A stretch of DNA of 64,000 nucleotides, taken from assembly GCA_026770025.1 (NCBI GenBank), contig JAMXDE010000005.1:3410001-3474000 (forward strand), read 5' to 3'. The DNA comes from Craspedostauros australis (Eukaryota; Bacillariophyta; Bacillariophyceae; Mastogloiales; Achnanthaceae). How positions within the stretch are numbered: the first letter of the stretch is position 1; the number at the start of each line of letters is the position of its first letter. Shown here in pieces: positions 1-64,000 of the stretch. The position numbers and the translations under genes are program-made. The notes below the pieces were generated by a model. It saw only the letters and a list, made by a program, of their open reading frames with translations, did no database searches and was not told the origin of the DNA.

Positions 1-2
1 TC

Positions 3-3000
3 TTGCGAGAGCGATCACGCGTCTACCCATACGATCCAGCCACAGGATCTCATCGGAACACTACGATTCCATCGGACTACGCGCAACTACCCGACGACAT
101 GGATGACGGAGACCATCATCATCCATACAACGAAGATGGAGTCCACGAAGACAACGACGACGGCAGCTTCGACGACGAGATAGCTGCGGCAGCTGTGGAG
201 CAACTCCACGAACTGAGCACCAAGTACAAGGACAAGGTCAACAAAGACACCTGGCTCGCCGATAGCGGAGCTTCGTGTCACATCGTCAACTCGGACGCCG
301 CTCTCTTCAACGTGCGGCATATCAAGTCCTTCGTCCAAGTGGGAGACAGCACGAAGCTGGACTCTCCCAAGATGGGATCCATTCGCTTGAAAGTCAAACA
401 GCGAGACAACACTGGCCACGTCATCCGGCTCGATGATGTGAAGTACACACCCAAGATGGCGGTGAACCTTTTCTCCACGAACAAGGCTCTGTACAACGGT
501 TACCAGCTTGGTAACAACGGCATTCTGATGGACATCATCAACGGATCCGGAACGAAGATCGTGTTCGATCGAGTCTTCCCCACATCCAACGGATTCATCA
601 CGGGAGTGCAGATGCATCCCACCATGCCAACAGACGACGACAAGGCTTGCACAGCCATCGTCAAGAATCCATCCAAGGAGATCAGCGCGGTGAACTTGCA
701 TCGAATGCTCGGCCACGCGCCACTCGAAGCCATGAAGCGGACAGCCGCCCAATACGGATGGAAGATTATCGGCGAGATGCCGGTATGTCGCGACTGTGCG
801 GTCGCGAACGCAAGAGTGAAGAATATTCCGAAGGCAACCATTCCAAGAGCCACTCGCCGCGGCGAACGGTTCTTCATTGACATTAGTTACACTAAACACA
901 TAAGCTTCGGAGATAAACGCTACTGGACCCTGATCGTGGACGACTGCACGGATCACTGCTGGAGTTTCTTTCTCAAGAACAAGAGTGATCAACCAGGATA
1001 CATCAAACGATTCATCCAGACGATCAAGTCACAGACTGGTGACCAACAGATCATCTTCCGAGGTGACAACAGCGGAGAGAACAAATCCACGGAGGATATT
1101 CTCATCGATGCAGGACTCAACGTGAAATTCGAATACACGGCATCGAACACGCCACAACAGAACAGCAGAGTAGAGCGCAAGTTCGCGTACCTCTACACCA
1201 AGATCCGCTCCATGCTCAACGGAGCACAGCTCGATGAAGAGTATAGACATGGCCTGTGGGCAGCAGCTGCTAGCACTGCCACCGCCATCGCCAACATCAC
1301 CGTAGCGAAGAACCAGAGAAAGTCACCACATCGACAATTCTTCGGCAACGATCCACCATATGCGGACGCGCTCCGCACATTTGGAGAGGTGGGTGTTGTG
1401 AAGACTACCTACGGCGGGATTACCGCGAAACTCAAGAACAGAGGAGAAGAGATGGTGTTCATCGGATATGCACACCAACATGCATCAGGGGTCTACAACA
1501 TGTACAGACCATCGACCAAGTCACTCATCTGTTCACGCGACATCAAGTGGCTCAACCAATCATACGGACAGTTCCGTGGTTGGGCACCAGCACCGAACAT
1601 ATCCAACGAAACAGGAACAACGGACGCAGACGGCTTCACAACCATCGGACGAAAGGGAGCAACGCCAAGGACGGCAACGCGTCAAACATCGGAAGCGAAG
1701 AGAGTATCTTTCGCTGACAGCAACAGGTACTACATTCTATCAGACAGTGATGACGAGGATAATGAGGACGACGGAGTAGTGACTCAACTAATCCAGAATG
1801 ACGAGGAAGATCGGAGCGAATCCAATCATGAGGATGACGAAATCCTACCCTCCGGCGACGAAGCCGATGACGAGACAGGTGTCACTCCTCCGAACACACC
1901 AGCAAGGTCTACACATGACACACCATCTAGATCTCCACCAAGCAAACCAAACAAGCGTGACATAGCTAGAAAGGAGAGGATCCGACGTCACGAAGCACGA
2001 GGCAGGAAGGGAGAAGCTAATCCCAAGCCAACCACAGGGAAGAGTATTCCCAGAGCTCTGCGCGAGCTCGAAGACTTCAACGAACGAGGTCGAAAGGAAG
2101 AAGGCTATGAGAGCGATCCATCATCCAGTGAGGCGAGTGACGAACTCAGCGACGAGATGATCGACGATTCCAACAACGAAACTACAGATGATGAAGAAAT
2201 CGAAGACGAAAATGAAGAGATCGAGATCACTCATCATAGCACAACAGGACTATACGGAATGAATGCAATCATTACCGAATCACCAGCGATCGACATCGGA
2301 TTGTCGATGCAGGACGAGAACAAGGAACCAGAGAAGCACATCGAACCTACAACGTTCGACGGAGCCTTCAATCACCCAGATCCTATCCATCGGAAGGGAT
2401 ATCGAGCAGCCATCAAGAAGGAGTTCGACTCCATGGATACACGCAAGGTGTATAGCAAGATCAAACGAGACGCCATCCCACGCGGCCGCAGATGCTGCAA
2501 GTGCAAATGGGTCTTCAAGCTGAAGCGTGACGGCACACATCGAGCACGGCTCGTTGCATGTGGCTATTCACAAGTTGCAGGAGTAGACTTCCAAGAGCAT
2601 TACTCACCCGTCATCCATGACGTGACCTATCGGGTCATGATGGTGATCATGCTAATCAAGAAGATGGACTGCGCACTCGTCGATGTCGTAACGGCATTCC
2701 TACATGGAGACCTCGACGAGGAGATCTACATGAACTGTCCCAATGGGATGGATCATCAACCAGACGAAGCCCTGACCCTACACAAGCCAATCTACGGACT
2801 TGTGCAGAGCGCCAGGCAATGGTTCAAGATGTTGGTATCGACCCTCAAGAATATCAACTTCGAACAGAGCGCAGCAGACCCGTGCCTGTTCTACAGGAAG
2901 ACGAACGAAGGAAGCATGATCGTGGCCATCTACGTGGACGATTGCTTCTGTTGCGGAGACTCCAAGGCACTGGAGACATTCCTGAAGGACATCCAAGGCA

Positions 3001-3929
3001 GCAAATTCAAGGTGACAATCGAGCGCGGACTCGGAGACTACTTCAGCTGCAACATCGAATTGAACCATGACAAGACTAGAGCGACATTGCGTCAACCACA
3101 TCTCATCCGACACCTCATCGAGGAATTCGGAGCCAAAGTTGAGAAGATGCAACGTTATGGGACACCGGGAACCCCGGGTCAAATCATCGTACGACCATCC
3201 GAAGATAACGGACTGCAGAAGGTCGGACCGGAAGAACATGCCGAATACCGCCGAGGCGTCGGTATGCTACTCTTCCTCATCAAGCACTCGCGACCAGATA
3301 TCGCGAACCCTGTGAGGGAACTCTCCAAGGTATTGATCGGGCCCACCAAGGCTGCAATGAAGGAGATGTATCGGATCATCAAGTATGTGATCGATACAAA
3401 GGACTATGGATTGAAGATCCATCCAGCGCGTCCAGATGACGACGGCTGGGACATGGAGCTCTTCTGCGATAGCGAATATGTAGGAGACAAGAATACAAGA
3501 ATCAGCGTAGGGGGATTCATCCTATACCTGTGCAAGGTACCAATCCTTTGGCGATCCAAGGCACAGAAGGCCGTCACACTCAGCTCATCCGAAGCAGAAT
3601 ACGTTGCCCTTTCCGAAGCGGCAAAGGAGATCTTCTTCGTCATGCAGCTACTCGAAAGTGTGGGCGTCCCAGTGAAGACACCGATCAAGGTCCGCGTGGA
3701 CAACATCGGGGCGATCTTCATCGCCAAGAACCCATCAACATCCCAACGATCGCGGCACATCGACGTGCGCCATCACTACGTGAGGAACATGGTAATCAAC
3801 AAAACCATCGAAATCATTTTCGTCAAATCCGAGCAGAACACAAGCGACGGATTCACCAAGAACATCAAGGCCGACTTGCAACGTGAACATGAGAAGTCAT
3901 ACCTTGACATATCGAGAACATTCGAATGA
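3..3929 (+). CDS. Copia-type gag-pol polyprotein, 5' end cut by window edge
   Basis: About 1,308 residues are in view. Near residue 87 is the aspartic protease signature DSGASCH. At about 230-280 a pre-integrase zinc module follows (HRMLGH...CRDC). The integrase core at about 285-420 shows the acidic residues of IDIS, VDDC and the later RGDNSGEN/RVERK region. An acidic, low-complexity linker spans about 570-790. The reverse transcriptase at about 850-1080 carries RARLVACGYSQ, the metal-binding AIYVDDCF and IYGLVQSARQW. RNase H at about 1150-1290 has LFCDSEY, TLSSSEAEYVALSEA and RHIDVRHHYVR. The order integrase before reverse transcriptase is diagnostic of Ty1/copia. The frame is open across all domains shown. 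Confidence 0.95.
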   Translation: MRERSRVYPYDPATGSHRNTTIPSDYAQLPDDMDDGDHHHPYNEDGVHEDNDDGSFDDEIAAAAVEQLHELSTKYKDKVNKDTWLADSGASCHIVNSDAALFNVRHIKSFVQVGDSTKLDSPKMGSIRLKVKQRDNTGHVIRLDDVKYTPKMAVNLFSTNKALYNGYQLGNNGILMDIINGSGTKIVFDRVFPTSNGFITGVQMHPTMPTDDDKACTAIVKNPSKEISAVNLHRMLGHAPLEAMKRTAAQYGWKIIGEMPVCRDCAVANARVKNIPKATIPRATRRGERFFIDISYTKHISFGDKRYWTLIVDDCTDHCWSFFLKNKSDQPGYIKRFIQTIKSQTGDQQIIFRGDNSGENKSTEDILIDAGLNVKFEYTASNTPQQNSRVERKFAYLYTKIRSMLNGAQLDEEYRHGLWAAAASTATAIANITVAKNQRKSPHRQFFGNDPPYADALRTFGEVGVVKTTYGGITAKLKNRGEEMVFIGYAHQHASGVYNMYRPSTKSLICSRDIKWLNQSYGQFRGWAPAPNISNETGTTDADGFTTIGRKGATPRTATRQTSEAKRVSFADSNRYYILSDSDDEDNEDDGVVTQLIQNDEEDRSESNHEDDEILPSGDEADDETGVTPPNTPARSTHDTPSRSPPSKPNKRDIARKERIRRHEARGRKGEANPKPTTGKSIPRALRELEDFNERGRKEEGYESDPSSSEASDELSDEMIDDSNNETTDDEEIEDENEEIEITHHSTTGLYGMNAIITESPAIDIGLSMQDENKEPEKHIEPTTFDGAFNHPDPIHRKGYRAAIKKEFDSMDTRKVYSKIKRDAIPRGRRCCKCKWVFKLKRDGTHRARLVACGYSQVAGVDFQEHYSPVIHDVTYRVMMVIMLIKKMDCALVDVVTAFLHGDLDEEIYMNCPNGMDHQPDEALTLHKPIYGLVQSARQWFKMLVSTLKNINFEQSAADPCLFYRKTNEGSMIVAIYVDDCFCCGDSKALETFLKDIQGSKFKVTIERGLGDYFSCNIELNHDKTRATLRQPHLIRHLIEEFGAKVEKMQRYGTPGTPGQIIVRPSEDNGLQKVGPEEHAEYRRGVGMLLFLIKHSRPDIANPVRELSKVLIGPTKAAMKEMYRIIKYVIDTKDYGLKIHPARPDDDGWDMELFCDSEYVGDKNTRISVGGFILYLCKVPILWRSKAQKAVTLSSSEAEYVALSEAAKEIFFVMQLLESVGVPVKTPIKVRVDNIGAIFIAKNPSTSQRSRHIDVRHHYVRNMVINKTIEIIFVKSEQNTSDGFTKNIKADLQREHEKSYLDISRTFE

Positions 3930-3949
3930 CCGAATGCACACAGGAAGGG

Positions 3950-4696
3950 TGTCGAGATGTACATGTGAGTATATATCAAGATGTACGTGTATATGTGCAT
4001 CGTTCACCCGCTATTCTCTCATACGCACTTGGACGGTATAACTATACTCGTGTCGATAGTATGCTGTGATTCGTCAGAATTACAGGGGAAATGGAACACA
4101 CAAAAGGGGCAAGATTTCTGGAGGAAATTTGCAAATAACGATTTCTGGAAGAATCAGAAAATCGTCCGTCCATGCATCAATGGTACCAAGAGAATCTCGA
4201 GGTACTTCCCAACTAAACCTCAGATGACGATATCATCTGACAGACTACTGCATCACCAATGGAACGTGACATCTGGAGAGCAGAAGGACGCCTACTGACG
4301 TCGACAGGATGTCAACATGTCACCACGTCGACAGCTGTCTCCAAGTCAGAGCAGGAGGCGAAGATACGATGACCCATGAAGATCATGGATACTGAAGGTG
4401 AACTTCAAATGGTAAGTACTCATGGAGTAGAAGCCAGTACTGAATGAACAGAGTGTCGAATGCGGAGTACGCATCGAACACGAAGCATCGTGTAGCACGA
4501 GCACATGATGGTGAGAGAGAGAGAGAGAGAATACAGAGAGGAGCGAGAGAGGATCTCGCGTACCGACTCATAGTCGGAGACCGAATCTACGAAACAGATT
4601 GAAGCGCCGAGAGCATCGGGCAAGAGAACGGGCGTACACCGAGAGCATCGGAGTAGCCAAGTAATGAAATAGCAAACAGACGACTATCAACCAACA
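3950..4696 (+). repeat. 3' LTR of the copia element
   Basis: The limits are inferred from the purine tract immediately before 3950, the tip TGTCG at the left and CAACA at the right (inverted TGT...ACA tips), and the sharp change at 4697 to the coding sequence of another element. The 747-bp length fits a copia LTR. It contains a GA dinucleotide run near 4511-4530. The partner LTR is outside the window, so the exact ends are not confirmed by comparison. Confidence 0.75.
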
Positions 4697-7335
4697 CCAT
4701 CTTCCACGATCGTAGGTTACCGTGCGCGGAACTTGCCAACAGTTGTTCTTCCTTGGATTGGGGTTGGTTGTACCTGGTGGCGGTTCCTGTGCGGAGAATG
4801 CTGCTTGGGTTGGTGGTTGCTTGGTCTTGCTGTCCTTGTTGTGTGTTGGTTGTGGCCGAGTTGTCAGCGGTTGGTCTGGGGGCCACCGTGTACGCGGAGT
4901 CCATCGACCTGTTGGCTGTCCCAATTGTTGAGTTTGGATTGAACAAGCTGCGGTTGTCAAGTGCAGCCGGTCTGTGGTTGACTGGCATCATGTCGGGTAT
5001 GTTGGTGATGACCACGCTGGCCGGAAAGGATTCGTTGGCAATCGCGCCGAGATAGTGAACATCTGGGGAGGTGTAGTCATTGGTGTCTGGGTCATACACG
5101 ATGCTCAGGCTTGCCAACCAGACCTCTGGGCTGAACCATTTCTCCGCTTTGTCTCCCACTTTGTGTCTTGCCACTGCTGGTAGTAGGCTCATGAAGTGTT
5201 TTGCGTCTGCTAGATACTCTGGGAAGGAATGTGCCATGATCTGGTCGTCTGTGCCCCGGGCTCGGTCCACACTGTGGAAGATGCTCTTTCCTTCTGCGTT
5301 GGTTTCGCGGCGGATAAGTTTCCGTAGTGTGACGGAATGCCCGTCCTTGCCTTTGACCTTTTTGTCCAGGTGCATGACTCCGTCTGAATCGGAGTACTCG
5401 ATCACGGAGAGGATGGCTTGGTGTTTTGCAAGCAGATCTTCTCGGAATGCCGTCTTTTTGCGTGACATCTGCTCGTATTTCTTGTCGGGCAGGAATCTGA
5501 ATTTAATTTCGCCGGGCTGTTCTGACTCCGTGTTGAAGAGAGTAGCTACTGCTGCAACGGCCGCGTATGCTTGTGACCTTTCCACTTCCAGCTTAACAGC
5601 TCTCCATGGTTGGACCGTTCAATGGCATTTCCTGTCTTTGTATTTCTCTTTGGTTTCCTCGCTGACCTGAATGATGTTTTTGATCTTCCCGCCCACCCTG
5701 ATTTCGCTGTGAATTCTCCTGAGGCTCCTGTTGATGACTTCAACAGTCCCGTTGACATCTGTGAATCCTCCGGTGTAGAGTAAGAACCCAATCTCTTTCA
5801 CTTCTTCTGCCTCTTGCAATTGGGCCAGGTATAGACCTTCATGCTCATTGTAATAGTAGGCATTGAGTTCAGAGTTTTGGTCTGCCGTGATGTCGAAAGG
5901 ATCCTCGCGCGTCGTGATTTGTACCTTCGCGTAAGTGATGCCGGTGGCGCCCGATGGTGCTCTGAGTCCGGGGAAGAACGTCCGGAGGTCTTCCATTTGT
6001 TCTGGTATTTGACCTGAGTGGGCGATGTGTGGTCCGGTGTTGCTGCTTTCTCTCCATGGTAGGATCGTGGCCGATGAGTCGATGCGCCAGATTTGTCGGA
6101 ACCATCGCTTGATCCTTTCTCTCACCGCGTCGGTGGTATCCTCCTCTGTTCTGTCCACGTTGAGCTTGATTGTGAACCTGGTGATGTATTTGTGCCTGGG
6201 AGGGGCTATCTTCGCCTGTGAGGTGTTGGACTCGTCATCAGAACTCACTGAGTTGTCGTCTGCTTTGGCTTTGTTGCGTGGTGAGCGTCGTGGGCCGTGG
6301 TGTTGTTTGGTGATGCCTGAGTCAGTCAATGTGTCGCTGCTGTTACCTGATCTGGTGGATTGCATGCTGTTGTGGCTGTTCTGGCTGATTTGTGCCATAT
6401 CCGTGGTGTGTCGTGGCAACTTGAATCTGGTGCGTTTGGAGGGTTGCCTGCTGGTGTACGAATCGCTGTCGGTGCTGAGTGATCCTGTTCCTATGTGGAT
6501 GGGCATGGCTGCCACTGCGCTTGTGTTGGGGCGGTTTGCTGCACTGGTCGAGTTGATCTGTCTGGATAGTAGGGTGAGTCCATCCATTGCGTCTTCGTTA
6601 GCATCAGATGCACTGCTGGGTGCTGCGCCGAGATCATAGTTGGATCCCAAGACTCTGTTGGCGGCTTTCCACACTTTGACTGCTCTTGCGCTCTTCACCG
6701 TCCCGTCGTTGTTGAGGTGTGATTTGAATACTTCCAGTGGGTTGGTAGATGCTACGTTGAGGATGAACTATAGGAGCCGGAGTCGGGTGGGGTCTTTGTT
6801 TGGGAGTGTGATTGGGCCGAATGATGTCACCCTGCCGTCTGCTAGGTCGCGGAAGAAGTGTTCCCACTGCTTGGTGGTTGGGTTTTCTCTGTCTGCCGTG
6901 GCTTCGTCTCTGTTGTACCATACCGCTTGGGCCCTCCATGCCATCTTCGCTGCTCTGTCGATAGAGCCGTCTCCTGTTGCTTTCGCGAATGGCGTGATGT
7001 CAATGCCGGTCTTGTTCGCTGCTGTCTTGAAGGTGATCGATCTTGGTTTGAAGGTGATTGAGACATCATCTGGGTCGTTCTCCTCCATTCCTCCGTCGTA
7101 TGGGATGGCTCTTTTTGCTTGACGACGTGCGCGGTGTTGGTTGCTTGTGTCAGTGGCCATTGTCGCCTCCGGTTTGTCGGGTTCCTTGGTGGGCAGCGTC
7201 AAAGTTGGACCATCTTCATGGTTTCGCTCATCGTGGTTGCTCGTGTTGGCTTGCTTGTTCGAGGTCATTTTGCTGTGCTGTTGTTTGTGTTGTGTTAGGG
7301 GATTAATTAGTTTTTATTTTCTTTTGGTTTGGTTT

Positions 7336-8212
7336 GTCGGAATTCCGAAACTATCACACGTAGAAGCGACCACACACCAACGATGGCCAACTGCACATGG
7401 CCACATGAGCAAGCGCAACAAGTGCGAGCGTGGTAGAGGAGAGCGGAGCAGCTTGGTTTGATCGAAGCAACCTTGTAGTTGAAGTTCATCTAAAGAACGG
7501 ACTACTTTTTCACTCAGTGTGTTCCTTGTCGCACCTTGAAATTATTTTGGCGCGAAATTTTGGCGCGAAACCTCCCACCAACAAATACGGAACAATCGCC
7601 CTTTTTCCTCCTTCTCCCACACTCATTCATGAATCACCACTGACTCAAACACTATCCGAAGTCAATGGGATCAAGATACCCTGGGAACTATATGCTCTCC
7701 TGAACTATTGTAATGCAGCCAACCTGAATTCCGTTGTCAGCTAAACAACCTGACAACCTTGCATGACAACAGCCAAGAGATCCTCCCTGCTTCAACACAC
7801 GCAGGGAATCTTACATCAATTCCTGCGGCCTGACAACTTGTGTTCTCGATCCCAAACCTCAATCAAGGTGTCAAGGCTTAGTACTCGAACGTAGAACAAC
7901 TACGATGAGATACTGGAGAAAGAGAGAAAGAGAGGACCCGTCCGCCTTCAGCACTGAACCTCTGAAGGTCAGTGCAGAGCCGCACCATTCAGACTGACTA
8001 TCGTTTCTTCATCCTGCATCTCAAACTGATCAACTCACAATGCAGACTATTCAAATAACATATAGCACAACTCAAGATCAGCACTATAACAATTATCTAC
8101 TTCATTGTCACTAACTACTAATCTCCAGACGGTCGCCACACGTTGACTTCATCATCAGATTCCCTGAATCTGGCAGTCAACTAGGCCATCCCTTCCGGAT
8201 CGTGTCACAACA
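7336..8212 (-). repeat. Putative 5' LTR of the minus-strand element
   Basis: Read on the minus strand, the segment starts TGTTGTGACACG and ends TTCCGACA, giving TGT...ACA tips, and it precedes the gag-like start codon at 7268 by about 70 bp. No second copy is in the window to prove the limits. The segment just inside the inner tip (AACCAAACC on the minus strand) is not an obvious tRNA primer site. Two tandem 13-bp palindromes lie inside it. Confidence 0.45.
7545..7570. promoter_or_regulatory. Tandem E2F-like palindromes within the LTR
   Basis: The 13-mer TTTTGGCGCGAAA occurs twice back to back (7545-7557 and 7558-7570). It contains the E2F/DP consensus TTTSSCGC on both strands. E2F/DP factors drive S-phase genes in plants, animals and algae. 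That this LTR responds to such a factor is inference from sequence alone. Confidence 0.5.
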
Positions 8213-8819
8213 GCACACGAAAATCCAACTCTTGTATTCGTCCATGGGCGCAGCGACCTTCAAGTTCAAACCAGATATCGCTTTCGGTAGGTGGGTCGGT
8301 GGGTACAGCAGGCTGGAGTGGATTCCTCTCTAGACTATGTACCTTGTACTAGAGAGTATGTTTCGATATTCCCTAGCTTGCTTCTGTTGGTTGTGGCATC
8401 AGTCACGTCCGGGACTCAGTGCACTTTCCACTCACGCGAATGTGTGTGGGCGGGATTGGTTCTGATTTGTCCGTTCGGGTTCGAAACAATGGCGCTCGCG
8501 CACCATCGCTGATCGCTGTGATGGTTATTTGACGTTATGCCTTGTACTATCATATATTCATACATGAATGTTATAGAAATAGGCATGGTACGACTCTGAC
8601 GCCAGCCGTCCCGGATTCCGCTCCGAGTACTACAATAATAATACCCCCAGGTACTATACGTATGGTTCTACATCGACATTTGTTCTCTTCGTTTCGGATG
8701 GAATCCACGAAGTCAGCAGAAGCTCGTGACTCATGGTAGGCATATCCATGTCTCATGGTAGTACTTTTCACGCATATCCACGTCCAGGGCAACCCCTCAA
8801 GACAGAGAGGGAGACTCCG
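8213..8819. other. Non-coding spacer between two mobile elements
   Basis: No convincing gene is seen. A short open stretch beginning with ATG at 8244 runs to a GTAGGT donor-like site, but no continuation can be recognised, so it may be a host exon fragment or chance. The right end runs to the ATAG duplication of the DNA transposon at 8820-8823. Confidence 0.5.
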
Positions 8820-8823
8820 ATAG

Positions 8824-9000
8824 GAGCCCGATCAGTGAGTCGACCTGCACTTTGCAATCATCAGTCTAACTTTTTTCCTGGGATTTACAAACTAAGTACA
8901 TATTCATAATCCTCTTAGTCTCTTTATGTGTATGAAATCCTTTCAGATTGTAGTTAGGTTCATTTTAAGTTTTATGGACCGATGCATGTGTTCATTCTAG
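8824..9000 (+). repeat. Left terminal inverted repeat of the DNA transposon
   Basis: It pairs with 14671-14848. The outer 42 bases are perfect, the middle is diverged, and the inner block at about 8962-8983 matches again. The outermost bases are GAGCCC, preceded by ATAG at 8820-8823. Such long, partly diverged repeats suggest extended transposase-binding ends. Confidence 0.9.
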
Positions 9001-9321
9001 TCGCGTGGATCCAACATCACAAAATTCGTTAGCTTCTGCCGAAGGTTCGATGATGTTCTCACGTATTTATCGTCAGGTGATCAGTCACGGACTTGCTTCC
9101 GAAGGTCTCAGTCGTTTGGTACGCGTTAATTACACGTTAGCATGTGCCACAGGATTCCACATTCTGCTCGTCACAAAACAGATGACACAAAACACATCAC
9201 ACAAAACACATCATCTCCAACATTTCGCAAAATCGCGCCACACTATGGCTCCATTCACAACTTTCCTCGCCAATGCCCTGCACACTCGCCCTTTCGCTCC
9301 ATGCCCGTTCTCGTCACACTT

Positions 9322-9356
<35 letters not shown>

Positions 9357-9378
9357 TGCTGTTGTTGTTGTTGTTGTC
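9322..9378 (+). repeat. GTA then GTT trinucleotide microsatellite
   Basis: About nine GTA units are followed by a short interruption and GTT units. The open frame of the transposase gene extends upstream through this run as a poly-Val stretch, which argues that translation starts after it, at the ATG at 9490. Confidence 0.85.
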
Positions 9379-9489
9379 ACCAGGTGGTTGGCCTTTCATC
9401 GTATGCTCTCCTTCCTCACTTCGTCTCAACCTCTGCAGTTCATCACATCCAACGAGCAAACAGCACTACTCTCCACCAACAACTCCACC

Positions 9490-12400
9490 ATGCCTCTCTC
9501 CACCACCACCAAGGCCCTCTCCAAGGATGCTAACCCCTCCCCCAGTAAGAAACCCCGTTCTGCTCGCCTTGCATCTGCTCCTCCTGCCGACTCCAAGGGA
9601 AACTTGCTGCCTACTGTCGAGCAACTGTTGCCTGACAAGCCGTCCGCTGCGTTGAGGAAGCCGATCACCATCACGCGAGTGATCGATGTGAAGCCGATGC
9701 ATGCAGCGGATGGCATCCTCGTCCCGAACGGTACGCATGCGCACGCTCGCGAGCTGCATGTGTTCGTCCACATCCTTGACAAGGGAGGCGTCTTCGACGA
9801 CTCCCACGTCGAGGTGCGTTCGGAGGGACGAGGTGTCGGCGATGGGACTTCGGTGAGCGTTATCGTGAACGCGCCACCCCTGCCTGCCGCAGCTGACATT
9901 GCACCACCTGTCAAGCCAACTCCACCAGTGAGGCTTCCCCGGCGCTGCAACACTGTAGTTGCCGGGGGGTACGCAGATACCTCAAACGACAGTGACAGCA
10001 CGTATGTTGACGAAAAGGAGGAACAGACACGCGCCGGCAGGGGCAGGAAGGGTGGGAAATTCAGGCATGATCCAGAGGAGGAGAGCTGGAGGCGTGATGC
10101 TATCATTCGTGTGATGGCGGTGCTTGGGTCTAAGCTAGATCCAAAACTGTTGCGGCTCATGCCAAACAAAGGGTTCGTTCTCACAGGCAGGCACGATCGG
10201 ACCATCTGGAGCAACATCAAACAGATGTGGAGTGTCCTATCGTCTGCACTTTGGACTGTCCTGCTCCCAGAGGAGGACGTGCCAACTCGTCAGATGGAAC
10301 AGGTGGTTGCATACGTGCGCGGGAACGTGGAGCTTCCTCCTGCAATGTTGGCGCCCAATCTGTACACCCTGGGTTTGCTCGGAGAAACTACGTCGTCTGT
10401 CACGGTGAGAGCTGCCTTGGCCATGTCCGCGCCCCACACACTGTGTACTGCTGTCTTGGGCAAGCAGGCACATGGACTATCGGAGGAACAGAAGGCGCGC
10501 ATGCTTCCCAAACGCGACACGATCACACGCAGTCAGACAGACACCTTGCGACGCTACTACGACATGATGAGCCACGGTGAAAGCATTCCACTACGAGTTC
10601 TTCAGTACCGTGTGAGTGCCTGCAATCTCTCTGGCGTGGTGTCCTTCCTCATGACAACAACAACATACAAGGCAGGGTTAAGTCACACGGTACAGTATGG
10701 TGGAGTTGCATTTGAAAATGTCCCAGTGTTCGATCGAGGTGGCACGACCATCCAAGAATTATTCGGCATGTACTCGTCCACAACTAACAACCCAGTAGGA
10801 AGGCCTGCGTTCGCTACAATGACCAACCTCCTCACACGCAAAAGCAAGATCAAGACAGGGCTTTCTTCCTTTGAGAGCTATTTCTGGATGGCCACGGAGA
10901 AACTGAAACAGGCAATTTCGCGCCTAGTCGACCTGCTGAAGGCTAAGTATGAAGTGGGGGGCGAGGAGAAAAACGATGCCAATGACAAGACCCACCATGA
11001 CAACAATGAGCCAGATGACGTCATCTCACCACATGTGCGCACAGCAGAGTCCCTCTCGCATGCGCTCGAACTGCTTGTTGTGTTCGTCAAATGGGAATTC
11101 ACCGCGTCGCACATGCAGCATGAGTGTGACGACCCCATGCATTCGGCTGCGTTCGCACTCATCACAGGAAAGGAGAAGAAGAAGGCAACAACCACATCAA
11201 CCAATCAACGCAAGCCACGCACCAACAAGCACAAGCGCAAGAAGAACACCACCATCACAAACAACATTCCAATCATCACAAATGACATTCCTGTGGTCAC
11301 AACAAACGAACAACCGCGTAAAGTATGCAACCGTTGTGGCGCAGCAATGCGATTTGTGAATGATCGTTTTGTCCCATTCGTCGAAATGCTTAAGGACAAC
11401 GAACTCGCAGAACACAAGGACGAGTTGCAATCAATGCTTGTGGCAGCGCCGGGATTCGCTGATGAAATCATTAATTACATGGCTCACAAAGTGCGTGCCA
11501 AAGTTCAATTCGGACAAATCGCTTTTTATCAATCCCAGCTCAACGAAAAGCCTGAAAGAGCCTATGTGGTACTCGACCATAAGCAAAAAATTCTACCGAC
11601 AGGCCAAAGCGAAGCCCAACAAGAATATTGGGGGAAGAAGGGAATGTCACTGCTTGGGGCGATGGTCATCACGTGTCGCAATGACATTTTTACTTATCGG
11701 TTCATCGACATTGTGGTCGGCGGAAGACCGACACAAGACACACTTCAAGTTGGTGGACTGCTGGAGATAGTGCAAAAAAAGGTCAAAGACATTCACCCAT
11801 CCGTGACTGAAATCATCCTACAGAGCGATAATGCATGTTGCTTTGCCAGTCACGAGCACATCGCGCTCATCACATCGGTACTCAACAAGAACCTTGCGAC
11901 ACGAAAAGCAGCTAAAATCATCGCGTGGATCTACACAGAGGCCCAAACCGGTAAGAGCATGCTGGACACCCACTTCGCGTACATCACTCGTGTACTGCGA
12001 AAATACGTGCAAAGTGGACGCGACATCAAGACCGCCCGCCAACTCTACGAAGCACTGAAAGCCGGTAGCATCGCAGGGACAACAACGGTGCTTGTTAACG
12101 CGTCGTCCCTCCAAGGCAACATCACCACGCTTCCAGGCGCACCAAAAAGACGATTCCGAGCGTCTGGACAACAGGTACGTCAAACTCACGAGGTGAAGTA
12201 TGATGATGACCAGGCACGGTTGGTGGCTGCATCTGGTATCACAGAAGACGTTGTGGTCAAGAGCGCTGAATGGGAAGGGTGGATCATCAACGAGTTGGGC
12301 GTCATCGAGGACAGAACAATCACGTCCGACAAGCTGCCGATAACGTCCGAATCGTTCAGGAAGACGGACAAGACGCGAAAACTCGGGCGCACAGCAGCAG

Positions 12401-13017
12401 AGAGCAAGGCGCTGGCGTTCGGCAAAGCCATCGCAGACGGACAACAACATCTACCATCCGATCACACCACAGCGCTACAAGACCAGACCGCAGAAACAGA
12501 ACATCCACCACTTGCAGTGCCAGGCTGGGCGAGCAAAACAACGCGCAAACCGGCAGAACTACCAGACTACATCGCGGACAAGTTGAAGGGCATCAGTGAA
12601 GCGTCCGCGAAGGACCCAAAAAACAGACCGTCCGAACACGAAGCACATGAGCAGTTGATGGACGACAACAGGACCAAAACCGACTGGTACGTACAACTGC
12701 ACGCAAACCCCATGCGCGTGAAAGCTTCGCTGTCGGCGGCGTACAACGCCAAACAACGCAAGGACAAGAAGGAGGCCTCTCTCATCAAGGCAGAAACCAA
12801 CACCAACACCAACCCAACAGCATCTGCAATCGTGGCGACCCACGATGCGCCAGCTGAAACACAGGAGGAACGAAGAGAGGAGGAGTTGCAGAGAGCAGAA
12901 GAGGAACTTGAGAATCAGATGTGGTGTGATGCTGACACACTGAAGGCCAACACAGAAAGTGAGGCTGTGTTGGATGATGAGACGGAAAATTGTGATGGGC
13001 ATGTACTGCCGCGATAA
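9490..13017 (+). CDS. DDE-type transposase of unclassified family (1,175 aa)
   Basis: The frame is open from 9142, but the ATG at 9490 sits in a good context (CCACCATGCC) after a microsatellite and starts a basic, Ser/Lys-rich N-terminus. The central part is mostly helical in character. A Lys-rich linker precedes a CNRCG zinc-knuckle-like pair (about residue 613). The presumed catalytic core then shows VVLDHKQKILP (first Asp), about 80 residues later LQSDNACCF (second Asp), and then YTEAQTGKSMLDTHFA (Glu). That acidic spacing and the GKSxLDxHF signature fit an RNase H-like transposase. The C-terminus (about 840-1175) is charged and rich in Lys/Glu/Ala. The frame is intact, so the element may be active or recently so. 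I do not recognise the family with confidence; Sola-like is a guess supported by the 4-bp target duplication. Confidence 0.8.
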   Translation: MPLSTTTKALSKDANPSPSKKPRSARLASAPPADSKGNLLPTVEQLLPDKPSAALRKPITITRVIDVKPMHAADGILVPNGTHAHARELHVFVHILDKGGVFDDSHVEVRSEGRGVGDGTSVSVIVNAPPLPAAADIAPPVKPTPPVRLPRRCNTVVAGGYADTSNDSDSTYVDEKEEQTRAGRGRKGGKFRHDPEEESWRRDAIIRVMAVLGSKLDPKLLRLMPNKGFVLTGRHDRTIWSNIKQMWSVLSSALWTVLLPEEDVPTRQMEQVVAYVRGNVELPPAMLAPNLYTLGLLGETTSSVTVRAALAMSAPHTLCTAVLGKQAHGLSEEQKARMLPKRDTITRSQTDTLRRYYDMMSHGESIPLRVLQYRVSACNLSGVVSFLMTTTTYKAGLSHTVQYGGVAFENVPVFDRGGTTIQELFGMYSSTTNNPVGRPAFATMTNLLTRKSKIKTGLSSFESYFWMATEKLKQAISRLVDLLKAKYEVGGEEKNDANDKTHHDNNEPDDVISPHVRTAESLSHALELLVVFVKWEFTASHMQHECDDPMHSAAFALITGKEKKKATTTSTNQRKPRTNKHKRKKNTTITNNIPIITNDIPVVTTNEQPRKVCNRCGAAMRFVNDRFVPFVEMLKDNELAEHKDELQSMLVAAPGFADEIINYMAHKVRAKVQFGQIAFYQSQLNEKPERAYVVLDHKQKILPTGQSEAQQEYWGKKGMSLLGAMVITCRNDIFTYRFIDIVVGGRPTQDTLQVGGLLEIVQKKVKDIHPSVTEIILQSDNACCFASHEHIALITSVLNKNLATRKAAKIIAWIYTEAQTGKSMLDTHFAYITRVLRKYVQSGRDIKTARQLYEALKAGSIAGTTTVLVNASSLQGNITTLPGAPKRRFRASGQQVRQTHEVKYDDDQARLVAASGITEDVVVKSAEWEGWIINELGVIEDRTITSDKLPITSESFRKTDKTRKLGRTAAESKALAFGKAIADGQQHLPSDHTTALQDQTAETEHPPLAVPGWASKTTRKPAELPDYIADKLKGISEASAKDPKNRPSEHEAHEQLMDDNRTKTDWYVQLHANPMRVKASLSAAYNAKQRKDKKEASLIKAETNTNTNPTASAIVATHDAPAETQEERREEELQRAEEELENQMWCDADTLKANTESEAVLDDETENCDGHVLPR

Positions 13018-14670
13018 CACTAGTTGTGGAGTTTTGTGGGTGGCAGACCATGCTACTACAACGAGTCTAGAGGCCATCCAAAAAGCACATCCAATATCTG
13101 CTTGTCATGCCATATCTCAACAACACATCGCTTAAAATTAAATCTAAACATTGCGCTCAGACGCCTGGCTATAGGTTAATCAGAATATCGAAGTTAAATG
13201 AGTATTGAAAATATTTTGGAAGTCATGTTGGTTTGCTGTGTTTTGTGTGGTCGATTCGAAAAAATTGTTGATGCCACAATGTTGCCCTCCAATGAGCACA
13301 CATGATCATCATCATCATCCTTGTATTTCGGCAAACTGAGCATATCATTAGCTCCGCATACCCCCCAGCTATCCGATCCATGAAGCATTGCCCCAGATAC
13401 CTGCATTGCACACCCCAAAGTTTCTCTGCACTGAAAACGAGCAATTTCGAAAACCCATTCGCAATCCGGATGTGGTGCGGATGAGGGTCCATATCTCATC
13501 CATACGACCCTTTCATCCCCTCCACATGCCCCTCGTGCATTCCCACACTCCATGGCGACACGCGGATGCATCCATAATGGGCTGGGCATGCATGCCACTG
13601 ATGGCACACCTCTGTATGGTGATGTCATGGCGCATTTTCATGCGCCTGCCAACAACGACCATTCGCCACATATGCTTGGCCGTGGCCTCTTCCAGACAAC
13701 TTCAGCAGGTCGTACTTCGCCACGCCCACATTCGGCCAATTTCTGACACATCTTGTATGGGCGGCTTGGTGATTGGGTGGCTTGATGATGGTGCCCCTCA
13801 CAGCCAAAGCCACATGATGGGAATCCCCACGATCCACCGCCAAAACTTTTGCCCTCCACGTTTGCCTCCGCGCGGACACCTTCCCGGTCGTCCCCGAGCC
13901 TCAAACTTCGTGGGAGCCTTGGTCCTGCCCTTGTGGATGCGCCTTGCCCCTCCATGGGCGCTGGTATGGGCTGTGTATGGAATACACATGCCACATCCAA
14001 CGAGCCCATTTGGCGTCAAAACATGACGTTTGCGCGGGGGCCTGCCGCGGCCCCAAATCAACCGCTATCGCAACCCCCTCTCGCCCACACACCAAGGGTT
14101 GCATGGCGGAGATAGTGGTGCGCTTGGATTTTGGAATGGCCCGCTGCTCGGTGCGGCGCGGTGGATGCCGTTGGATGGCCATTGTGGAGGTTTTTTGTTT
14201 CGCAACACCATTGTCATGCCGTTGTGTCGTGTTTGGCACTCTCAACCAGTTGCACATACTGGGGGTTGCGGCGGTTACCAATAATTGTACCAAATGCACG
14301 AGGAAAGCACGACACAAAACACTTCGAGAGTACCAACCCCACTCAACCATCCCGTAACGACGAAACACAGAGGACGATGTTTCACATCGTGCTGTGATTG
14401 GTGGTTCATGACGCAACCGCTAGTTTGGTGACGTCGATGACGGATTGGGCAAGCCCATGATGGAATGAATTAAAACGCGCACCCACCGCTTCTCCCAAAA
14501 CTCTACAACTAGTGTTATCGTGGACGGACTGTTGGATCGTCTCATCAACACACCTCAAAAAGAGACTAAACAATTCAAAATGGGAACAGCCTTGCTGAAA
14601 CAAAGAACAGCAAAGGGTTAAATTGGATCGATGTAGTCGTAGCCAACAGGCCGAAACCCGAAAGAGATCG
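13018..14670. other. Non-coding right part of the DNA transposon
   Basis: No convincing gene is seen. Between about 13350 and 14280 the sequence is GC-richer, and long open frames of up to about 210 codons exist on both strands. They are rich in Met, His, Trp and Cys and look like composition artefacts. A second spliced gene or a decayed cargo gene cannot be excluded. Confidence 0.5.
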
Positions 14671-14848
14671 AATAATGCACACATCCATCGGTCCATAAAA
14701 CTTAAAATACGACCATCCTCAGAACTGAAATGGATCAGTATATGTTTTAGATCTACGAGGATTATGAATATGGGCTTAGTTTGGAAATCCGAGGAAAAAA
14801 GGTTGTACTGATGATTGCAAAGTGCAGGTCGACTCACTGATCGGGCTC
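14671..14848 (-). repeat. Right terminal inverted repeat of the DNA transposon
   Basis: It is the inverted partner of 8824-9000. It ends in GGGCTC at 14848 and is followed by the ATAG duplication at 14849-14852. Confidence 0.9.
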
Positions 14849-14852
14849 ATAG

Positions 14853-15648
14853 TGTTCAAAGAGGATGGAAGAGAGCACCACCCTCACTATCACGCTGTGC
14901 ATAATGGGAAGGTTGCAAGGTACTCTCCTCTCTGGAGAGTAGTATTATATGAAGGTCCATCAGGATTAGAATAGCAGAAGCCGCTCTGAACAAACCGCAG
15001 AGCGCACGGACTCATTGTCAACCTCATGGCTGTTGTTTCAGCGGTTCACCGGCATGGGGACTCCGATGCAGCTGAGGCCGGGTTGTTGGTGGAAGAGCAC
15101 GCGGCAGTTCCATGCATGCTTGTGCTCCATTGGGCTGATCTCATCATGCGGCACGTCCTGAATGGGATGTCTCGTCGACAAGAGTGGGCAGACCAAGGAA
15201 GATTACAAGCAAATGACAAAGATGAAACGCCCTCCTCTACTCTGCTCCACTCCAGACATCGACTCAGCAATGACCTGACGGAGCACCAGACCATAGGAAA
15301 CAATCATTTCACAATAAACTATATTAGTGACGTTAATGGATGGCAAGCAACGTCGATACATCTCCGCCTTCACTGTCGTTCCGATGTTTCAGCGCAAGAC
15401 TTCCCTTTTGGTCCGCACCATCCGAACCCCACCGCTTGACCACCTCCCTGACTTCCGTGTGATGAATGGATGCATGGTTGGATGGAGCCATGGATGAATC
15501 CACCGATCGTTGTCATCATTGTGGTTACTACATCGTTACCCTGCCCACAAGCGGTCATAGATGACCAAGAATGAGGCCGGACTTGAAACCTGCGCAAGCA
15601 GAGCGGAGTACTCATTGTCTACTAGTCGAGCACTTGTACTGTACTTGA
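14853..15648. other. Intergenic stretch
   Basis: No gene could be supported. A 137-codon open frame at 15026-15439 on the plus strand has no recognisable features. A small palindrome-rich patch (CTCTCCTCTCTGGAGAG, near 14924-14940) could form a hairpin. Confidence 0.5.
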
Positions 15649-16242
15649 TCAAAATGGTTCGGGCACTTCCGTGACCTGCCCCTTTCGGAGACCGCCCGGC
15701 GGTGCCGCAACCTGGAATCGGCGGCCCTTGTACTCCGCGGTGAAGGTCTGCCCTTCGGCAACGTCCACGGGCGCGGCGATTCGCAGTATGGTGGCTCCCG
15801 GTGCCGGAGCCGGCGCACCGCCGCCCATCGCGCCGCCACCTGCCGGTGCACCCGCGTCGCCGCCGGCCTTCTGGAAGATGAAGAGCTCGCGGAAGGTCAT
15901 GGAGCTCCCGTTGAGCTTGACGGACTGCGACTCGGAGTCGTACTGGAAGCGGAAGTTCCATCCGAGGTCCTCCATGGCGTCGAGGATGGCGCAGATGACG
16001 TCCTCCTCGTTGAACTTCTGGCAGTCATGGTTCATGGGGGCCTGGAAGTGTCCCGAGGGGCCGCCTCCGAACTGCACGCGCGAGGCGCCCGGGTTGTACC
16101 GCACGGTAGCGAGGCGCTGGTTGACGGTGTTCACGATGTGATTCGTCACGGCGCCGCCATGGAAGGAGAACGACTTTTCGTTCGCCACCTTGAATCCGGC
16201 TGGCTTGATTTTGAACGTCTTCTTCAGGATGATGGTCGGCAT
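15649..16242 (-). CDS. Conserved-looking protein of unknown function (197 aa)
   Basis: This is a single-exon gene with strong coding character. Residues 1-130 form a compact alpha/beta-looking domain with HGGAVTNHIVNTVNQ, FGGGPSGHFQAP and EEDVICAILDAMEDLGWNF. A Gly/Ala/Pro linker follows (about 132-150). The C-terminal 40 residues carry AEGQTFTAEYKGRRFQV and PPGGLRKGQ, a Gly-Gln-turn motif of the type repeated in many stramenopile surface or lipid-associated proteins, ending VPEPF. There is no signal peptide or membrane segment, so it is probably cytosolic. The start ATG at 16242 follows a long CA-rich leader made of CAACACAAT units. I do not recognise a named family; function unknown. Confidence 0.85.
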   Translation of the reverse strand: MPTIILKKTFKIKPAGFKVANEKSFSFHGGAVTNHIVNTVNQRLATVRYNPGASRVQFGGGPSGHFQAPMNHDCQKFNEEDVICAILDAMEDLGWNFRFQYDSESQSVKLNGSSMTFRELFIFQKAGGDAGAPAGGGAMGGGAPAPAPGATILRIAAPVDVAEGQTFTAEYKGRRFQVAAPPGGLRKGQVTEVPEPF

Positions 16243-16249
16243 CTTGTCT

Positions 16250-16335
16250 TGAGTGTGTTGATTGTGTTGATTGTGTTGGGTGTGTTGATTGTGTTGAGTG
16301 AGTGAGTGATCGAGTGAGTGATCGAGTGAGGCGTG
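16250..16335 (-). repeat. CA-rich minisatellite in the 5' leader
   Basis: On the plus strand it reads as repeats of GATTGTGTT followed by GAGTGAGTGATC units. It lies directly upstream of the ATG at 16242, so on the mRNA it would be an unstructured, G-poor leader, a common type of 5' UTR. Confidence 0.7.
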
Positions 16336-17533
16336 GATCCTGTTCTTGCCTTGATTGTCTTGGTTGCGTTGACTGCTTTGGTGACTGAGTTGGTGGTTGT
16401 GGTTGTTGTGAGGCTGCGATTGGCAGCGCTGATCTTTTCACTTTTGCCTGCCACGTCCGCCTGCTGCGTGCTCTGTTCGCTGCGTGCTGTTTGCGTGATC
16501 TTCTTGCCCTCTCCATCTGCCACCTCTTGTCTTGTTGGTTGGCCACAGCAAAATTTTGCGTGATCCTTCGCTCATGTCGCCTTTCATTTCCGTTGGGCAA
16601 AAGGAGACTTTGAGTCCCTCTTTCAGTGACCCAAGCGGGACTTCCCAATGACGAACTGGGTCGTGTTACGGGACTGGATAAATGACTTGCCACAATATAG
16701 TACCTTCGTTTCAGGACCACTATGGCGACGAATTTAGATAGTGGAAACGAATCAAGAAGGCTATGGTCGTGAACGTCATCACCGTCATGTTTGCAGCGTT
16801 CGTAGAGCAGGTACATTTTGATTTGCGCGGACGATGGTATTATCATGCTCTAAGTCGCTGTATCTGAGCGATGCTACTGTATTGTCGTGGAGAACAGGGA
16901 CGATGGGACCTACATGTGTCGTGTGCAAACAGAAGCAACATGCATCTCTGTGCTCTCTTCGAAATTGCGATCTATTCTACCATACCAATCAATCTTGTGT
17001 GTTGCATTGTGATGCTATCCTACCATGCTACCAATAGAGAGAAATTATTCTTTGCAATTGCATGCAGTGCCTCCGCATGTCGTTTGTGATTTAGTTTCGA
17101 TGCGCCAGCTGCAAAGTGTCGCCATGTTGCGATGCCGGTGTAGAATGGAGTCCTCGACGCAATGCATCGGTGCGACCTTGAACTGATTTGTTTGGTCGTT
17201 GCGAAGGCTTGATTTCCTCTGATCTTGCAGGCGATCGGTCAACAACATGCATGACAGAGAGATGCAAGCCTGCGACACCCTCTCACAAGAATCCAATCGT
17301 ATTCGTATAGCGTCCTGATTTGTACTGTTCGCTTTGTTCCTTTACCACATGTGTAGCTGCCGTCTGTGCAACTGCCATGCGTGTGATCTGTGACGCTCGT
17401 AAGTATTGGCAAGCTCCGTCACCAACCATTCCGTTTGCACTCTGCACTTCATGACCACTCACGCTCGCATGCAAATCGAAGGAGAATGCAAGGCACCCAT
17501 AGGAACGAAGGAAGCGCATGGCAGAAGAGTGGC
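16336..17533. other. Intergenic stretch
   Basis: This holds the promoter and 5' UTR of the gene ending at 15649 and the 3' flank of the rubredoxin gene. Minus-strand open frames overlapping 16224-16846 are low-complexity (Thr/Ser/Gln-rich) extensions of the leader repeats. No other gene or RNA gene was recognised. Confidence 0.5.
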
Positions 17534-18105
17534 TTAACCGAACCAGCTCTTCTTGACCTCGACCTTTCCAGACGCAGAACCCTTTGGCACCTTCTTGAAA
17601 CGGAACTTGGGCGCGCCGCATGGTGGGCATTTGTAGCTGTCATCATCGAGCTTGGCCCATGCCGCTGGTCCCTTGGTGAAGACATATCCGCAGTCCTGTG
17701 GAATCACGTGACGAGGCAGTATTGGTGTACATGTGCAAGCATGTGCCCGCATCGAGAGTGTGCGCGATTTCGTACGTACGATTGCGAATGGATGCCCATG
17801 AAAAATGGAATTGTGGAGAGACAGCGGTGAGTATCATGCTGTTGCGAAAACGCAAAGCAATGAATGCCGACTGATAGATCGCAACAGAGACAGCGCATAA
17901 TGCGTCAATCCCAAACCACCCGTACCTTGCAGACGTAATCGCCCGGGCTGCCATCGTCCTTCGGCTGTCCCCAGAAGTTCAATGCCGTGGTTGCTCGTGT
18001 CGATGATGTCGCGATCGATGTTGTCGGGACGGTGAATCCCATGACAACATTGCTGATGCAGGCAGCCATCAGGGCAAGCAGGAGAAACGCTGTGGTCGTC
18101 TTCAT
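17534..18105 (-). CDS. Plastid-targeted rubredoxin, no membrane anchor (113 aa, two exons)
   Basis: Exon 1 is 18105-17926 and exon 2 is 17695-17534. The 230-bp intron has GTACGG and CCACAG ends and falls between the two cysteines of the first metal-binding pair, so the spliced sequence YVCKDCGYVF restores CxxC. The second pair is KCPPCGAP, giving the four Cys ligands of a rubredoxin [Fe(SCys)4] centre. Residues 1-23 are a signal peptide (MKTTTAFLLLALMAACIS) ending before FTVPTTS, an ASAF-like plastid presequence; residues 24-40 form the Ser/Thr-rich transit part. Thylakoid rubredoxins of the RBD1 type, needed for photosystem II assembly, carry a C-terminal membrane helix. This protein instead ends KVEVKKSWFG without one, so a soluble stromal electron carrier is more likely. 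It is divergent from UQCC1, 688 bp away. Confidence 0.9.
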
Positions 18106-18793
18106 TTTTGCTGTTTGGTTTGGTTGCGTTGTGATGTGATTTGCCGTGTTTGGAAGTGCTATGACTGAGAAACGAAGCGGTCCGTCACAAATGAGAGCGA
18201 TGGAGGTGCAGATGGGATTGTTGGTGTTATCGAAGCGACTGTCGATGTTGCTGTTGGTGCATTGTCGCAGTGTTGTGGTGATCGTGGAGAATGAATGTTG
18301 TTGTGATGGTCGTACTTGGTGCGTTGGTTGACGTTCGATCAACGATGACACCGTTTCTGATGTCAGAGATGATTCATCTCGGACTCATGCGACTGCTGCC
18401 AAGGAAGAAGAAGGAAAACCGAACCAACGAGTCCCGAACATGGCCAACTCAGCGATGTGATCGTGGATCGTCATGTCGCGACGAATCGTTTCGTGTTTGT
18501 GAAGTGACGAAGACTGAGTTGGCGGTTGCGACAATGATGGAAACGAAATGGTGGAACATGATGGGGAGAGGCGAGAGAAGAGAAGCGACCATGGTGAGCG
18601 CATCGCATCGCATCGCATTGCACCATGTTCAGACACAACAAGGTGGCAGTTGAATCAATGCAGTACAGTGCATCGAGACAAACATACCAATCCTCGCGCT
18701 TGAGTTAAATGGAAGTGAGGGTCAGGGAGAAGAGATATCTGAAGTCAAGGTTCAGCAACAAACGATCGCAAAGTTCAAACGCTCAGCCACACG
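18106..18793. promoter_or_regulatory. Divergent promoter region, rubredoxin / UQCC1
   Basis: This is a 688-bp spacer between two head-to-head start codons (18105 minus, 18794 plus). It is A/G-rich near the UQCC1 side (AGGGAGAAGAG). No clear TATA box was identified and no gene was seen. Confidence 0.5.
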
Positions 18794-20257
18794 ATGTTCG
18801 CCAAAGCAGCAGCCCGATCTTTCCGAAGGGGAGCCTCGTCTCTCCTGATCAGCGGTCAGCGCAAGCAGCGGATGCCCACGCTGCAGCAGCTGCAGAGCTT
18901 CTCGTCGTCGCCAAAACAACAGCAGCAGAAGCAGGAAGGCGGCCCCGATGGCGTGGAGGACAGCAACAAGCCATTGGCAGAGAAGGGCGACAAATCATGG
19001 ATGGCAAGGCTCTGGGACACGTACTCAGTCAGGCACCAGACGAACCGTATCATCGTCGCGGAGGCCTTCCTGCAGGCAGCCAACAAGCAGGCGTCAGACC
19101 CGTGAGTTTCATTTGATTTTTGCGAGGCAGAGCACTGCGCAAAGCAACACTCTGCATTGCCGTCAAGAATGGTGCCAATGGCAGCCGTGTCACATCGCGT
19201 CACGCTGCGCAAGCAATTGGGTTGGCACACGATTACTGCGTCGTGGTTTTGCGTGTGCCACCGATACAGTGCAATGCAATGTATGTTCGCACGGCAGTGT
19301 GCACATTCCGTACCGTTACACAATCTTGATTGCGTTGATTGATGATCCGGCCAAGTTTCGTCTGGCGGCGAATCTAACACCGACGACTCCGACCCCTTTC
19401 TCTTCGCCAATTGACTGATGGGCACGCCAATACCGCCAATGTCGCCAATACCATCACAATCATGACCGCCTGCAACTATTCATGATTTCGATCGATCAAA
19501 TGAATGAATGCACGGACGAACAAACAAACAACTTCCACCACCAATATGCCTGCACAGACGATGGTTCGGACCAGGACGTATCACCCGCGACTTCCGATCT
19601 CACCAGGCCCTCGTCACCATGCACGTTTGGTTCTTGCACAAGCGTCTGATTTCGAACACCTCAGACCCTCACACCGCGGCGCTCATCCAGGAGGAGCTCT
19701 TTGATATCTTCTGGACCGACACCACCTGCCGCATGCGCAATTACGGCGTCAACGAATGGCTCATCCAAAAGAATCTCAAGACGGTCCAGCAGTACACCTT
19801 CATGCATTGCTTTCACTATGATCATTGCTACACGGACCTGCTAGACAAGCCGGAGGAACGGCACGAGGAGCTCCGGAACCTCATCGCCAGGCACGTCCTC
19901 CTCCTCAACCCCGACGGTGAACCAGCCAACGCCCCGTCCGCCCAGGCTCAGCTCGATGCCGAGAACAAGATCAACTTCGACCAGCTCGAGCGCCTCGTGT
20001 GGTACGTCGAAGCGCAGTACCAGAACATCGTTCACGACATACCAGAGCAGCTGTACCGTGACGGCCGCGTGGCGTGGGTGAATCTGCCGGACTTTTCCAA
20101 GTTGCTCGACAATGACGGCAAGCAGCTCGACGAGGTTCCCATCGACACCGACGACGTTCTGCCGCATCCGTGGGCACGCAACATCGCCAACGACGGCCAG
20201 TACTACTACTGGAACATGGAGACAAGGAAGTCCACCTGGGAGCGCCCCGTCGCTTGA
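18794..20257 (+). CDS. UQCC1: Ubiquinol-cytochrome c chaperone (UQCC1/CBP3 family) with C-terminal WW domain
   Basis: Exon 1 is 18794-19101 and exon 2 is 19558-20257. The 456-bp intron (GTGAGT...GCACAG) splits a Pro codon and the phases agree; the product is 335 aa. Residues 1-40 form an Arg/Ala/Ser mitochondrial presequence followed by Gln-rich linker. The chaperone domain (about 75-260) has RITRDFRSHQALVTMHVWFL, the acidic ELFDIFWTD, and FMHCFHYDHC. Known members bind newly made cytochrome b at the mitoribosome exit and help build complex III. The oddity is residues 304-333: LPHPWARN, QYYYWNMET and TWERP, with Trp 308 and Trp 330 and a final Pro, a textbook WW fold. WW domains bind proline-rich ligands and are not part of yeast CBP3 or human UQCC1. 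Confidence 0.92.
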
Positions 20258-21193
20258 ACTTGAGTACGTACTCGTAGCTATGGAAGAGCACACACTAGTG
20301 GCGGAGAAGGAACACTTTTCATGCCGCATTTGTTTTCTATTGTTGGTGGAAGGTGTGGCGCGACTTCATTTGGCTGCGGCATCCAATGGACAACAACGGC
20401 AGACCAACAATTGCGAATACAAATGAACCACGTAGAGTGCATAGCACTCCATCAATGCATTGTACCATACCCGCTCCGAGCCGTGCCCATCGCTTCTGCA
20501 TCGCATTAAGGAACCTCTCGCATGTGATAGACGAAGCTGCCGCTTTCGGTTCCGAAGCGACTTTGCTTCGCACAATAGAACAGGTCGTTCCGGTCTTTGC
20601 TTTGGTCAGCCCCGCCTGCTTCCTTTGCATCTCAGAAGGTGCCATAGCCACCATTGCTGGACACAAGCTGTGATTCTTATCCAGTATCACGCCTTCAACG
20701 AGTATTTAGAGACGTGCTCATCATGGTAGACCATCAAATCTGTCTTTGACGAATGGCTGAAGTGCTGGCATCATATGCGCGAACATGGGTTTGGGGGAAT
20801 TGATGAGGCTGGTCGGGTATTTTTAGTCATGCATGCGATGTTGTTTCTCAAATGACACGGAGTCATTTCGACATGTTGTTCTCTCTCTCTGTTTTGGTGA
20901 CTTTCGGATTGCCACAAACAAGGAGGGAGGATGACATCAACAGCGATCTTCAATGGCGACCATTCACAGAGGAAGCAATCAGAATAGCCCGTAGCCATCA
21001 TGGACAAGGGCCTCGGCAGCATCCATGGGCGGAAGTAGGAGTGACAGTGCGAAACACAGCGAGACCTCCAAAGGCGCACAACCAACCAACTCTCTGGAGT
21101 GGCACACATCAACACGCCAACATCAATTCTCTCCCCAACACTCGTGCCATACACAAACATCGCAGTATAGTACCAGTACTCCACTTTGACGCG
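20258..21193. other. Intergenic stretch
   Basis: This holds the 3' flank of the UQCC1 gene and the promoter of the next plus-strand gene. The open frame of that next gene runs upstream to 20852, but the segment 20852-21193 lacks protein-like features and is treated as 5' UTR. No RNA gene was recognised. Confidence 0.5.
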
Positions 21194-22051
21194 ATGTGCT
21201 CTTCGCTGCATACCATCATCCTTTTCTGCGCACTGATGCACCTGGTGTCGTTGGCATCCTGCGCTCCGACAACGGATGAAGCGAAGGGCGCACCCAACGA
21301 GGCACCACCAACAATACCAACAAAGCCCAAGTCCGAACTGCAGAAGTTCGTGGACTCCATCCGCTCTTCGCCGTTCGGCACATTCGACAAGGACACACGT
21401 GACGATTGCGCGGACATCATCGATGCGTGCTGGTCGGACATCTTCGCCAACATCTTCGTAGAATGCGCAGCGACGTGCACGCAACAATTGGAACAGCCGC
21501 GCATGAATGGCAAGGCCTCCGATGCATCCGCCTTCTACGACCTGCCATCGGTCCGACTGCAGCGTCCCACAAACTCAAAATCCATGCAGATGGAGGATCT
21601 GGAAGGATACGTCGTCATTGTCGCGATCGTTCCCCTCATCCCCGGCATGGCGGCATACTACTACGAGCTGTTGGAGCATCTGCATTCCAGCTTTCGGCCG
21701 AACCTCGAGATCGTCCTTCTGCCTGTCGACGTCGGAGTGGAGGGCGGTATCCACCTCGTGCTGCACGATCCACCACACGTGCGCGTGCTGCAAGAGATCG
21801 ACGATGCCACGAGCAACGCCATGATTCGGTACCTGCTTGACGTCAAGCCAACATCGGGAACGGCATCCGTTCTAACGCGGGCGGATGGAACGACGCAGCA
21901 TGTGCAATCGAACCTCAATCTGGATCGGGTGACGATGTATCTGCTCAGCGCAGATGGGATGTTCGTGGAGCGATTAACGAGCCCGTCCATGAATGCGCTG
22001 CAAGAGAGGGTGACGCTGTTCATGAAGTCTATGGACTACGACGAACTGTGA
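21194..22051 (+). CDS. Secreted or ER protein with thioredoxin-like fold, no CxxC (285 aa)
   Basis: The start chosen is the ATG at 21194, because it begins a clean signal peptide (MCSSLHTIILFCALMHLVS, cleavage near ASC-AP). A Pro/Ala-rich linker (24-45) leads to a Cys-rich helical segment with CADIIDACW and CAATC. From about 125, MEDLEGYVVIVAIVPLIPGM and YYYELLEHLHSSF, then LEIVLLPVD, resemble the beta-alpha-beta start of thioredoxin or glutathione peroxidase folds, but the active-site Cys pair is replaced by LIPGM. A redox role is therefore unproven; a structural or chaperone role is possible. No hydrophobic tail or ER retention signal is seen (it ends DYDEL, which only resembles KDEL). Convergent with the downstream kinase gene. 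Confidence 0.8.
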   Translation: MCSSLHTIILFCALMHLVSLASCAPTTDEAKGAPNEAPPTIPTKPKSELQKFVDSIRSSPFGTFDKDTRDDCADIIDACWSDIFANIFVECAATCTQQLEQPRMNGKASDASAFYDLPSVRLQRPTNSKSMQMEDLEGYVVIVAIVPLIPGMAAYYYELLEHLHSSFRPNLEIVLLPVDVGVEGGIHLVLHDPPHVRVLQEIDDATSNAMIRYLLDVKPTSGTASVLTRADGTTQHVQSNLNLDRVTMYLLSADGMFVERLTSPSMNALQERVTLFMKSMDYDEL

Positions 22052-22517
22052 GGCAGGGTTTTGAATGACAGTGGATCGCAACGTTGTGCGTGTCACTAGT
22101 GTGGATGGATGACCGCACCTACATGTGCATTTGTGCAAGCAAGGTTGGTTCATTTGACTCAATCGTAGTTGTTCTAAATACACTCTGTTGAATAGAAGCT
22201 ATTTCGTTGACTGGCTGGTTGACTATCGGTGTACTAAGTATATGAACGATATGTATGATATGTATGATTGGTATGGGAGGCGAACTAAGAGACATCGCCT
22301 TTTCCATCATGTGTATTGATGTCATGTAGTCATGTATAATCATCATGTAATGTATGCGGTGAAGCGTTGGATGTCATAAGGAGTGTGACACCAACGCGTT
22401 CTCTTGTGTTGTGAATGGAGATGGAAGCTTCGTCGGATGCCATTGAATGATGTACGAGTACGAATGGGCACCATGCACCTGCCCTCCTCTTCCGCACTTG
22501 GAACAGACAGAAGTGCC
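22052..22517. other. Convergent 3' spacer
   Basis: This is a 466-bp AT-richer stretch between two convergent stop codons, containing ATGTATGAT-type repeats near 22240-22275. No gene was seen. Confidence 0.5.
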
Positions 22518-24470
22518 TCACTCTTTTGTCTTGAACATCGTGAGCTTGTCTCGAACTGATGCCAAGTGACGCGTGATTCCCAGTGCACACAGATTGGTGC
22601 AGCCGAAGCGTCTCGAGTCGGTGCACAAGATCGCAGGGTCGGTCAAGTAGTACTTGCCATTGGCCTTCACACCTTGAAGATCCGCCACGATCAAGTACTT
22701 CTTGGACAAGACGTACGAGAACTCCACGAAGCGAAGGAGCGACTCATCAATGTGATCGGGATGCCAGGCTCCCGTGTTGCTGCAGTACTTGGTGAATGGC
22801 GTTCCGGTGGTTGGCAGCACGTCTTCACCGCAGTAGAAACGGTTTCCGTCTGCTTCATTTCTGTCGCTGACCTCCTCCACCACGCACGCTTGCAAAACCT
22901 TGATCATAGCGCAGTGCGAAGGACGGTAGGCTGACTTGTTGTATTCGTTGGCAAGGAAGCACGCGATGGATGATACCTCCATCTGTTGGAAGTATTGTTG
23001 TCTATCGTTGATTCCTGGCCCGTGGTGCTTGTTGGTCTTGAGCACCATGGCGCTCTTGTCGAGGTTGAGTTCGTCATTGTGACGCGCGAGCCTTGCATGG
23101 AATGCAATGCGGCATGACCCCTCAGCAAACGGGGATTTCGCCAGTTGTAGCTGGAGCTTGAGGTTGACGCGTTTCACGAAAAAGAACCGAGAAGTGTAGG
23201 TCTCAGCCAACCTGTGGACCAAGAGAGGCGTTTGCAAAGACTGAACGGAGATGCTGCGGGTGTTGCAATACACGTTGACAGGCACCGTTGCTTTCCATCC
23301 AAAATATGTTGGAAAATCTTTGGAGATTGTGTACGGTTTCATCTTGGCCTTCTTCATCTTCCCTCTGTCTGCTTCGTACTCCACGACCTTGCTCTGAGAG
23401 TCGATCAACGACACCGAGTTGAAGACGGAGTGGCGGACGCTCTTGACCACGACTTTCTCAACCATTTTGGGAGAAGAGAAGTCCACAACCTCGAGATCAA
23501 TGTTGTGGACGGACGCAAACCGCTCAATCATCTTGTCCGTTTTCTTGGTGATGCGACCAAAGAAGACGTTCATGGTTCCACCCGATGGATTGGTCCTGAG
23601 TTTGGACAGCTCCGAGACGATGTTGATGCCTGGAGTGCCGGTCGGGTAGTTGTCGCCAAAAATGCCGGCTGGGTAGTCGTTGCCGGAATTACAGTAATCG
23701 TGGAATTCGGTTCCATGACATGCATTATCGCCAACAATGAAGGCAACTCTGGTGGGGTGCATCCAGGAGAGCTCATTGGCCTTTTGGATGCCAACCGCCA
23801 TGTCTTCTGCACGGTCGTTGTTGCGAATGGGCTTGACTCCCTCCAGGAAGCGTTCGAAGACACTGACGTCATCCACGAAATCAAGTACTTGATATCGATC
23901 AGATCCAAGGCCAATTTCTCGGTAGGCCACGAACCCCAACCGTAGATCCTTCCCCTTTCCATCAGTCTTGATCTTCTCGACAATCTTGCGGATGGTCTGC
24001 TTGGCACCGTCGATGTATGGCCCCATTGAGACAGTAGCGTCCATGATGAACACGAGATCAATTTCATTCTCCACAGCGTCGAGTTTGCCCAGCACGTCCT
24101 TGATACTGGATTCCCTCATGCGACGCTTCAGTCGGCATCGATGCAACTTTGCGGCAAGTTCCTCGCGGGATTTGGTGGCATTGTCAAGTTGTTCACGGCA
24201 ATTGCTGATCGCAGTGTTGCATTGAGAAAGTAGTTCAGTTGGTTCAGTTTTGCTTTTGTCCAACTTACATTTCTGCAACATGTCTTGGGCTGCCTTGATG
24301 CTTTCTTCGAGTTGCACTCTTGCTTTGGCCTCCTTCTTCTCTGCATCGCTGATCTGTTGTTGGATATCCTCCTCATCGTCGCTCGCATCCTCTTCCTCCT
24401 CTTCGATCTCCCCGAGAACGACTCCACCACCGCCGAGACTCATGAACTGTTCATTCTTTTTTGGCCACAT
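22518..24470 (-). CDS. vWA-domain alpha-kinase (VwkA-like), 650 aa
   Basis: Single exon. Residues 20-35 are an acidic run; about 36-125 is a charged coiled coil. A von Willebrand A domain (about 136-345) begins IDLVFIMDATVSM, whose DxTxS is a MIDAS metal site, and includes RVAFIVGDNACHG. Residues about 375-645 are an atypical alpha-kinase (MHCK/EF2K) domain: FAEGSCRIAF, the likely nucleotide-binding Lys in AMVLK (478), QACVVEEV, FVEFSYVLSKKYLIVADLQG (Asp 597), YYLTDPAILC (Asp 611) and FGCTNLCALGI. Domain order matches Dictyostelium VwkA, a myosin II regulator at the contractile vacuole. Unusually, the C-terminal zinc module (HxCNxxC) that stabilises alpha-kinases is absent; the chain ends ITRHLASVRDK. 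Serine/threonine kinase activity is likely but not certain. Confidence 0.9.
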   Translation of the reverse strand: MWPKKNEQFMSLGGGGVVLGEIEEEEEDASDDEEDIQQQISDAEKKEAKARVQLEESIKAAQDMLQKCKLDKSKTEPTELLSQCNTAISNCREQLDNATKSREELAAKLHRCRLKRRMRESSIKDVLGKLDAVENEIDLVFIMDATVSMGPYIDGAKQTIRKIVEKIKTDGKGKDLRLGFVAYREIGLGSDRYQVLDFVDDVSVFERFLEGVKPIRNNDRAEDMAVGIQKANELSWMHPTRVAFIVGDNACHGTEFHDYCNSGNDYPAGIFGDNYPTGTPGINIVSELSKLRTNPSGGTMNVFFGRITKKTDKMIERFASVHNIDLEVVDFSSPKMVEKVVVKSVRHSVFNSVSLIDSQSKVVEYEADRGKMKKAKMKPYTISKDFPTYFGWKATVPVNVYCNTRSISVQSLQTPLLVHRLAETYTSRFFFVKRVNLKLQLQLAKSPFAEGSCRIAFHARLARHNDELNLDKSAMVLKTNKHHGPGINDRQQYFQQMEVSSIACFLANEYNKSAYRPSHCAMIKVLQACVVEEVSDRNEADGNRFYCGEDVLPTTGTPFTKYCSNTGAWHPDHIDESLLRFVEFSYVLSKKYLIVADLQGVKANGKYYLTDPAILCTDSRRFGCTNLCALGITRHLASVRDKLTMFKTKE

Positions 24471-25606
24471 TGTGCCTACGTGTTCGAATTGTTTGTCAAG
24501 AGCTGATTGAGAATTATGTTTGCTTGAGGATGTGAGCTTGTGGCTTTCCCAGCTTCACAACTTGTTGAGTTTGGGATTTGTGAGAGGATGGTTGGAGAAT
24601 GTGTGGAGCACATTGCTGCACTCCTGTTGCATTCCGGTACACCTTCAAGACATGGTCGCACCCTGGAGTTTGGACACGCAGAAGGTCGCAGCAGATGTCA
24701 TCCAGCTCGAGCGTGTTCTCGTAATGCTGTGTTGAGTTGTCACAGAATCTTGGGTGACTCGCAGCTTCCAGAAGCACCCGGTGAAGTTCCGTCGTCGTGA
24801 ACTTGGCACGTTGCGCTTGCGTGGGTTGAAGTACTCTCCGTGAATATCTTGGAATCTGACTGATGGTGTTCGATTCTGTTCGATGCTTCGGTGCCACAGA
24901 TCGGAAGTGACGATCTCTGGCAATCGTTGACACCAAGACGGAGAAGCAATTCCCAATGAGGGTGCGACCTCCTTCGCCACCATCGACACTGCGATGCAGG
25001 AGCCATGAGACGGAACTCTTTTGGTCGCTTCCATCTGCGTGTGATTGAAAAGTGAGAACACCAGTGAGCTCTCATTTTCGAAGATGTCATGGATGCCAGA
25101 CCTTTGATCGCATGCTTGAGTCAGTGCCCCAATCAACCCTGAATCCCACTGCAGGCATTGGTGTTTGCACAAGCGGAGATACGAGGAGATCTCAGAGAGG
25201 TTATCTCAATCCAGGGCCGGCGGTTGGTGGACATCGTGCGAGGAGGTATTTTGTGGTTGGGTATGACTAGATCGTCCGAATGCGTGTGATGCCAGCAACC
25301 TAGATCCGATCTGCGTTCATGATGCACGACTCAGTATCCATTCGATCAGTCGACTTGGTCATTGGCTATCCACGAGTAGTACGACTAGTAGTTGTGCCGA
25401 AAATGCGCACACATGACTTAGACCCTTTCGTGACACAGATCCAAGAAGAAATCCAAAACATGCAAAACCGACCACAACGCACTCACACTGCCGTGCTGTT
25501 CTGTCGTCTCCATCCACCATGTTCGTCATCGGTGTTGAGCACAGTTGGATGCCTTGATGGGTGCCAAACAGATGAACGTACAGCTCGTCGCTGCCATCTC
25601 TGCAAC
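24471..25606. other. Upstream region of the vWA-kinase gene
   Basis: Minus-strand open frames at 24514-25172 overlap in two phases and could be a spliced small gene or a long 5' UTR, but I cannot assign a domain or consistent splice sites. The stretch ends at the CATTC that flanks the young retroelement (25607-25611). Confidence 0.4.
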
Positions 25607-25611
25607 CATTC

Positions 25612-25802
25612 TGTCAATAAGACGAGTAGTGTGTGAATCAATGTTGTTCGCTAATATTATGAGATATTACATTGCTGAGCTGAGGAGTTGCGGTCTTGGC
25701 TCCTGCTAGTGTCTTGATCTGCTCTAGGAGGAAAGTGGGCGCGAGGTGCGCACTTTGCGTACGCCGGTCAGTCGGGTCACGTGCGGGACTGGAATCAATA
25801 CA
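25612..25802 (-). repeat. 3' LTR of the young retrotransposon
   Basis: It is 191 bp with TG...CA tips on both strands and identical by eye to 31825-32015. The purine-rich GCGAGGG lies just inside it on the element's sense strand, consistent with a polypurine primer site. Confidence 0.92.
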
Positions 25803-26912
25803 CCCTCGCGTAACTCCCAACATGCTCTGTCTTGCTGATTTGCCGCTGTCAGGGGTAGGCTTGAGGTATATTTCTCTCATTTTTCTGTGATGTGCCGTCG
25901 GATGATGTTTCGTGAAGTAGTCGGCAAGATTGTCTGCGCCGGGGGCCCAGTATACGATGAATTGGCCTTGCTGGATTCGGTCGCGTACCCAGTAGAAGCG
26001 CATGTCCATTGCTCGTGTGCGCCGCTGTTTCATGGTGTTATTGACGATGCCGGATGCTGTGGAATTGTCGGTTTTGATGGGTGTGGGTGGCTGGGCGTGG
26101 CCGAGCTCGTCGAGGGTGGTGCGCAGCGCCGATGCCGCTGTGCAGTTCAGGTATAGTGCGCCGACCTCGGCCTCGGCTGCCGAGCTCATGACGTTCTGAA
26201 TTTTGTTGCACACTGTGTGTATGGCTCCGTTGTTAGGAGGCGGTTGTATGGGCGCTTTGCTGTTGTCTGGCGAGCGGTTGCTGAGGTACATGTGCCCGCC
26301 CGCGCGACTTCTGGCCTTTGGTAGGCTCAGGTATGATGCGTCGCTGTCGACATGCAGTATCATGTCGCTGGCGTGGTAGACGATGGTCGCGTCGGGATGG
26401 GTGGCGCAGTAGTCGAGCAGCTGCTTGACTCGGTTCGCCGTGTTGTTCGTGGCATGCGCCTGCTGTGTGGCGATGTCACTGACCGCTGGGAGGATGGTGG
26501 GGTCGACGGCTCTCGCATAGTAAAGCAGGGTTCCCACTATCTGTCGGATGCGGATGATCTCTTCAGCTGGCAGTTCCGGTGCGGTGTCTTCCAGTTTGGG
26601 TTCTTGCGTTCTTGCACCGTAGACTGGTGCTTCGCACGGGGCTGGCGCGTGTTGTGGTTTGGTGGGGATCGGATGTTGGAATTTGTGAAGCGCCTTTTTC
26701 ACGTATCCTGGCATGGAAAGCTCCACTTTTCTTGCGTCGTATTCCCATTTTAGACTGACGCCGCAGTAGAGATCGCCGTCCCACTCGATGGTGCACTTGT
26801 ATATCGTTTGAAGTGCCCCGATGAGATGTTGTGCGTGTTCCTTGCCCACGTATTTGACGCCGAAGTCGTCTACCACGAGAGTGAATAGAGGCCTATCGCA
26901 TTTCACATTCAC
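25638..26912 (-). CDS. Copia pol fragment: second part of reverse transcriptase and RNase H
   Basis: It contains the polymerase metal site in variant form (LVVDDFGVKYVG), the thumb-region VELSMPGYVKKAL and GTLLYYARAVD, then RNase H with LHVDSDASYLS, SSAAEAEVGALYLN and MDMRFYWVRDRI. The open frame continues into the 3' LTR. The first few residues at 26912-26887 belong to the inserted DNA element, not to pol. Confidence 0.88.
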   Translation of the reverse strand: MNVKCDRPLFTLVVDDFGVKYVGKEHAQHLIGALQTIYKCTIEWDGDLYCGVSLKWEYDARKVELSMPGYVKKALHKFQHPIPTKPQHAPAPCEAPVYGARTQEPKLEDTAPELPAEEIIRIRQIVGTLLYYARAVDPTILPAVSDIATQQAHATNNTANRVKQLLDYCATHPDATIVYHASDMILHVDSDASYLSLPKARSRAGGHMYLSNRSPDNSKAPIQPPPNNGAIHTVCNKIQNVMSSAAEAEVGALYLNCTAASALRTTLDELGHAQPPTPIKTDNSTASGIVNNTMKQRRTRAMDMRFYWVRDRIQQGQFIVYWAPGADNLADYFTKHHPTAHHRKMREIYLKPTPDSGKSARQSMLGVTRGCIDSSPARDPTDRRTQSAHLAPTFLLEQIKTLAGAKTATPQLSNVISHNISEQH

Positions 26913-27986
26913 ACCCCTGTGTTCATGTCACATGTGGCACTCACGTTCGGATTTCACATTGGTACTCGTGACTAGTTCGTGACCTACTCAGAAAGACGAC
27001 CAACATGACTGAATCGGCTTCTCTTCTGTAGAATAGAGCTCTAGCTTAGACTGCTCTGATATGAGTGCTCCTTGCATGTTATCGCATCACTTGTTGAGAC
27101 CAAAGGTTGATAGGATCATTAATGGGTGTGCTCTGAGTTGCACGCAACGCACATCCCTCTTTCTTCTCTTAGGAGCTTCGTGTTCTGAGAGTTTCGCTGC
27201 CATCTCTTCTGTCTCAACTTTGCTACTAACAGAGGTCCGGTAACATATGCGCAAGCACTTTGTCCCTGCTGATTCATAGCTTGTTCAAGGCTCTGTTGCC
27301 AATATCGATGGCAGAGACCTCTTGATCACCGTATTATGGAGATAGATCAGCAGTTTGTTGTCCAATAGAAGGTCTCCACGCAGTCACACAGAACTATTGC
27401 GATTGCATGTTGGGTTGGTTGGAGACCAACAACGACTTCCGATATGGCAGTCAGGATCTCCAAAGGATGCAAAATGCGCGTTGGTAGAAGTCCCTGGTCG
27501 TATCTGACGACACTAGTCCTCAGAGCATCAGGAACATGCCGTGGATGTTGTATCGGGTGAAATAGGATATGAGCAAAGATTCCTCAGCTGGATCATGAAG
27601 GTGGCCTTTGATACTTGCGCGCAGATATCATATGTGAAGCTTACAGGCATATTCGACATCGTAATCGCTCTCTATCGCTCCATGCACCCCTCATTCGGAA
27701 TGCTAGTTTCATCATCACTAGCATCTCAACAAAATATCATTTTCACGACAAGGACGACTCAACATTTCTGCAAATGAAGAGAAATGATTGGCCATTCGTT
27801 TCGTTCCAACACGTGGAAGGTTGGATTGCCGGGACTGCAATGTGAAACTCAATTGTGTTTTTGGCTCCTAAAACGCAATCGAGTTTCACTTTCCGAGGGG
27901 GAAGTTCGCATGTTGCCCCTCTAAAAATGTCATTATCAGGTTATTTTGTACCGTGGGACTCCCAATGTGAAATGCGATAGGCCTCT
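26887..27986. mobile_element. 1.1-kb non-autonomous TIR transposon nested in pol
   Basis: The ends are inverted copies of a 23-base sequence beginning AGAGGCCTATCGCATTTCAC. The element is flanked by AAT on both sides (26884-26886 and 27987-27989), and removing one AAT plus the element leaves an uninterrupted pol reading frame at the junction, which confirms the limits. No transposase-like frame lies inside. A 3-bp duplication suggests Harbinger- or CACTA-type mobilisation, but the site is not the usual Harbinger TWA and the tips are not CACTA, so the class is open. Subterminal copies of ATTTCACATT occur near the left end. It inserted after the retroelement and is the latest event visible here. 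Confidence 0.88.
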
Positions 27987-30433
27987 AATGTGATGGGTCT
28001 GCAGTCGTGTTTCCACAATCCTGGAGTGTGTGGGACTGGCCTGTACCCGAATTTCGCGAGGTGTTTTTGGAGCTTCACATTTGCGATTTTGCCCGCCTGT
28101 GGCAGCCCGTACATGCCCTTTCGCACTTCGACGTAGACGTTGCCGTTGTGTTCCAAGTTCCGAAGCTGGTATTGTTCGACGATCTCTGGTGGCAGCATTG
28201 TCATCGGCATTCGCATGTATTCGTATCTGTCCATTTCGGTGTTCAGATAAAAATCCTTGATGTCGATGGTCATGAACCTCGCATTCGGTGTGGAGACGAC
28301 GCTGTTGAACAAACATTTTGCAGTGGTGAGTTCGGCGGTGGGTGTGTGCACGTCGAAGGGGTAATCGATGAGATTGCCTCCTACGGTGAGGCGCGTGCGA
28401 TGTGTTTCTGCTTTTTGCGGTCGCACGGCGCAGACAATGCGGCCGTATGTGACGGTGCGATCTCGTGGCACTGCCGATCTTGGGACGAAGAAGATGGTGT
28501 TGGTTGCCGCCGATGCTGGGATGCGGGTCCCGACGCCTTGTGCGAGACGCCCGATCTCGTTGGCGAAGGATGTGTACCATTGTTGCGGGGTGTGGCCATG
28601 AACCTTGCCAGCGATGAGGTGCCGGTATTCGTATGCTGTCCCCGTGCGTTCGTCGATGACTGCGTTTGCGGTGGTGGCTCCGCGTGCCCACTGCTTGCGC
28701 TGGATGGTGCCGGTGCGCAGTCGTGTGCGTGGTGCCGTCTTGGTATGGCCTGTGGGAGGTGCTCCCGTGTTGGCGCTGTCGTCGCCGTCGTCGTCGTCGT
28801 CGTCATCGTCGTCCGATTCTGGTTCGGAGTCGGCTTCGTCGTCTGTGACTTGCGGTGTGTTTTGGGGCACCCTCGGAGGTGTGCGCGCCGGTGTCGCGAA
28901 GGTGACGCGTTTGCTGCTGGTGTCACTGCTGGCCGTGGTGAGCACCCTCGGAGGTGGCTCGGTGTGCACCCTTGGAAGTGGTGCTGTGGGCGTCGCGGGG
29001 AGCGCCTGCTGGAAGATGTCGCTGAGCTGCCGGAGTGCTCCGAGTTGCTCGTCGCCAATGGACTGGAGTGGTGCGCATGGCTTGGTGAGTGCAGTGGCGA
29101 GGTCGCCTGCCGCCTTGATGGCCATCTCTGCGTTGGTTGGTGTGGGCATGGCGCATTTGCTTGGCATCAGTTCGATGGTGTCTGTGATCCGGATCGTCCT
29201 CGTTTTGTTGCAATACACCTTGTAGCACCGGTAGTGTTCGAGTGCTGGTGCTATGTACCATCCGGCTGATCCGTGTGGTGCCCATGTGGCTCGCTTGCTG
29301 GGTTTGTCATGGATGACGGCCTTGGTGCCTGGTGGTGCCATTGGCGTTGCGTTGAAGTCGAAGTTGCCGTGGAGGGCATGATGTGCCGAAATGTGCGGGT
29401 TGACTCGCGACGGTCGCATCAGGTTGAGTGTGATGTCGCATTGGGGGAGGAGTTGACACCATAGATGCAGCGGAAATGCTTCGTCGGCTGTGGCCAGTCC
29501 TGCGATGAAGTGGTCTTTCCAAGTTGAGATGGCTCTCTCCGCTGCGTTGCGCCGATGAATGCCCGGTGGTACAAGCTGGTACTGGATACCTTTGGACTCG
29601 ATGAGGTGCTTGAGTTCTTTCGGCGCCTCGTTGTCGAGGCGGTGGAATCGCGGTGTCATTCCGCTTCGAAGGAGAACCGTCAAAAGTTCGTCACACGCTC
29701 GCGTGAGTTCCGTTGCGTGCCGACTGCGTAGTGGGCGTGAAAGAATCGCGTTGGAGTCATGGTCGTACAACACCATGATGTACTGGTATCCACGGCTTGA
29801 CGTCACTGGGAACCGGCCTGTTTGATCGGTGAAGATTTTGCCTGTTGGCCGATAAACATCCATGAAGATCTCGCGTTGTTCCGTGGGATTCTTGGTGGAC
29901 TGGGTGACGTGGTTACAGTGACTGCGCGTGGACTGCGTGTTCTGGTACTGTTGGCGTAGGTGCCCAGCTGCAGTTGCCGTTGAGGGTGGAAGGAATTTTC
30001 GCACCAATTGCTCGGTCAGTCCGGGCCAAGATGAAAAGAATCCTTTCTTGATGGCAGCCGTGAACGTGGATACCGCGGGGCTGAAGCAGCACTGGTGGTA
30101 ATATTTGGCCAGTTCCATCTTGGTTGACGTGTGATGGACGTGATTGGCCAGTTTTGGCGATGTGGGCTTCGGCGGCTGGATGTCGATGCGATACATGCCG
30201 TCAACTTGATGCCGACAACCGGTATGAATCGTGTTTCCGTTTTTTCGAATTCTCACGGATTCTTGGTCGAAGTCAACTGTCATGCCGTGGTCACACAGTT
30301 GCCCCACCGACACAAGCGCCGCGCTGGAAAGTTGTGGAAAAACTCGCGCGGTGCACGCATGCTGCGGTACATTGGCAATGCTGACCGTGGCTCGGTGGGA
30401 AGATTGGATGTTGGATCCGTCGGGCAGCGACAC
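27941..30433 (-). CDS. Copia pol: protease end, integrase, first part of reverse transcriptase
   Basis: A protease-like DSGCTSH lies just upstream of the marked start. The integrase core shows IFTDQTGRFPV, YIMVLYDHD and RRNAAERAISTWKDH. An acidic Asp run and linker follow, then the front half of the reverse transcriptase with RLTVGGNLIDYP, MTIDIKDFYLN and VRKGMYGLPQAGK. The frame is open up to the inserted DNA element. Confidence 0.88.
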   Translation of the reverse strand: MSLPDGSNIQSSHRATVSIANVPQHACTARVFPQLSSAALVSVGQLCDHGMTVDFDQESVRIRKNGNTIHTGCRHQVDGMYRIDIQPPKPTSPKLANHVHHTSTKMELAKYYHQCCFSPAVSTFTAAIKKGFFSSWPGLTEQLVRKFLPPSTATAAGHLRQQYQNTQSTRSHCNHVTQSTKNPTEQREIFMDVYRPTGKIFTDQTGRFPVTSSRGYQYIMVLYDHDSNAILSRPLRSRHATELTRACDELLTVLLRSGMTPRFHRLDNEAPKELKHLIESKGIQYQLVPPGIHRRNAAERAISTWKDHFIAGLATADEAFPLHLWCQLLPQCDITLNLMRPSRVNPHISAHHALHGNFDFNATPMAPPGTKAVIHDKPSKRATWAPHGSAGWYIAPALEHYRCYKVYCNKTRTIRITDTIELMPSKCAMPTPTNAEMAIKAAGDLATALTKPCAPLQSIGDEQLGALRQLSDIFQQALPATPTAPLPRVHTEPPPRVLTTASSDTSSKRVTFATPARTPPRVPQNTPQVTDDEADSEPESDDDDDDDDDGDDSANTGAPPTGHTKTAPRTRLRTGTIQRKQWARGATTANAVIDERTGTAYEYRHLIAGKVHGHTPQQWYTSFANEIGRLAQGVGTRIPASAATNTIFFVPRSAVPRDRTVTYGRIVCAVRPQKAETHRTRLTVGGNLIDYPFDVHTPTAELTTAKCLFNSVVSTPNARFMTIDIKDFYLNTEMDRYEYMRMPMTMLPPEIVEQYQLRNLEHNGNVYVEVRKGMYGLPQAGKIANVKLQKHLAKFGYRPVPHTPGLWKHDCRPITLEAYRISHWESHGTK

Positions 30434-30592
30434 CGATAATGGGTTATCGTCGGGTGTTTGGCCAATGCATGGATCTTCAGGCCGTAGGAAATGACTAGTG
30501 CAACCAGAGTCAACTATGGCGAGGGCAGGAGCACAGGATGATGAAGTAGTAACAGAGAGTGCTACTTGCTTACTGTGGTCCTGCCGCGCTTG

Positions 30593-31756
30593 TCACGCGT
30601 TCGTCGGGGCGCCTTCGGTGGATCCTCCCATCGTGTTGTTGCGAGTGGCCTCCTTCTTGTGTCCTGGTGCTGGGTTCATGCACGTTGCGCTGGTGTGCGT
30701 GACGCCCACCTTGTACCCGTGTGTCCAGCAGTAGGAGTTGTGCTTGTGCTTGCGCCCTCCCTTCTTGCTTCCTGTGCCGCCGCTTGTGGCCGCATTGGCT
30801 TGCAGCTGGGACACCATTGCCGTGATCTCCGACAACTGCTTGACGAGGTTGGCGTTGCTCTCGGTGAGCTGTGCTACGGTGCTGCGATCCGCGGCCGTTG
30901 CGGATGCGAGGTTGGCGAGCGCGTCTGCGGTTTCAGTGGCGGTGATTGCCGCATTGGCTCCTTGGAAGTTGGCTCCCGTCGCCGTGGCTTGCGACTCGCG
31001 GAGGTCTTGGTGAGCTGCAGCGAAGTCCTTCTTGAAGCGAGCCCATGTCTTGTCGGCGGCACTGAGAGCGCGGAAAGAGCGGCATGCTTCGGGGAACGCT
31101 TGTGTTCGGAACACCAGGTTGTACGCCGTGGTGACGAGCTGGTGATCTGCGTACGGTGCTTTGGCAGCAGCCGCAAGATCGCGCGCAGATTCGATTTGGG
31201 CGACGAGCACTTCGAACGGCGCCGTCGGATCGTACGGGGTCTTCATGGCCTTGTCGTTTTCGTCGAGGTCTTGTGGTGTGATCTTGCCATACGTGGAGTA
31301 CAGGTGGGTCAGCAGCTCGAGTGTCGTGACATTGGCGTAGCCGACGATGTTGTGGCGGAGAGTTCGCACGTATTGGTCTTCAATGGCGCCAAGAAGCTGT
31401 TGCTTGAGGGCATTGTCGACCGCGCGGTACTCTCTCCAAAGGCGCTCCTGTTCCTTGTGGATGCTGGTGGCGGCGCTGATCTGGGCTGCAGTGGCTGCGT
31501 TCGGGATGTTCGGGTGTGGTCCTGGGTTGACCGGCACGACGAATGCTGTCGCCGAATGTTCTTGGTACACCTCTCGGGAGACGGTGAGGACCAGGTATCC
31601 AAGCTGACCGTTTCCGAGGGGGCAGTGCACCGAGGCCGCATTGGCGTTGAGGACTACATTGAGTTCTGCGATGGACTCGTATGTGGGTACCCCGACGATG
31701 GGTTCGACGATTGCCTGTGGAAAGGTGGCGAGGATCTTCTCGTGGCTGTTGGCCAT
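30593..31756 (-). CDS. Copia gag (387 aa)
   Basis: It begins MANSHEKILATFPQAIVEP. The body is Ala-rich and helical with QLVTTAYNLVFR and WARFKKDFAAAH, like the capsid region of copia gag. A coiled-coil-like QLTESNANLVKQL and a basic patch (KKGGRKHKHN) precede a single zinc-knuckle-like motif (YCWTHGYKVG...TC). The same CWTHG type of knuckle is, from memory, usual in diatom copia gag. Confidence 0.88.
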   Translation of the reverse strand: MANSHEKILATFPQAIVEPIVGVPTYESIAELNVVLNANAASVHCPLGNGQLGYLVLTVSREVYQEHSATAFVVPVNPGPHPNIPNAATAAQISAATSIHKEQERLWREYRAVDNALKQQLLGAIEDQYVRTLRHNIVGYANVTTLELLTHLYSTYGKITPQDLDENDKAMKTPYDPTAPFEVLVAQIESARDLAAAAKAPYADHQLVTTAYNLVFRTQAFPEACRSFRALSAADKTWARFKKDFAAAHQDLRESQATATGANFQGANAAITATETADALANLASATAADRSTVAQLTESNANLVKQLSEITAMVSQLQANAATSGGTGSKKGGRKHKHNSYCWTHGYKVGVTHTSATCMNPAPGHKKEATRNNTMGGSTEGAPTNA

Positions 31757-31810
31757 GGTGATGATTTTTGGTGATGCTGGTCTTGGTGACCGAGATTTTC
31801 AAACGTTGGC

Positions 31811-31869
31811 TATTAGCGAACAACTGTCAATAAGACGAGTAGTGTGTGAATCAATGTTGTTCGCTAATA
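31811..31869. repeat. 14-bp inverted repeat spanning the 5' LTR inner edge
   Basis: TATTAGCGAACAAC (31811-31824) lies directly inside the 5' LTR, where a primer-binding site belongs. Its exact reverse complement, GTTGTTCGCTAATA (31856-31869), lies inside the LTR, 31 bp away. No tRNA 3'-end match was recognised at the primer position. The arrangement resembles the self-priming of Tf1/sushi elements, in which the transcript's own 5' end primes reverse transcription. Confidence 0.7.
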
Positions 31870-32015
31870 TTATGAGATATTACATTGCTGAGCTGAGGAG
31901 TTGCGGTCTTGGCTCCTGCTAGTGTCTTGATCTGCTCTAGGAGGAAAGTGGGCGCGAGGTGCGCACTTTGCGTACGCCGGTCAGTCGGGTCACGTGCGGG
32001 ACTGGAATCAATACA
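31825..32015 (-). repeat. 5' LTR of the young retrotransposon
   Basis: It is 191 bp and identical by eye to 25612-25802. Its outer edge is about 125 bp upstream of the start codon at 32143, so it may supply or disrupt promoter elements of that gene. Confidence 0.92.
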
Positions 32016-32142
32016 TTCTTCGCGTTTGCAAGTGTGGATAGGTTCAACCAAGATACATTACTGTGCCTTCGTACCAAATATTATACAATACAATACAATA
32101 CAATACAAAGCCAATACCAATACTCTACGATCGATTGAGAAG

Positions 32143-32865
32143 ATGAGGTGTGTCGGATTTCAGTTGATGTGTGCAGCGACAGTCGTCGCCTTGACGTCTC
32201 CATGTGCTGCACTGCAGATGCCAACTCCTGGCAGCGCATCAAGCCGAGGCAACGCCATGCAGAATCAGAAGCACAAGCAGCAACACCAACCCAAGGATTC
32301 CATAGTGGCGACATGCACCAGGGCCGCAGCTTCGGCATTCCTGGCAGCCTGCATGATGGGAGCCGCCAGTTCGCCAGCCGCAGCAGCCGATGATGCGACT
32401 GTCCTCAATCACAACTATGCCGATCCCTTGCATCCGCTGTGCGAACGCAAGATCGAGGTGGCCGCAGATGGCAAGACCTTCCACTACAGCGGCACTGCCG
32501 TGGGTCCCAAGGGCGACACGGTGCTGCGCGGCTGCACGCCGCAGGAGATCAAGGACTTTGGCCTACGGCAGGGTGCCTTCGATGGCTTCGTGTTGGATGG
32601 CAACCGCGTCAGCGTCGGCGATGGCATTCACGAAGGCGTTTGGGAGCCAGCCAACTCTGTCAAGACGACGCTCGGTTTCGAGGATCAGGATGGCATCCGT
32701 TGGAACGACGGCAACAAGTGGGTCGTCATCGATGCGAAGAAGGGTCCCAACAAGGTGGGTGAAGGCATCTTCTATGCGTACATCGGGTTCAGCACGTTGG
32801 CAGGCGTCAAAGGCGTAACGGATGGCATCCGGCGGAAGCAGCAGGAGAAGAAAGAGGCCTCCTGA
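32143..32865 (+). CDS. Thylakoid-lumen-type plastid protein, unknown function (240 aa)
   Basis: The start at 32143 was chosen because it begins a signal peptide (residues 1-23, ending near CAALQ); the frame is open further upstream only because it runs through the retroelement LTR. A Gln/Lys-rich transit-like stretch (25-55) is followed by a second hydrophobic segment with AAASAFLAACMMGAASSP and an Ala-rich cleavage site (AAAADDA), the pattern of a lumen-targeting signal without a twin Arg. The mature domain (about 84-225) has NYADPLHPLCERKI, YSGTAVGPKGD, VWEPANSVKTTLGFED and NDGNKWVVIDAK. A last hydrophobic stretch (about 207-224) precedes a basic tail. No named family recognised. Confidence 0.88.
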   Translation: MRCVGFQLMCAATVVALTSPCAALQMPTPGSASSRGNAMQNQKHKQQHQPKDSIVATCTRAAASAFLAACMMGAASSPAAAADDATVLNHNYADPLHPLCERKIEVAADGKTFHYSGTAVGPKGDTVLRGCTPQEIKDFGLRQGAFDGFVLDGNRVSVGDGIHEGVWEPANSVKTTLGFEDQDGIRWNDGNKWVVIDAKKGPNKVGEGIFYAYIGFSTLAGVKGVTDGIRRKQQEKKEAS

Positions 32866-33573
32866 GATGGTGGCCGTGTGTGCGTGTGCATGTGCTAGAG
32901 TACGTGTGAGTGAGTGAGTGAGTGAGTGAGTGAGTATGGGAACATGACTTTGATGTGGGTGCAATCTAGATGCCACGTCGAGCACTCTCACTACGGCATC
33001 GCAAACTATTCTGCGAAGTGTTCAACTCTACCACTATACAACTTCACTCGGTCTCTCGACGACACAGGCGAAAGGCTAACAATCCACCTCTCTGCTTCTG
33101 TCCCTTCAACGACCTTCGCAGGCTTGATTCTCCCGCAAAGCAAGTCATAGCAAAGCATCAGCATGCGAGCAGTCCAACTCGTCGAGATGTTAATGCAGAA
33201 CTACATCTACCCAGACAGTGCAAACATCACACAGATCCAAACTGTGGATTATTATCGAAAAGATTTTGCGGCGAAATGGTGCAAACTGCAGAGCCAGCGC
33301 AACTCGCGAAATAAGTACTCGACAGGTAGAATCCACACATCAACAACAATGCAGCAGTTGCATCTTTCCCGAAATGAAACATACTCTAGAGAGAGCGATT
33401 GCATTCTTACGAAGGCAGTACTCTGATCGTGACGCCACACCCATCTGTTACCAACTGTGGAGATTGTCCATTTCCACTCCTCTCACTCTCTCTCTCTCTT
33501 CAGAGAGAGAATGGAGGAGTCGCCCGGTGTAATATGCGCACGTACTTCCGAGTAGGTAGTCCACATAACTATT
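32866..33573. other. Convergent spacer with GTGA microsatellite
   Basis: The stretch 32904-32936 is (GTGA)n. A CT-rich run (about 33479-33510) lies near the other end. The spacer lies between the stop of the lumen-type gene and the stop of CTNNBL1. No gene was seen. Confidence 0.6.
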
Positions 33574-35754
33574 CTACAACTGATCCAAATACGATTTCAG
33601 CTGCTTTTTCTGCTGGACCCCGTCGCTGATGACCGAAATGAACTCCTCCAACGCCGCCTTGATGATGCTGATGCCGGACTGCTGCAACCGCAGCTGCGAC
33701 ACGATGTTCTCATGACAGCGCTTGGAATGCACGCACAGGAAGGCAGCGATGGCGCCCAGACGGTGAAAGATCTCGCCGCCGCCCTTCAGCTTGGCCTCCA
33801 GCGCTGCCAGTTCCAGGATGGACTGCTCCGCCATGTCCTCTTCCACATCGGATCGGTAAAAGTCGTACTCCGCCTTGCGGGCTTTCTGATCGTACGTTAT
33901 CAGCAGATCCACGAGCTGGTCGCACTTGTTCTTGTCGTCGACGAACTTGGCAACGAATCGAGATTGCGCATCCTGCGGTGAATCCTCCGTGAGATGGCGC
34001 GTGAGAGCGTACATGACGCGCACGATCTGGGTCTGCAGCATGTGCAACCAGCTGCGTTTGGCCTTGGACTTTTTGGATTCCAGCGCCTGTTTGGGTGCGC
34101 GCGTAGCCATGAAGAGGGGGAAGACGTACTTGAGACCGCCGGCCACAACGAGATGCTCGCACGCCTTTTGGTGCACGTCGCTGCTGCCAAAGAAGTCCAG
34201 CAGCTTGAGTCCGCAACCTCCCGCGTGCGTGCGCTCCTTGAGGCATTTGACGATCAGCTCGATGCCCTGACCTTCAAGGAAGGCCTCCATGTTGTCGTTG
34301 GTTTTCGAGAAGGACAGGCAGCAGCATAGCGTGGTGCAGACATTCTCGAGGTAGTCAATCTCATCTTCGTTGCTGGGCTGGTTCTTTCGGAAGCGTCCGA
34401 TGGCCTGCAGCATGATCTCGATGCCGTTGACAAAGGCTGACTCTGCATCTTCGGCATCCTCCTTCGCGATCCTCACCTTCTTACCGGGACGTTCGTGGGG
34501 GATGACGTGAACGTCGGGCGACCTGTTGCTCTTGGGCAGCTTGGACCAATCCGCGACCACCGCATGCACATCCTGCCGCTGCGAAAGAATGGTGGTGATC
34601 TCCATGTACCGCATGGTGCTCTCCGTAATGGCGCGTTTGGGAGGAATGTCGAGCTTTTGGATGAGCCACGACAGCAACGTCTTGCTCTCCTTCACCATGA
34701 ATGCGGCTGCGGACTTCGACGTGTTGTTGTTGTCATCATCATCATCGTCGTCGTCCGCGAAGATTCCTTCCGGAATGATCATGTCAATGTCGAGAAGATT
34801 CTCGATCAATGACAGGACGTTGCTGATTCCATCCAGGTCTTCATCATCGTCTTCTGCATCATCGTCGTCATCGTCGGTACTGCTCTTCTTGCCCTTTCCG
34901 TCTTCATCACCATCGCCGCCATCCGACGACGATGAAGGTGAGATCGGTTTGTCAAATCGTTGCAGGTTGATCACGATAGTCTCCCACGAATCTTCCAGAA
35001 CCCGCTTGCACAGCGTCGACAGAACGTTGAGAATGACGCTGCGATCCGCACCAGCCTCCTCAAAGGTGGTGAGCAACGCGGGATCCAACCATTCCAGCAG
35101 CAAGGACGTGACGGACGACGCGATATCGGTGTTGTCATGTCCCAGCAGCTGCAGCAGGGTGGACAGGAGCTTCTCATTGGTGCTGATGCTCTGATACAGC
35201 TGCGCGTTGGCCGCGGCCACTGCCTTGAGTGACGTGATGTGATCGTAGAGATTGAGCTCGCTCTCCATGTACATCTTGGGTTCGTCGGCGTACTGCGATC
35301 GTTGCTGGATGTTCTTGTTGCTGAGCTTGACGAGGGCGTTCGTGGCCGACCGCAATCCCTTGGGTGTGAGGTCCAGCACGACGCTGGAGGCATTCTCCTT
35401 CTCGGCCTGTTCCAGGAGCTCCTTCCCCGTGAGCGGTTTGCGAGGGATGAGGTGCAGCTCGTTCTGATCTTCCATGATCTGCACGCTCCTCTTTTTGGAG
35501 GCCCCTCCTGCTTGTGTGGATGCTGCTGATGGATCGTTGACGTCCTTGTAGTATCCCGTCTTTCGGTTGTTGGTTCCAAAGAAGTAGCCAGGCTTGGCAC
35601 CTTGCCATTTCTTGGAGGCGATGAAGTCAGGTCCATCGGTTGAACCGGCTGCCGAGGCGGCACCATCCTTGTCGGAGGCAGGGGCACGATTGAGCGCGCT
35701 CTTCAGCGAGCTCGTCACCGGCTTATCGCGTTTGAGTGATTTGGACTTTGGCAT
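33574..35754 (-). CDS. CTNNBL1: Beta-catenin-like protein 1 (spliceosome-associated), 726 aa
   Basis: Single exon. CTNNBL1 is an armadillo-repeat subunit associated with the PRP19/CDC5L complex of the spliceosome. The N-terminal basic segment and KKWQGAKPGYFFG are followed by the characteristic LTPKGLRSATNALVKLSNKN and YMESELNLYDHITSLKAVA region, LLLEWLDPALL, and LSLIENLLDID. Later come DYLENVCTTLCCCLSFSKTN, FLEGQGIELIVKCLKER, GGLKYVFPLFM and a C-terminal IIKAALEEFISVISDG, each with a clear counterpart in the human protein. The protein is longer than human CTNNBL1 (563 aa) because of acidic inserts (a run of Asp/Glu at about 285-305 and Asp/Asn at about 335-350). Nuclear. Confidence 0.9.
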   Translation of the reverse strand: MPKSKSLKRDKPVTSSLKSALNRAPASDKDGAASAAGSTDGPDFIASKKWQGAKPGYFFGTNNRKTGYYKDVNDPSAASTQAGGASKKRSVQIMEDQNELHLIPRKPLTGKELLEQAEKENASSVVLDLTPKGLRSATNALVKLSNKNIQQRSQYADEPKMYMESELNLYDHITSLKAVAAANAQLYQSISTNEKLLSTLLQLLGHDNTDIASSVTSLLLEWLDPALLTTFEEAGADRSVILNVLSTLCKRVLEDSWETIVINLQRFDKPISPSSSSDGGDGDEDGKGKKSSTDDDDDDAEDDDEDLDGISNVLSLIENLLDIDMIIPEGIFADDDDDDDDNNNTSKSAAAFMVKESKTLLSWLIQKLDIPPKRAITESTMRYMEITTILSQRQDVHAVVADWSKLPKSNRSPDVHVIPHERPGKKVRIAKEDAEDAESAFVNGIEIMLQAIGRFRKNQPSNEDEIDYLENVCTTLCCCLSFSKTNDNMEAFLEGQGIELIVKCLKERTHAGGCGLKLLDFFGSSDVHQKACEHLVVAGGLKYVFPLFMATRAPKQALESKKSKAKRSWLHMLQTQIVRVMYALTRHLTEDSPQDAQSRFVAKFVDDKNKCDQLVDLLITYDQKARKAEYDFYRSDVEEDMAEQSILELAALEAKLKGGGEIFHRLGAIAAFLCVHSKRCHENIVSQLRLQQSGISIIKAALEEFISVISDGVQQKKQLKSYLDQL

Positions 35755-38365
35755 GTTGTTGAGCTCAGTGTACTCTTTTGATGTGTTGCTTGCTGACTGC
35801 AGTTCAGAGAAGTGTTGGTGCAGGAGTATATTCTATAATAGAATATGTGCTTGCAATGATGCTGCAGTGCGAGAATGGATGTCAGCTTTTCGTCGTGTTG
35901 CCTGAGATCGTTGCCTGAGATCGTTGCCTGTATCGCTGCCTGCAATGGCACTGCAGACTGCTCAAGAGTCCCACAGTCTGCGTCTCAATCTCTATCGTTA
36001 GCTTGGCTCAGCTTAGCTTTGTCCCCTTTGATTCATGTAGATGTGCGATCTATTCTATTGAATGTGGATGGATGAGTTCAATTCCATAATAGAATAGGAC
36101 TGTGCGACTATCAATAACCTGTGAGCGTTGGTCTGGTGTGGTGATGAGTGGTCTGGATGGAAGTGCCGAAGCGCTGAGATGCGGGACAGCAGGCAACACG
36201 ATCACCTGGTGCGAAGAGGTGGAGTGGGCGTGATGGGTTCACCGTCTGTCTTTCGCCCCGTCATCTTCGGCGCAACCAACCAAAAAGCGCGCGAAAACAC
36301 GATCTTTGGATTTTGCGTTTTGTTGCTTGTTTCTGTCGTTGTGCGGTCGTGATGGGTCACGATGGGTTGTCGGAGACGACAATGTGCTGTGCGTTGTGCG
36401 ATGATGGCTTGCTGTTGATTTATTTGGTTGCTGACCACAAGATCTCACATGGCGACCCCAAAAGGTATGACCATGGCGTGAACAGGCAACACGCACTCCG
36501 AGCCGCCGGTCGGTACGAAACTCGTAAGTCAAGTGGTGCGATAGATAATGCGCAATGGCCTCTCAAGATGACTGCTTTGGTTGCCATCCCTGTCGACGAT
36601 GACAAAGCCAACAGGTTGCATACTTGTGCGTCTGTGCTGGCACCGGAGCAATGATACATCGCAACGAGACATCACATGATACCTGCATTCGAATTCAACT
36701 CCACCTCCTCTACCTACGATACCAACACCAACAACAACAGCAAGGAAGCTTTGCGTACGCAGATGACGAAAACGGTTTGCGAGCGCTTGTTCTCAAAAGT
36801 GCCAATGACACTGGTGTTTGTTGGTGATGGCGCGTAATCCAGTATTGCGAGTCTCCCATGCAAACATCACCCGTGATTAATATTTCCAATTGATCCTCTC
36901 GATGCGTCTGTAAAGCTTCCCTGTTGTGGTGGTGATGGTGGAGGCGGTGGTGGTGGTGGTTGCGATGGATGTCGACGACATGGATGGATATTTGTTGATG
37001 GACGCCAACTTGCAACCCCTGATCTGTTTCCATCTCTCCCTCAGTATTCATTCACTTTCTCACCTCCATCGTCTCGTATGCTCCTCTCCTTAATGTCATG
37101 GTACGTCATCATGATGCAGTCAACAAAGATGACAGCCGTCTGAGCACGAAATGTGCAAATATCGTAATGGCGACGGACAGCACGAAGCACTTCAATTGCA
37201 GGTGCTCAGGCAGAGACATACGAGTGCTCCTGTTTGGGGGTATGGAACAACGAAAGCGACCTGCACCGCCCTTCTGACCTTTCTGATAGATCATCATCAT
37301 GATGGATATGTCACCCTGGATATGCCATCATGGACGTGAACTCTTGTGATGATGAGCAGAATCCCTGGCTCTCCTCAACATCCAGGAGACATGACAGCCT
37401 TTCACCCATGTCTCAATCCGCCACGAGTCCATTTGAAACGCCTTCATGCAAGAGGATTCAAAGAGGCGACATCAATGGGCGCCGCCGACCAACGCTCAGT
37501 TCTGTTCTACCAAAGGCACTCTCTTCAACACCTGACACTTCCAGTCAGATGAATGTTCACAGCACGATGATCAGTTCGCGGAGTGGCAGTGGAGGAGCTT
37601 TGGCAGCTCCGGCAGATGCGACCTACGCGAGGCCGCACAAAGGTGGGAGACCATTCTCTTCAAATATACTGTTGGCAGGTGTGTCATTCGCCAGCATAAC
37701 CTCAATTGAGGCTGCTGTAACGAGATTAGTATCAGTGACTATCATGCCCAGCGTGGTTGCACTCGTGAAGCCTGTGTATAGAGTATTATATAACATTACA
37801 GTATGACGGTATTATTTCTAATCAGTGCTGGATGGAAACAGCTGGTATGTCATTCTACTCCGTTTGATGCTGCTGAAGCTACAGTTGCTGATGCCGATAA
37901 TGAAGCCGTTGCGATATCATCAACAACAGCGGTCGCAGCAGCAAAGCCTGGGACTACGGATGCAACTGATGGTCGTAGAAGCCATCAGGAACGTCGCATG
38001 GCTCATCTCCATCGCTCAGCACACAATCATTGCAGAACGACAGCACTTCCTCCGGAGACATCTCGAAGCTGTCAACGTTCCAATGGTCGAAGGAGACAAC
38101 AAGAAGGAAGACGATGCGGAACGATAATATGTTGAGGCGATGGTGGTGATTGCACGTATAATAGTTGGACAAGCACACGAGTTGCGGAACGTTGATGCAG
38201 TATTGTAGAGAGCCTAGCAGATGGAAACAGGCGAGGGAGAGCACTCGCCCGCATGCAACCAATTGGTCTGTTTTCACCGCATTCACAGAGCCGCCACGCA
38301 CACACCATACACATCATAAAGCACATCATCATGCACACAGTTTCATCAAGCGCGCCTCGTTCCAC
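35755..38365. other. Long gene-poor stretch
   Basis: About 2.6 kb without a gene I can support. It holds the CTNNBL1 promoter (right of 35754), a local duplication of CCTGAGATCGTTG near 35901-35929, and a GGTGGTGATG-rich patch at 36926-36960. A 158-codon plus-strand frame at 37330-37806 has ordinary composition but no recognisable domain, signal or splice partner; it is left uncalled. Confidence 0.5.
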
Positions 38366-38758
38366 TCACAAATCCTCGAAGACGTCGCAGTTGCCCGTGG
38401 TGACGCAACGATCCGCGCAGTATTTCTCCGGCTGTTCTTTGGCCATCTTGACGTCCTTGGCATGCATACGGAAGTCCTCTGGTGACGACTCCATCATCAA
38501 GTTCTCATTGTCCACGTCGTTGTTCATGTGGTGCAGGATGGCCCCGCGATTCTTCTTCATCCATTCATCCTCAAATTCCTTGAGATGGTTCTGGCGGTCG
38601 AGCTCGCTGTCGATCATGTCGGCGACCCAGTCCTTGAGGAAGAGGCGCGTGGTTGGTTGTCGTGGAGATGCTCGGATCGTGAAGGCTTCGGCGACCATGC
38701 TCTCGTTTGACACGAAGAGCATCAGCCAGCACGGGATGAGGGCAGCGGAGAGGAGCAT
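38366..38758 (-). CDS. Small plastid-targeted protein (130 aa), unknown function
   Basis: The start was chosen at the ATG that begins a signal peptide (LLSAALIPCWLMLFVS); the frame is open upstream to 38875 without protein-like features. The presequence ends MVAEAFTIRAS, an ASAF-like plastid motif. The mature part starts LFLKDWVADMIDSELDRQNH, is mostly charged helix, and ends with a Cys cluster (YCADRCVTTGNCDVFEDL) that could bind a metal or form disulphides. No named family recognised; similar small proteins occur in diatom plastids, so conservation is plausible. Confidence 0.8.
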   Translation of the reverse strand: MLLSAALIPCWLMLFVSNESMVAEAFTIRASPRQPTTRLFLKDWVADMIDSELDRQNHLKEFEDEWMKKNRGAILHHMNNDVDNENLMMESSPEDFRMHAKDVKMAKEQPEKYCADRCVTTGNCDVFEDL

Positions 38759-40061
38759 GGTGGGTGGTTCTGAAGAGAGATGGTTGAGTTCCTTGTGTTG
38801 TCTGTTTCTTGCGTTCTTGCTTGGTCCTTCTTTCTTTGACCTCCGCCACCGACTGTGGATACTCGTTCGAGACACGGCCTTCTTGATTTATGATGTTGAT
38901 GGGGTTGCATTTCCACTTCCGCTGCGCACCGCCCAGACACCAATCACACGATTGTTCAGTGCGCATCTTGCTGTCGCCAAGCCTTGGTGTTGGTGGGAAC
39001 CGTGCGCGCGACCATTCGTAGATGCGCGCAGTTCGCAGTAGTGATGCCAACGGTGAGGATGGCTGTGACCCACGATGCATGAGCGGCCTCTGTTCGTCAC
39101 ATGCATCGTGACAGGTGTTCAGAACTGCTGTTCTCGTTTGATGTTTTGACGCGATTTGTCGACGAAACAGGTGATGAGGGTTCTCATTTTGTGGCGCCAA
39201 TGGGTAATTGGACATCGAGAAGTCCCATCAGACATCTCACCCAAACCACCAACACATGCGCCAATCTGGGAATTCCCATTCGTACTATTCGACTAGAACT
39301 AGAGAGCATGAGTAGGCTGCAAACCATCGCTAGTACGAGCGGAGGAGAGCCGCTCATTCTCTGGACGCAACTGGACACTGCAGAGTGCCATGTCGCATGC
39401 TTCACAGAGTCTTCATAAATGGGGAAGGCTGCCTTTCATTATCATGGCAGTGTGCGTTGATCGTCTTCGTACAGCATGTTAACTTGATTCATCGCTTGGC
39501 GCGTCGGACCGGATCTACTATTATATTCGCATGATCAGATCGTGATAGCCGTGGGATGAACGTTGATCCACCGCACAGCACGTTGATCCTTCCAACTGCA
39601 TCATATCGAGAATGCTGCACTTCAGGATATATCGCGACGATGATGACGATGATTGCGACCGCTGTTGCCGATGATGGTAGTGCTCCGTCCGACTTTCTCT
39701 CTTCCATTCTGATTCTGATTCTGATGGATCACACTTTGACGCAGCACCTGTCCGTTGCGGCGGTGAATCGATGCATTGTCTCTCGTCGTGCGTGTGTGTG
39801 TGCGTTTGTCGCTTGACGGACTCACATCCCACTCAGTCTGCCTACAATCAACCCGGCAGCCCGTACGCTTTGCCCTTTGCATACTGGACTCCGTTCATTC
39901 CTTTTCGATTGCCTCATGAGTTTTTGTTTGGCTCCCTGAATTGCACCCATGCGTGCATATGCACAGGCACAGGCATTGTGAGTTTCTCGACTCTAGTCCA
40001 ATCCAATCCACTTCACCCCACTCCGTTCCACTATTCAATGGAACGAGCGAGGGTACTCGCT
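38759..40061. other. Intergenic stretch
   Basis: This holds the upstream region of the small plastid gene and the 3' flank of NHP2. A minus-strand open frame at 38571-39215 is a shadow. No gene was seen. Confidence 0.5.
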
Positions 40062-40538
40062 CTATCGTCCCTTCGGCACATACTCCTTGGCTTCTTCCAC
40101 GAGAGTGTCATACAGATCCTGTCCTTCGAAGCCCTTGGACGGCTTCTTGATGAGCACCACGCTGGTGGGTCGCTTGGTGCTGGCCGCGGCGCCCAGATCC
40201 TGCTTGGACGGCACGAAGATGTACGGGATTTCCTTCTCCTCGAGCAATACCGGGATGTGGCTGATGACATCGAGAGGATAGATATCGCCCGCGAGGATCG
40301 CCAGGCCGCTCTCTCCCTTGCGGATTCCCTTGATGACCTCCTTGACGCCCCTGCGAATGTGCTTGGCGGAGCTCGCCTTCTTGACGAGCTTGTGCGCCTT
40401 CTTCGTGGACTTCTTGTTGGCCAGCGGATGGCTGATGACGTTCACGGCCTCGATGCGCTCCTCGTACGACTTGCCGCCTCCGCTGCTCTTGCTTTCGCGC
40501 TTGCTGGACTTCTTCGGTGTGGCCTCTGCGTCGGACAT
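40062..40538 (-). CDS. NHP2: H/ACA snoRNP protein NHP2 (L7Ae family), 158 aa
   Basis: NHP2 binds the kink-like structures of H/ACA RNAs in complexes that pseudouridylate rRNA and snRNA. A basic, Ser/Lys-rich tail (1-24) precedes the L7Ae-fold core: ANKKSTKKAHKLVKKAS, IRRGVKEVIKGIRKGESGL, LAGDIYPLDVISHIPVLLEE, YIFVPSKQDLGAA and KRPTSVVLI, closely matching yeast and human NHP2. The start at 40538 (MSDAEATPKK) is preferred over an in-frame upstream ATG at 40598 that adds a non-conserved stretch. Length is typical. Nucleolar. Confidence 0.95.
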   Translation of the reverse strand: MSDAEATPKKSSKRESKSSGGGKSYEERIEAVNVISHPLANKKSTKKAHKLVKKASSAKHIRRGVKEVIKGIRKGESGLAILAGDIYPLDVISHIPVLLEEKEIPYIFVPSKQDLGAAASTKRPTSVVLIKKPSKGFEGQDLYDTLVEEAKEYVPKGR

Positions 40539-41557
40539 AGTGATATTATTGGAGTGTACCGTATTGTACAATGGTATATGGTGTATTGTAGAGCGCACTA
40601 TTGTACTGTTGTGGAGGATGATGGCTCGGGTCTTCGGTGGTGTCTATGTTCCACAAGCGATGCTGCAGCCGTGTCTCCGGAGGTGGTTTGGGGATCATCG
40701 ATGTCGTTTGGGATTGTTGCGGTTGGTGTTTTTCGTTGCGTGTGTCTCTGCCGATGCCGCCGCTGCTTTTGGTGGGTGGAGAAGGAAGCCACAGATTTGG
40801 ATCGCACGGTCTTGGACGGATGGCGTTGGGACTTAACATTTGACTAATAACAAAACTGCGAAAATCGACTACTTGTGGGAGGCGCAAAAGAACATCACTG
40901 AACAATCGTCGCATAGAAATCGACAAACTAAAAACACAAAATATCGTCCGTCTTTGCTACGTTCGGGTAACAATGTTTCGATGGGAGGAACACCAGTGAT
41001 TGTTCAAGGAGGAGCAAAATCCGCTCCGTCTGTCTCCGCAACGAAGAGAGGGGGAGAGAGAAAGCGTGTGGCGGTAGTAACAAATCGATCCACCCACGCT
41101 TCGTCGTCATGGATACGATCGCACACTTCTCCATGCGCCCTCCTCAATGCACTCTACTCTACTCTGCTCTACTCTGCTCGGCCATATCTACAATTCCGCA
41201 CCGTGCGACTGAAGGCGCCACGACACTCTTGAGAGATGCAATGCATCGCGTCGAGTGCAATGGAGTAGAGAAGAATATGTAAATGAGATCGCTATATAAA
41301 TAGAGAGAGAGAGTACTCTACGCAAAATGTATTAACACGGAAAGCATGATGGCGGAAGAGCGCGGCGTCCTTAATCTGCGCGTCAATCAAATCCGCATCA
41401 CGCGCGAGCATGGGATGATGCGTCGTCGTATGCAATGGGCCAAACTCCGAAGGCCTGTATCTCCGAAGACCGAGCGCGGCATTACGCTGTGCCTGCGAGT
41501 ACAGGAGGTGGTGACAGAGCCGTTCTGTCGGCAGCGTCCGAAGCTATGGCGCAGCAG
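40539..41557. other. Intergenic stretch between two minus-strand genes
   Basis: This holds the NHP2 promoter and the 3' flank of the DUF6824 gene. It includes a short TCTACTCTAC repeat near 41155-41180 and a GA run near 41304-41315. The plus-strand frame starting at 41346 is the shadow of the repeat-bearing exon on the other strand. Confidence 0.5.
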
Positions 41558-42558
41558 CTATGGCGGCTCAGATCGGAGCCATGCGCTCAGCAGGGCACGA
41601 CTTGTCGAATCGAGATACAGCGGGTCCTCCGGAATTGGTAGGGGCATGCCATCGTCCGCAGGCGGTGGATTGGCTGGCCACAGCTCATGCGCATCAGGAT
41701 GCGCACCACCTTCGCGCAGAAGCATGTCGTCGAGGACCGAGTCGTTGCCGAGGACTTCGTCGTTGCCGAGGGCTTCGTCGTTGCCGAGGACTTCGTCATT
41801 GTCGAAGCAGAAAAAGGGAGATTCTTCCGCGCCGTCCGAGTTGGCATCACGGACAGGGCCACCCTCCTCATGTCTGGCAAATACGGCGAGAGTGGAGCCA
41901 TTACTGTCGACTGCCTCGTCTTGCGGGTTGACGCACGGATTGCCGTCCATGTCCATGTCGATGTCGTTCGCTGACCTGTCGACAATGTCTATTTTGGATG
42001 ATTGCAAGATATACAGCGCACGGTGGTGGATAGTGATTGTGTCAGTAGGTGTGAGCAGGAGGATGTGCTTGCAGGGAAGCAGCTTCGTTGTCTGAGACTC
42101 ATGGTGATCGTCATGAGCATCCAGGAAAACTTACCGGTATCGTCGGGCTCGTCTGGAGCGGCAGCCGCCTCAGTCTCATCGTGGTTCTTGTTGTCGCGGA
42201 AGAAATGGAGGAATTTCGATTTGATGGTCTGATCGCTGGCGTCCACCCAAATTCCGTCCATTTTCTTGAGGATGCGGACCTCCCCGTCCTTTCCGCCCCT
42301 GCGAATTTCCTCCGCCGCTTCGCGGACGATGCCGCCCTTGACACCGTTATTGGCATTTCCTACCTCACGGTAGCGACCAAGGTACGATCGCAGCACCCTC
42401 CTCATGTTGACGTTGCCAGGCCAGTTCTGGATGTCCTTACCTCTCCCGCACAGGACGTCGCGACGTCTGGGGAGTCTTTGGATTGTCGGCGTCGCAAGTC
42501 GTCGTTTCGCAGCCACCTTGGTGGCGGTCTTCGATGCTTGAGATGTGCTTCTCGCCAT
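41558..42558 (-). CDS. DUF6824-domain protein, probable nuclear regulator (284 aa, two exons)
   Basis: Exon 1 is 42558-42135 and exon 2 is 41988-41558. The 146-bp intron has GTAAGT and AATAG ends and the phases agree (a split Asp codon). The ATG at 42558 has a strong context (CCACCATGGC); the open frame above it is a GT microsatellite. Residues 31-122 hold the DUF6824 core: RDVLCGRGKDIQNWPGN, RREVG-like linker, GGIVREAAEEIRR, FLKK-type VRILKKMDGIWVDA and IKSKFLHFFRD. The family is greatly expanded in diatoms and is thought to be DNA-associated, though its function is not established. The acidic C-terminal half carries about four copies of a six-residue NDEVLG unit. A short basic N-terminus could be a nuclear signal. 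Confidence 0.88.
41749..41806 (-). repeat. 18-bp coding minisatellite
   Basis: About three to four copies of an 18-bp unit (GTTGCCGAGGACTTCGTC on the plus strand) encode the NDEVLG repeats of the DUF6824 protein. Copy number is likely to vary between alleles. Confidence 0.85.
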
Positions 42559-42684
42559 GGTGGTGGATGGAGCTCGGTTGTGGTTGTGGTGGTGGTTGTG
42601 GTTGTTGTGGTTGTGTATCGCGCTCGAATGGTCGATGCGTTTGCAAAACTGCAGTCTTTGAGAATTATGGGCAGTTGAGGAAAG

Positions 42685-42718
<34 letters not shown>

Positions 42719-43757
42719 AACAAATTCACACCGTTTGAGTTACCCGCACCAACTGCTGAACCTGGCTTCGTAGTTCGATTGCTGTGGTTGCTTCCACTCA
42801 TGCGCTTGCGATCGATGGATGCTCGTGTTGTCGCGAGTGTTTGGTGGAACCAGTTTCATTCGCATGCGAAAAAAGCACGTGAAATCAAGCAGTATTTATT
42901 CTCGATTGCAAAATCCGCCACGAACACCCGACGGAGTGGGCTCAAGCCTTTCTGGCGAACACTGTTGTGAACACTGACGTTGATGTGTGGTGTGCAGAGT
43001 CCTTTGTCTCCGGCCGTGTGTTTTGAGATCCCGAAAACTGTTTACATATTGAAGCTAACGCTACAATATGTATCTCCTACGAACGCAGGCAGTTTTGTCG
43101 ATCTTCCCTAAATAGTGAGAAGACATCGAGTTTCTGTATGGATGCCACTGGGACTGATGGAACCTCAGCGAAATGTCTTTCCGCAGCATTCAAGGTTAAA
43201 TAAAATACGGGATCGACCACGAATGACTCACTTGGAGAAGTGTTCGGATTCGGGTCAAAGAAAACTGGCTTCGACAGATCGTTTCAAGACTACACTATTT
43301 ATTGAAGCAAAGAGTGTGGGTCGCTCGTGAAGGACAACGGGCCCAACGCTTCGCCCGCCCGCGTGTCTGGGTGGAATGTTGAAGAAGCAGTGAAGACGAC
43401 TGTTTTCTGGAAAGCGCAAAACGCTTTCGGGACGATCACTTGGACCAAATGGATAACTCGTGACCGAACCTTCGATACCACGACTCGAAGTGTCTCAGAG
43501 CAATGACCGCTTCATGACCAACACGGTGCAAACCGAACAAAAGCTGCGAAGATGGGAAGCGAGATCCGTTCGATGGGTCAGACAGATCGGCAATCGCATG
43601 TGTTTGTGGTTGTGCCCATTCCAGATTGCCACAAAGCTATCGAGGTCGCAACAGGCTCGGTTCCACCCGCATGCTCGTGTCAGTGCAGAGCATCACAGTT
43701 GGCCGTCGTCTCTGGTGCACCGGCAGAGGAGGGAAATATAATAGAAGGGAAGCGTTC
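42559..43757. other. Divergent spacer with GT microsatellite
   Basis: The stretch 42687-42714 is a (GT)n run in the probable 5' UTR or promoter of the DUF6824 gene. The remainder, up to the prolyl hydroxylase start at 43758, shows no gene I can support. Confidence 0.55.
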
Positions 43758-46116
43758 ATGAAGATGACGAGAGGCATGGAGAGCGCAATGAAAGGCAACA
43801 GCAGCCATGCTGCGATCTCCACGCAACGGATGCTCCTACGAGCATCGCCGTTCCGACGATCGCTGCTTCTCGTTGCGCTCCTGCTTTGCTCCGTCATCAC
43901 GTTGCTCGCTGTGCCTGCGGTCGCGGCCGGTGACAACACCTGCGCGGCCAACAGCGACGACAAGGGCTGCATGGCCCCGGACGTTGCGGGCGAAGACGAG
44001 CAGGATCTACGCGAGAAGAACTTCAAGGACATTGTGTTCAGGTTCGACGGTGACAAGGAAGAAAGGACCTTCCGGGCCTACGTGACACCCGAGCTCAGAA
44101 CCTTCTACAATGAAACGCATGTCGCGAAGGGTCGCGAGATTAGGCGGAGGCTGCAGAAGCCATACTTTTCTGGAATACTTGGAAAGTTCATCAACAACAG
44201 CCCAGAGCCTCTGAGATTGTACTGGGTTCCCAGCACATCGAACCAGAGCCCTTCCTTCATTGCCAATGTCCCGCCTTTTGAAGCAGCAGGAACGGCGACG
44301 TTCCCGACCCACCGATTTATCTTCGTCAAGCCCAACGAACGATCTCCTTCCGTGAAAACGAGCGTCGCAATCTTCGAGATTGAGGAAGGCAACTCGCTGT
44401 ACGAGCATGATCCGTACGGATCTGTCAAACAAGCCAGCGAACAGCTGACAGCCGATCAGCTCGACAGCTACAAGTTGCAGTTCCAAAGCCTCGCATTCAG
44501 TCGCATCTACGAGAGGATCACAGGTCGGCAGTACGTCGCTTTGTACGGGCGCAAGCATGCGCCGAAGAGCTTCATGTGGCCTGCCGACTACTTCGGTCAG
44601 CAATTCACAGTGACGACAAAGGAGACGCACATGCTGGACATACCGCCTGATCACATCCTTCCCAAGGTGTCAGGATATGGAGCCACGCAAGCCCAGCGCG
44701 AAGCGTTGAATCCCTACCGAGACCCGGGATCGCTGACGCTCAACATCACCGTGCTGTCTGTGGCGCCGCGCGTCTTCGAAATTCGAAATTTCCTGTCGCC
44801 GTCCGAAGCTCACCACATTCTCGAGTTGGCGGCCGGCATGAAGCTTTCGAGATCCACCACGGAGGCTAGCGGTGGGAGCGGGGCGATCAGCACAGAGCCT
44901 GCAACCACGCGCACATCCAGCGGGTCATGGATTGCCAGAAGTCGTTCGCCTATCATTGACAGCATCATTCGTCGGTCTGCCGATCTGCTCAAGATCGACG
45001 AAGCCATGCTCCGGTACCGACACAAGGATGAGTCCGAGCTTGCCCCCGACGACAATGGCCCGATCTGCGAACGACTCCAGTTGGTGCATTACGCAAAAGG
45101 CCAGAAGTACACCCCGCATCATGTGAGTTCGCAAAAGCGCGTGGTTTGTTTGTTTGAGCATGCCCGTACAAAATGAGGTGATCTTTTGGCTTGTGGTGCG
45201 GTTGATTCGTGCGAAAGAGCACGTCTCTGCATCCTCAGATGATGGACCGTTGGGAGCGTGGACAACGCCGGCATCGTAGACAACGATTGATACCTCAGGA
45301 TCGTATGTGTGGATGTGCGATGCTCACATTGATATTGACATTGCATTCCCTCTGTCTCTTTGCTTGCAAATTGCATGGTGCCATTCGCCTCACGACTACA
45401 CACAATCGTGGACTTTTAACTTCAACACATCTCCCACCTCAAAACGCACTCGTAGGATTTCACCTTCCCTGACACCAGCGACGGACAAGCATCGCGTTTC
45501 GCAACGGTCCTGTTCTATCTCAACGAAGGGATGGGCGGTGGCGAGACAGGATTTCCTCGATGGATGAATTCAGAGTCTGGAAAGACTCTCAAGGTCGTTC
45601 CAGAGGTTGGAAAGGCAGTTCTATGTGAGTTGGAACCGTTCTCTTGATAGCTCTACTGGCTGGACTGGTTGCATGCTCATGTCTGCCGCTACTGTTGGTT
45701 GTGGGTGCACACTGGCGGGAGTCGCAACTCGAGAATACGCCTACTCAACGTTCCAGAGTGCCACTGATAGTATTGATGTGGGCTGCATCAGCCATTGGAC
45801 TTGTGAAATGCATGGCATGCTCTCTGCCCCACAGAAGCCGTGTTCCCAATGTTGCGAATCGCTCACCCTTCTCTTGCTCTACCCGCATGCCGTTGCAACA
45901 CCGTGCTATTCCGCACGCTCATCATACTCGTACATACGAGGCATGGTGCAATGCTCCGCATCGTCATCCACAACGGCGACAACAACAACATGAATTCACG
46001 CATGAAACATCATAGTTTACAATCAGCTTCCGGATGGCAACTACGACGATCTCTCTCAGCACGAAGCCCTGCCCGTGACTCGGGGTGAAAAATGGTTGAC
46101 GAACTTGTGGGTTTGG
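43758..46116 (+). CDS. Prolyl 4-hydroxylase with VHL-like N-terminal segment, last exon unresolved
   Basis: Exons are 43758-45122, 45456-45624 and 46016-46116, with GTGAGT/GTGAGT donors and matching phases. A donor GTAAGT at 46117 implies one more short exon that I could not place. Residues 33-57 form a signal or anchor helix, so the enzyme is in the secretory pathway. About 142-190 reads FINNSPEPLRLYWV, VPPFEAAGTATFP and HRFIFV, resembling the VHL beta domain. The catalytic domain starts about 375; Fe(II) ligands are His 454 and Asp 456 (HHD, created by splicing), followed by FYLNEGMGGGETGFP, and then HEALPVTRGEKWLTNLW with the distal His and the 2-oxoglutarate-binding Lys. Substrate unknown; secretory prolyl hydroxylases act on wall or matrix proteins. 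Confidence 0.88.
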
Positions 46117-47123
46117 GTAAGTGGAACACGTGACGAGCTCGTTGAGGGCATGCTGCAAATCATGGACCATGCAGATCCATTTGTCTGTTATCGCGCAGAA
46201 GGTCTGAATGCAATGCCCACGAACACTGCTGCCGTTGTCGCTGTTCTGCATGTTTGGGGTTTGATGGTGGAAAAAACGATGCACCAGCAGCCCGCTCATC
46301 ATCCCGCTGTACGTCCATCACCCGGTGCTAACAAATGCACGCACATGCCATCATGCCATCACCATGTCGAATCTTCTCGTATCGCATTTCATCATAATGT
46401 ATACTACGCCCCACACACCATCCATTCGACACTCCTCAGGATCCGCACGGGTAAGGGAGCTGCGAACATGGTCAAGCGCAATAACGATGGGAATTCAGAA
46501 CACAGGAATCTATGGAGTTGGAATCAGCGTTGACAGAGCTAAACTGAATGCGCCGATTGACGAAAGGAAAGAAAGCCATGTACTACTATCCCCTTGTTTT
46601 CCATCTCGCACACTTCCCTCCGTCTCGTGGAAGCCACCCAAAGTCCAAACCAATCGCGGCACGCATTCATGATAATACTTCGTAGTCTGCCGCATCTGTA
46701 ATTACGAATAGGACATTGTGCAATGGTCTTACATACCTATGTGAATAGGAACTTCCTGCGGAAAGATGAGCAAGTGGGCCTCTCCGAGATGAACACGTCT
46801 TTGTGCCTTTGGCTTGTACGGCGTTCAAAGGCGACCTTGGACGCAGCGGGAACGTGACTGGTACGTGACTGGAACGAAGCTAGAGCGTAGCAAATGCGTG
46901 AACAGATGACTTGCTTCAGTTTTGGCGCGAGTGTCTTGATGTGTCAACGAACGGATCTTTTGGTCACCAAGTTGAATGTTCATCACATCGCATCACATCG
47001 TGTTCCGTTGCATTGCATGGCACATTACACCACATCGCAAGGCCTCCTTCTCGTGCTGCCTGTCGAAATCAACCGCAACAACGCCATTCCACGATCGCGT
47101 AATCGAATCATCGCCTTGGGCAC
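46117..47123. other. 3' end of the hydroxylase gene and intergenic DNA
   Basis: The last exon of the hydroxylase should lie in the first part; an acceptor-like GCGCAG at about 46193-46198 would give only two codons, so it is not called. An E2F-like TTTTGGCGCG lies at 46920-46929, about 195 bp before the next start codon. No other gene was seen. Confidence 0.45.
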
Positions 47124-48026
47124 ATGAAGATCCAAACGATGCCAATCACAACATCCCGGATTGCACGAGCAGCTGCGGCCATTTCGGTCACCATGATGGC
47201 TGGATCCGTCCGCTCCTTTTCAGCAGTGCGACAGCCACCATTGTGGCCCTCTCTCTCAAATCCGGCTGCTTTCGCTTGCACATGCTTCCATCACCATCCA
47301 TCACGGGCGATGGGCAAGGCGCTCTCGTCTTCACATGCAACGCAGCTCCGGATGGGACTGTTCGATGCCATCGGCGACTTTCTGTCGGATCGCAAGGGCG
47401 ATTTCATCAAGCTGGACTCCGCCCGTGCTGAATTCGGGCCTGGTCCCGCAATCCTGCTGTACAACGTGCCGCGTGGCATTGACGATGCCGAGATCATGGA
47501 CATGCTGGCAGACGGCGCCCCGCAAGCATCGGCAAAGGGCATTGTGTGCAAGAGGCTGTCGTCGACATCCAAATTGGGGGACCTGGATGGGTTGCTGGAA
47601 AAGCCGCTGCAGGAGGCTTTGGAGGACATCGTCGCGAGGAAATCAGATCAGGAGGCACTTGGAGAGTCTCAGACCCTGGACGCATTGCAGCGATCGCCTC
47701 TCCTTGTCGACGACGATGATGCCGACGACCACAGCGCGGGAACTGCCGACGCCTCTCAACCCAACCAGCGCACCCCGATACTTCTGTTCTCTGGTTTCCA
47801 GCAGTCCGAGATGATGGAGTCCTACAATATCATTGGTTCGGAGATCTACCGAGAGAGCCTGGGGACGATATCGCTGGCATGCGCCATGGCCGTGCCCAAT
47901 GCCATGCAAAAGCCATTGGGTCAAGTTCTGGAAGAGATCGGCGGCGATCACCTCGAAGCGATGAGCAGCGGTGGTGACGACAGTGATCGTGACGATGCAA
48001 GCGACGGCAATGGCACACAGCGATAA
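47124..48026 (+). CDS. Plastid-type DUF3783-domain protein (300 aa)
   Basis: The N-terminus has Ala-rich hydrophobic character (IARAAAAISVTMMAGS) followed by RSFSAVRQP, which fits a plastid presequence with Phe after the cleavage point, though the basic first residues leave mitochondrial import possible. The first folded part (about 75-140) has MGLFDAIGDFLSDRKGDFI and PAILLYNVPRGIDDAEI. A linker with an Asp run precedes a DUF3783-like C-terminal domain (about 212-285): PILLFSGFQQSEMMESYNII, ACAMAVPNAM and GQVLEEIGGDHLEAM. DUF3783 is a short uncharacterised domain. Function unknown. Convergent with the DUF1415 gene, 272 bp apart. Confidence 0.82.
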   Translation: MKIQTMPITTSRIARAAAAISVTMMAGSVRSFSAVRQPPLWPSLSNPAAFACTCFHHHPSRAMGKALSSSHATQLRMGLFDAIGDFLSDRKGDFIKLDSARAEFGPGPAILLYNVPRGIDDAEIMDMLADGAPQASAKGIVCKRLSSTSKLGDLDGLLEKPLQEALEDIVARKSDQEALGESQTLDALQRSPLLVDDDDADDHSAGTADASQPNQRTPILLFSGFQQSEMMESYNIIGSEIYRESLGTISLACAMAVPNAMQKPLGQVLEEIGGDHLEAMSSGGDDSDRDDASDGNGTQR

Positions 48027-48298
48027 CCCGCGTCCGAAAGGTCTCGTTGTTATATGTAAATGACGTACATCGCTCAGGCTGAACTGCAGCAGCATCTTTG
48101 TGTGAAATGGTTGCACACCGTGATAGTCTGCCACTTCCACCATTCCTGTCATACTTGGGGCGATGGTGCTGAGGGAATCCTTGTATCGTGGCAATATTAT
48201 ACTCCATAACATGGCCGCTATGGCAGAAAATGTTACCAACATGGATGTCAACATGGATTTCAACACGCCGTAGAATACTGCAGTCTACCAATACTCAT

Positions 48299-49219
48299 CT
48301 AGGTATTGCTCTTGCCTTTGCTGAAGGCCTTCACGAAGGCACGCACCTGCGCTCTCTTGTCAGGCTCCGCTTCGGCAGAATTCTCTATCCAATTCGCCAC
48401 GAAGTTTTCGCCGTGCTCCTCGCTAAACTCCTCCAGCAGATCCATGTTGCGTTGCCACACCTTGCTGCTGTCGCCATCAAGAGCCTCCACGGCCACGCTG
48501 ACCTCCTCTTCTCGCAGGATGTGGAAGATGGGGTACGGGGATCGGTTCGTCCAGTTCTCGATGTCATCAGGGTCCGCGTCTTGGAATTGGAACTTGGGAT
48601 GGAAGGGCGCAACCTGAAGCGTCGTGTCCAGCTTGTTGTCCACAAGCACGCCATCCTGCAGCATGTTGTACACCTCCAGGAAGGCCTCGAAGTTGTGGGG
48701 AAACAGATCGGGGCAGACGATCAGCGTCGTCCCGGGCTTGTCCTGCCGTATGAAGCATTCCGCCAGCGCGCTCGTCAGGATCTCCACCTGATCGGTTCCA
48801 CGCACCACGCGGATCTTGAGGTTGCCCAGCTGGTACGGGCGGTCCGCGAATGGACACAGGTTGAGTCCGATGACGCTGTCCTCCAGCCAGCTCAGCGTGC
48901 GTTCGGCATACGGCAGATCCTCGTCCATGGATTGTCGCAACGCCCACGTTCTGGGGCAGCGCGATTGTGCCGTTTCGTTGGCGTCGGACTTCAACGACGT
49001 TGATGTTCTGCGTCTGGTCGGCACGTATCCGAGCAATTGCCTTGCATTGCTGCCGCTTGGATGCAAGCGCATGGGATGACTGCTTGACAACAGCCTCCTC
49101 TCTGCAGGAGACGAGGATGCCGTGGAGAACGCTCCGCATTGGGTCGAGCAGATGGAAAGCATCGCCATCATCGAAAGGCGTCTGGAGCAGCACGACATTC
49201 GGCCAGCCACGGGCATCAT
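48299..49219 (-). CDS. Plastid-type DUF1415 family protein (306 aa)
   Basis: DUF1415 proteins are widespread in proteobacteria and algae and uncharacterised. The domain covers about 100-260: TLSWLEDSVIGLNLCPFA, TTLIVCPDLFPHNFEAFLE, VAPFHPKFQFQDADPDD and NWTNRSPYPIFHILREEE are hallmark segments, with the invariant-looking Cys-Pro-Phe and the His of FHP. The start at 49219 was chosen because MSCCSRRLSMMAMLSICSTQ before CGAFSTA looks like a bipartite plastid signal; an in-frame ATG at 49300 adds 27 residues with no clear signal. The C-terminal 45 residues are charged. The family's conserved acidic and His residues suggest an enzyme, but no reaction is known. Confidence 0.88.
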   Translation of the reverse strand: MMPVAGRMSCCSRRLSMMAMLSICSTQCGAFSTASSSPAERRLLSSSHPMRLHPSGSNARQLLGYVPTRRRTSTSLKSDANETAQSRCPRTWALRQSMDEDLPYAERTLSWLEDSVIGLNLCPFADRPYQLGNLKIRVVRGTDQVEILTSALAECFIRQDKPGTTLIVCPDLFPHNFEAFLEVYNMLQDGVLVDNKLDTTLQVAPFHPKFQFQDADPDDIENWTNRSPYPIFHILREEEVSVAVEALDGDSSKVWQRNMDLLEEFSEEHGENFVANWIENSAEAEPDKRAQVRAFVKAFSKGKSNT

Positions 49220-49925
49220 GGTCGGATGGTGCTTTACTGTGGAGTACGGTAGGTTGGAGAGTATGGTGAATGTGATGGCTTGTGGTTGAGATCCTGTCAT
49301 ACGGCCAGTCGTATTACACCATACTTTACGTACGACTGAGATTCTCTTGTTCTGTGGACATCAGCACATTCGTTGGTCGTGTTTTGATGGGTTCGAACTC
49401 ATCACCTCCTTCCTTCCCAAAATTCACGATCTTCGTTTTTCGTTTCCTTTCTATTAACAAGTGCCTGCACCGCACGACCGACTGGAACCGCACTGAACAC
49501 ACGCTTTCAGATACAGAGTAAGACCTATGTGCACTGCTTTCGCAAGTCATTGCATGTATTATATTCTATAATCTGTACGAGTTTGCCAGCCATTACGTTG
49601 CGCGCAAACAGAACTGAGTGCAACTCTCCGACTGCCCCTCTCCAGAGGCACCAGAAACAAGATGGAGGACTTGCACGGAAAGATGACAAGAAGCGGCCCA
49701 GGCTTGCGATGCCGCGCTATTCATCTTCATGCTTCGTTCAGTTGGTGTAGAAAATGGCGCTCTCCTGCTGTACTCGCACATTGCATCATAGTACTCGTAT
49801 TGTGCTCTAGTCTACATTCGTGTTGAATACTCTCTGTCACGATTCCCTGCCGACCGACCTGCTTGATCAGAGTGCCGTCCATATCCCAAATGCATGTATG
49901 CATGCATACATGCAACAGCAGCAAC
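49220..49925. other. Intergenic stretch
   Basis: This holds the promoter of the DUF1415 gene and the 3' flank of INTS1. A GCATGTATGCATGCATAC palindrome-rich patch lies near 49890-49910. No gene was seen. Confidence 0.5.
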
Positions 49926-52900
49926 TCAAGATGGACCCTGCTTGATGTTCTTCATGGCCTCATCGTACCCAACGAACCCACATCTGACGAGAACGTTCCG
50001 AACCGTCTCCATCGACGGTAGTTGCGTTTGGCGCGAGGACAGCCACGTTTGCCAAGCCTCGGGATTCGACAACTTGAAGCCATTCAGAATCTCTGACAGC
50101 CTGCCCTTCAAGCGGGTGAAGTCATTGGTCGGGCGCAGATGGGACTGGACGTACACCAGGTACACGTACACCTCCAGGAATGCCGTGAAACCCATCTTTG
50201 GACCGCAGCCGAACACGACCTCGCCTGGCACCACCATCACGATCTGAAGAAGCGACGTCCACAGGCTTGGCGTGAAGTAGTATCCCCAGTGAGCGACCCT
50301 CACCTTCATCGACCGTCCCTGCACCAACGCGACGGCCGGTTGATTGATGATGTCGACACCCTCCGTGGACAGGTTGTTCTTGTTGGACGCATCGTCATGC
50401 AGGGCTCGGATGAAGGCGTTGATCTTGCGAAACAGCAGCAGCGGGTGCTTCTTGGCATTCTCCATCAGAGCCTGGTGAATGGATGCCACCGCACCGCCCT
50501 TGGTCAGTTCTTGTAGCATGGTCGACATGGCATCGTCGAGCGGCGACCGCCATTCCAACCATTCGACCGAGTAACCTTCCACCGCTTCCTTCAGCACCGC
50601 GCGCAGCGATGCGTCTCTCAGGTTCAGGGAGAATGGGAGGTACGCGTACAACCGGAGAACGATTGCGAGGTAGATGCCGCGCCTGCCGCTATCTTCCGTG
50701 CTGTTGATTTCTCGAACGAGAGCCTGCCCAACGCACCTTGCATGCGGCCGGCCGCATCTGGCCACCACCAGGATCAATGTGAGCTCATCCGGGATGCCGT
50801 TGCGCATGACGATCTGCTGGATGTACGATTCCTTCTTGGCGGCCCCAATGGCTGCGATCGCCAGGGCTGTCCCACCCGCGACAGCGCTCTCTGAATCGCA
50901 CCATCGAATATCCTGGCTTGCTTGCGACATAATGTCGAAAGTGGTCGAATCTGCGCTCGATGTCTTCACCAAGTACCGCACCATCCGCTCGACGTTGTAC
51001 TCCTCGAAAAGCCTTCTTTGATGCCGTTGCTGCTGTCGCAAGATCCAGTTTGTGCATTCCGCGATATGCGACGATGACCAGTGCACCACGCATTTGCCGA
51101 GAAGCGAGTTCCAAACCGGAACGGCGAAGGAGTTCCGTTTGGCAAACATGATCTTCCATAATTCCTCGGAGCCTGCCGATGCTGTGAGGCGCGGGATCCA
51201 TTTCAAGATGCACATGCCCAACCCTTGGGGCTTGCGGTTGAGCTCGAAGTACTTTGAAAGGATCAACGTGCCAATTGTGGTCGTGTCCACAGTGCCTCGT
51301 GGCGTCTTCGCTTCCGTTGTTGCTGCTGTGGCTGCAGATAATGATGCTATTGATGGTGCTGCTTTGGAACCGATCGTCACCCAGGCAACATCCCGTTGAT
51401 GTGTGCACCGCTCCAACAGCCAATCAACGCGGTCAGGTTCGTTAGCATCGAACGCATCCGCAATCAGCGCTTGAAGATCTTCGCTGGGGATAGCACCGTC
51501 GGCAACGTGATCGTGTCGGCTTCGAGCAATTCCTTTGAATGCAGTCATGTCAGACCCGTTTTCGTCGGCGAGGACGCCGTCACCCTTGATGTTTGCAGCT
51601 GCATTCACATCTGCTTCATCAGCAAGAGCTGCGAACAAAGCCGAGGCAGATGCGATCCCTTTGAGGATCGAGGTATCTGCAACCTTTCTTTTCTTTCCTC
51701 TGTTCTTGCTTTTGCTGCGGCCTTTGTCCTTGTGTGGATCGTTGCAGGATTTCTGCAACCAAAGCAGAAAGGTGTTTGGGACATGGTCCTTGTCGGGTGA
51801 TGTCTGCATGTTGTATTTCTTGAGGTATGCAGTTACTCGCCCCAGCAATCGCCTCGAAACGGTGCGTCTTTGGCCCAGTCTACCAATATCCCATTCGCTA
51901 ACGGCAGATGGCACCAAGAGCTGGTTGAACATCTTGGCGTGATCATCAGATTCGTCACCTAGCTTGGCAAGACGGTCGATCATGGTTGAAAATGATCCCT
52001 TCGGAAGACCCGAGCATAGCAGTAGACGAGGGAGAAATCCGCTTGGAGCAGCCATCGCTGCTCTGCGCGCGATCGAGTCACTCCCGGATCGCGCCAGCAT
52101 CACCCACTGCGAATTGCAAATTGTGGATTGGAGACGAGTATGGACATTGGCGTTGTGGTTCGATATGTGGTTTGATTCGAAGCAGGGATGTGCGGTATTT
52201 GAAAAGGCAAGCGCAATATGCTACGGGATGAGTGGACGCACAATCGTGGAGTAAAGTAGTGTAGCATGGCATGCGTGTGCGTTCAATGGGATATATACAT
52301 GCAACGGGCGTCTTCATGCCACATGGTGTCGTGCGATGGTGGCTGGACGTGGTGAATTTTTAGGTGGACATTGGGAGCATTGCGACCAGAACCTCCAAAG
52401 CGTTGGTGACCGTTTTCAACTGATCTGTTCAATCGTAACTTACCGATTCCACAGAGACTGCGATCTTTTCCGAGTCAGCAAACTCTGCACCTGCCAACCC
52501 GTACATTGTTCCATCGCTGCTCATGTCGTCTTCTTTCGCTGCATCGTCTTTCGTGCTGACGTGAGCATCCGGAATGTGCAGAAGCATATCCACGATGCTG
52601 TTCAGGGTTGTAGACGTTGCGAGCTTTGTTGCCTTTGCAGTGTCTTTGTCTGTGCCTGTGTCAATGCGGGAACCTTCCACTTCCATCGGATCACCTGCAA
52701 CATCATCGGCGTCACCCTTGCTCGTTCCATCGTCGTTGCCCACGGCATCGCCATCTTCAGCTCCATCATTCTGGATACTGAGCAGAACGCAAGCAGATTG
52801 CAGCAACTGCAGCGGAAGCGCAGTTTTGGTCTGCACGGACGCCTCTTGAGGCTGGACCTGAGCCTGAGCTGAGTCATCCGATGAGTGCTCTGCATGTTGG

Positions 52901-55900
52901 CAGAATGTGATCCATACAGATTCCGCATCATCATCTTCTTCATCGGCTCCTTCTTTGGAGTACTTCACAAGTTCGTCATGGATCGTGCTGATGGCCAAAG
53001 CTTCAAGATCGACGAACGATGACATCGCACTGGCAGATGCATCGGGTCGAGTGGAGATCATCGCGACGAGGATCTTGGAAAAGCTCCATTTTCCTTTGAC
53101 ATGATTCTCGTGCGCGAATTCGATGTGGTCACGCAATGCAAAGATCAAGGACTTTAGATTCTTCCCTCTTTCATACTCAGCAGCGATGGTCTTGGCACCG
53201 AGAAAGTTGGGGAAATTGAGCGAAATGTTGTGTCGGACGTAATTGGAAGTTGTGAGTACTACGAGTAGTATGATCATCGCGACCTAGTGCCATGCAATGC
53301 GGTAAGGCATCAAACGCTGCGTAGCATTTCCATGTGTCGCAGCAACAGCAGTGGCCGTAGCAACGGGAGAGTAATGGGTCATACTCATCGAACACTTGCA
53401 CACTTGCACTGACAAGTGATGGGCGCTCATTCTCGCTTTTGGTTCACATCCGAATGAGTACTGTGTGGAGCTTACCATGTACTTGATAGAAATTTCAACA
53501 ATCGATGCGGCGTTCTTCGCTTGCAGAATGTTCGTCATCCACGACGATGACGGTGGCAGTGGCTCGGGCTTTGCTTGGGTGAGTGGTTGCTGGTGATCCT
53601 GTTCCTCTTCGGGCCGCTGCTGTGGCAGAGTTGGATCATGATCTGCCCGTGACCCTTGACTTGTTTCACCGTTGTTCATAGCATCGACACCGCCGTTCGT
53701 AGCTGGTTCGATCGTTTCAGCAGAGCCGCTCCCGATGGCATCACAGAGGACTCTCCGAGCGCACCGCCGCCGGTTGGACTTTGGGCTGGCAACATCCGAG
53801 AGCAACAGATCGAATGATCGAGCTGCATTGGCCTCCCCGAACTCACCCATCAACGACTGTCGCACATTGATGAGCAAAGGCTTAGCAAGTGACTGAAGCT
53901 GGGCTCTCTCCTCTCCTTCTGTTCCGTAGGCACGCAGAAGCAAGAAGCACGATGCCGAAGACGGCAGCCGGTCGATGGTTTCGGGAAGGACGGAGATGAT
54001 GGGAATCAGCCAATCGTACGCACGTTCGATGGCACCACGTGATGTACCTCCAATCGTGGACAGGATGTAATCCGGAGTATCGCACTTTTGAAAGGTCTTC
54101 GCGACGGAGAACATGTCATTGACGGAAAGCAGCAGATCTGCTGACTGTGGTGGTGGCTTGCGCGGCGTGCTGTGCGCGTCCAGTATCATTATTGATTTCT
54201 GTGCATTCTTGATCATCTTTTTCCGCCGTCGTTCTCGGTCGCGTGCCTGTGCCGCTTCGCGCTCTTGCTGCACCCTCAGATGACGCTCGCGCTGTTCGCG
54301 TTGCCGCCGCGATGTTCGAGATCCTGATCTTGTTTGCTGCTGGGCTGCTTTACTCTTCTTCTGTGTTGCCTTCTTTGGGAAGAATAGCATTTCTGCAATC
54401 GACGCTTCCTGCAGTTGTAGCAGTAGTAATTGTGGTGGTGGCGATGGCGGCGGCGAGGATTGTTTGTTGTTGGTCGATACCACCAGGTACGCAGACGAAG
54501 AAGCAGGAGATCAGTGGATGTGTAGATGAGCGAGATCGTACGTGGAAATGGTTGCGAGCACATGAGGTGTATCACAGACGAAATGGCAAGCATACGTGAG
54601 TGAAGATTCAGTGAGTGAGAATTGGACCCAGCTCTCTGGGGAGACAGAGAAAGGTGTGCTCAAGAAGAAAAGAGACGCATGTGACTCTGATAGCGAAGGA
54701 CACAGCGCGACATGGCGCGGAAACGTACCGTGTCTCTCATCGATTGCTCGCCTTTCTTCATTTCGTCTCGCGCCGCTTTGTCGCAATCGATGGTTGGGAA
54801 GCGATATCTGTCCGATGTGATCATCTTGATGAGGACTTTGATGGTCGGGAATTCATTCCAAGCAGTGAGACCAATAGTTTCGGGTGACGTTCCGCACATG
54901 ATCAACGCCAGCGTTGTAGCACGCCACCAAAGGCCCGGATAGGCAAGTCTACGAAATGGTTGGTGGGCATAGCGCACGTATGCAGACACAATCAGGGCGT
55001 GGGCGGGTGTGTTTATGTTTGTGTGTGAGTGTTCGAATTTGGATTGGTGTGAGTGTTGTGACAGAAACAGATGATTTGCGAGTGCAGTGGTCGACGATGG
55101 GAGTGCAAGTTCAGCTGTGTGCATTTCTTCGCTTGGCACGTATCAATCACATGTTCTCCATCCAATTTTGTTGCTTACCGTGGGACTTCAGGCATTGGCG
55201 CTTGCTCCTGGCCTTGGTCTTGATCCTGTCCCTTGTGCTTCTCCTTTTGCTTTCGCTCTGTGCTGGTGCCGGCTCTTGCACCAAGAGAGTTGCCCTTTTC
55301 TTCTGTTTCTGTTTCCACTTCCATGTCGTTTTCATTCCTCGCAGGACCTGAGAGGCACGCGAGGACCTCCTTGGGCGGCTTGTACTCGACGAGCGTGTAC
55401 AATTCCTCAATCAGCGAGTCATCTTCTAACAGCAACCGTGCTTTCGTCGTCGATCTGCATCCATGGAACAAGTGCTCCAACAGCTGCAAGGCCGGTTTGC
55501 TCGTCATCCGGCGTCGCTTGACGCTCTTGATGATCATGAAAATCATCTCGTCGTCCACATCGGTTCCGTACTCCACGAATGCATTTATTCGTTGGGCTTG
55601 TGCTGCCCATTCGTCAGACGGGTTCCCACCAGGTTGCGATGTTGACGTCGTCGTAGATGTTTTGGTGAGTATGGACGTCGTTGTCTTCCAGAAGACGTCG
55701 AATCTCTCCGAGCCATGATTTTCCAGGAAGAGCATGCAGCGGATGAATGCGAGCCATGGAGGGACCTTCTTCTGTTCCATCCCATCCAAGATCGAGGCGT
55801 ATTCTGGAGCGCCCGCCCCAACCTCTTCTCCAGGTTTTCTGTTGCTCCCATTCTTGTCTCCGCTTTGCGAATCGGTGTTGGCAAAGTACAGTGGTGCGTA

Positions 55901-58900
55901 GTGCATGCAGCTCCAGCCGAGCACGAGCTTGCGTGCGCTGAGGAAGGTGGCTCGAAGATCGTCGTTGGGTTCAACTGACGTGCTGCCATCCGTTTTGGCC
56001 GGTGCTGCTGGACTAGCTGGGACCAACAGAACGCAGCACTGGTACATCATGCGTGCCCTGGCCTCTTCGGTTGCCATGGTCTGTGCCCCGTTACTGAATT
56101 TGAATTTGCGGGTAGCCCTTAGCAGAAGAAACGCATCGAAGGCCGAGCCTAGCTTGTTGGCGATGAGCAGAAGCAGAGACCGCACCCTCTTCGAGATCAT
56201 GTTTTTTGGAACGGTGATGGCCAGCTGTTCAGGTGGCTGTGTCAGCATGATGAGCAAGGTGGATGCGATGCCCTCCGCGGACGTTTGCTTTGGGAAAGCG
56301 CTGTAGACAGCAACTAGCATCCGTAGGCGATCTTGCACAGCGGATGGGTCGCTCTCGAAGTTGTTCAGCACGTCTCGGAGCAGGTGCATGTATATTTGCG
56401 ACGACACTTGCTTGTTTGTGTTGCCATCCGCGATCGTTTTGATGTTTTCAATGTGCGCATTGAGCTGCAGAGTATACGAGTAGTAGTGGAATTGGTGACA
56501 TCCATGAGTATTGGCGTGCGTGATTGGAATGTGGAGGTTAGAGAAGGTTGGAGTGTGGAGGTGGAAGTGTTGTTGTCCATTTCCAACCGTGGTGAACAGA
56601 ACAGGACAGAACAAGACAGAAGAGACAAGAGGAGCATGGCAAAGAATAAAGGTGAGCAAATGACTTGCAAGGCATGTCACGGCAACCGCAAGGAGTAGAT
56701 GGGCAACACCAGCATGGAGAGGAAAGAAAGGACAAAAGACTAGCACACCATGTGCTTGGTCGGTTGACAACATTGTGGTTTTGCAGCGTGATAATATCCA
56801 CAGCTTGCAGAGACATCGGTTCATCTTCATTGGTCTTACCTGGTTGGCTTTCAATCGCATGGACAACACGTTGGTGATCGTTGCCACATCAGCGTCATGG
56901 AGTTTCGCAGTGCTTCGCAATTGCTTGACCGTCTGCGAGAAGAGAGACCTTGCGAGTCCGGACAGCGCGGGAGATTGCAGCCATTTCTGCAGATGACTCG
57001 TCACCAGATCACGAACGGCCGGCACAGAGGTGAAGGATGGCAGCGTCTGCAGAAGACCAGAATTTTGCTTCGTTTTTGCATCCAACCGCTGGATGAGAGA
57101 TGCGGCGATGGCACTGTGAGCATCTTGCAGGTTGTTGGCAAAGTACCGACACCGCACAGCTGCCAATTTTAGGTTCGTCGGCATTGCAGGGTAGGTGGCC
57201 TGGAATGGTGAATCGGCTGGTGCGATCTTGGTAATCTTGGTTGGTGGTTCCCGATCTGCCATGCTTTCTTCGAACGAGCGCTTGGAAGTGCTCATGACCG
57301 CCACTGCTTCGTCCTCCTCCTCTCCGGAAGATGACGAGTCGCCATCCTTTGCCGGTGGTTGGAAACGTCTGACGACGGTGTTGGATTTACTGTCGACAGT
57401 TGATATTGTTGTTGCTGTAGCTCCTGGTGCTGGAGGCGGTGGAGGCGCTGCTGCAGTTGATTTCGAAACGTTCGGCTTGATCTCCACTTGTTCGACCTCG
57501 TCCCCCGAGTCGGAATCAGAATCACCGTGTGCCTGATGCGCCTTGGTGTGTTTCCTGTTGCTCCTGTTATGACTATTGTTGTTGTTGTTGTTGTTGATGT
57601 TGCCGGCGGTCGCGACGCGCTTGCTTTTGATGTTGTGGTTGCCGTGCGTGGTGTTTTTGGACTGGATGGACGCTCGTTGGATGACTCGTTGTGGCAGCGT
57701 CGGCGAGATTCCCAGTGGCTTCGCGCCGCCCTTCCTTTGCCTTGAAATCGATTCCGAAAGGCTCGCCGTTGTCGCATTGGACTTTGCCGATCCATCGGAT
57801 AGTTGACGGCGCATCCTATGACCGCCGACTTGATGCGGCGACGGCAGTTTGCTGACCGAACCGAACTTTCCAGAAGATTCCCCACTGCCTCGTCTCACAG
57901 GTATGTTGCCGTCCTGCTTGGTCGCCATTGTGATGTTGCTGTTTGGGTTCGATGCATTGCTATGAAGATGTTGCGCAGTTGGTGGAACCAATGATTTCAA
58001 TTCCAAGGCAGACACGGACGGGGTTGGCATTGTGGCTTCCAGTTTCTTCAGCTCCATTCGGTAGAAATTTGCGACCTTGTTGGCGGTGTCTTGGACCGAT
58101 TGAGAAATGTCATCGTCGTCGCCGCCGTCATCCTGCTCGTTCTCGTGGTCTTCCTGCGAGGAGCTGGTGGAATCTGATGCGGCACGGGGTCCATGGCAGA
58201 GAGCCAGGTTTTGGACGAGGGGCTTGCAGCAGGGGTCGTCCACCCACAGGCGCGCACCGAAACAATCCTCCGCGTACACCTTGACCAAGGAGGCTGGCCA
58301 ATGATCCAGCGCCTCGAACGCGATGTAGAGTATCGTGGCGCATAGAACCCTGGCGTTGAATCCAGTTTCTCTGTCCTTCTTGTTGGCATCTGCGGCCGAT
58401 GATGATGATGAAGCCGAAGATATGGGTGCGTTGATGCTGCTGCGCTTCCCAACCATTGGCGACATGCCGATTTTGGCTGCCTTGGACGGCACGCCATCAG
58501 GAGGATCGGACATGGAGAATGCTCGTTTTCTGCTGGATGCCTGTCCCGATGCATGATGGTGCGGGTGATGACCGTGCTTGTTGTGATGGTGGTGGCTGTG
58601 ATGGTGTGAGTGGTTGTTGTGAAGGTGGTGATGATGTCTTTGAGAGTCGGCCGAGGTGTCACTTTCCCCGCTGGCGCCTTGCGCAGTGGACAAGCAGGAA
58701 ATCAGAGCTTGGAAGAGCCGCTGGTCGTGCACAACCGCAGAGATGGCAGGAACCTCAGATGGCTCAGGGAAAGCATGGTCGTGCTCATCATCGTCGCTGT
58801 CGTTGCCATCCTTGTCGGTGTTGCTGGTATCATCAGCGATTCGCTCTCTTCGCGCATTTGCATGTATTCAATGGGCATGTTGGTGGCACGAGTGGGCAAC

Positions 58901-59472
58901 AAGTGGCAGTGCGTGGATTGATGAATTGATTGAAATGATTGGTTTGGTGAGGCATTGATGCGTTGATGCGTCGATGCGTTGATGTGATGGAGGTAAAGAA
59001 CGTGGATGAGAACGAGAATGCGAAAGACCAAATGAGGTTGGATTGTTCTCGATCACGTATGGATCCATCGAAGACAGTGGCGATCATATTGGCAGTGCCG
59101 TTGGCAGCAGAAGTGGCTGCTCCTTATGATGATGCAATTGCTGTGGCCGCTGGTGCCGACAATCAGGCAGCAAATTGTGGCTGTTCGTTGCAAAAATGTG
59201 AGGCAAAGACATCAAACGCCCACCAAAGGAACAGGCCGATTCGCGTTGCATCAATTTCCGTATTGCAGATCCAAATTTGGTATTCGAGAGGTGGTCACGC
59301 ACCGTATTTCTTGCAGCCGAAGCTGATCTTGCTTGAGATGGCACAAAAGGGTCAACGCTGCGAGGTAGACCTCCCGCAGGGTCTTGGTTGAGGTGATGGA
59401 GTGGTAGTCTGCAAGTGTGTGCAAGGACCGGGCGCATTGGCCCAGATCCATGAGCGTGGGGTCCGTCGTCAT
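49926..59472 (-). CDS. INTS1: Integrator complex subunit 1, seven exons, about 2,514 aa
   Basis: Exons: 59472-59303, 58847-56840, 56464-55179, 54948-54729, 54408-53476, 53190-52444, 52106-49926; all junctions are GT-AG and the phases close to one open frame. INTS1 is the large scaffold of Integrator, which cleaves nascent snRNA and other RNA polymerase II transcripts. Matches to human INTS1 recalled in order include HWPASLVKVYAEDCFG...WVDDPCC, LQKWLQSPALSG...MRLKA, YPGLWWRATTLALIMCG with SPETIGLTAWNEFPT, TPDYILSTIGG, and near the C-terminus HPLLLFRKINAFIRAL. The first three fall in the N-terminal and DUF3677 part. Exon 2 carries a long His/Asn/Ser-rich, acidic insert (about 190-520), which makes the protein longer than human (about 2,190 aa). 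The start at 59472 has a strong context (CCACCATGAC). The exon 5 to 6 acceptor at 53191-53192 is the least certain. Confidence 0.88.
56465..56839 (-). other. Frame-preserving, stop-free intron of INTS1 (exitron-like)
   Basis: The intron has a GTAAGA donor and a CTCTGCAG acceptor. It is 375 bp, exactly 125 codons, and has no stop in the reading phase, so retention would add a hydrophobic segment (FFPLHAGVAHLLLAVAV and beyond) in a place where human INTS1 has none. Confidence 0.75.
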
Positions 59473-60323
59473 GGTGGCCTTCCCCAACTGACCTGCATGG
59501 CGTTGCGTTGCGGTGTCGGTAGATTTCGGGACCTCAAAATCTGCTGTTTGACACGACGTGCTTTGTGCCTGCAGCCTTCGCAAAAAGGGATTTTTGGCGC
59601 TGTCCGTTGTTTTGCCTCAACCAACGAAACCACGCGCACAAAAAGATACCATCTCCACGTTGCTCGTGTAGCGCGGATGTCTGGAACTGGTGGCGCCAAA
59701 TCAAGTCGTCTCTGTGGTCACAATTTGTTGTCTGATCGTCTGCTCGACTCGTATTGCCTTCTCGATGGGGGGTATGCATTGGTGGGCTGCCACAACGACG
59801 ACGCATCGTCTTCATCTTGTAAGACTACTCGTGCATACTGTCAAGACACTGCTCGCATTGTTTGGTTTGAGTTGTCCACGGATTCTAGTTTGCACGCACG
59901 CTTTGTAGATCGTGCTCTCACAATGTATGCACTATGCTATACTTTACCGAGGTTTGGACCATCGGGAACACCATGTGCCGCTTGCACCATCCATGATCAT
60001 TCGTTGGTAGCCGCCATTCCGCAATCGCCGCCGCCCAACAGTGTGGATCTGGTATTATAGAACGCAAGTTGAGCGGAGTGCTAACATAATACATCACTAG
60101 CAACTGTGCACTGGTACAAATACGAATACGAGTGAGTGTCGAGAGTTGGCGGGTTCCAAGCTCGCACAAGGAGAGCGAAATGACGCACTCGAAAGAAGTT
60201 GCAGTCTCAAGAGAATACATGCAAGTCCATTCACTGTCTCTAGCTCAATTTCCATCTCTCTCACACACGCACACACATGTACACACATGTACACACATGT
60301 ACACATATGTACACAAACACTTT
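59473..60323. promoter_or_regulatory. INTS1 upstream region with two E2F-like sites; AC-rich microsatellite
   Basis: TTTTTGGCGC (59591-59600) and GGCGCCAAA (59692-59700) match the E2F consensus TTTSSCGC, about 120 and 220 bp upstream of the INTS1 ATG. A CACACATGTA microsatellite lies at about 60258-60316, next to the stop of the next gene. The 219-codon plus-strand frame here looks spurious. Confidence 0.45.
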
Positions 60324-61286
60324 CTAGTTGAGGATGTTGAGCACACCGACCGTGATGAGACCAAGGGCGACGGCGAGCGCCACAACACGGATACTGTCGC
60401 CTCCACCTCCATCGGCGGACAGGGCCGCAATATCGCCAGCCGAGACGGGACGGTTGTACCACCCGATCACGGCGACTCGCTCTGCGTTGGTGTCAAGGAC
60501 CTCATGCGGGATCTTGTCGCTCTGGAACAGCACCAGCGTGCCGCCCAGCGGATCCACATCGCTAAAGTTTGGCTGCTCGCCTTCGGGCAACGCGTCGCCG
60601 CCCGAGTCAAAGTGCATGCGCAGACGGCCGCCATCCTTCTCCTGCCAATCCTCGTTGAGGTAGAGGAGCAGCGAGTACTCCCGCAACGTCGACGCCGATC
60701 CGGGAATAGCATCGCGATGGCGCCGGTAGAAACCGCCCGATGGATAGTACGCGTAGAGCAGCTCGGACAGGTTGCGGTCCAACGTCTTGGGCAGGTCCTG
60801 GCGCACCCGATCCAGGATGTCGTAGAGGGTCGATCGCGACGCGTCCGGGACGTCGCCGAGCTTGTCGGTTCCGAGGAAGCAGGTCTCCGCCACCCGGATC
60901 TGCGTGTTGAGCGCGTTGGTGGAGTCCTGGCCGATCTTGGCCGTCTTGAACTTGGATGCCGCGCGCAGGTTCTGCACGTCGCTGCGCAGCTCCTGTTGCA
61001 GGTGCGGTGGGAGGAAGTCGTCGATGATGACGTACCCGCTGCGGTCCAAGTCATCGAGGTGCCTTTGCGAAATGCGTGGCAGGACTGCGGAGTTGGCTGC
61101 CGTGGCTGTCCACAGCGACGAAGATGATCGCGTTGACGACGGCGATTGTACTCGCAACTGCGACGACCATGACGACCATGACGGCCGTGATGGATGTGAC
61201 CTGCGTGGAACGGAGGGAACGAACGCATGCGACGCCCCAACGAGCAGCACCAAGCCTGCAATGGCAATCGTCTTCATGGCAGTCAT
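60324..61286 (-). CDS. Plastid-targeted, membrane-anchored 2OG-Fe(II) oxygenase (320 aa)
   Basis: A signal peptide (residues 1-20, GLVLLVGASH) followed by AFVPSVPRRS is a classic ASAFVP plastid presequence; a Ser/Arg-rich transit part runs to about 60. The oxygenase core (about 75-280) contains SGYVIIDDFLPPHL, the Fe(II) ligands His 190 and Asp 192 (YRRHRDAIPG), LLLYLNEDWQ, GGRLRMHF, LVLFQSDKIPHEV with His 261, and the 2-oxoglutarate-binding Arg 270 before VAVIGWYNRP. The sequence is closest in style to the PHD2/P4H group of prolyl hydroxylases. Residues about 299-319 form a hydrophobic C-terminal anchor (VVALAVALGLITVGVLNIL), so the enzyme probably sits on a plastid membrane. Substrate unknown. 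Divergent from TCTP, 736 bp. Confidence 0.9.
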   Translation of the reverse strand: MTAMKTIAIAGLVLLVGASHAFVPSVPRRSHPSRPSWSSWSSQLRVQSPSSTRSSSSLWTATAANSAVLPRISQRHLDDLDRSGYVIIDDFLPPHLQQELRSDVQNLRAASKFKTAKIGQDSTNALNTQIRVAETCFLGTDKLGDVPDASRSTLYDILDRVRQDLPKTLDRNLSELLYAYYPSGGFYRRHRDAIPGSASTLREYSLLLYLNEDWQEKDGGRLRMHFDSGGDALPEGEQPNFSDVDPLGGTLVLFQSDKIPHEVLDTNAERVAVIGWYNRPVSAGDIAALSADGGGGDSIRVVALAVALGLITVGVLNILN

Positions 61287-62022
61287 GCCGTTAGTGTACG
61301 ACCCACTGGCACGAGATTATTGTGCTATACTGTCTAATAGAATGGAATATTATGCTTTATTGGCACGTGTGCGATCTGTACTCGTACTGTGAGAATCACG
61401 CTGATGTGCTGCGGAATACGACCAAAGTTTGGTACGACTACGACTATGAAGAGCAGAGAGTGGATGCGGTGTAGAGTAGCCCAATCCAACTGTCGCCTTA
61501 CTGTTGGTGGATCGGGACCCTGTCGCAGAACATCAATGTGCGTCTGGCATTTGCGCCATCATGGTGACACAAAACGTATCTTTCGTGATGTTTGTTGTGT
61601 GGTTGATGTTGTCACGGTGTGACATGCAAGTCGGCGCAAATTGGCGCCAGGCCATCATTGACTACATGGACTGAAACATCAGCAGAATTTGGAATTCGGA
61701 ATTTAGCGACGGCGTCATTGCTGTTGTGGCCACAAGACGATGACCACGAAACTCCACGATCGTGGACAAGAGGACTTGTGCGGCAACGACGACTGGAAAT
61801 CATGGGGAGATTCGCAACGCAACGAAGGATTCTTCGGCAGGGCGTCAACGAGAACAGTCACGCGTTGCTTGCGCTGTTTGCCACCAACAACAGCAATGCG
61901 CATGAATCCCACCAAGAAGAGAGCGACCTGCGACTGAATGATCGCCACGTCCACAATCGCAACTCCCCACAACACTCCCAAGTTCTCTGCCGCAAACAAG
62001 ACATCAAAGAAAGACAGACAAG
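61287..62022. promoter_or_regulatory. Divergent promoter region, 2OG oxygenase / TCTP
   Basis: This is a 736-bp head-to-head spacer. It contains CGGCGCAAATTGGCGCCA near 61632-61649, a close match to paired E2F-like sites. The last 60 bases before 62023 are a G-poor, CA-rich leader typical of the highly expressed genes here. No gene was seen. Confidence 0.45.
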
Positions 62023-63267
62023 ATGATCATCTACAAGTGCCGATTCACCAACGATGAGATGCTCTCCGATGCATTCAAGCCAGTCCCAGTCAAGGGCGAT
62101 GATGGTGAAGAGGTCGTTGGTTTGATCCGCATTGAATCCCAGAAGGTCAACAAGGTGCGTTCCCTGGCTGATCTCCTCCGCAATCCTGCGTCTCTGCAGT
62201 GCATTCGAGAAGCCTGTTGCCACTGTTTTTGTTCCCATTGGTTTTTGGTGATGGCCGGCAATCGCATCAATTCGCTCCATGCTGCGAACACTGCGTTGTT
62301 TATCTCCGCAAACGCCCCAAATCGCATCCTCACCCATCTTTTTCATGACTTTCTGTCGGTATTTTCATTGCCATCCTCATTGGTGGCGTCTTCACTGGTG
62401 GCGTCTTCACTGGTGGCGTCTTCACTGGTGGCGTCTTCTTTGGGATGATATCATTCTGCGACCGCCGTGCAATACCTCATTCTTGACTCTTCTTCTTGGT
62501 CTGCGCTCATATCGCTCAAATTGGAACTGCGAATGCAATGCAACAACCAACGATCAACGACATCAAACTGACCTTGCGGTGGTTGGTACTGCCACCGGGA
62601 CTGCACCATGCCATTCTATACCATTCCATGCTGTGCTATGCTATGGTGGACTCGCATTCACTCATACGTGCGTACCCCATACGCATGTGTGGTCGCGACT
62701 ACATTTGCGACGGCCACAACCACTGCGAAATATGCCACGCGCGAAAATCAAATGCATGAACCACAAAATCTACGCACAACAATATCGGTCTGTATCGTGC
62801 TGCCATACTGATATGAATGCATGGTGGTGCCACGACATGAACTCTTGACAAACCAACAGGACACCGGCGGTTCTGTTGATATCGGCTGCGGAAACGAATT
62901 CGGAGGTGGCGGTGACGACCTCGATGATGGTGCCGAGCTCGTCAACAACGTGGTTGACGAGACCATCGGATTCGATCTCCACGAGATCCCAATGTCCAAG
63001 AAGGACGTTAAGGAATACCTCCAGGCATACTGCAAGCAGGTGCGCCAGAAGCTCAAGGACGACGACAAGGTCCCAGGACCAGAGGTCAAGGCCTTCACCC
63101 AGTCCGCCCCAGGCTTCTGCAAGTGGATCTTGTCCAAGTACAACGACATGCAATTTTTCACCTCCTCCTCCATGGACCCAGATGGCAGCATGGCCTTCGG
63201 CTTCTACGAGGGAATAAATCCATCCTTCGTCTTCATCAAGATGGGAATGTACGAGGAGAAGTGCTAA
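62023..63267 (+). CDS. TCTP: Translationally controlled tumor protein homolog (179 aa, two exons)
   Basis: Exon 1 is 62023-62154 and exon 2 is 62860-63267. The 705-bp intron has GTGCGT and CCAACAG ends and lies between complete codons. TCTP is an abundant cytosolic protein linked to growth control and translation. The start MIIYKCRFTNDEMLSDAF is the family signature; GGSVDIGCGNEF, VNNVVDETIGFDLHEIP, the helical hairpin with KEYLQAYCKQVRQKL, and the final MAFGFYEGINPSFVFIKMGM with EEKC complete the fold. The length is normal (about 170-180). The one intron after the first 44 codons is long for this window. Confidence 0.95.
62381..62440 (+). repeat. 15-bp x 4 tandem repeat inside the TCTP intron
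   Basis: The unit TGGTGGCGTCTTCAC is repeated four times, the last copy diverging at its end. It lies in the middle of the intron, away from the splice sites. Confidence 0.9.
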
Positions 63268-63856
63268 GACCATTCGATCCACACGCAACGGCGCAGTGCT
63301 TGTCTGGTTGCGCGTTGCGGAGTCATAATTTGTTAGCGGATCCTGTACAACAATCAGTTCACCCGCACGTACGTACGTGTATGAGTATGGTGCACCAACC
63401 GGTTGACTCTTGTGTTTTGATGCACACTGATCGAGGTTGCCGATTCTACTCGTGGTCGTATCATTTGCGAACTGCATGAAGGCCAGACAATCACATTGGC
63501 AGTGCCAAACTATGACAACACAAAACTGTGATTGCCCAGACGTGTCATTCATGTAACAATGCATGCAATAATAGTCGTGCACGTGCGTGCGAGTAGACAT
63601 GGCGAGAGTTGGATGTACGAACTGGGAGCCACATATAACAATTGTAGCCGAAGCGGCAGTGGCCCATCGCATGACAAGAGCACTTTTCGCGGTGCCGCAC
63701 TCCGCGTTGTTCAATAAAGTCTCCCGAGCACTCTACTATACTCCACGTTCACAGATGGTACGAGTATATTGCCATGTATTAGTACTCTCTATTTTGCATA
63801 TGGACCACGACAGGGTGATCCTCCTACTTGAAGTACGAACGCACACCATGGCCGTG
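63268..63856. other. Convergent 3' spacer, TCTP / TRMT112
   Basis: No gene could be supported. An AATAAA-like AATAAAG lies at 63714-63720. The minus-strand frame covering 62770-63714 is a shadow of the TCTP exon. Confidence 0.5.
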
Positions 63857-64000
63857 CTACAGCCTGACCTTCTCGCATTCAGCCTCCGCCAGCATCATGT
63901 TGGGGATGCCATTGGTGACCGGAAATTCGCGTCCTGTCACGGGGCACGTCAGCATGCCCTTCACGAGGCGGACGTTCATCAGAACGTGGTACAGAGCCTT
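63857..64000 (-). CDS. TRMT112: TRMT112 methyltransferase activator, C-terminal 47 residues (cut by window edge)
   Basis: The minus strand reads KALYHVLMNVRLVKGMLTCP, then VTGREFPVTNGIPNM, then MLAEAECEKVRL and a stop. The CPVTGREFPVxNGIPNM block is the hallmark end of Trm112/TRMT112, the small zinc-binding partner that activates several methyltransferases acting on tRNA, 18S rRNA and release factor eRF1. One zinc-ligand Cys (LTCP) is in view; the N-terminal ligands lie outside the window. The stop codon at 63857-63859 gives the usual end. Confidence 0.92.
   Translation of the reverse strand, partial: KALYHVLMNVRLVKGMLTCPVTGREFPVTNGIPNMMLAEAECEKVRL

What the first reader, a model, noticed from the sequence alone, without database searches (positions are those of the whole stretch)
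8820..14852. Intact-looking 6-kb DNA transposon with 178-bp TIRs and 4-bp target duplication
The inverted ends (8824-9000, 14671-14848) share a perfect 42-base outer block and an inner 22-base block, and ATAG flanks both ends. The single large gene is uninterrupted. A 4-bp duplication with long TIRs fits none of the most common eukaryotic superfamilies; Sola is the nearest known by duplication size. An intact autonomous copy in a diatom would be a good type specimen.
Basis: partly seen in the sequence, partly recalled or inferred. Interest (0 to 1): 0.75.

Follow-up and report, generated by a model that had tools for sequence, protein, structure and literature searches.

The report
Algal transposon with hairpin-scar record
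The stretch is a complete 6-kilobase jumping gene, one of dozens of close relatives in this silica-using alga's genome, which inserts at four-letter sites with TA in the middle and whose damaged copies carry mirror-image scars that seem to record how its enzyme cuts DNA.

Summary
Window 8824-14848 (6025 bp) has 178-bp TIRs (outer 42 bases identical), ATAG on both sides and one open gene (1175 aa from the conserved ATG at 9490). It belongs to a large family in the same genome. Of 42 elements with both ends read, 41 carry an exact 4-bp duplication, all NTAN. Three of 12 insertions tested have unoccupied sites elsewhere. Two pairs of 6-kb copies differ by 2 and 3 bases in unrelated flanks. The gene is under purifying selection (dN/dS about 0.22). 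So it is a real, recently mobile TIR transposon.

New here: six of seven eroded ends read flank, t1t2, inverted duplication, inverted flank, with t taken from the element's other end; the pattern is absent from 64 intact ends. This is what an opened hairpin on the flank would leave if one strand is nicked in the middle of NTAN, 2 nt outside the element, and joined to the other strand exactly at the border: hAT/RAG-like chemistry. Fold and catalytic residues remain inferred (weak models, no profile match). Sola fits by duplication length, TIR and size, but membership could not be tested.

The parts
8820..8823 (.). Left target-site duplication, ATAG
   Evidence: same 4-bp rule in 41 of 42 resolved elements, the window included
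8824..9000 (+). Left terminal inverted repeat, begins GAGCCC
   Evidence: 41 TIR matches listed in the own genome
9321..9377 (.). TAG/TTG microsatellite in the 5' leader, region variable in length
   Evidence: 87 gap columns against L011 in the block from 9274
9490..13017 (+). Putative transposase gene, one exon, 1175 aa (frame open upstream to 9142)
   Evidence: 39 listed matches of 84-100% identity in the own genome, 36 without stop; dN/dS 0.22-0.23 against four other-subfamily copies
11326..11337 (+). CxxC (C613, C616), possible zinc-binding motif ahead of the core
   Evidence: both cysteines invariant in 12 proteins; function inferred
11557..11994 (+). Putative catalytic core, residues 690-835; candidate acidic residues D696 (11575-11577), D780 (11827-11829), E817 (11938-11940), D826 (11965-11967)
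   Evidence: dN/dS 0.05-0.16 in the six window comparisons; D696, E817, D826 in 22 of 22 and D780 in 21 of 22 cores; catalysis inferred
13018..14670 (.). 3' non-coding part of the element
   Evidence: 12 ORFs of at least 80 aa in this part and the right TIR, none open in all 13 copies; no codon pattern in the best one
13009..13036 (+). Left arm of an internal 28-nt inverted repeat, overlapping the stop codon
   Evidence: I4; seen in 13 of 13 aligned copies
14496..14523 (-). Right arm of the internal 28-nt inverted repeat
   Evidence: I4; seen in 13 of 13 aligned copies
14671..14848 (-). Right terminal inverted repeat, ends GGGCTC
   Evidence: 40 matches listed in the own genome
14849..14852 (.). 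Right target-site duplication, ATAG

Best explanation
An autonomous-type TIR DNA transposon of a large, recently mobile family. The 1175-aa protein most likely is a DDE/D-type (RNase H-like) transposase that binds the long TIRs. At each end it nicks the strand running into the element 2 nt outside it, in the middle of NTAN, and uses the freed flank 3' end to attack the other strand exactly at the element border. This frees the element with exact 3' ends and leaves a hairpin on the flank, as in hAT and RAG. The element then joins NTAN sites with a 4-nt stagger, and repair gives the duplication. Shown here: ends, duplication, target rule, unoccupied sites, near-identical copies at unrelated places, selection on the protein, and the scar pattern at eroded ends. 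Inferred: that this protein is the transposase, its residues and fold, that the scars come from flank hairpins at failed excisions, and cut-and-paste movement. I hold the transposon reading at about 0.9 or more and the hairpin step at about 0.7.
For: 41 of 42 resolved end pairs have identical 4-bp flanks, all 41 NTAN, all with GAGCCC ends (31 of 32, 10 of 10). Empty sites: for 3 of 12 other insertions the junction is spanned elsewhere, mostly at 90-98% identity; four such sites read align without gap with one copy of the target, two exact and two with one base changed. L013/L015 differ at 2 of 6003 and L021/L023 at 3 of 6053 positions, with no similarity in 120 bp of flank and different duplications. 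dN/dS 0.22-0.23 between subfamilies, 0.08-0.16 in residues 690-835 for the same four pairs. Spacing D696-(83)-D780-(36)-E817 follows the usual DDE order (recalled). Scars: 6 of 7 eroded ends read F'-t1t2-rc(t1t2t3t4)-rc(F'), with t from the other end (TTAA, CTAG, ATAG, and TTAT three times) and arms of 9, 4, 6, 7, 13 and 8 beyond the 6-base centre. At 64 intact ends the centre is absent 62 times and has no arm twice. Three of the six (C12, C41, C25) exclude the opposite stagger; the TTAT ones fit both. Flank hairpins are established for hAT and V(D)J (PMC6900584, passages).
Against: No sequence match to a transposase family in Pfam, NCBIfam, PHROGs or PDB. AlphaFold models were poor (mean pLDDT 31.7 and 43.1) and Foldseek gave nothing at E<=0.001, so the fold is unproven. 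One of 42 pairs mismatches (C1:2670856, GTAT/CTAG; the same copy has Asn for D780). One of seven eroded ends (L137) shows no scar; its partner was not identified. No empty site for the window's insertion nor, within the 40 listed hits, for 9 of the 12 others. One GAGCCC end (L092, CTGA) breaks the NTAN rule. C/DxxH, the motif reported for hAT and some others, is absent between D780 and E817 (read), so hairpin chemistry would not mean hAT kinship. The scars could instead come from fold-back synthesis or host ligation at a staggered break.
Confidence: 0.85

Rival explanations
1. It is a member of the Sola superfamily (4-bp duplications); the mechanism may be as above.
For: 4-bp duplication in 41 of 42 pairs; length and TIR lie inside the ranges reported for Sola (2-9 kb, TIR 11-1124 bp; PMC10741241, passages). 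Sola-1 and Sola-2 families are listed for the brown alga Ectocarpus (PMC12477816, passages).
Against: No Sola protein could be compared. Dictyostelid Sola2 elements have AWWT duplications (PMC3627910, passages); 6 of the 41 here (ATAT) fit. Sola3 is recalled as TTAA; 2 of 41 here.
Confidence: 0.5
2. A transposon superfamily not yet named, with GAGCCC ends, NTAN duplications, this transposase and flank-hairpin excision.
For: No credible protein match in the libraries and collections on hand. The NTAN rule was not met in the listings and passages seen (searches; passages 24-26, 62, 63, 66, 67, 97-99).
Against: Repbase, Dfam and eukaryotic proteomes are not searchable here.
Confidence: 0.2
3. The scars are not hairpin products but fold-back (snap-back) synthesis at a staggered break, as in polymerase-theta repair (recalled).
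For: Inverted copies of the flank next to breaks, with short overlaps at the junction (GA at C25, ATCA at C19, ATCAGT at C2; sequences), are expected of it as well.
Against: In C25 (duplication ATAG) the flank stops after AT and is followed by CTAT plus the inverted flank, i.e. by the other strand's own end; the two loop bases come from the opposite strand, which fold-back of the top strand would not give.
Confidence: 0.25
4. The element moves by copy-out/paste-in (circular intermediate).
For: Near-identical copies in number would also fit replicative movement.
Against: The scars at element borders suggest breaks at donor sites. No tandem or circular junction was sought.
Confidence: 0.1
5. The open gene is cargo and the element is moved in trans by another element's transposase.
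For: Catalytic function of the protein is not shown; models are poor.
Against: It is the only gene with a codon pattern found in the 6-kb unit, is under purifying selection, and has a conserved acidic core.
Confidence: 0.08

Closest known systems
Sola superfamily (Sola1, Sola2, Sola3)
   Same: 4-bp duplication, long TIRs, several-kb length (ranges from PMC10741241 passages)
   Different: Target is NTAN here; dictyostelid Sola2 uses AWWT (PMC3627910).
hAT elements (Hermes, Kat1) and RAG/V(D)J
   Same: Inferred hairpin on the flanking DNA and exact 3' ends of the element (PMC6900584 passages; PMC4763223 passages)
   Different: hAT duplications are 8 bp (recalled); no hAT Pfam match; no C/DxxH motif; nick inferred 2 nt outside the element, against 1 nt recalled for Hermes and 0 for RAG.
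piggyBac and Kolobok
   Same: 4-bp duplication; Kolobok termini 5'-RR..YY-3' (PMC9587614) are also met by GA..TC
   Different: Classical TTAA target (2 of 41 here), though KolobokP has 3-5 bp duplications. Kolobok's C/DxxH motif is absent. piggyBac puts the hairpin on the transposon, not the flank. No Pfam match.
Tc1/mariner
   Same: TA at the heart of the target
   Different: Duplicates only TA (PMC10741241) and cuts without hairpin; here the outer two bases vary between copies but are duplicated within each.

Membership tests
Sola | 4-bp target-site duplication | tested here: met
   41 of 42 pairs
Sola | TIR 11-1124 bp, element mostly 2-9 kb | tested here: met
   TIR 178 bp, element 6025 bp; ranges from PMC10741241
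Sola | Transposase related to Sola transposases by profile search | not testable with these tools
   No Sola sequence or model held; Pfam gave no match
Sola2 (dictyostelid description) | AWWT duplication | tested here: not met
   6 of 41 fit
piggyBac | TTAA duplication | tested here: not met
   2 of 41 are TTAA
Kolobok | TTAA duplication and C/DxxH motif between second D and last E | tested here: not met
   2 of 41 TTAA; motif absent in residues 781-816 (read); definition from PMC9587614
hAT | C/DxxH motif; Pfam hAT match | tested here: not met
   motif absent; no Pfam match
hAT / RAG type chemistry (works like) | Hairpin formed on the flanking DNA | tested here: inconclusive
   6 of 7 eroded ends carry the predicted scar, absent at 64 intact ends; indirect evidence
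Tc1/mariner | TA-only duplication | tested here: not met
   4 bp duplicated in 41 of 42
DDE/D transposases in general | RNase H-like fold with acidic triad | tested here: inconclusive
   Conserved D/D/E order; models pLDDT 31.7 and 43.1, no Foldseek match at E<=0.001
Academ | Accompanying helicase/XPG nuclease domains (recalled) | tested here: not met
   No such Pfam match in the protein; no second gene found
KDZ | Match to the Pfam KDZ model (its presence in Pfam recalled) | tested here: not met
   Not among the Pfam matches up to E=1, or E=10 for the core

The most novel reading that the evidence does not exclude
A eukaryotic DNA-transposon superfamily not yet named: GAGCCC termini, strict NTAN 4-bp duplications, a transposase outside all profile families on hand, and excision through a flank hairpin whose first nick lies in the middle of the target duplication, so that opened hairpins at failed excisions record the cutting step in the genome.
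Probability: 0.2. Interest if true: 0.8.

Novelty: new variant of a known kind. Interest (0 to 1): 0.6.

Why it matters
Recently mobile DNA transposons with many intact copies are few, and this one could give a native insertion tool for algae. The scars give base-level predictions of where each strand is cut, testable in one cleavage experiment. If the transposase proves to lie outside Sola, a superfamily would be added; if inside, Sola gains a proposed excision chemistry, for which I saw no report in the searches.

Tried and rejected
Relatives elsewhere: viral contigs scanned with P0001, an alignment and the core, genome contigs twice, phages and plasmids by tblastn: no credible relative; the three plasmid hits have E of 5 to 7. 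Pfam, NCBIfam, PHROGs, PDB: only chance-level hits. Structure: two AlphaFold jobs, both too weak; Foldseek once, nothing. Second gene: 12 ORFs tested, rejected. Empty counterpart of the window's own site: none. At first I read the eroded ends as snap-back synthesis and counted three; on re-checking, a different formula fitted the three, and a search for more ends (86-88, 90-92) gave three further fits and one eroded end without scar. Because of this, novelty went from 'new member' to 'new variant' and interest from 0.5 to 0.6. A pairing of C6:1182210 with C6:1196494 (ATAG against ATAT) was dropped: one search shows two further ends between them, so these are two elements, each with one end unread. 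Papers: the Sola description (10.1093/molbev/msp013) and the 2011 DDE survey are not held; what I say of Sola beyond the cited passages is recalled.
Full report
What is there. Window 8824-14848 is a 6025-bp unit with inverted ends of 177/178 bp (82% identical, 8 gap columns, outer 42 bases perfect), flanked by ATAG at 8820-8823 and 14849-14852. One long gene: frame open from 9142; the ATG kept in 11 of 12 aligned proteins is at 9490, giving 1175 aa. The 3' part has 12 ORFs of at least 80 aa; none is open in all 13 aligned copies. The best is open in 10 of 13 but shows no codon pattern. An internal 28-nt inverted repeat (13009-13036/14496-14523) overlaps the stop codon and is seen in 13 of 13 copies; its role is unknown.

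The family. The window lies in a 74.8-Mb, 90-contig genome. The left TIR listed 41 matches (298 first-look candidates, 40 scored), the right TIR 40 (333 candidates). The protein listed 39 matches at 84-100% identity, 36 without a stop (550 candidates, 39 scored); these are the best-scoring ones, so that share is biased upward. Of 20 loci chosen by TIR alone, 11 hold an open frame over at least 1160 residues; the rest are interrupted or cut by the fetched stretch. Counts are lower bounds.

End points and duplications. Both ends were read for 42 elements: 32 (the window, 12 whole copies, 19 further pairs) and 10 more. In 41 of 42 the two 4-bp flanks are identical, and all 41 have TA in the middle: TTAT 7, ATAT 6, ATAC 6, ATAA 6, ATAG 5, CTAT 4, TTAA 2, TTAG 2, CTAG 1, GTAA 1, CTAA 1. 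The outer bases vary between copies but agree within each, so 4 bp are duplicated and not TA alone. In 21 of these sites no flanking base within 10 bp exceeds 10 of 21. The exception is C1:2670856 (GTAT/CTAG), which also has Asn in place of D780. Not among the 42: C25:705014 (right end not found), six elements with one eroded end (below), and ends whose partner was not read. Single ends: of the 32 stretches (three of them re-fetches), 23 begin GAGCCC and 22 have NTAN beside them (exception L092, CTGA); five of the 23 are partners and others. Six further ends carry GAGCCT, GAGCCA or GACCCA and no palindrome at the border. All 16 GAGCCC ends have NTAN.

Empty sites. Joined flanks of 12 other copies were searched in the genome (40 best candidates listed). 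Three gave matches spanning the junction: L028 once (98%), L015 at eight places of 94-98% plus one of 90% and two of 81%, L025 at thirteen places of 91-96% (one more of 73%). Four of these sites were read and align without gap with one copy of the target: ATAT and TTAT exact, TTAC for TTAT, TCAG for TTAG. At least L015 and L025 thus sit inside repeats. The window's own site has no empty counterpart.

Age and selection. L013 and L015 differ at 2 of 6003 bases, L021 and L023 at 3 of 6053, with no similarity in 120 bp of flank and different duplications. Of the 12 copies aligned to it, the window is nearest to L011 (70 mismatches) and L012 (127). dN/dS against four other-subfamily copies is 0.22-0.23 over the protein and 0.08-0.16 over residues 690-835. 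In those four pairs the synonymous rate is lower in that stretch as well, so recombination between subfamilies or a constraint on the DNA is possible.

The protein. No family matches. D696, E817 and D826 are kept in 22 of 22 cores, D780 in 21 of 22. Spacing D-83-D-36-E and the hydrophobic pattern suggest an RNase H-like DDE core, but both models were poor and Foldseek found nothing. The transposase reading rests on gene content, selection and motif order.

Scars at eroded ends. Seven ends were found that lack roughly the outer 5 to 13 bases of the element (exact numbers are blurred by short overlaps such as GA, ATCA and ATCAGT). In six (C12 L116, C41 L117, C25 L118, C19 L119, C2 L120, C7 L132) the sequence reads: flank F', the first two bases of the duplication, the inverted whole duplication, inverted F', then the element. 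The duplication used for the test was read at the element's other, intact end: TTAA, CTAG, ATAG, TTAT, TTAT, TTAT. The arms of F' are 9, 4, 6, 7, 13 and 8 beyond the 6-base centre. At 64 intact ends, tested with their own duplication from -40 to +20, the centre is absent 62 times and has no arm twice; the eroded stretches searched were somewhat longer. The seventh (L137) has no such pattern, and its partner was not read. The alternative stagger (top strand keeps all four bases) is excluded in C12, C41 and C25 and cannot be told apart in the three TTAT cases; a flush hairpin fits none of the six.

Reading of the scars. The pattern is that of a flank hairpin opened off-centre: the top strand ends after t2, 2 nt outside the element and between T and A of NTAN, and is joined to the bottom strand, which starts exactly at the element border. 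In hAT elements and V(D)J recombination the non-transferred strand is cut first and its flank 3' end attacks the other strand, leaving a hairpin on the flank (PMC6900584, passages; Kat1, PMC4763223, passages); footprints read as opened hairpins are described for Ds (PMC1978519, passages). Here the element stayed behind with one damaged end, so I read these as failed excisions. Fold-back synthesis by host repair remains a rival.

Placement. By duplication length, TIR and size it fits Sola (PMC10741241). NTAN differs from AWWT of dictyostelid Sola2 (PMC3627910) and from TTAA of piggyBac and classical Kolobok (PMC9587614); [quoted passage not shown] Protein membership in Sola could not be tested.

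Host. Silicon-transporter matches are abundant, which fits a diatom, though other siliceous groups also have them (recalled).

Noticed in passing
own genome, many contigs: The silicon-transporter family PF03842 has 88 matches, of which 32 cover at least 483 of 513 profile positions (28 of those without a stop): a very large set of silicon-transporter genes.
   Followed up: no
L116, L117, L118, L119, L120, L132: Eroded transposon ends carry palindromic scars that follow one formula built from the element's own target duplication; used in the main argument.
   Followed up: yes
window 13009-13036 and 14496-14523: Internal 28-nt inverted repeat bracketing the 3' non-coding part, seen in 13 of 13 aligned copies; purpose unknown.
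   Followed up: partly
L058 (C1:2671590-2672370): The only one of 22 cores with Asn at D780 belongs to the only one of 42 resolved copies whose two flanking 4-bp sequences disagree.
   Followed up: no
L100-L103 (C65, C73, C35, C19): Four related element ends share the same flanking sequence next to a variant end (GAGCCA/GACCCA), so an old insertion seems to have been copied along with another repeat.
   Followed up: no
C37:413488 and C37:413592 (L087, L088): Two element ends lie 104 bp apart in the same direction: apparently one copy inserted near the end of another.
   Followed up: no
own genome, e.g. C4:2976908-2991804, C15:1147338-1162530, C32:477661-497182, C45:300899-341614: Pairs of ends roughly 15-41 kb apart still share the same 4-bp duplication, which suggests copies swollen by nested insertions or added cargo.
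   Followed up: no
L017 (C65:232500-240500) and L018 (C31:689400-697400): Two copies near contig ends share the same flank, so one is probably a duplicated or allelic stretch; only the C31 one was counted.
   Followed up: no
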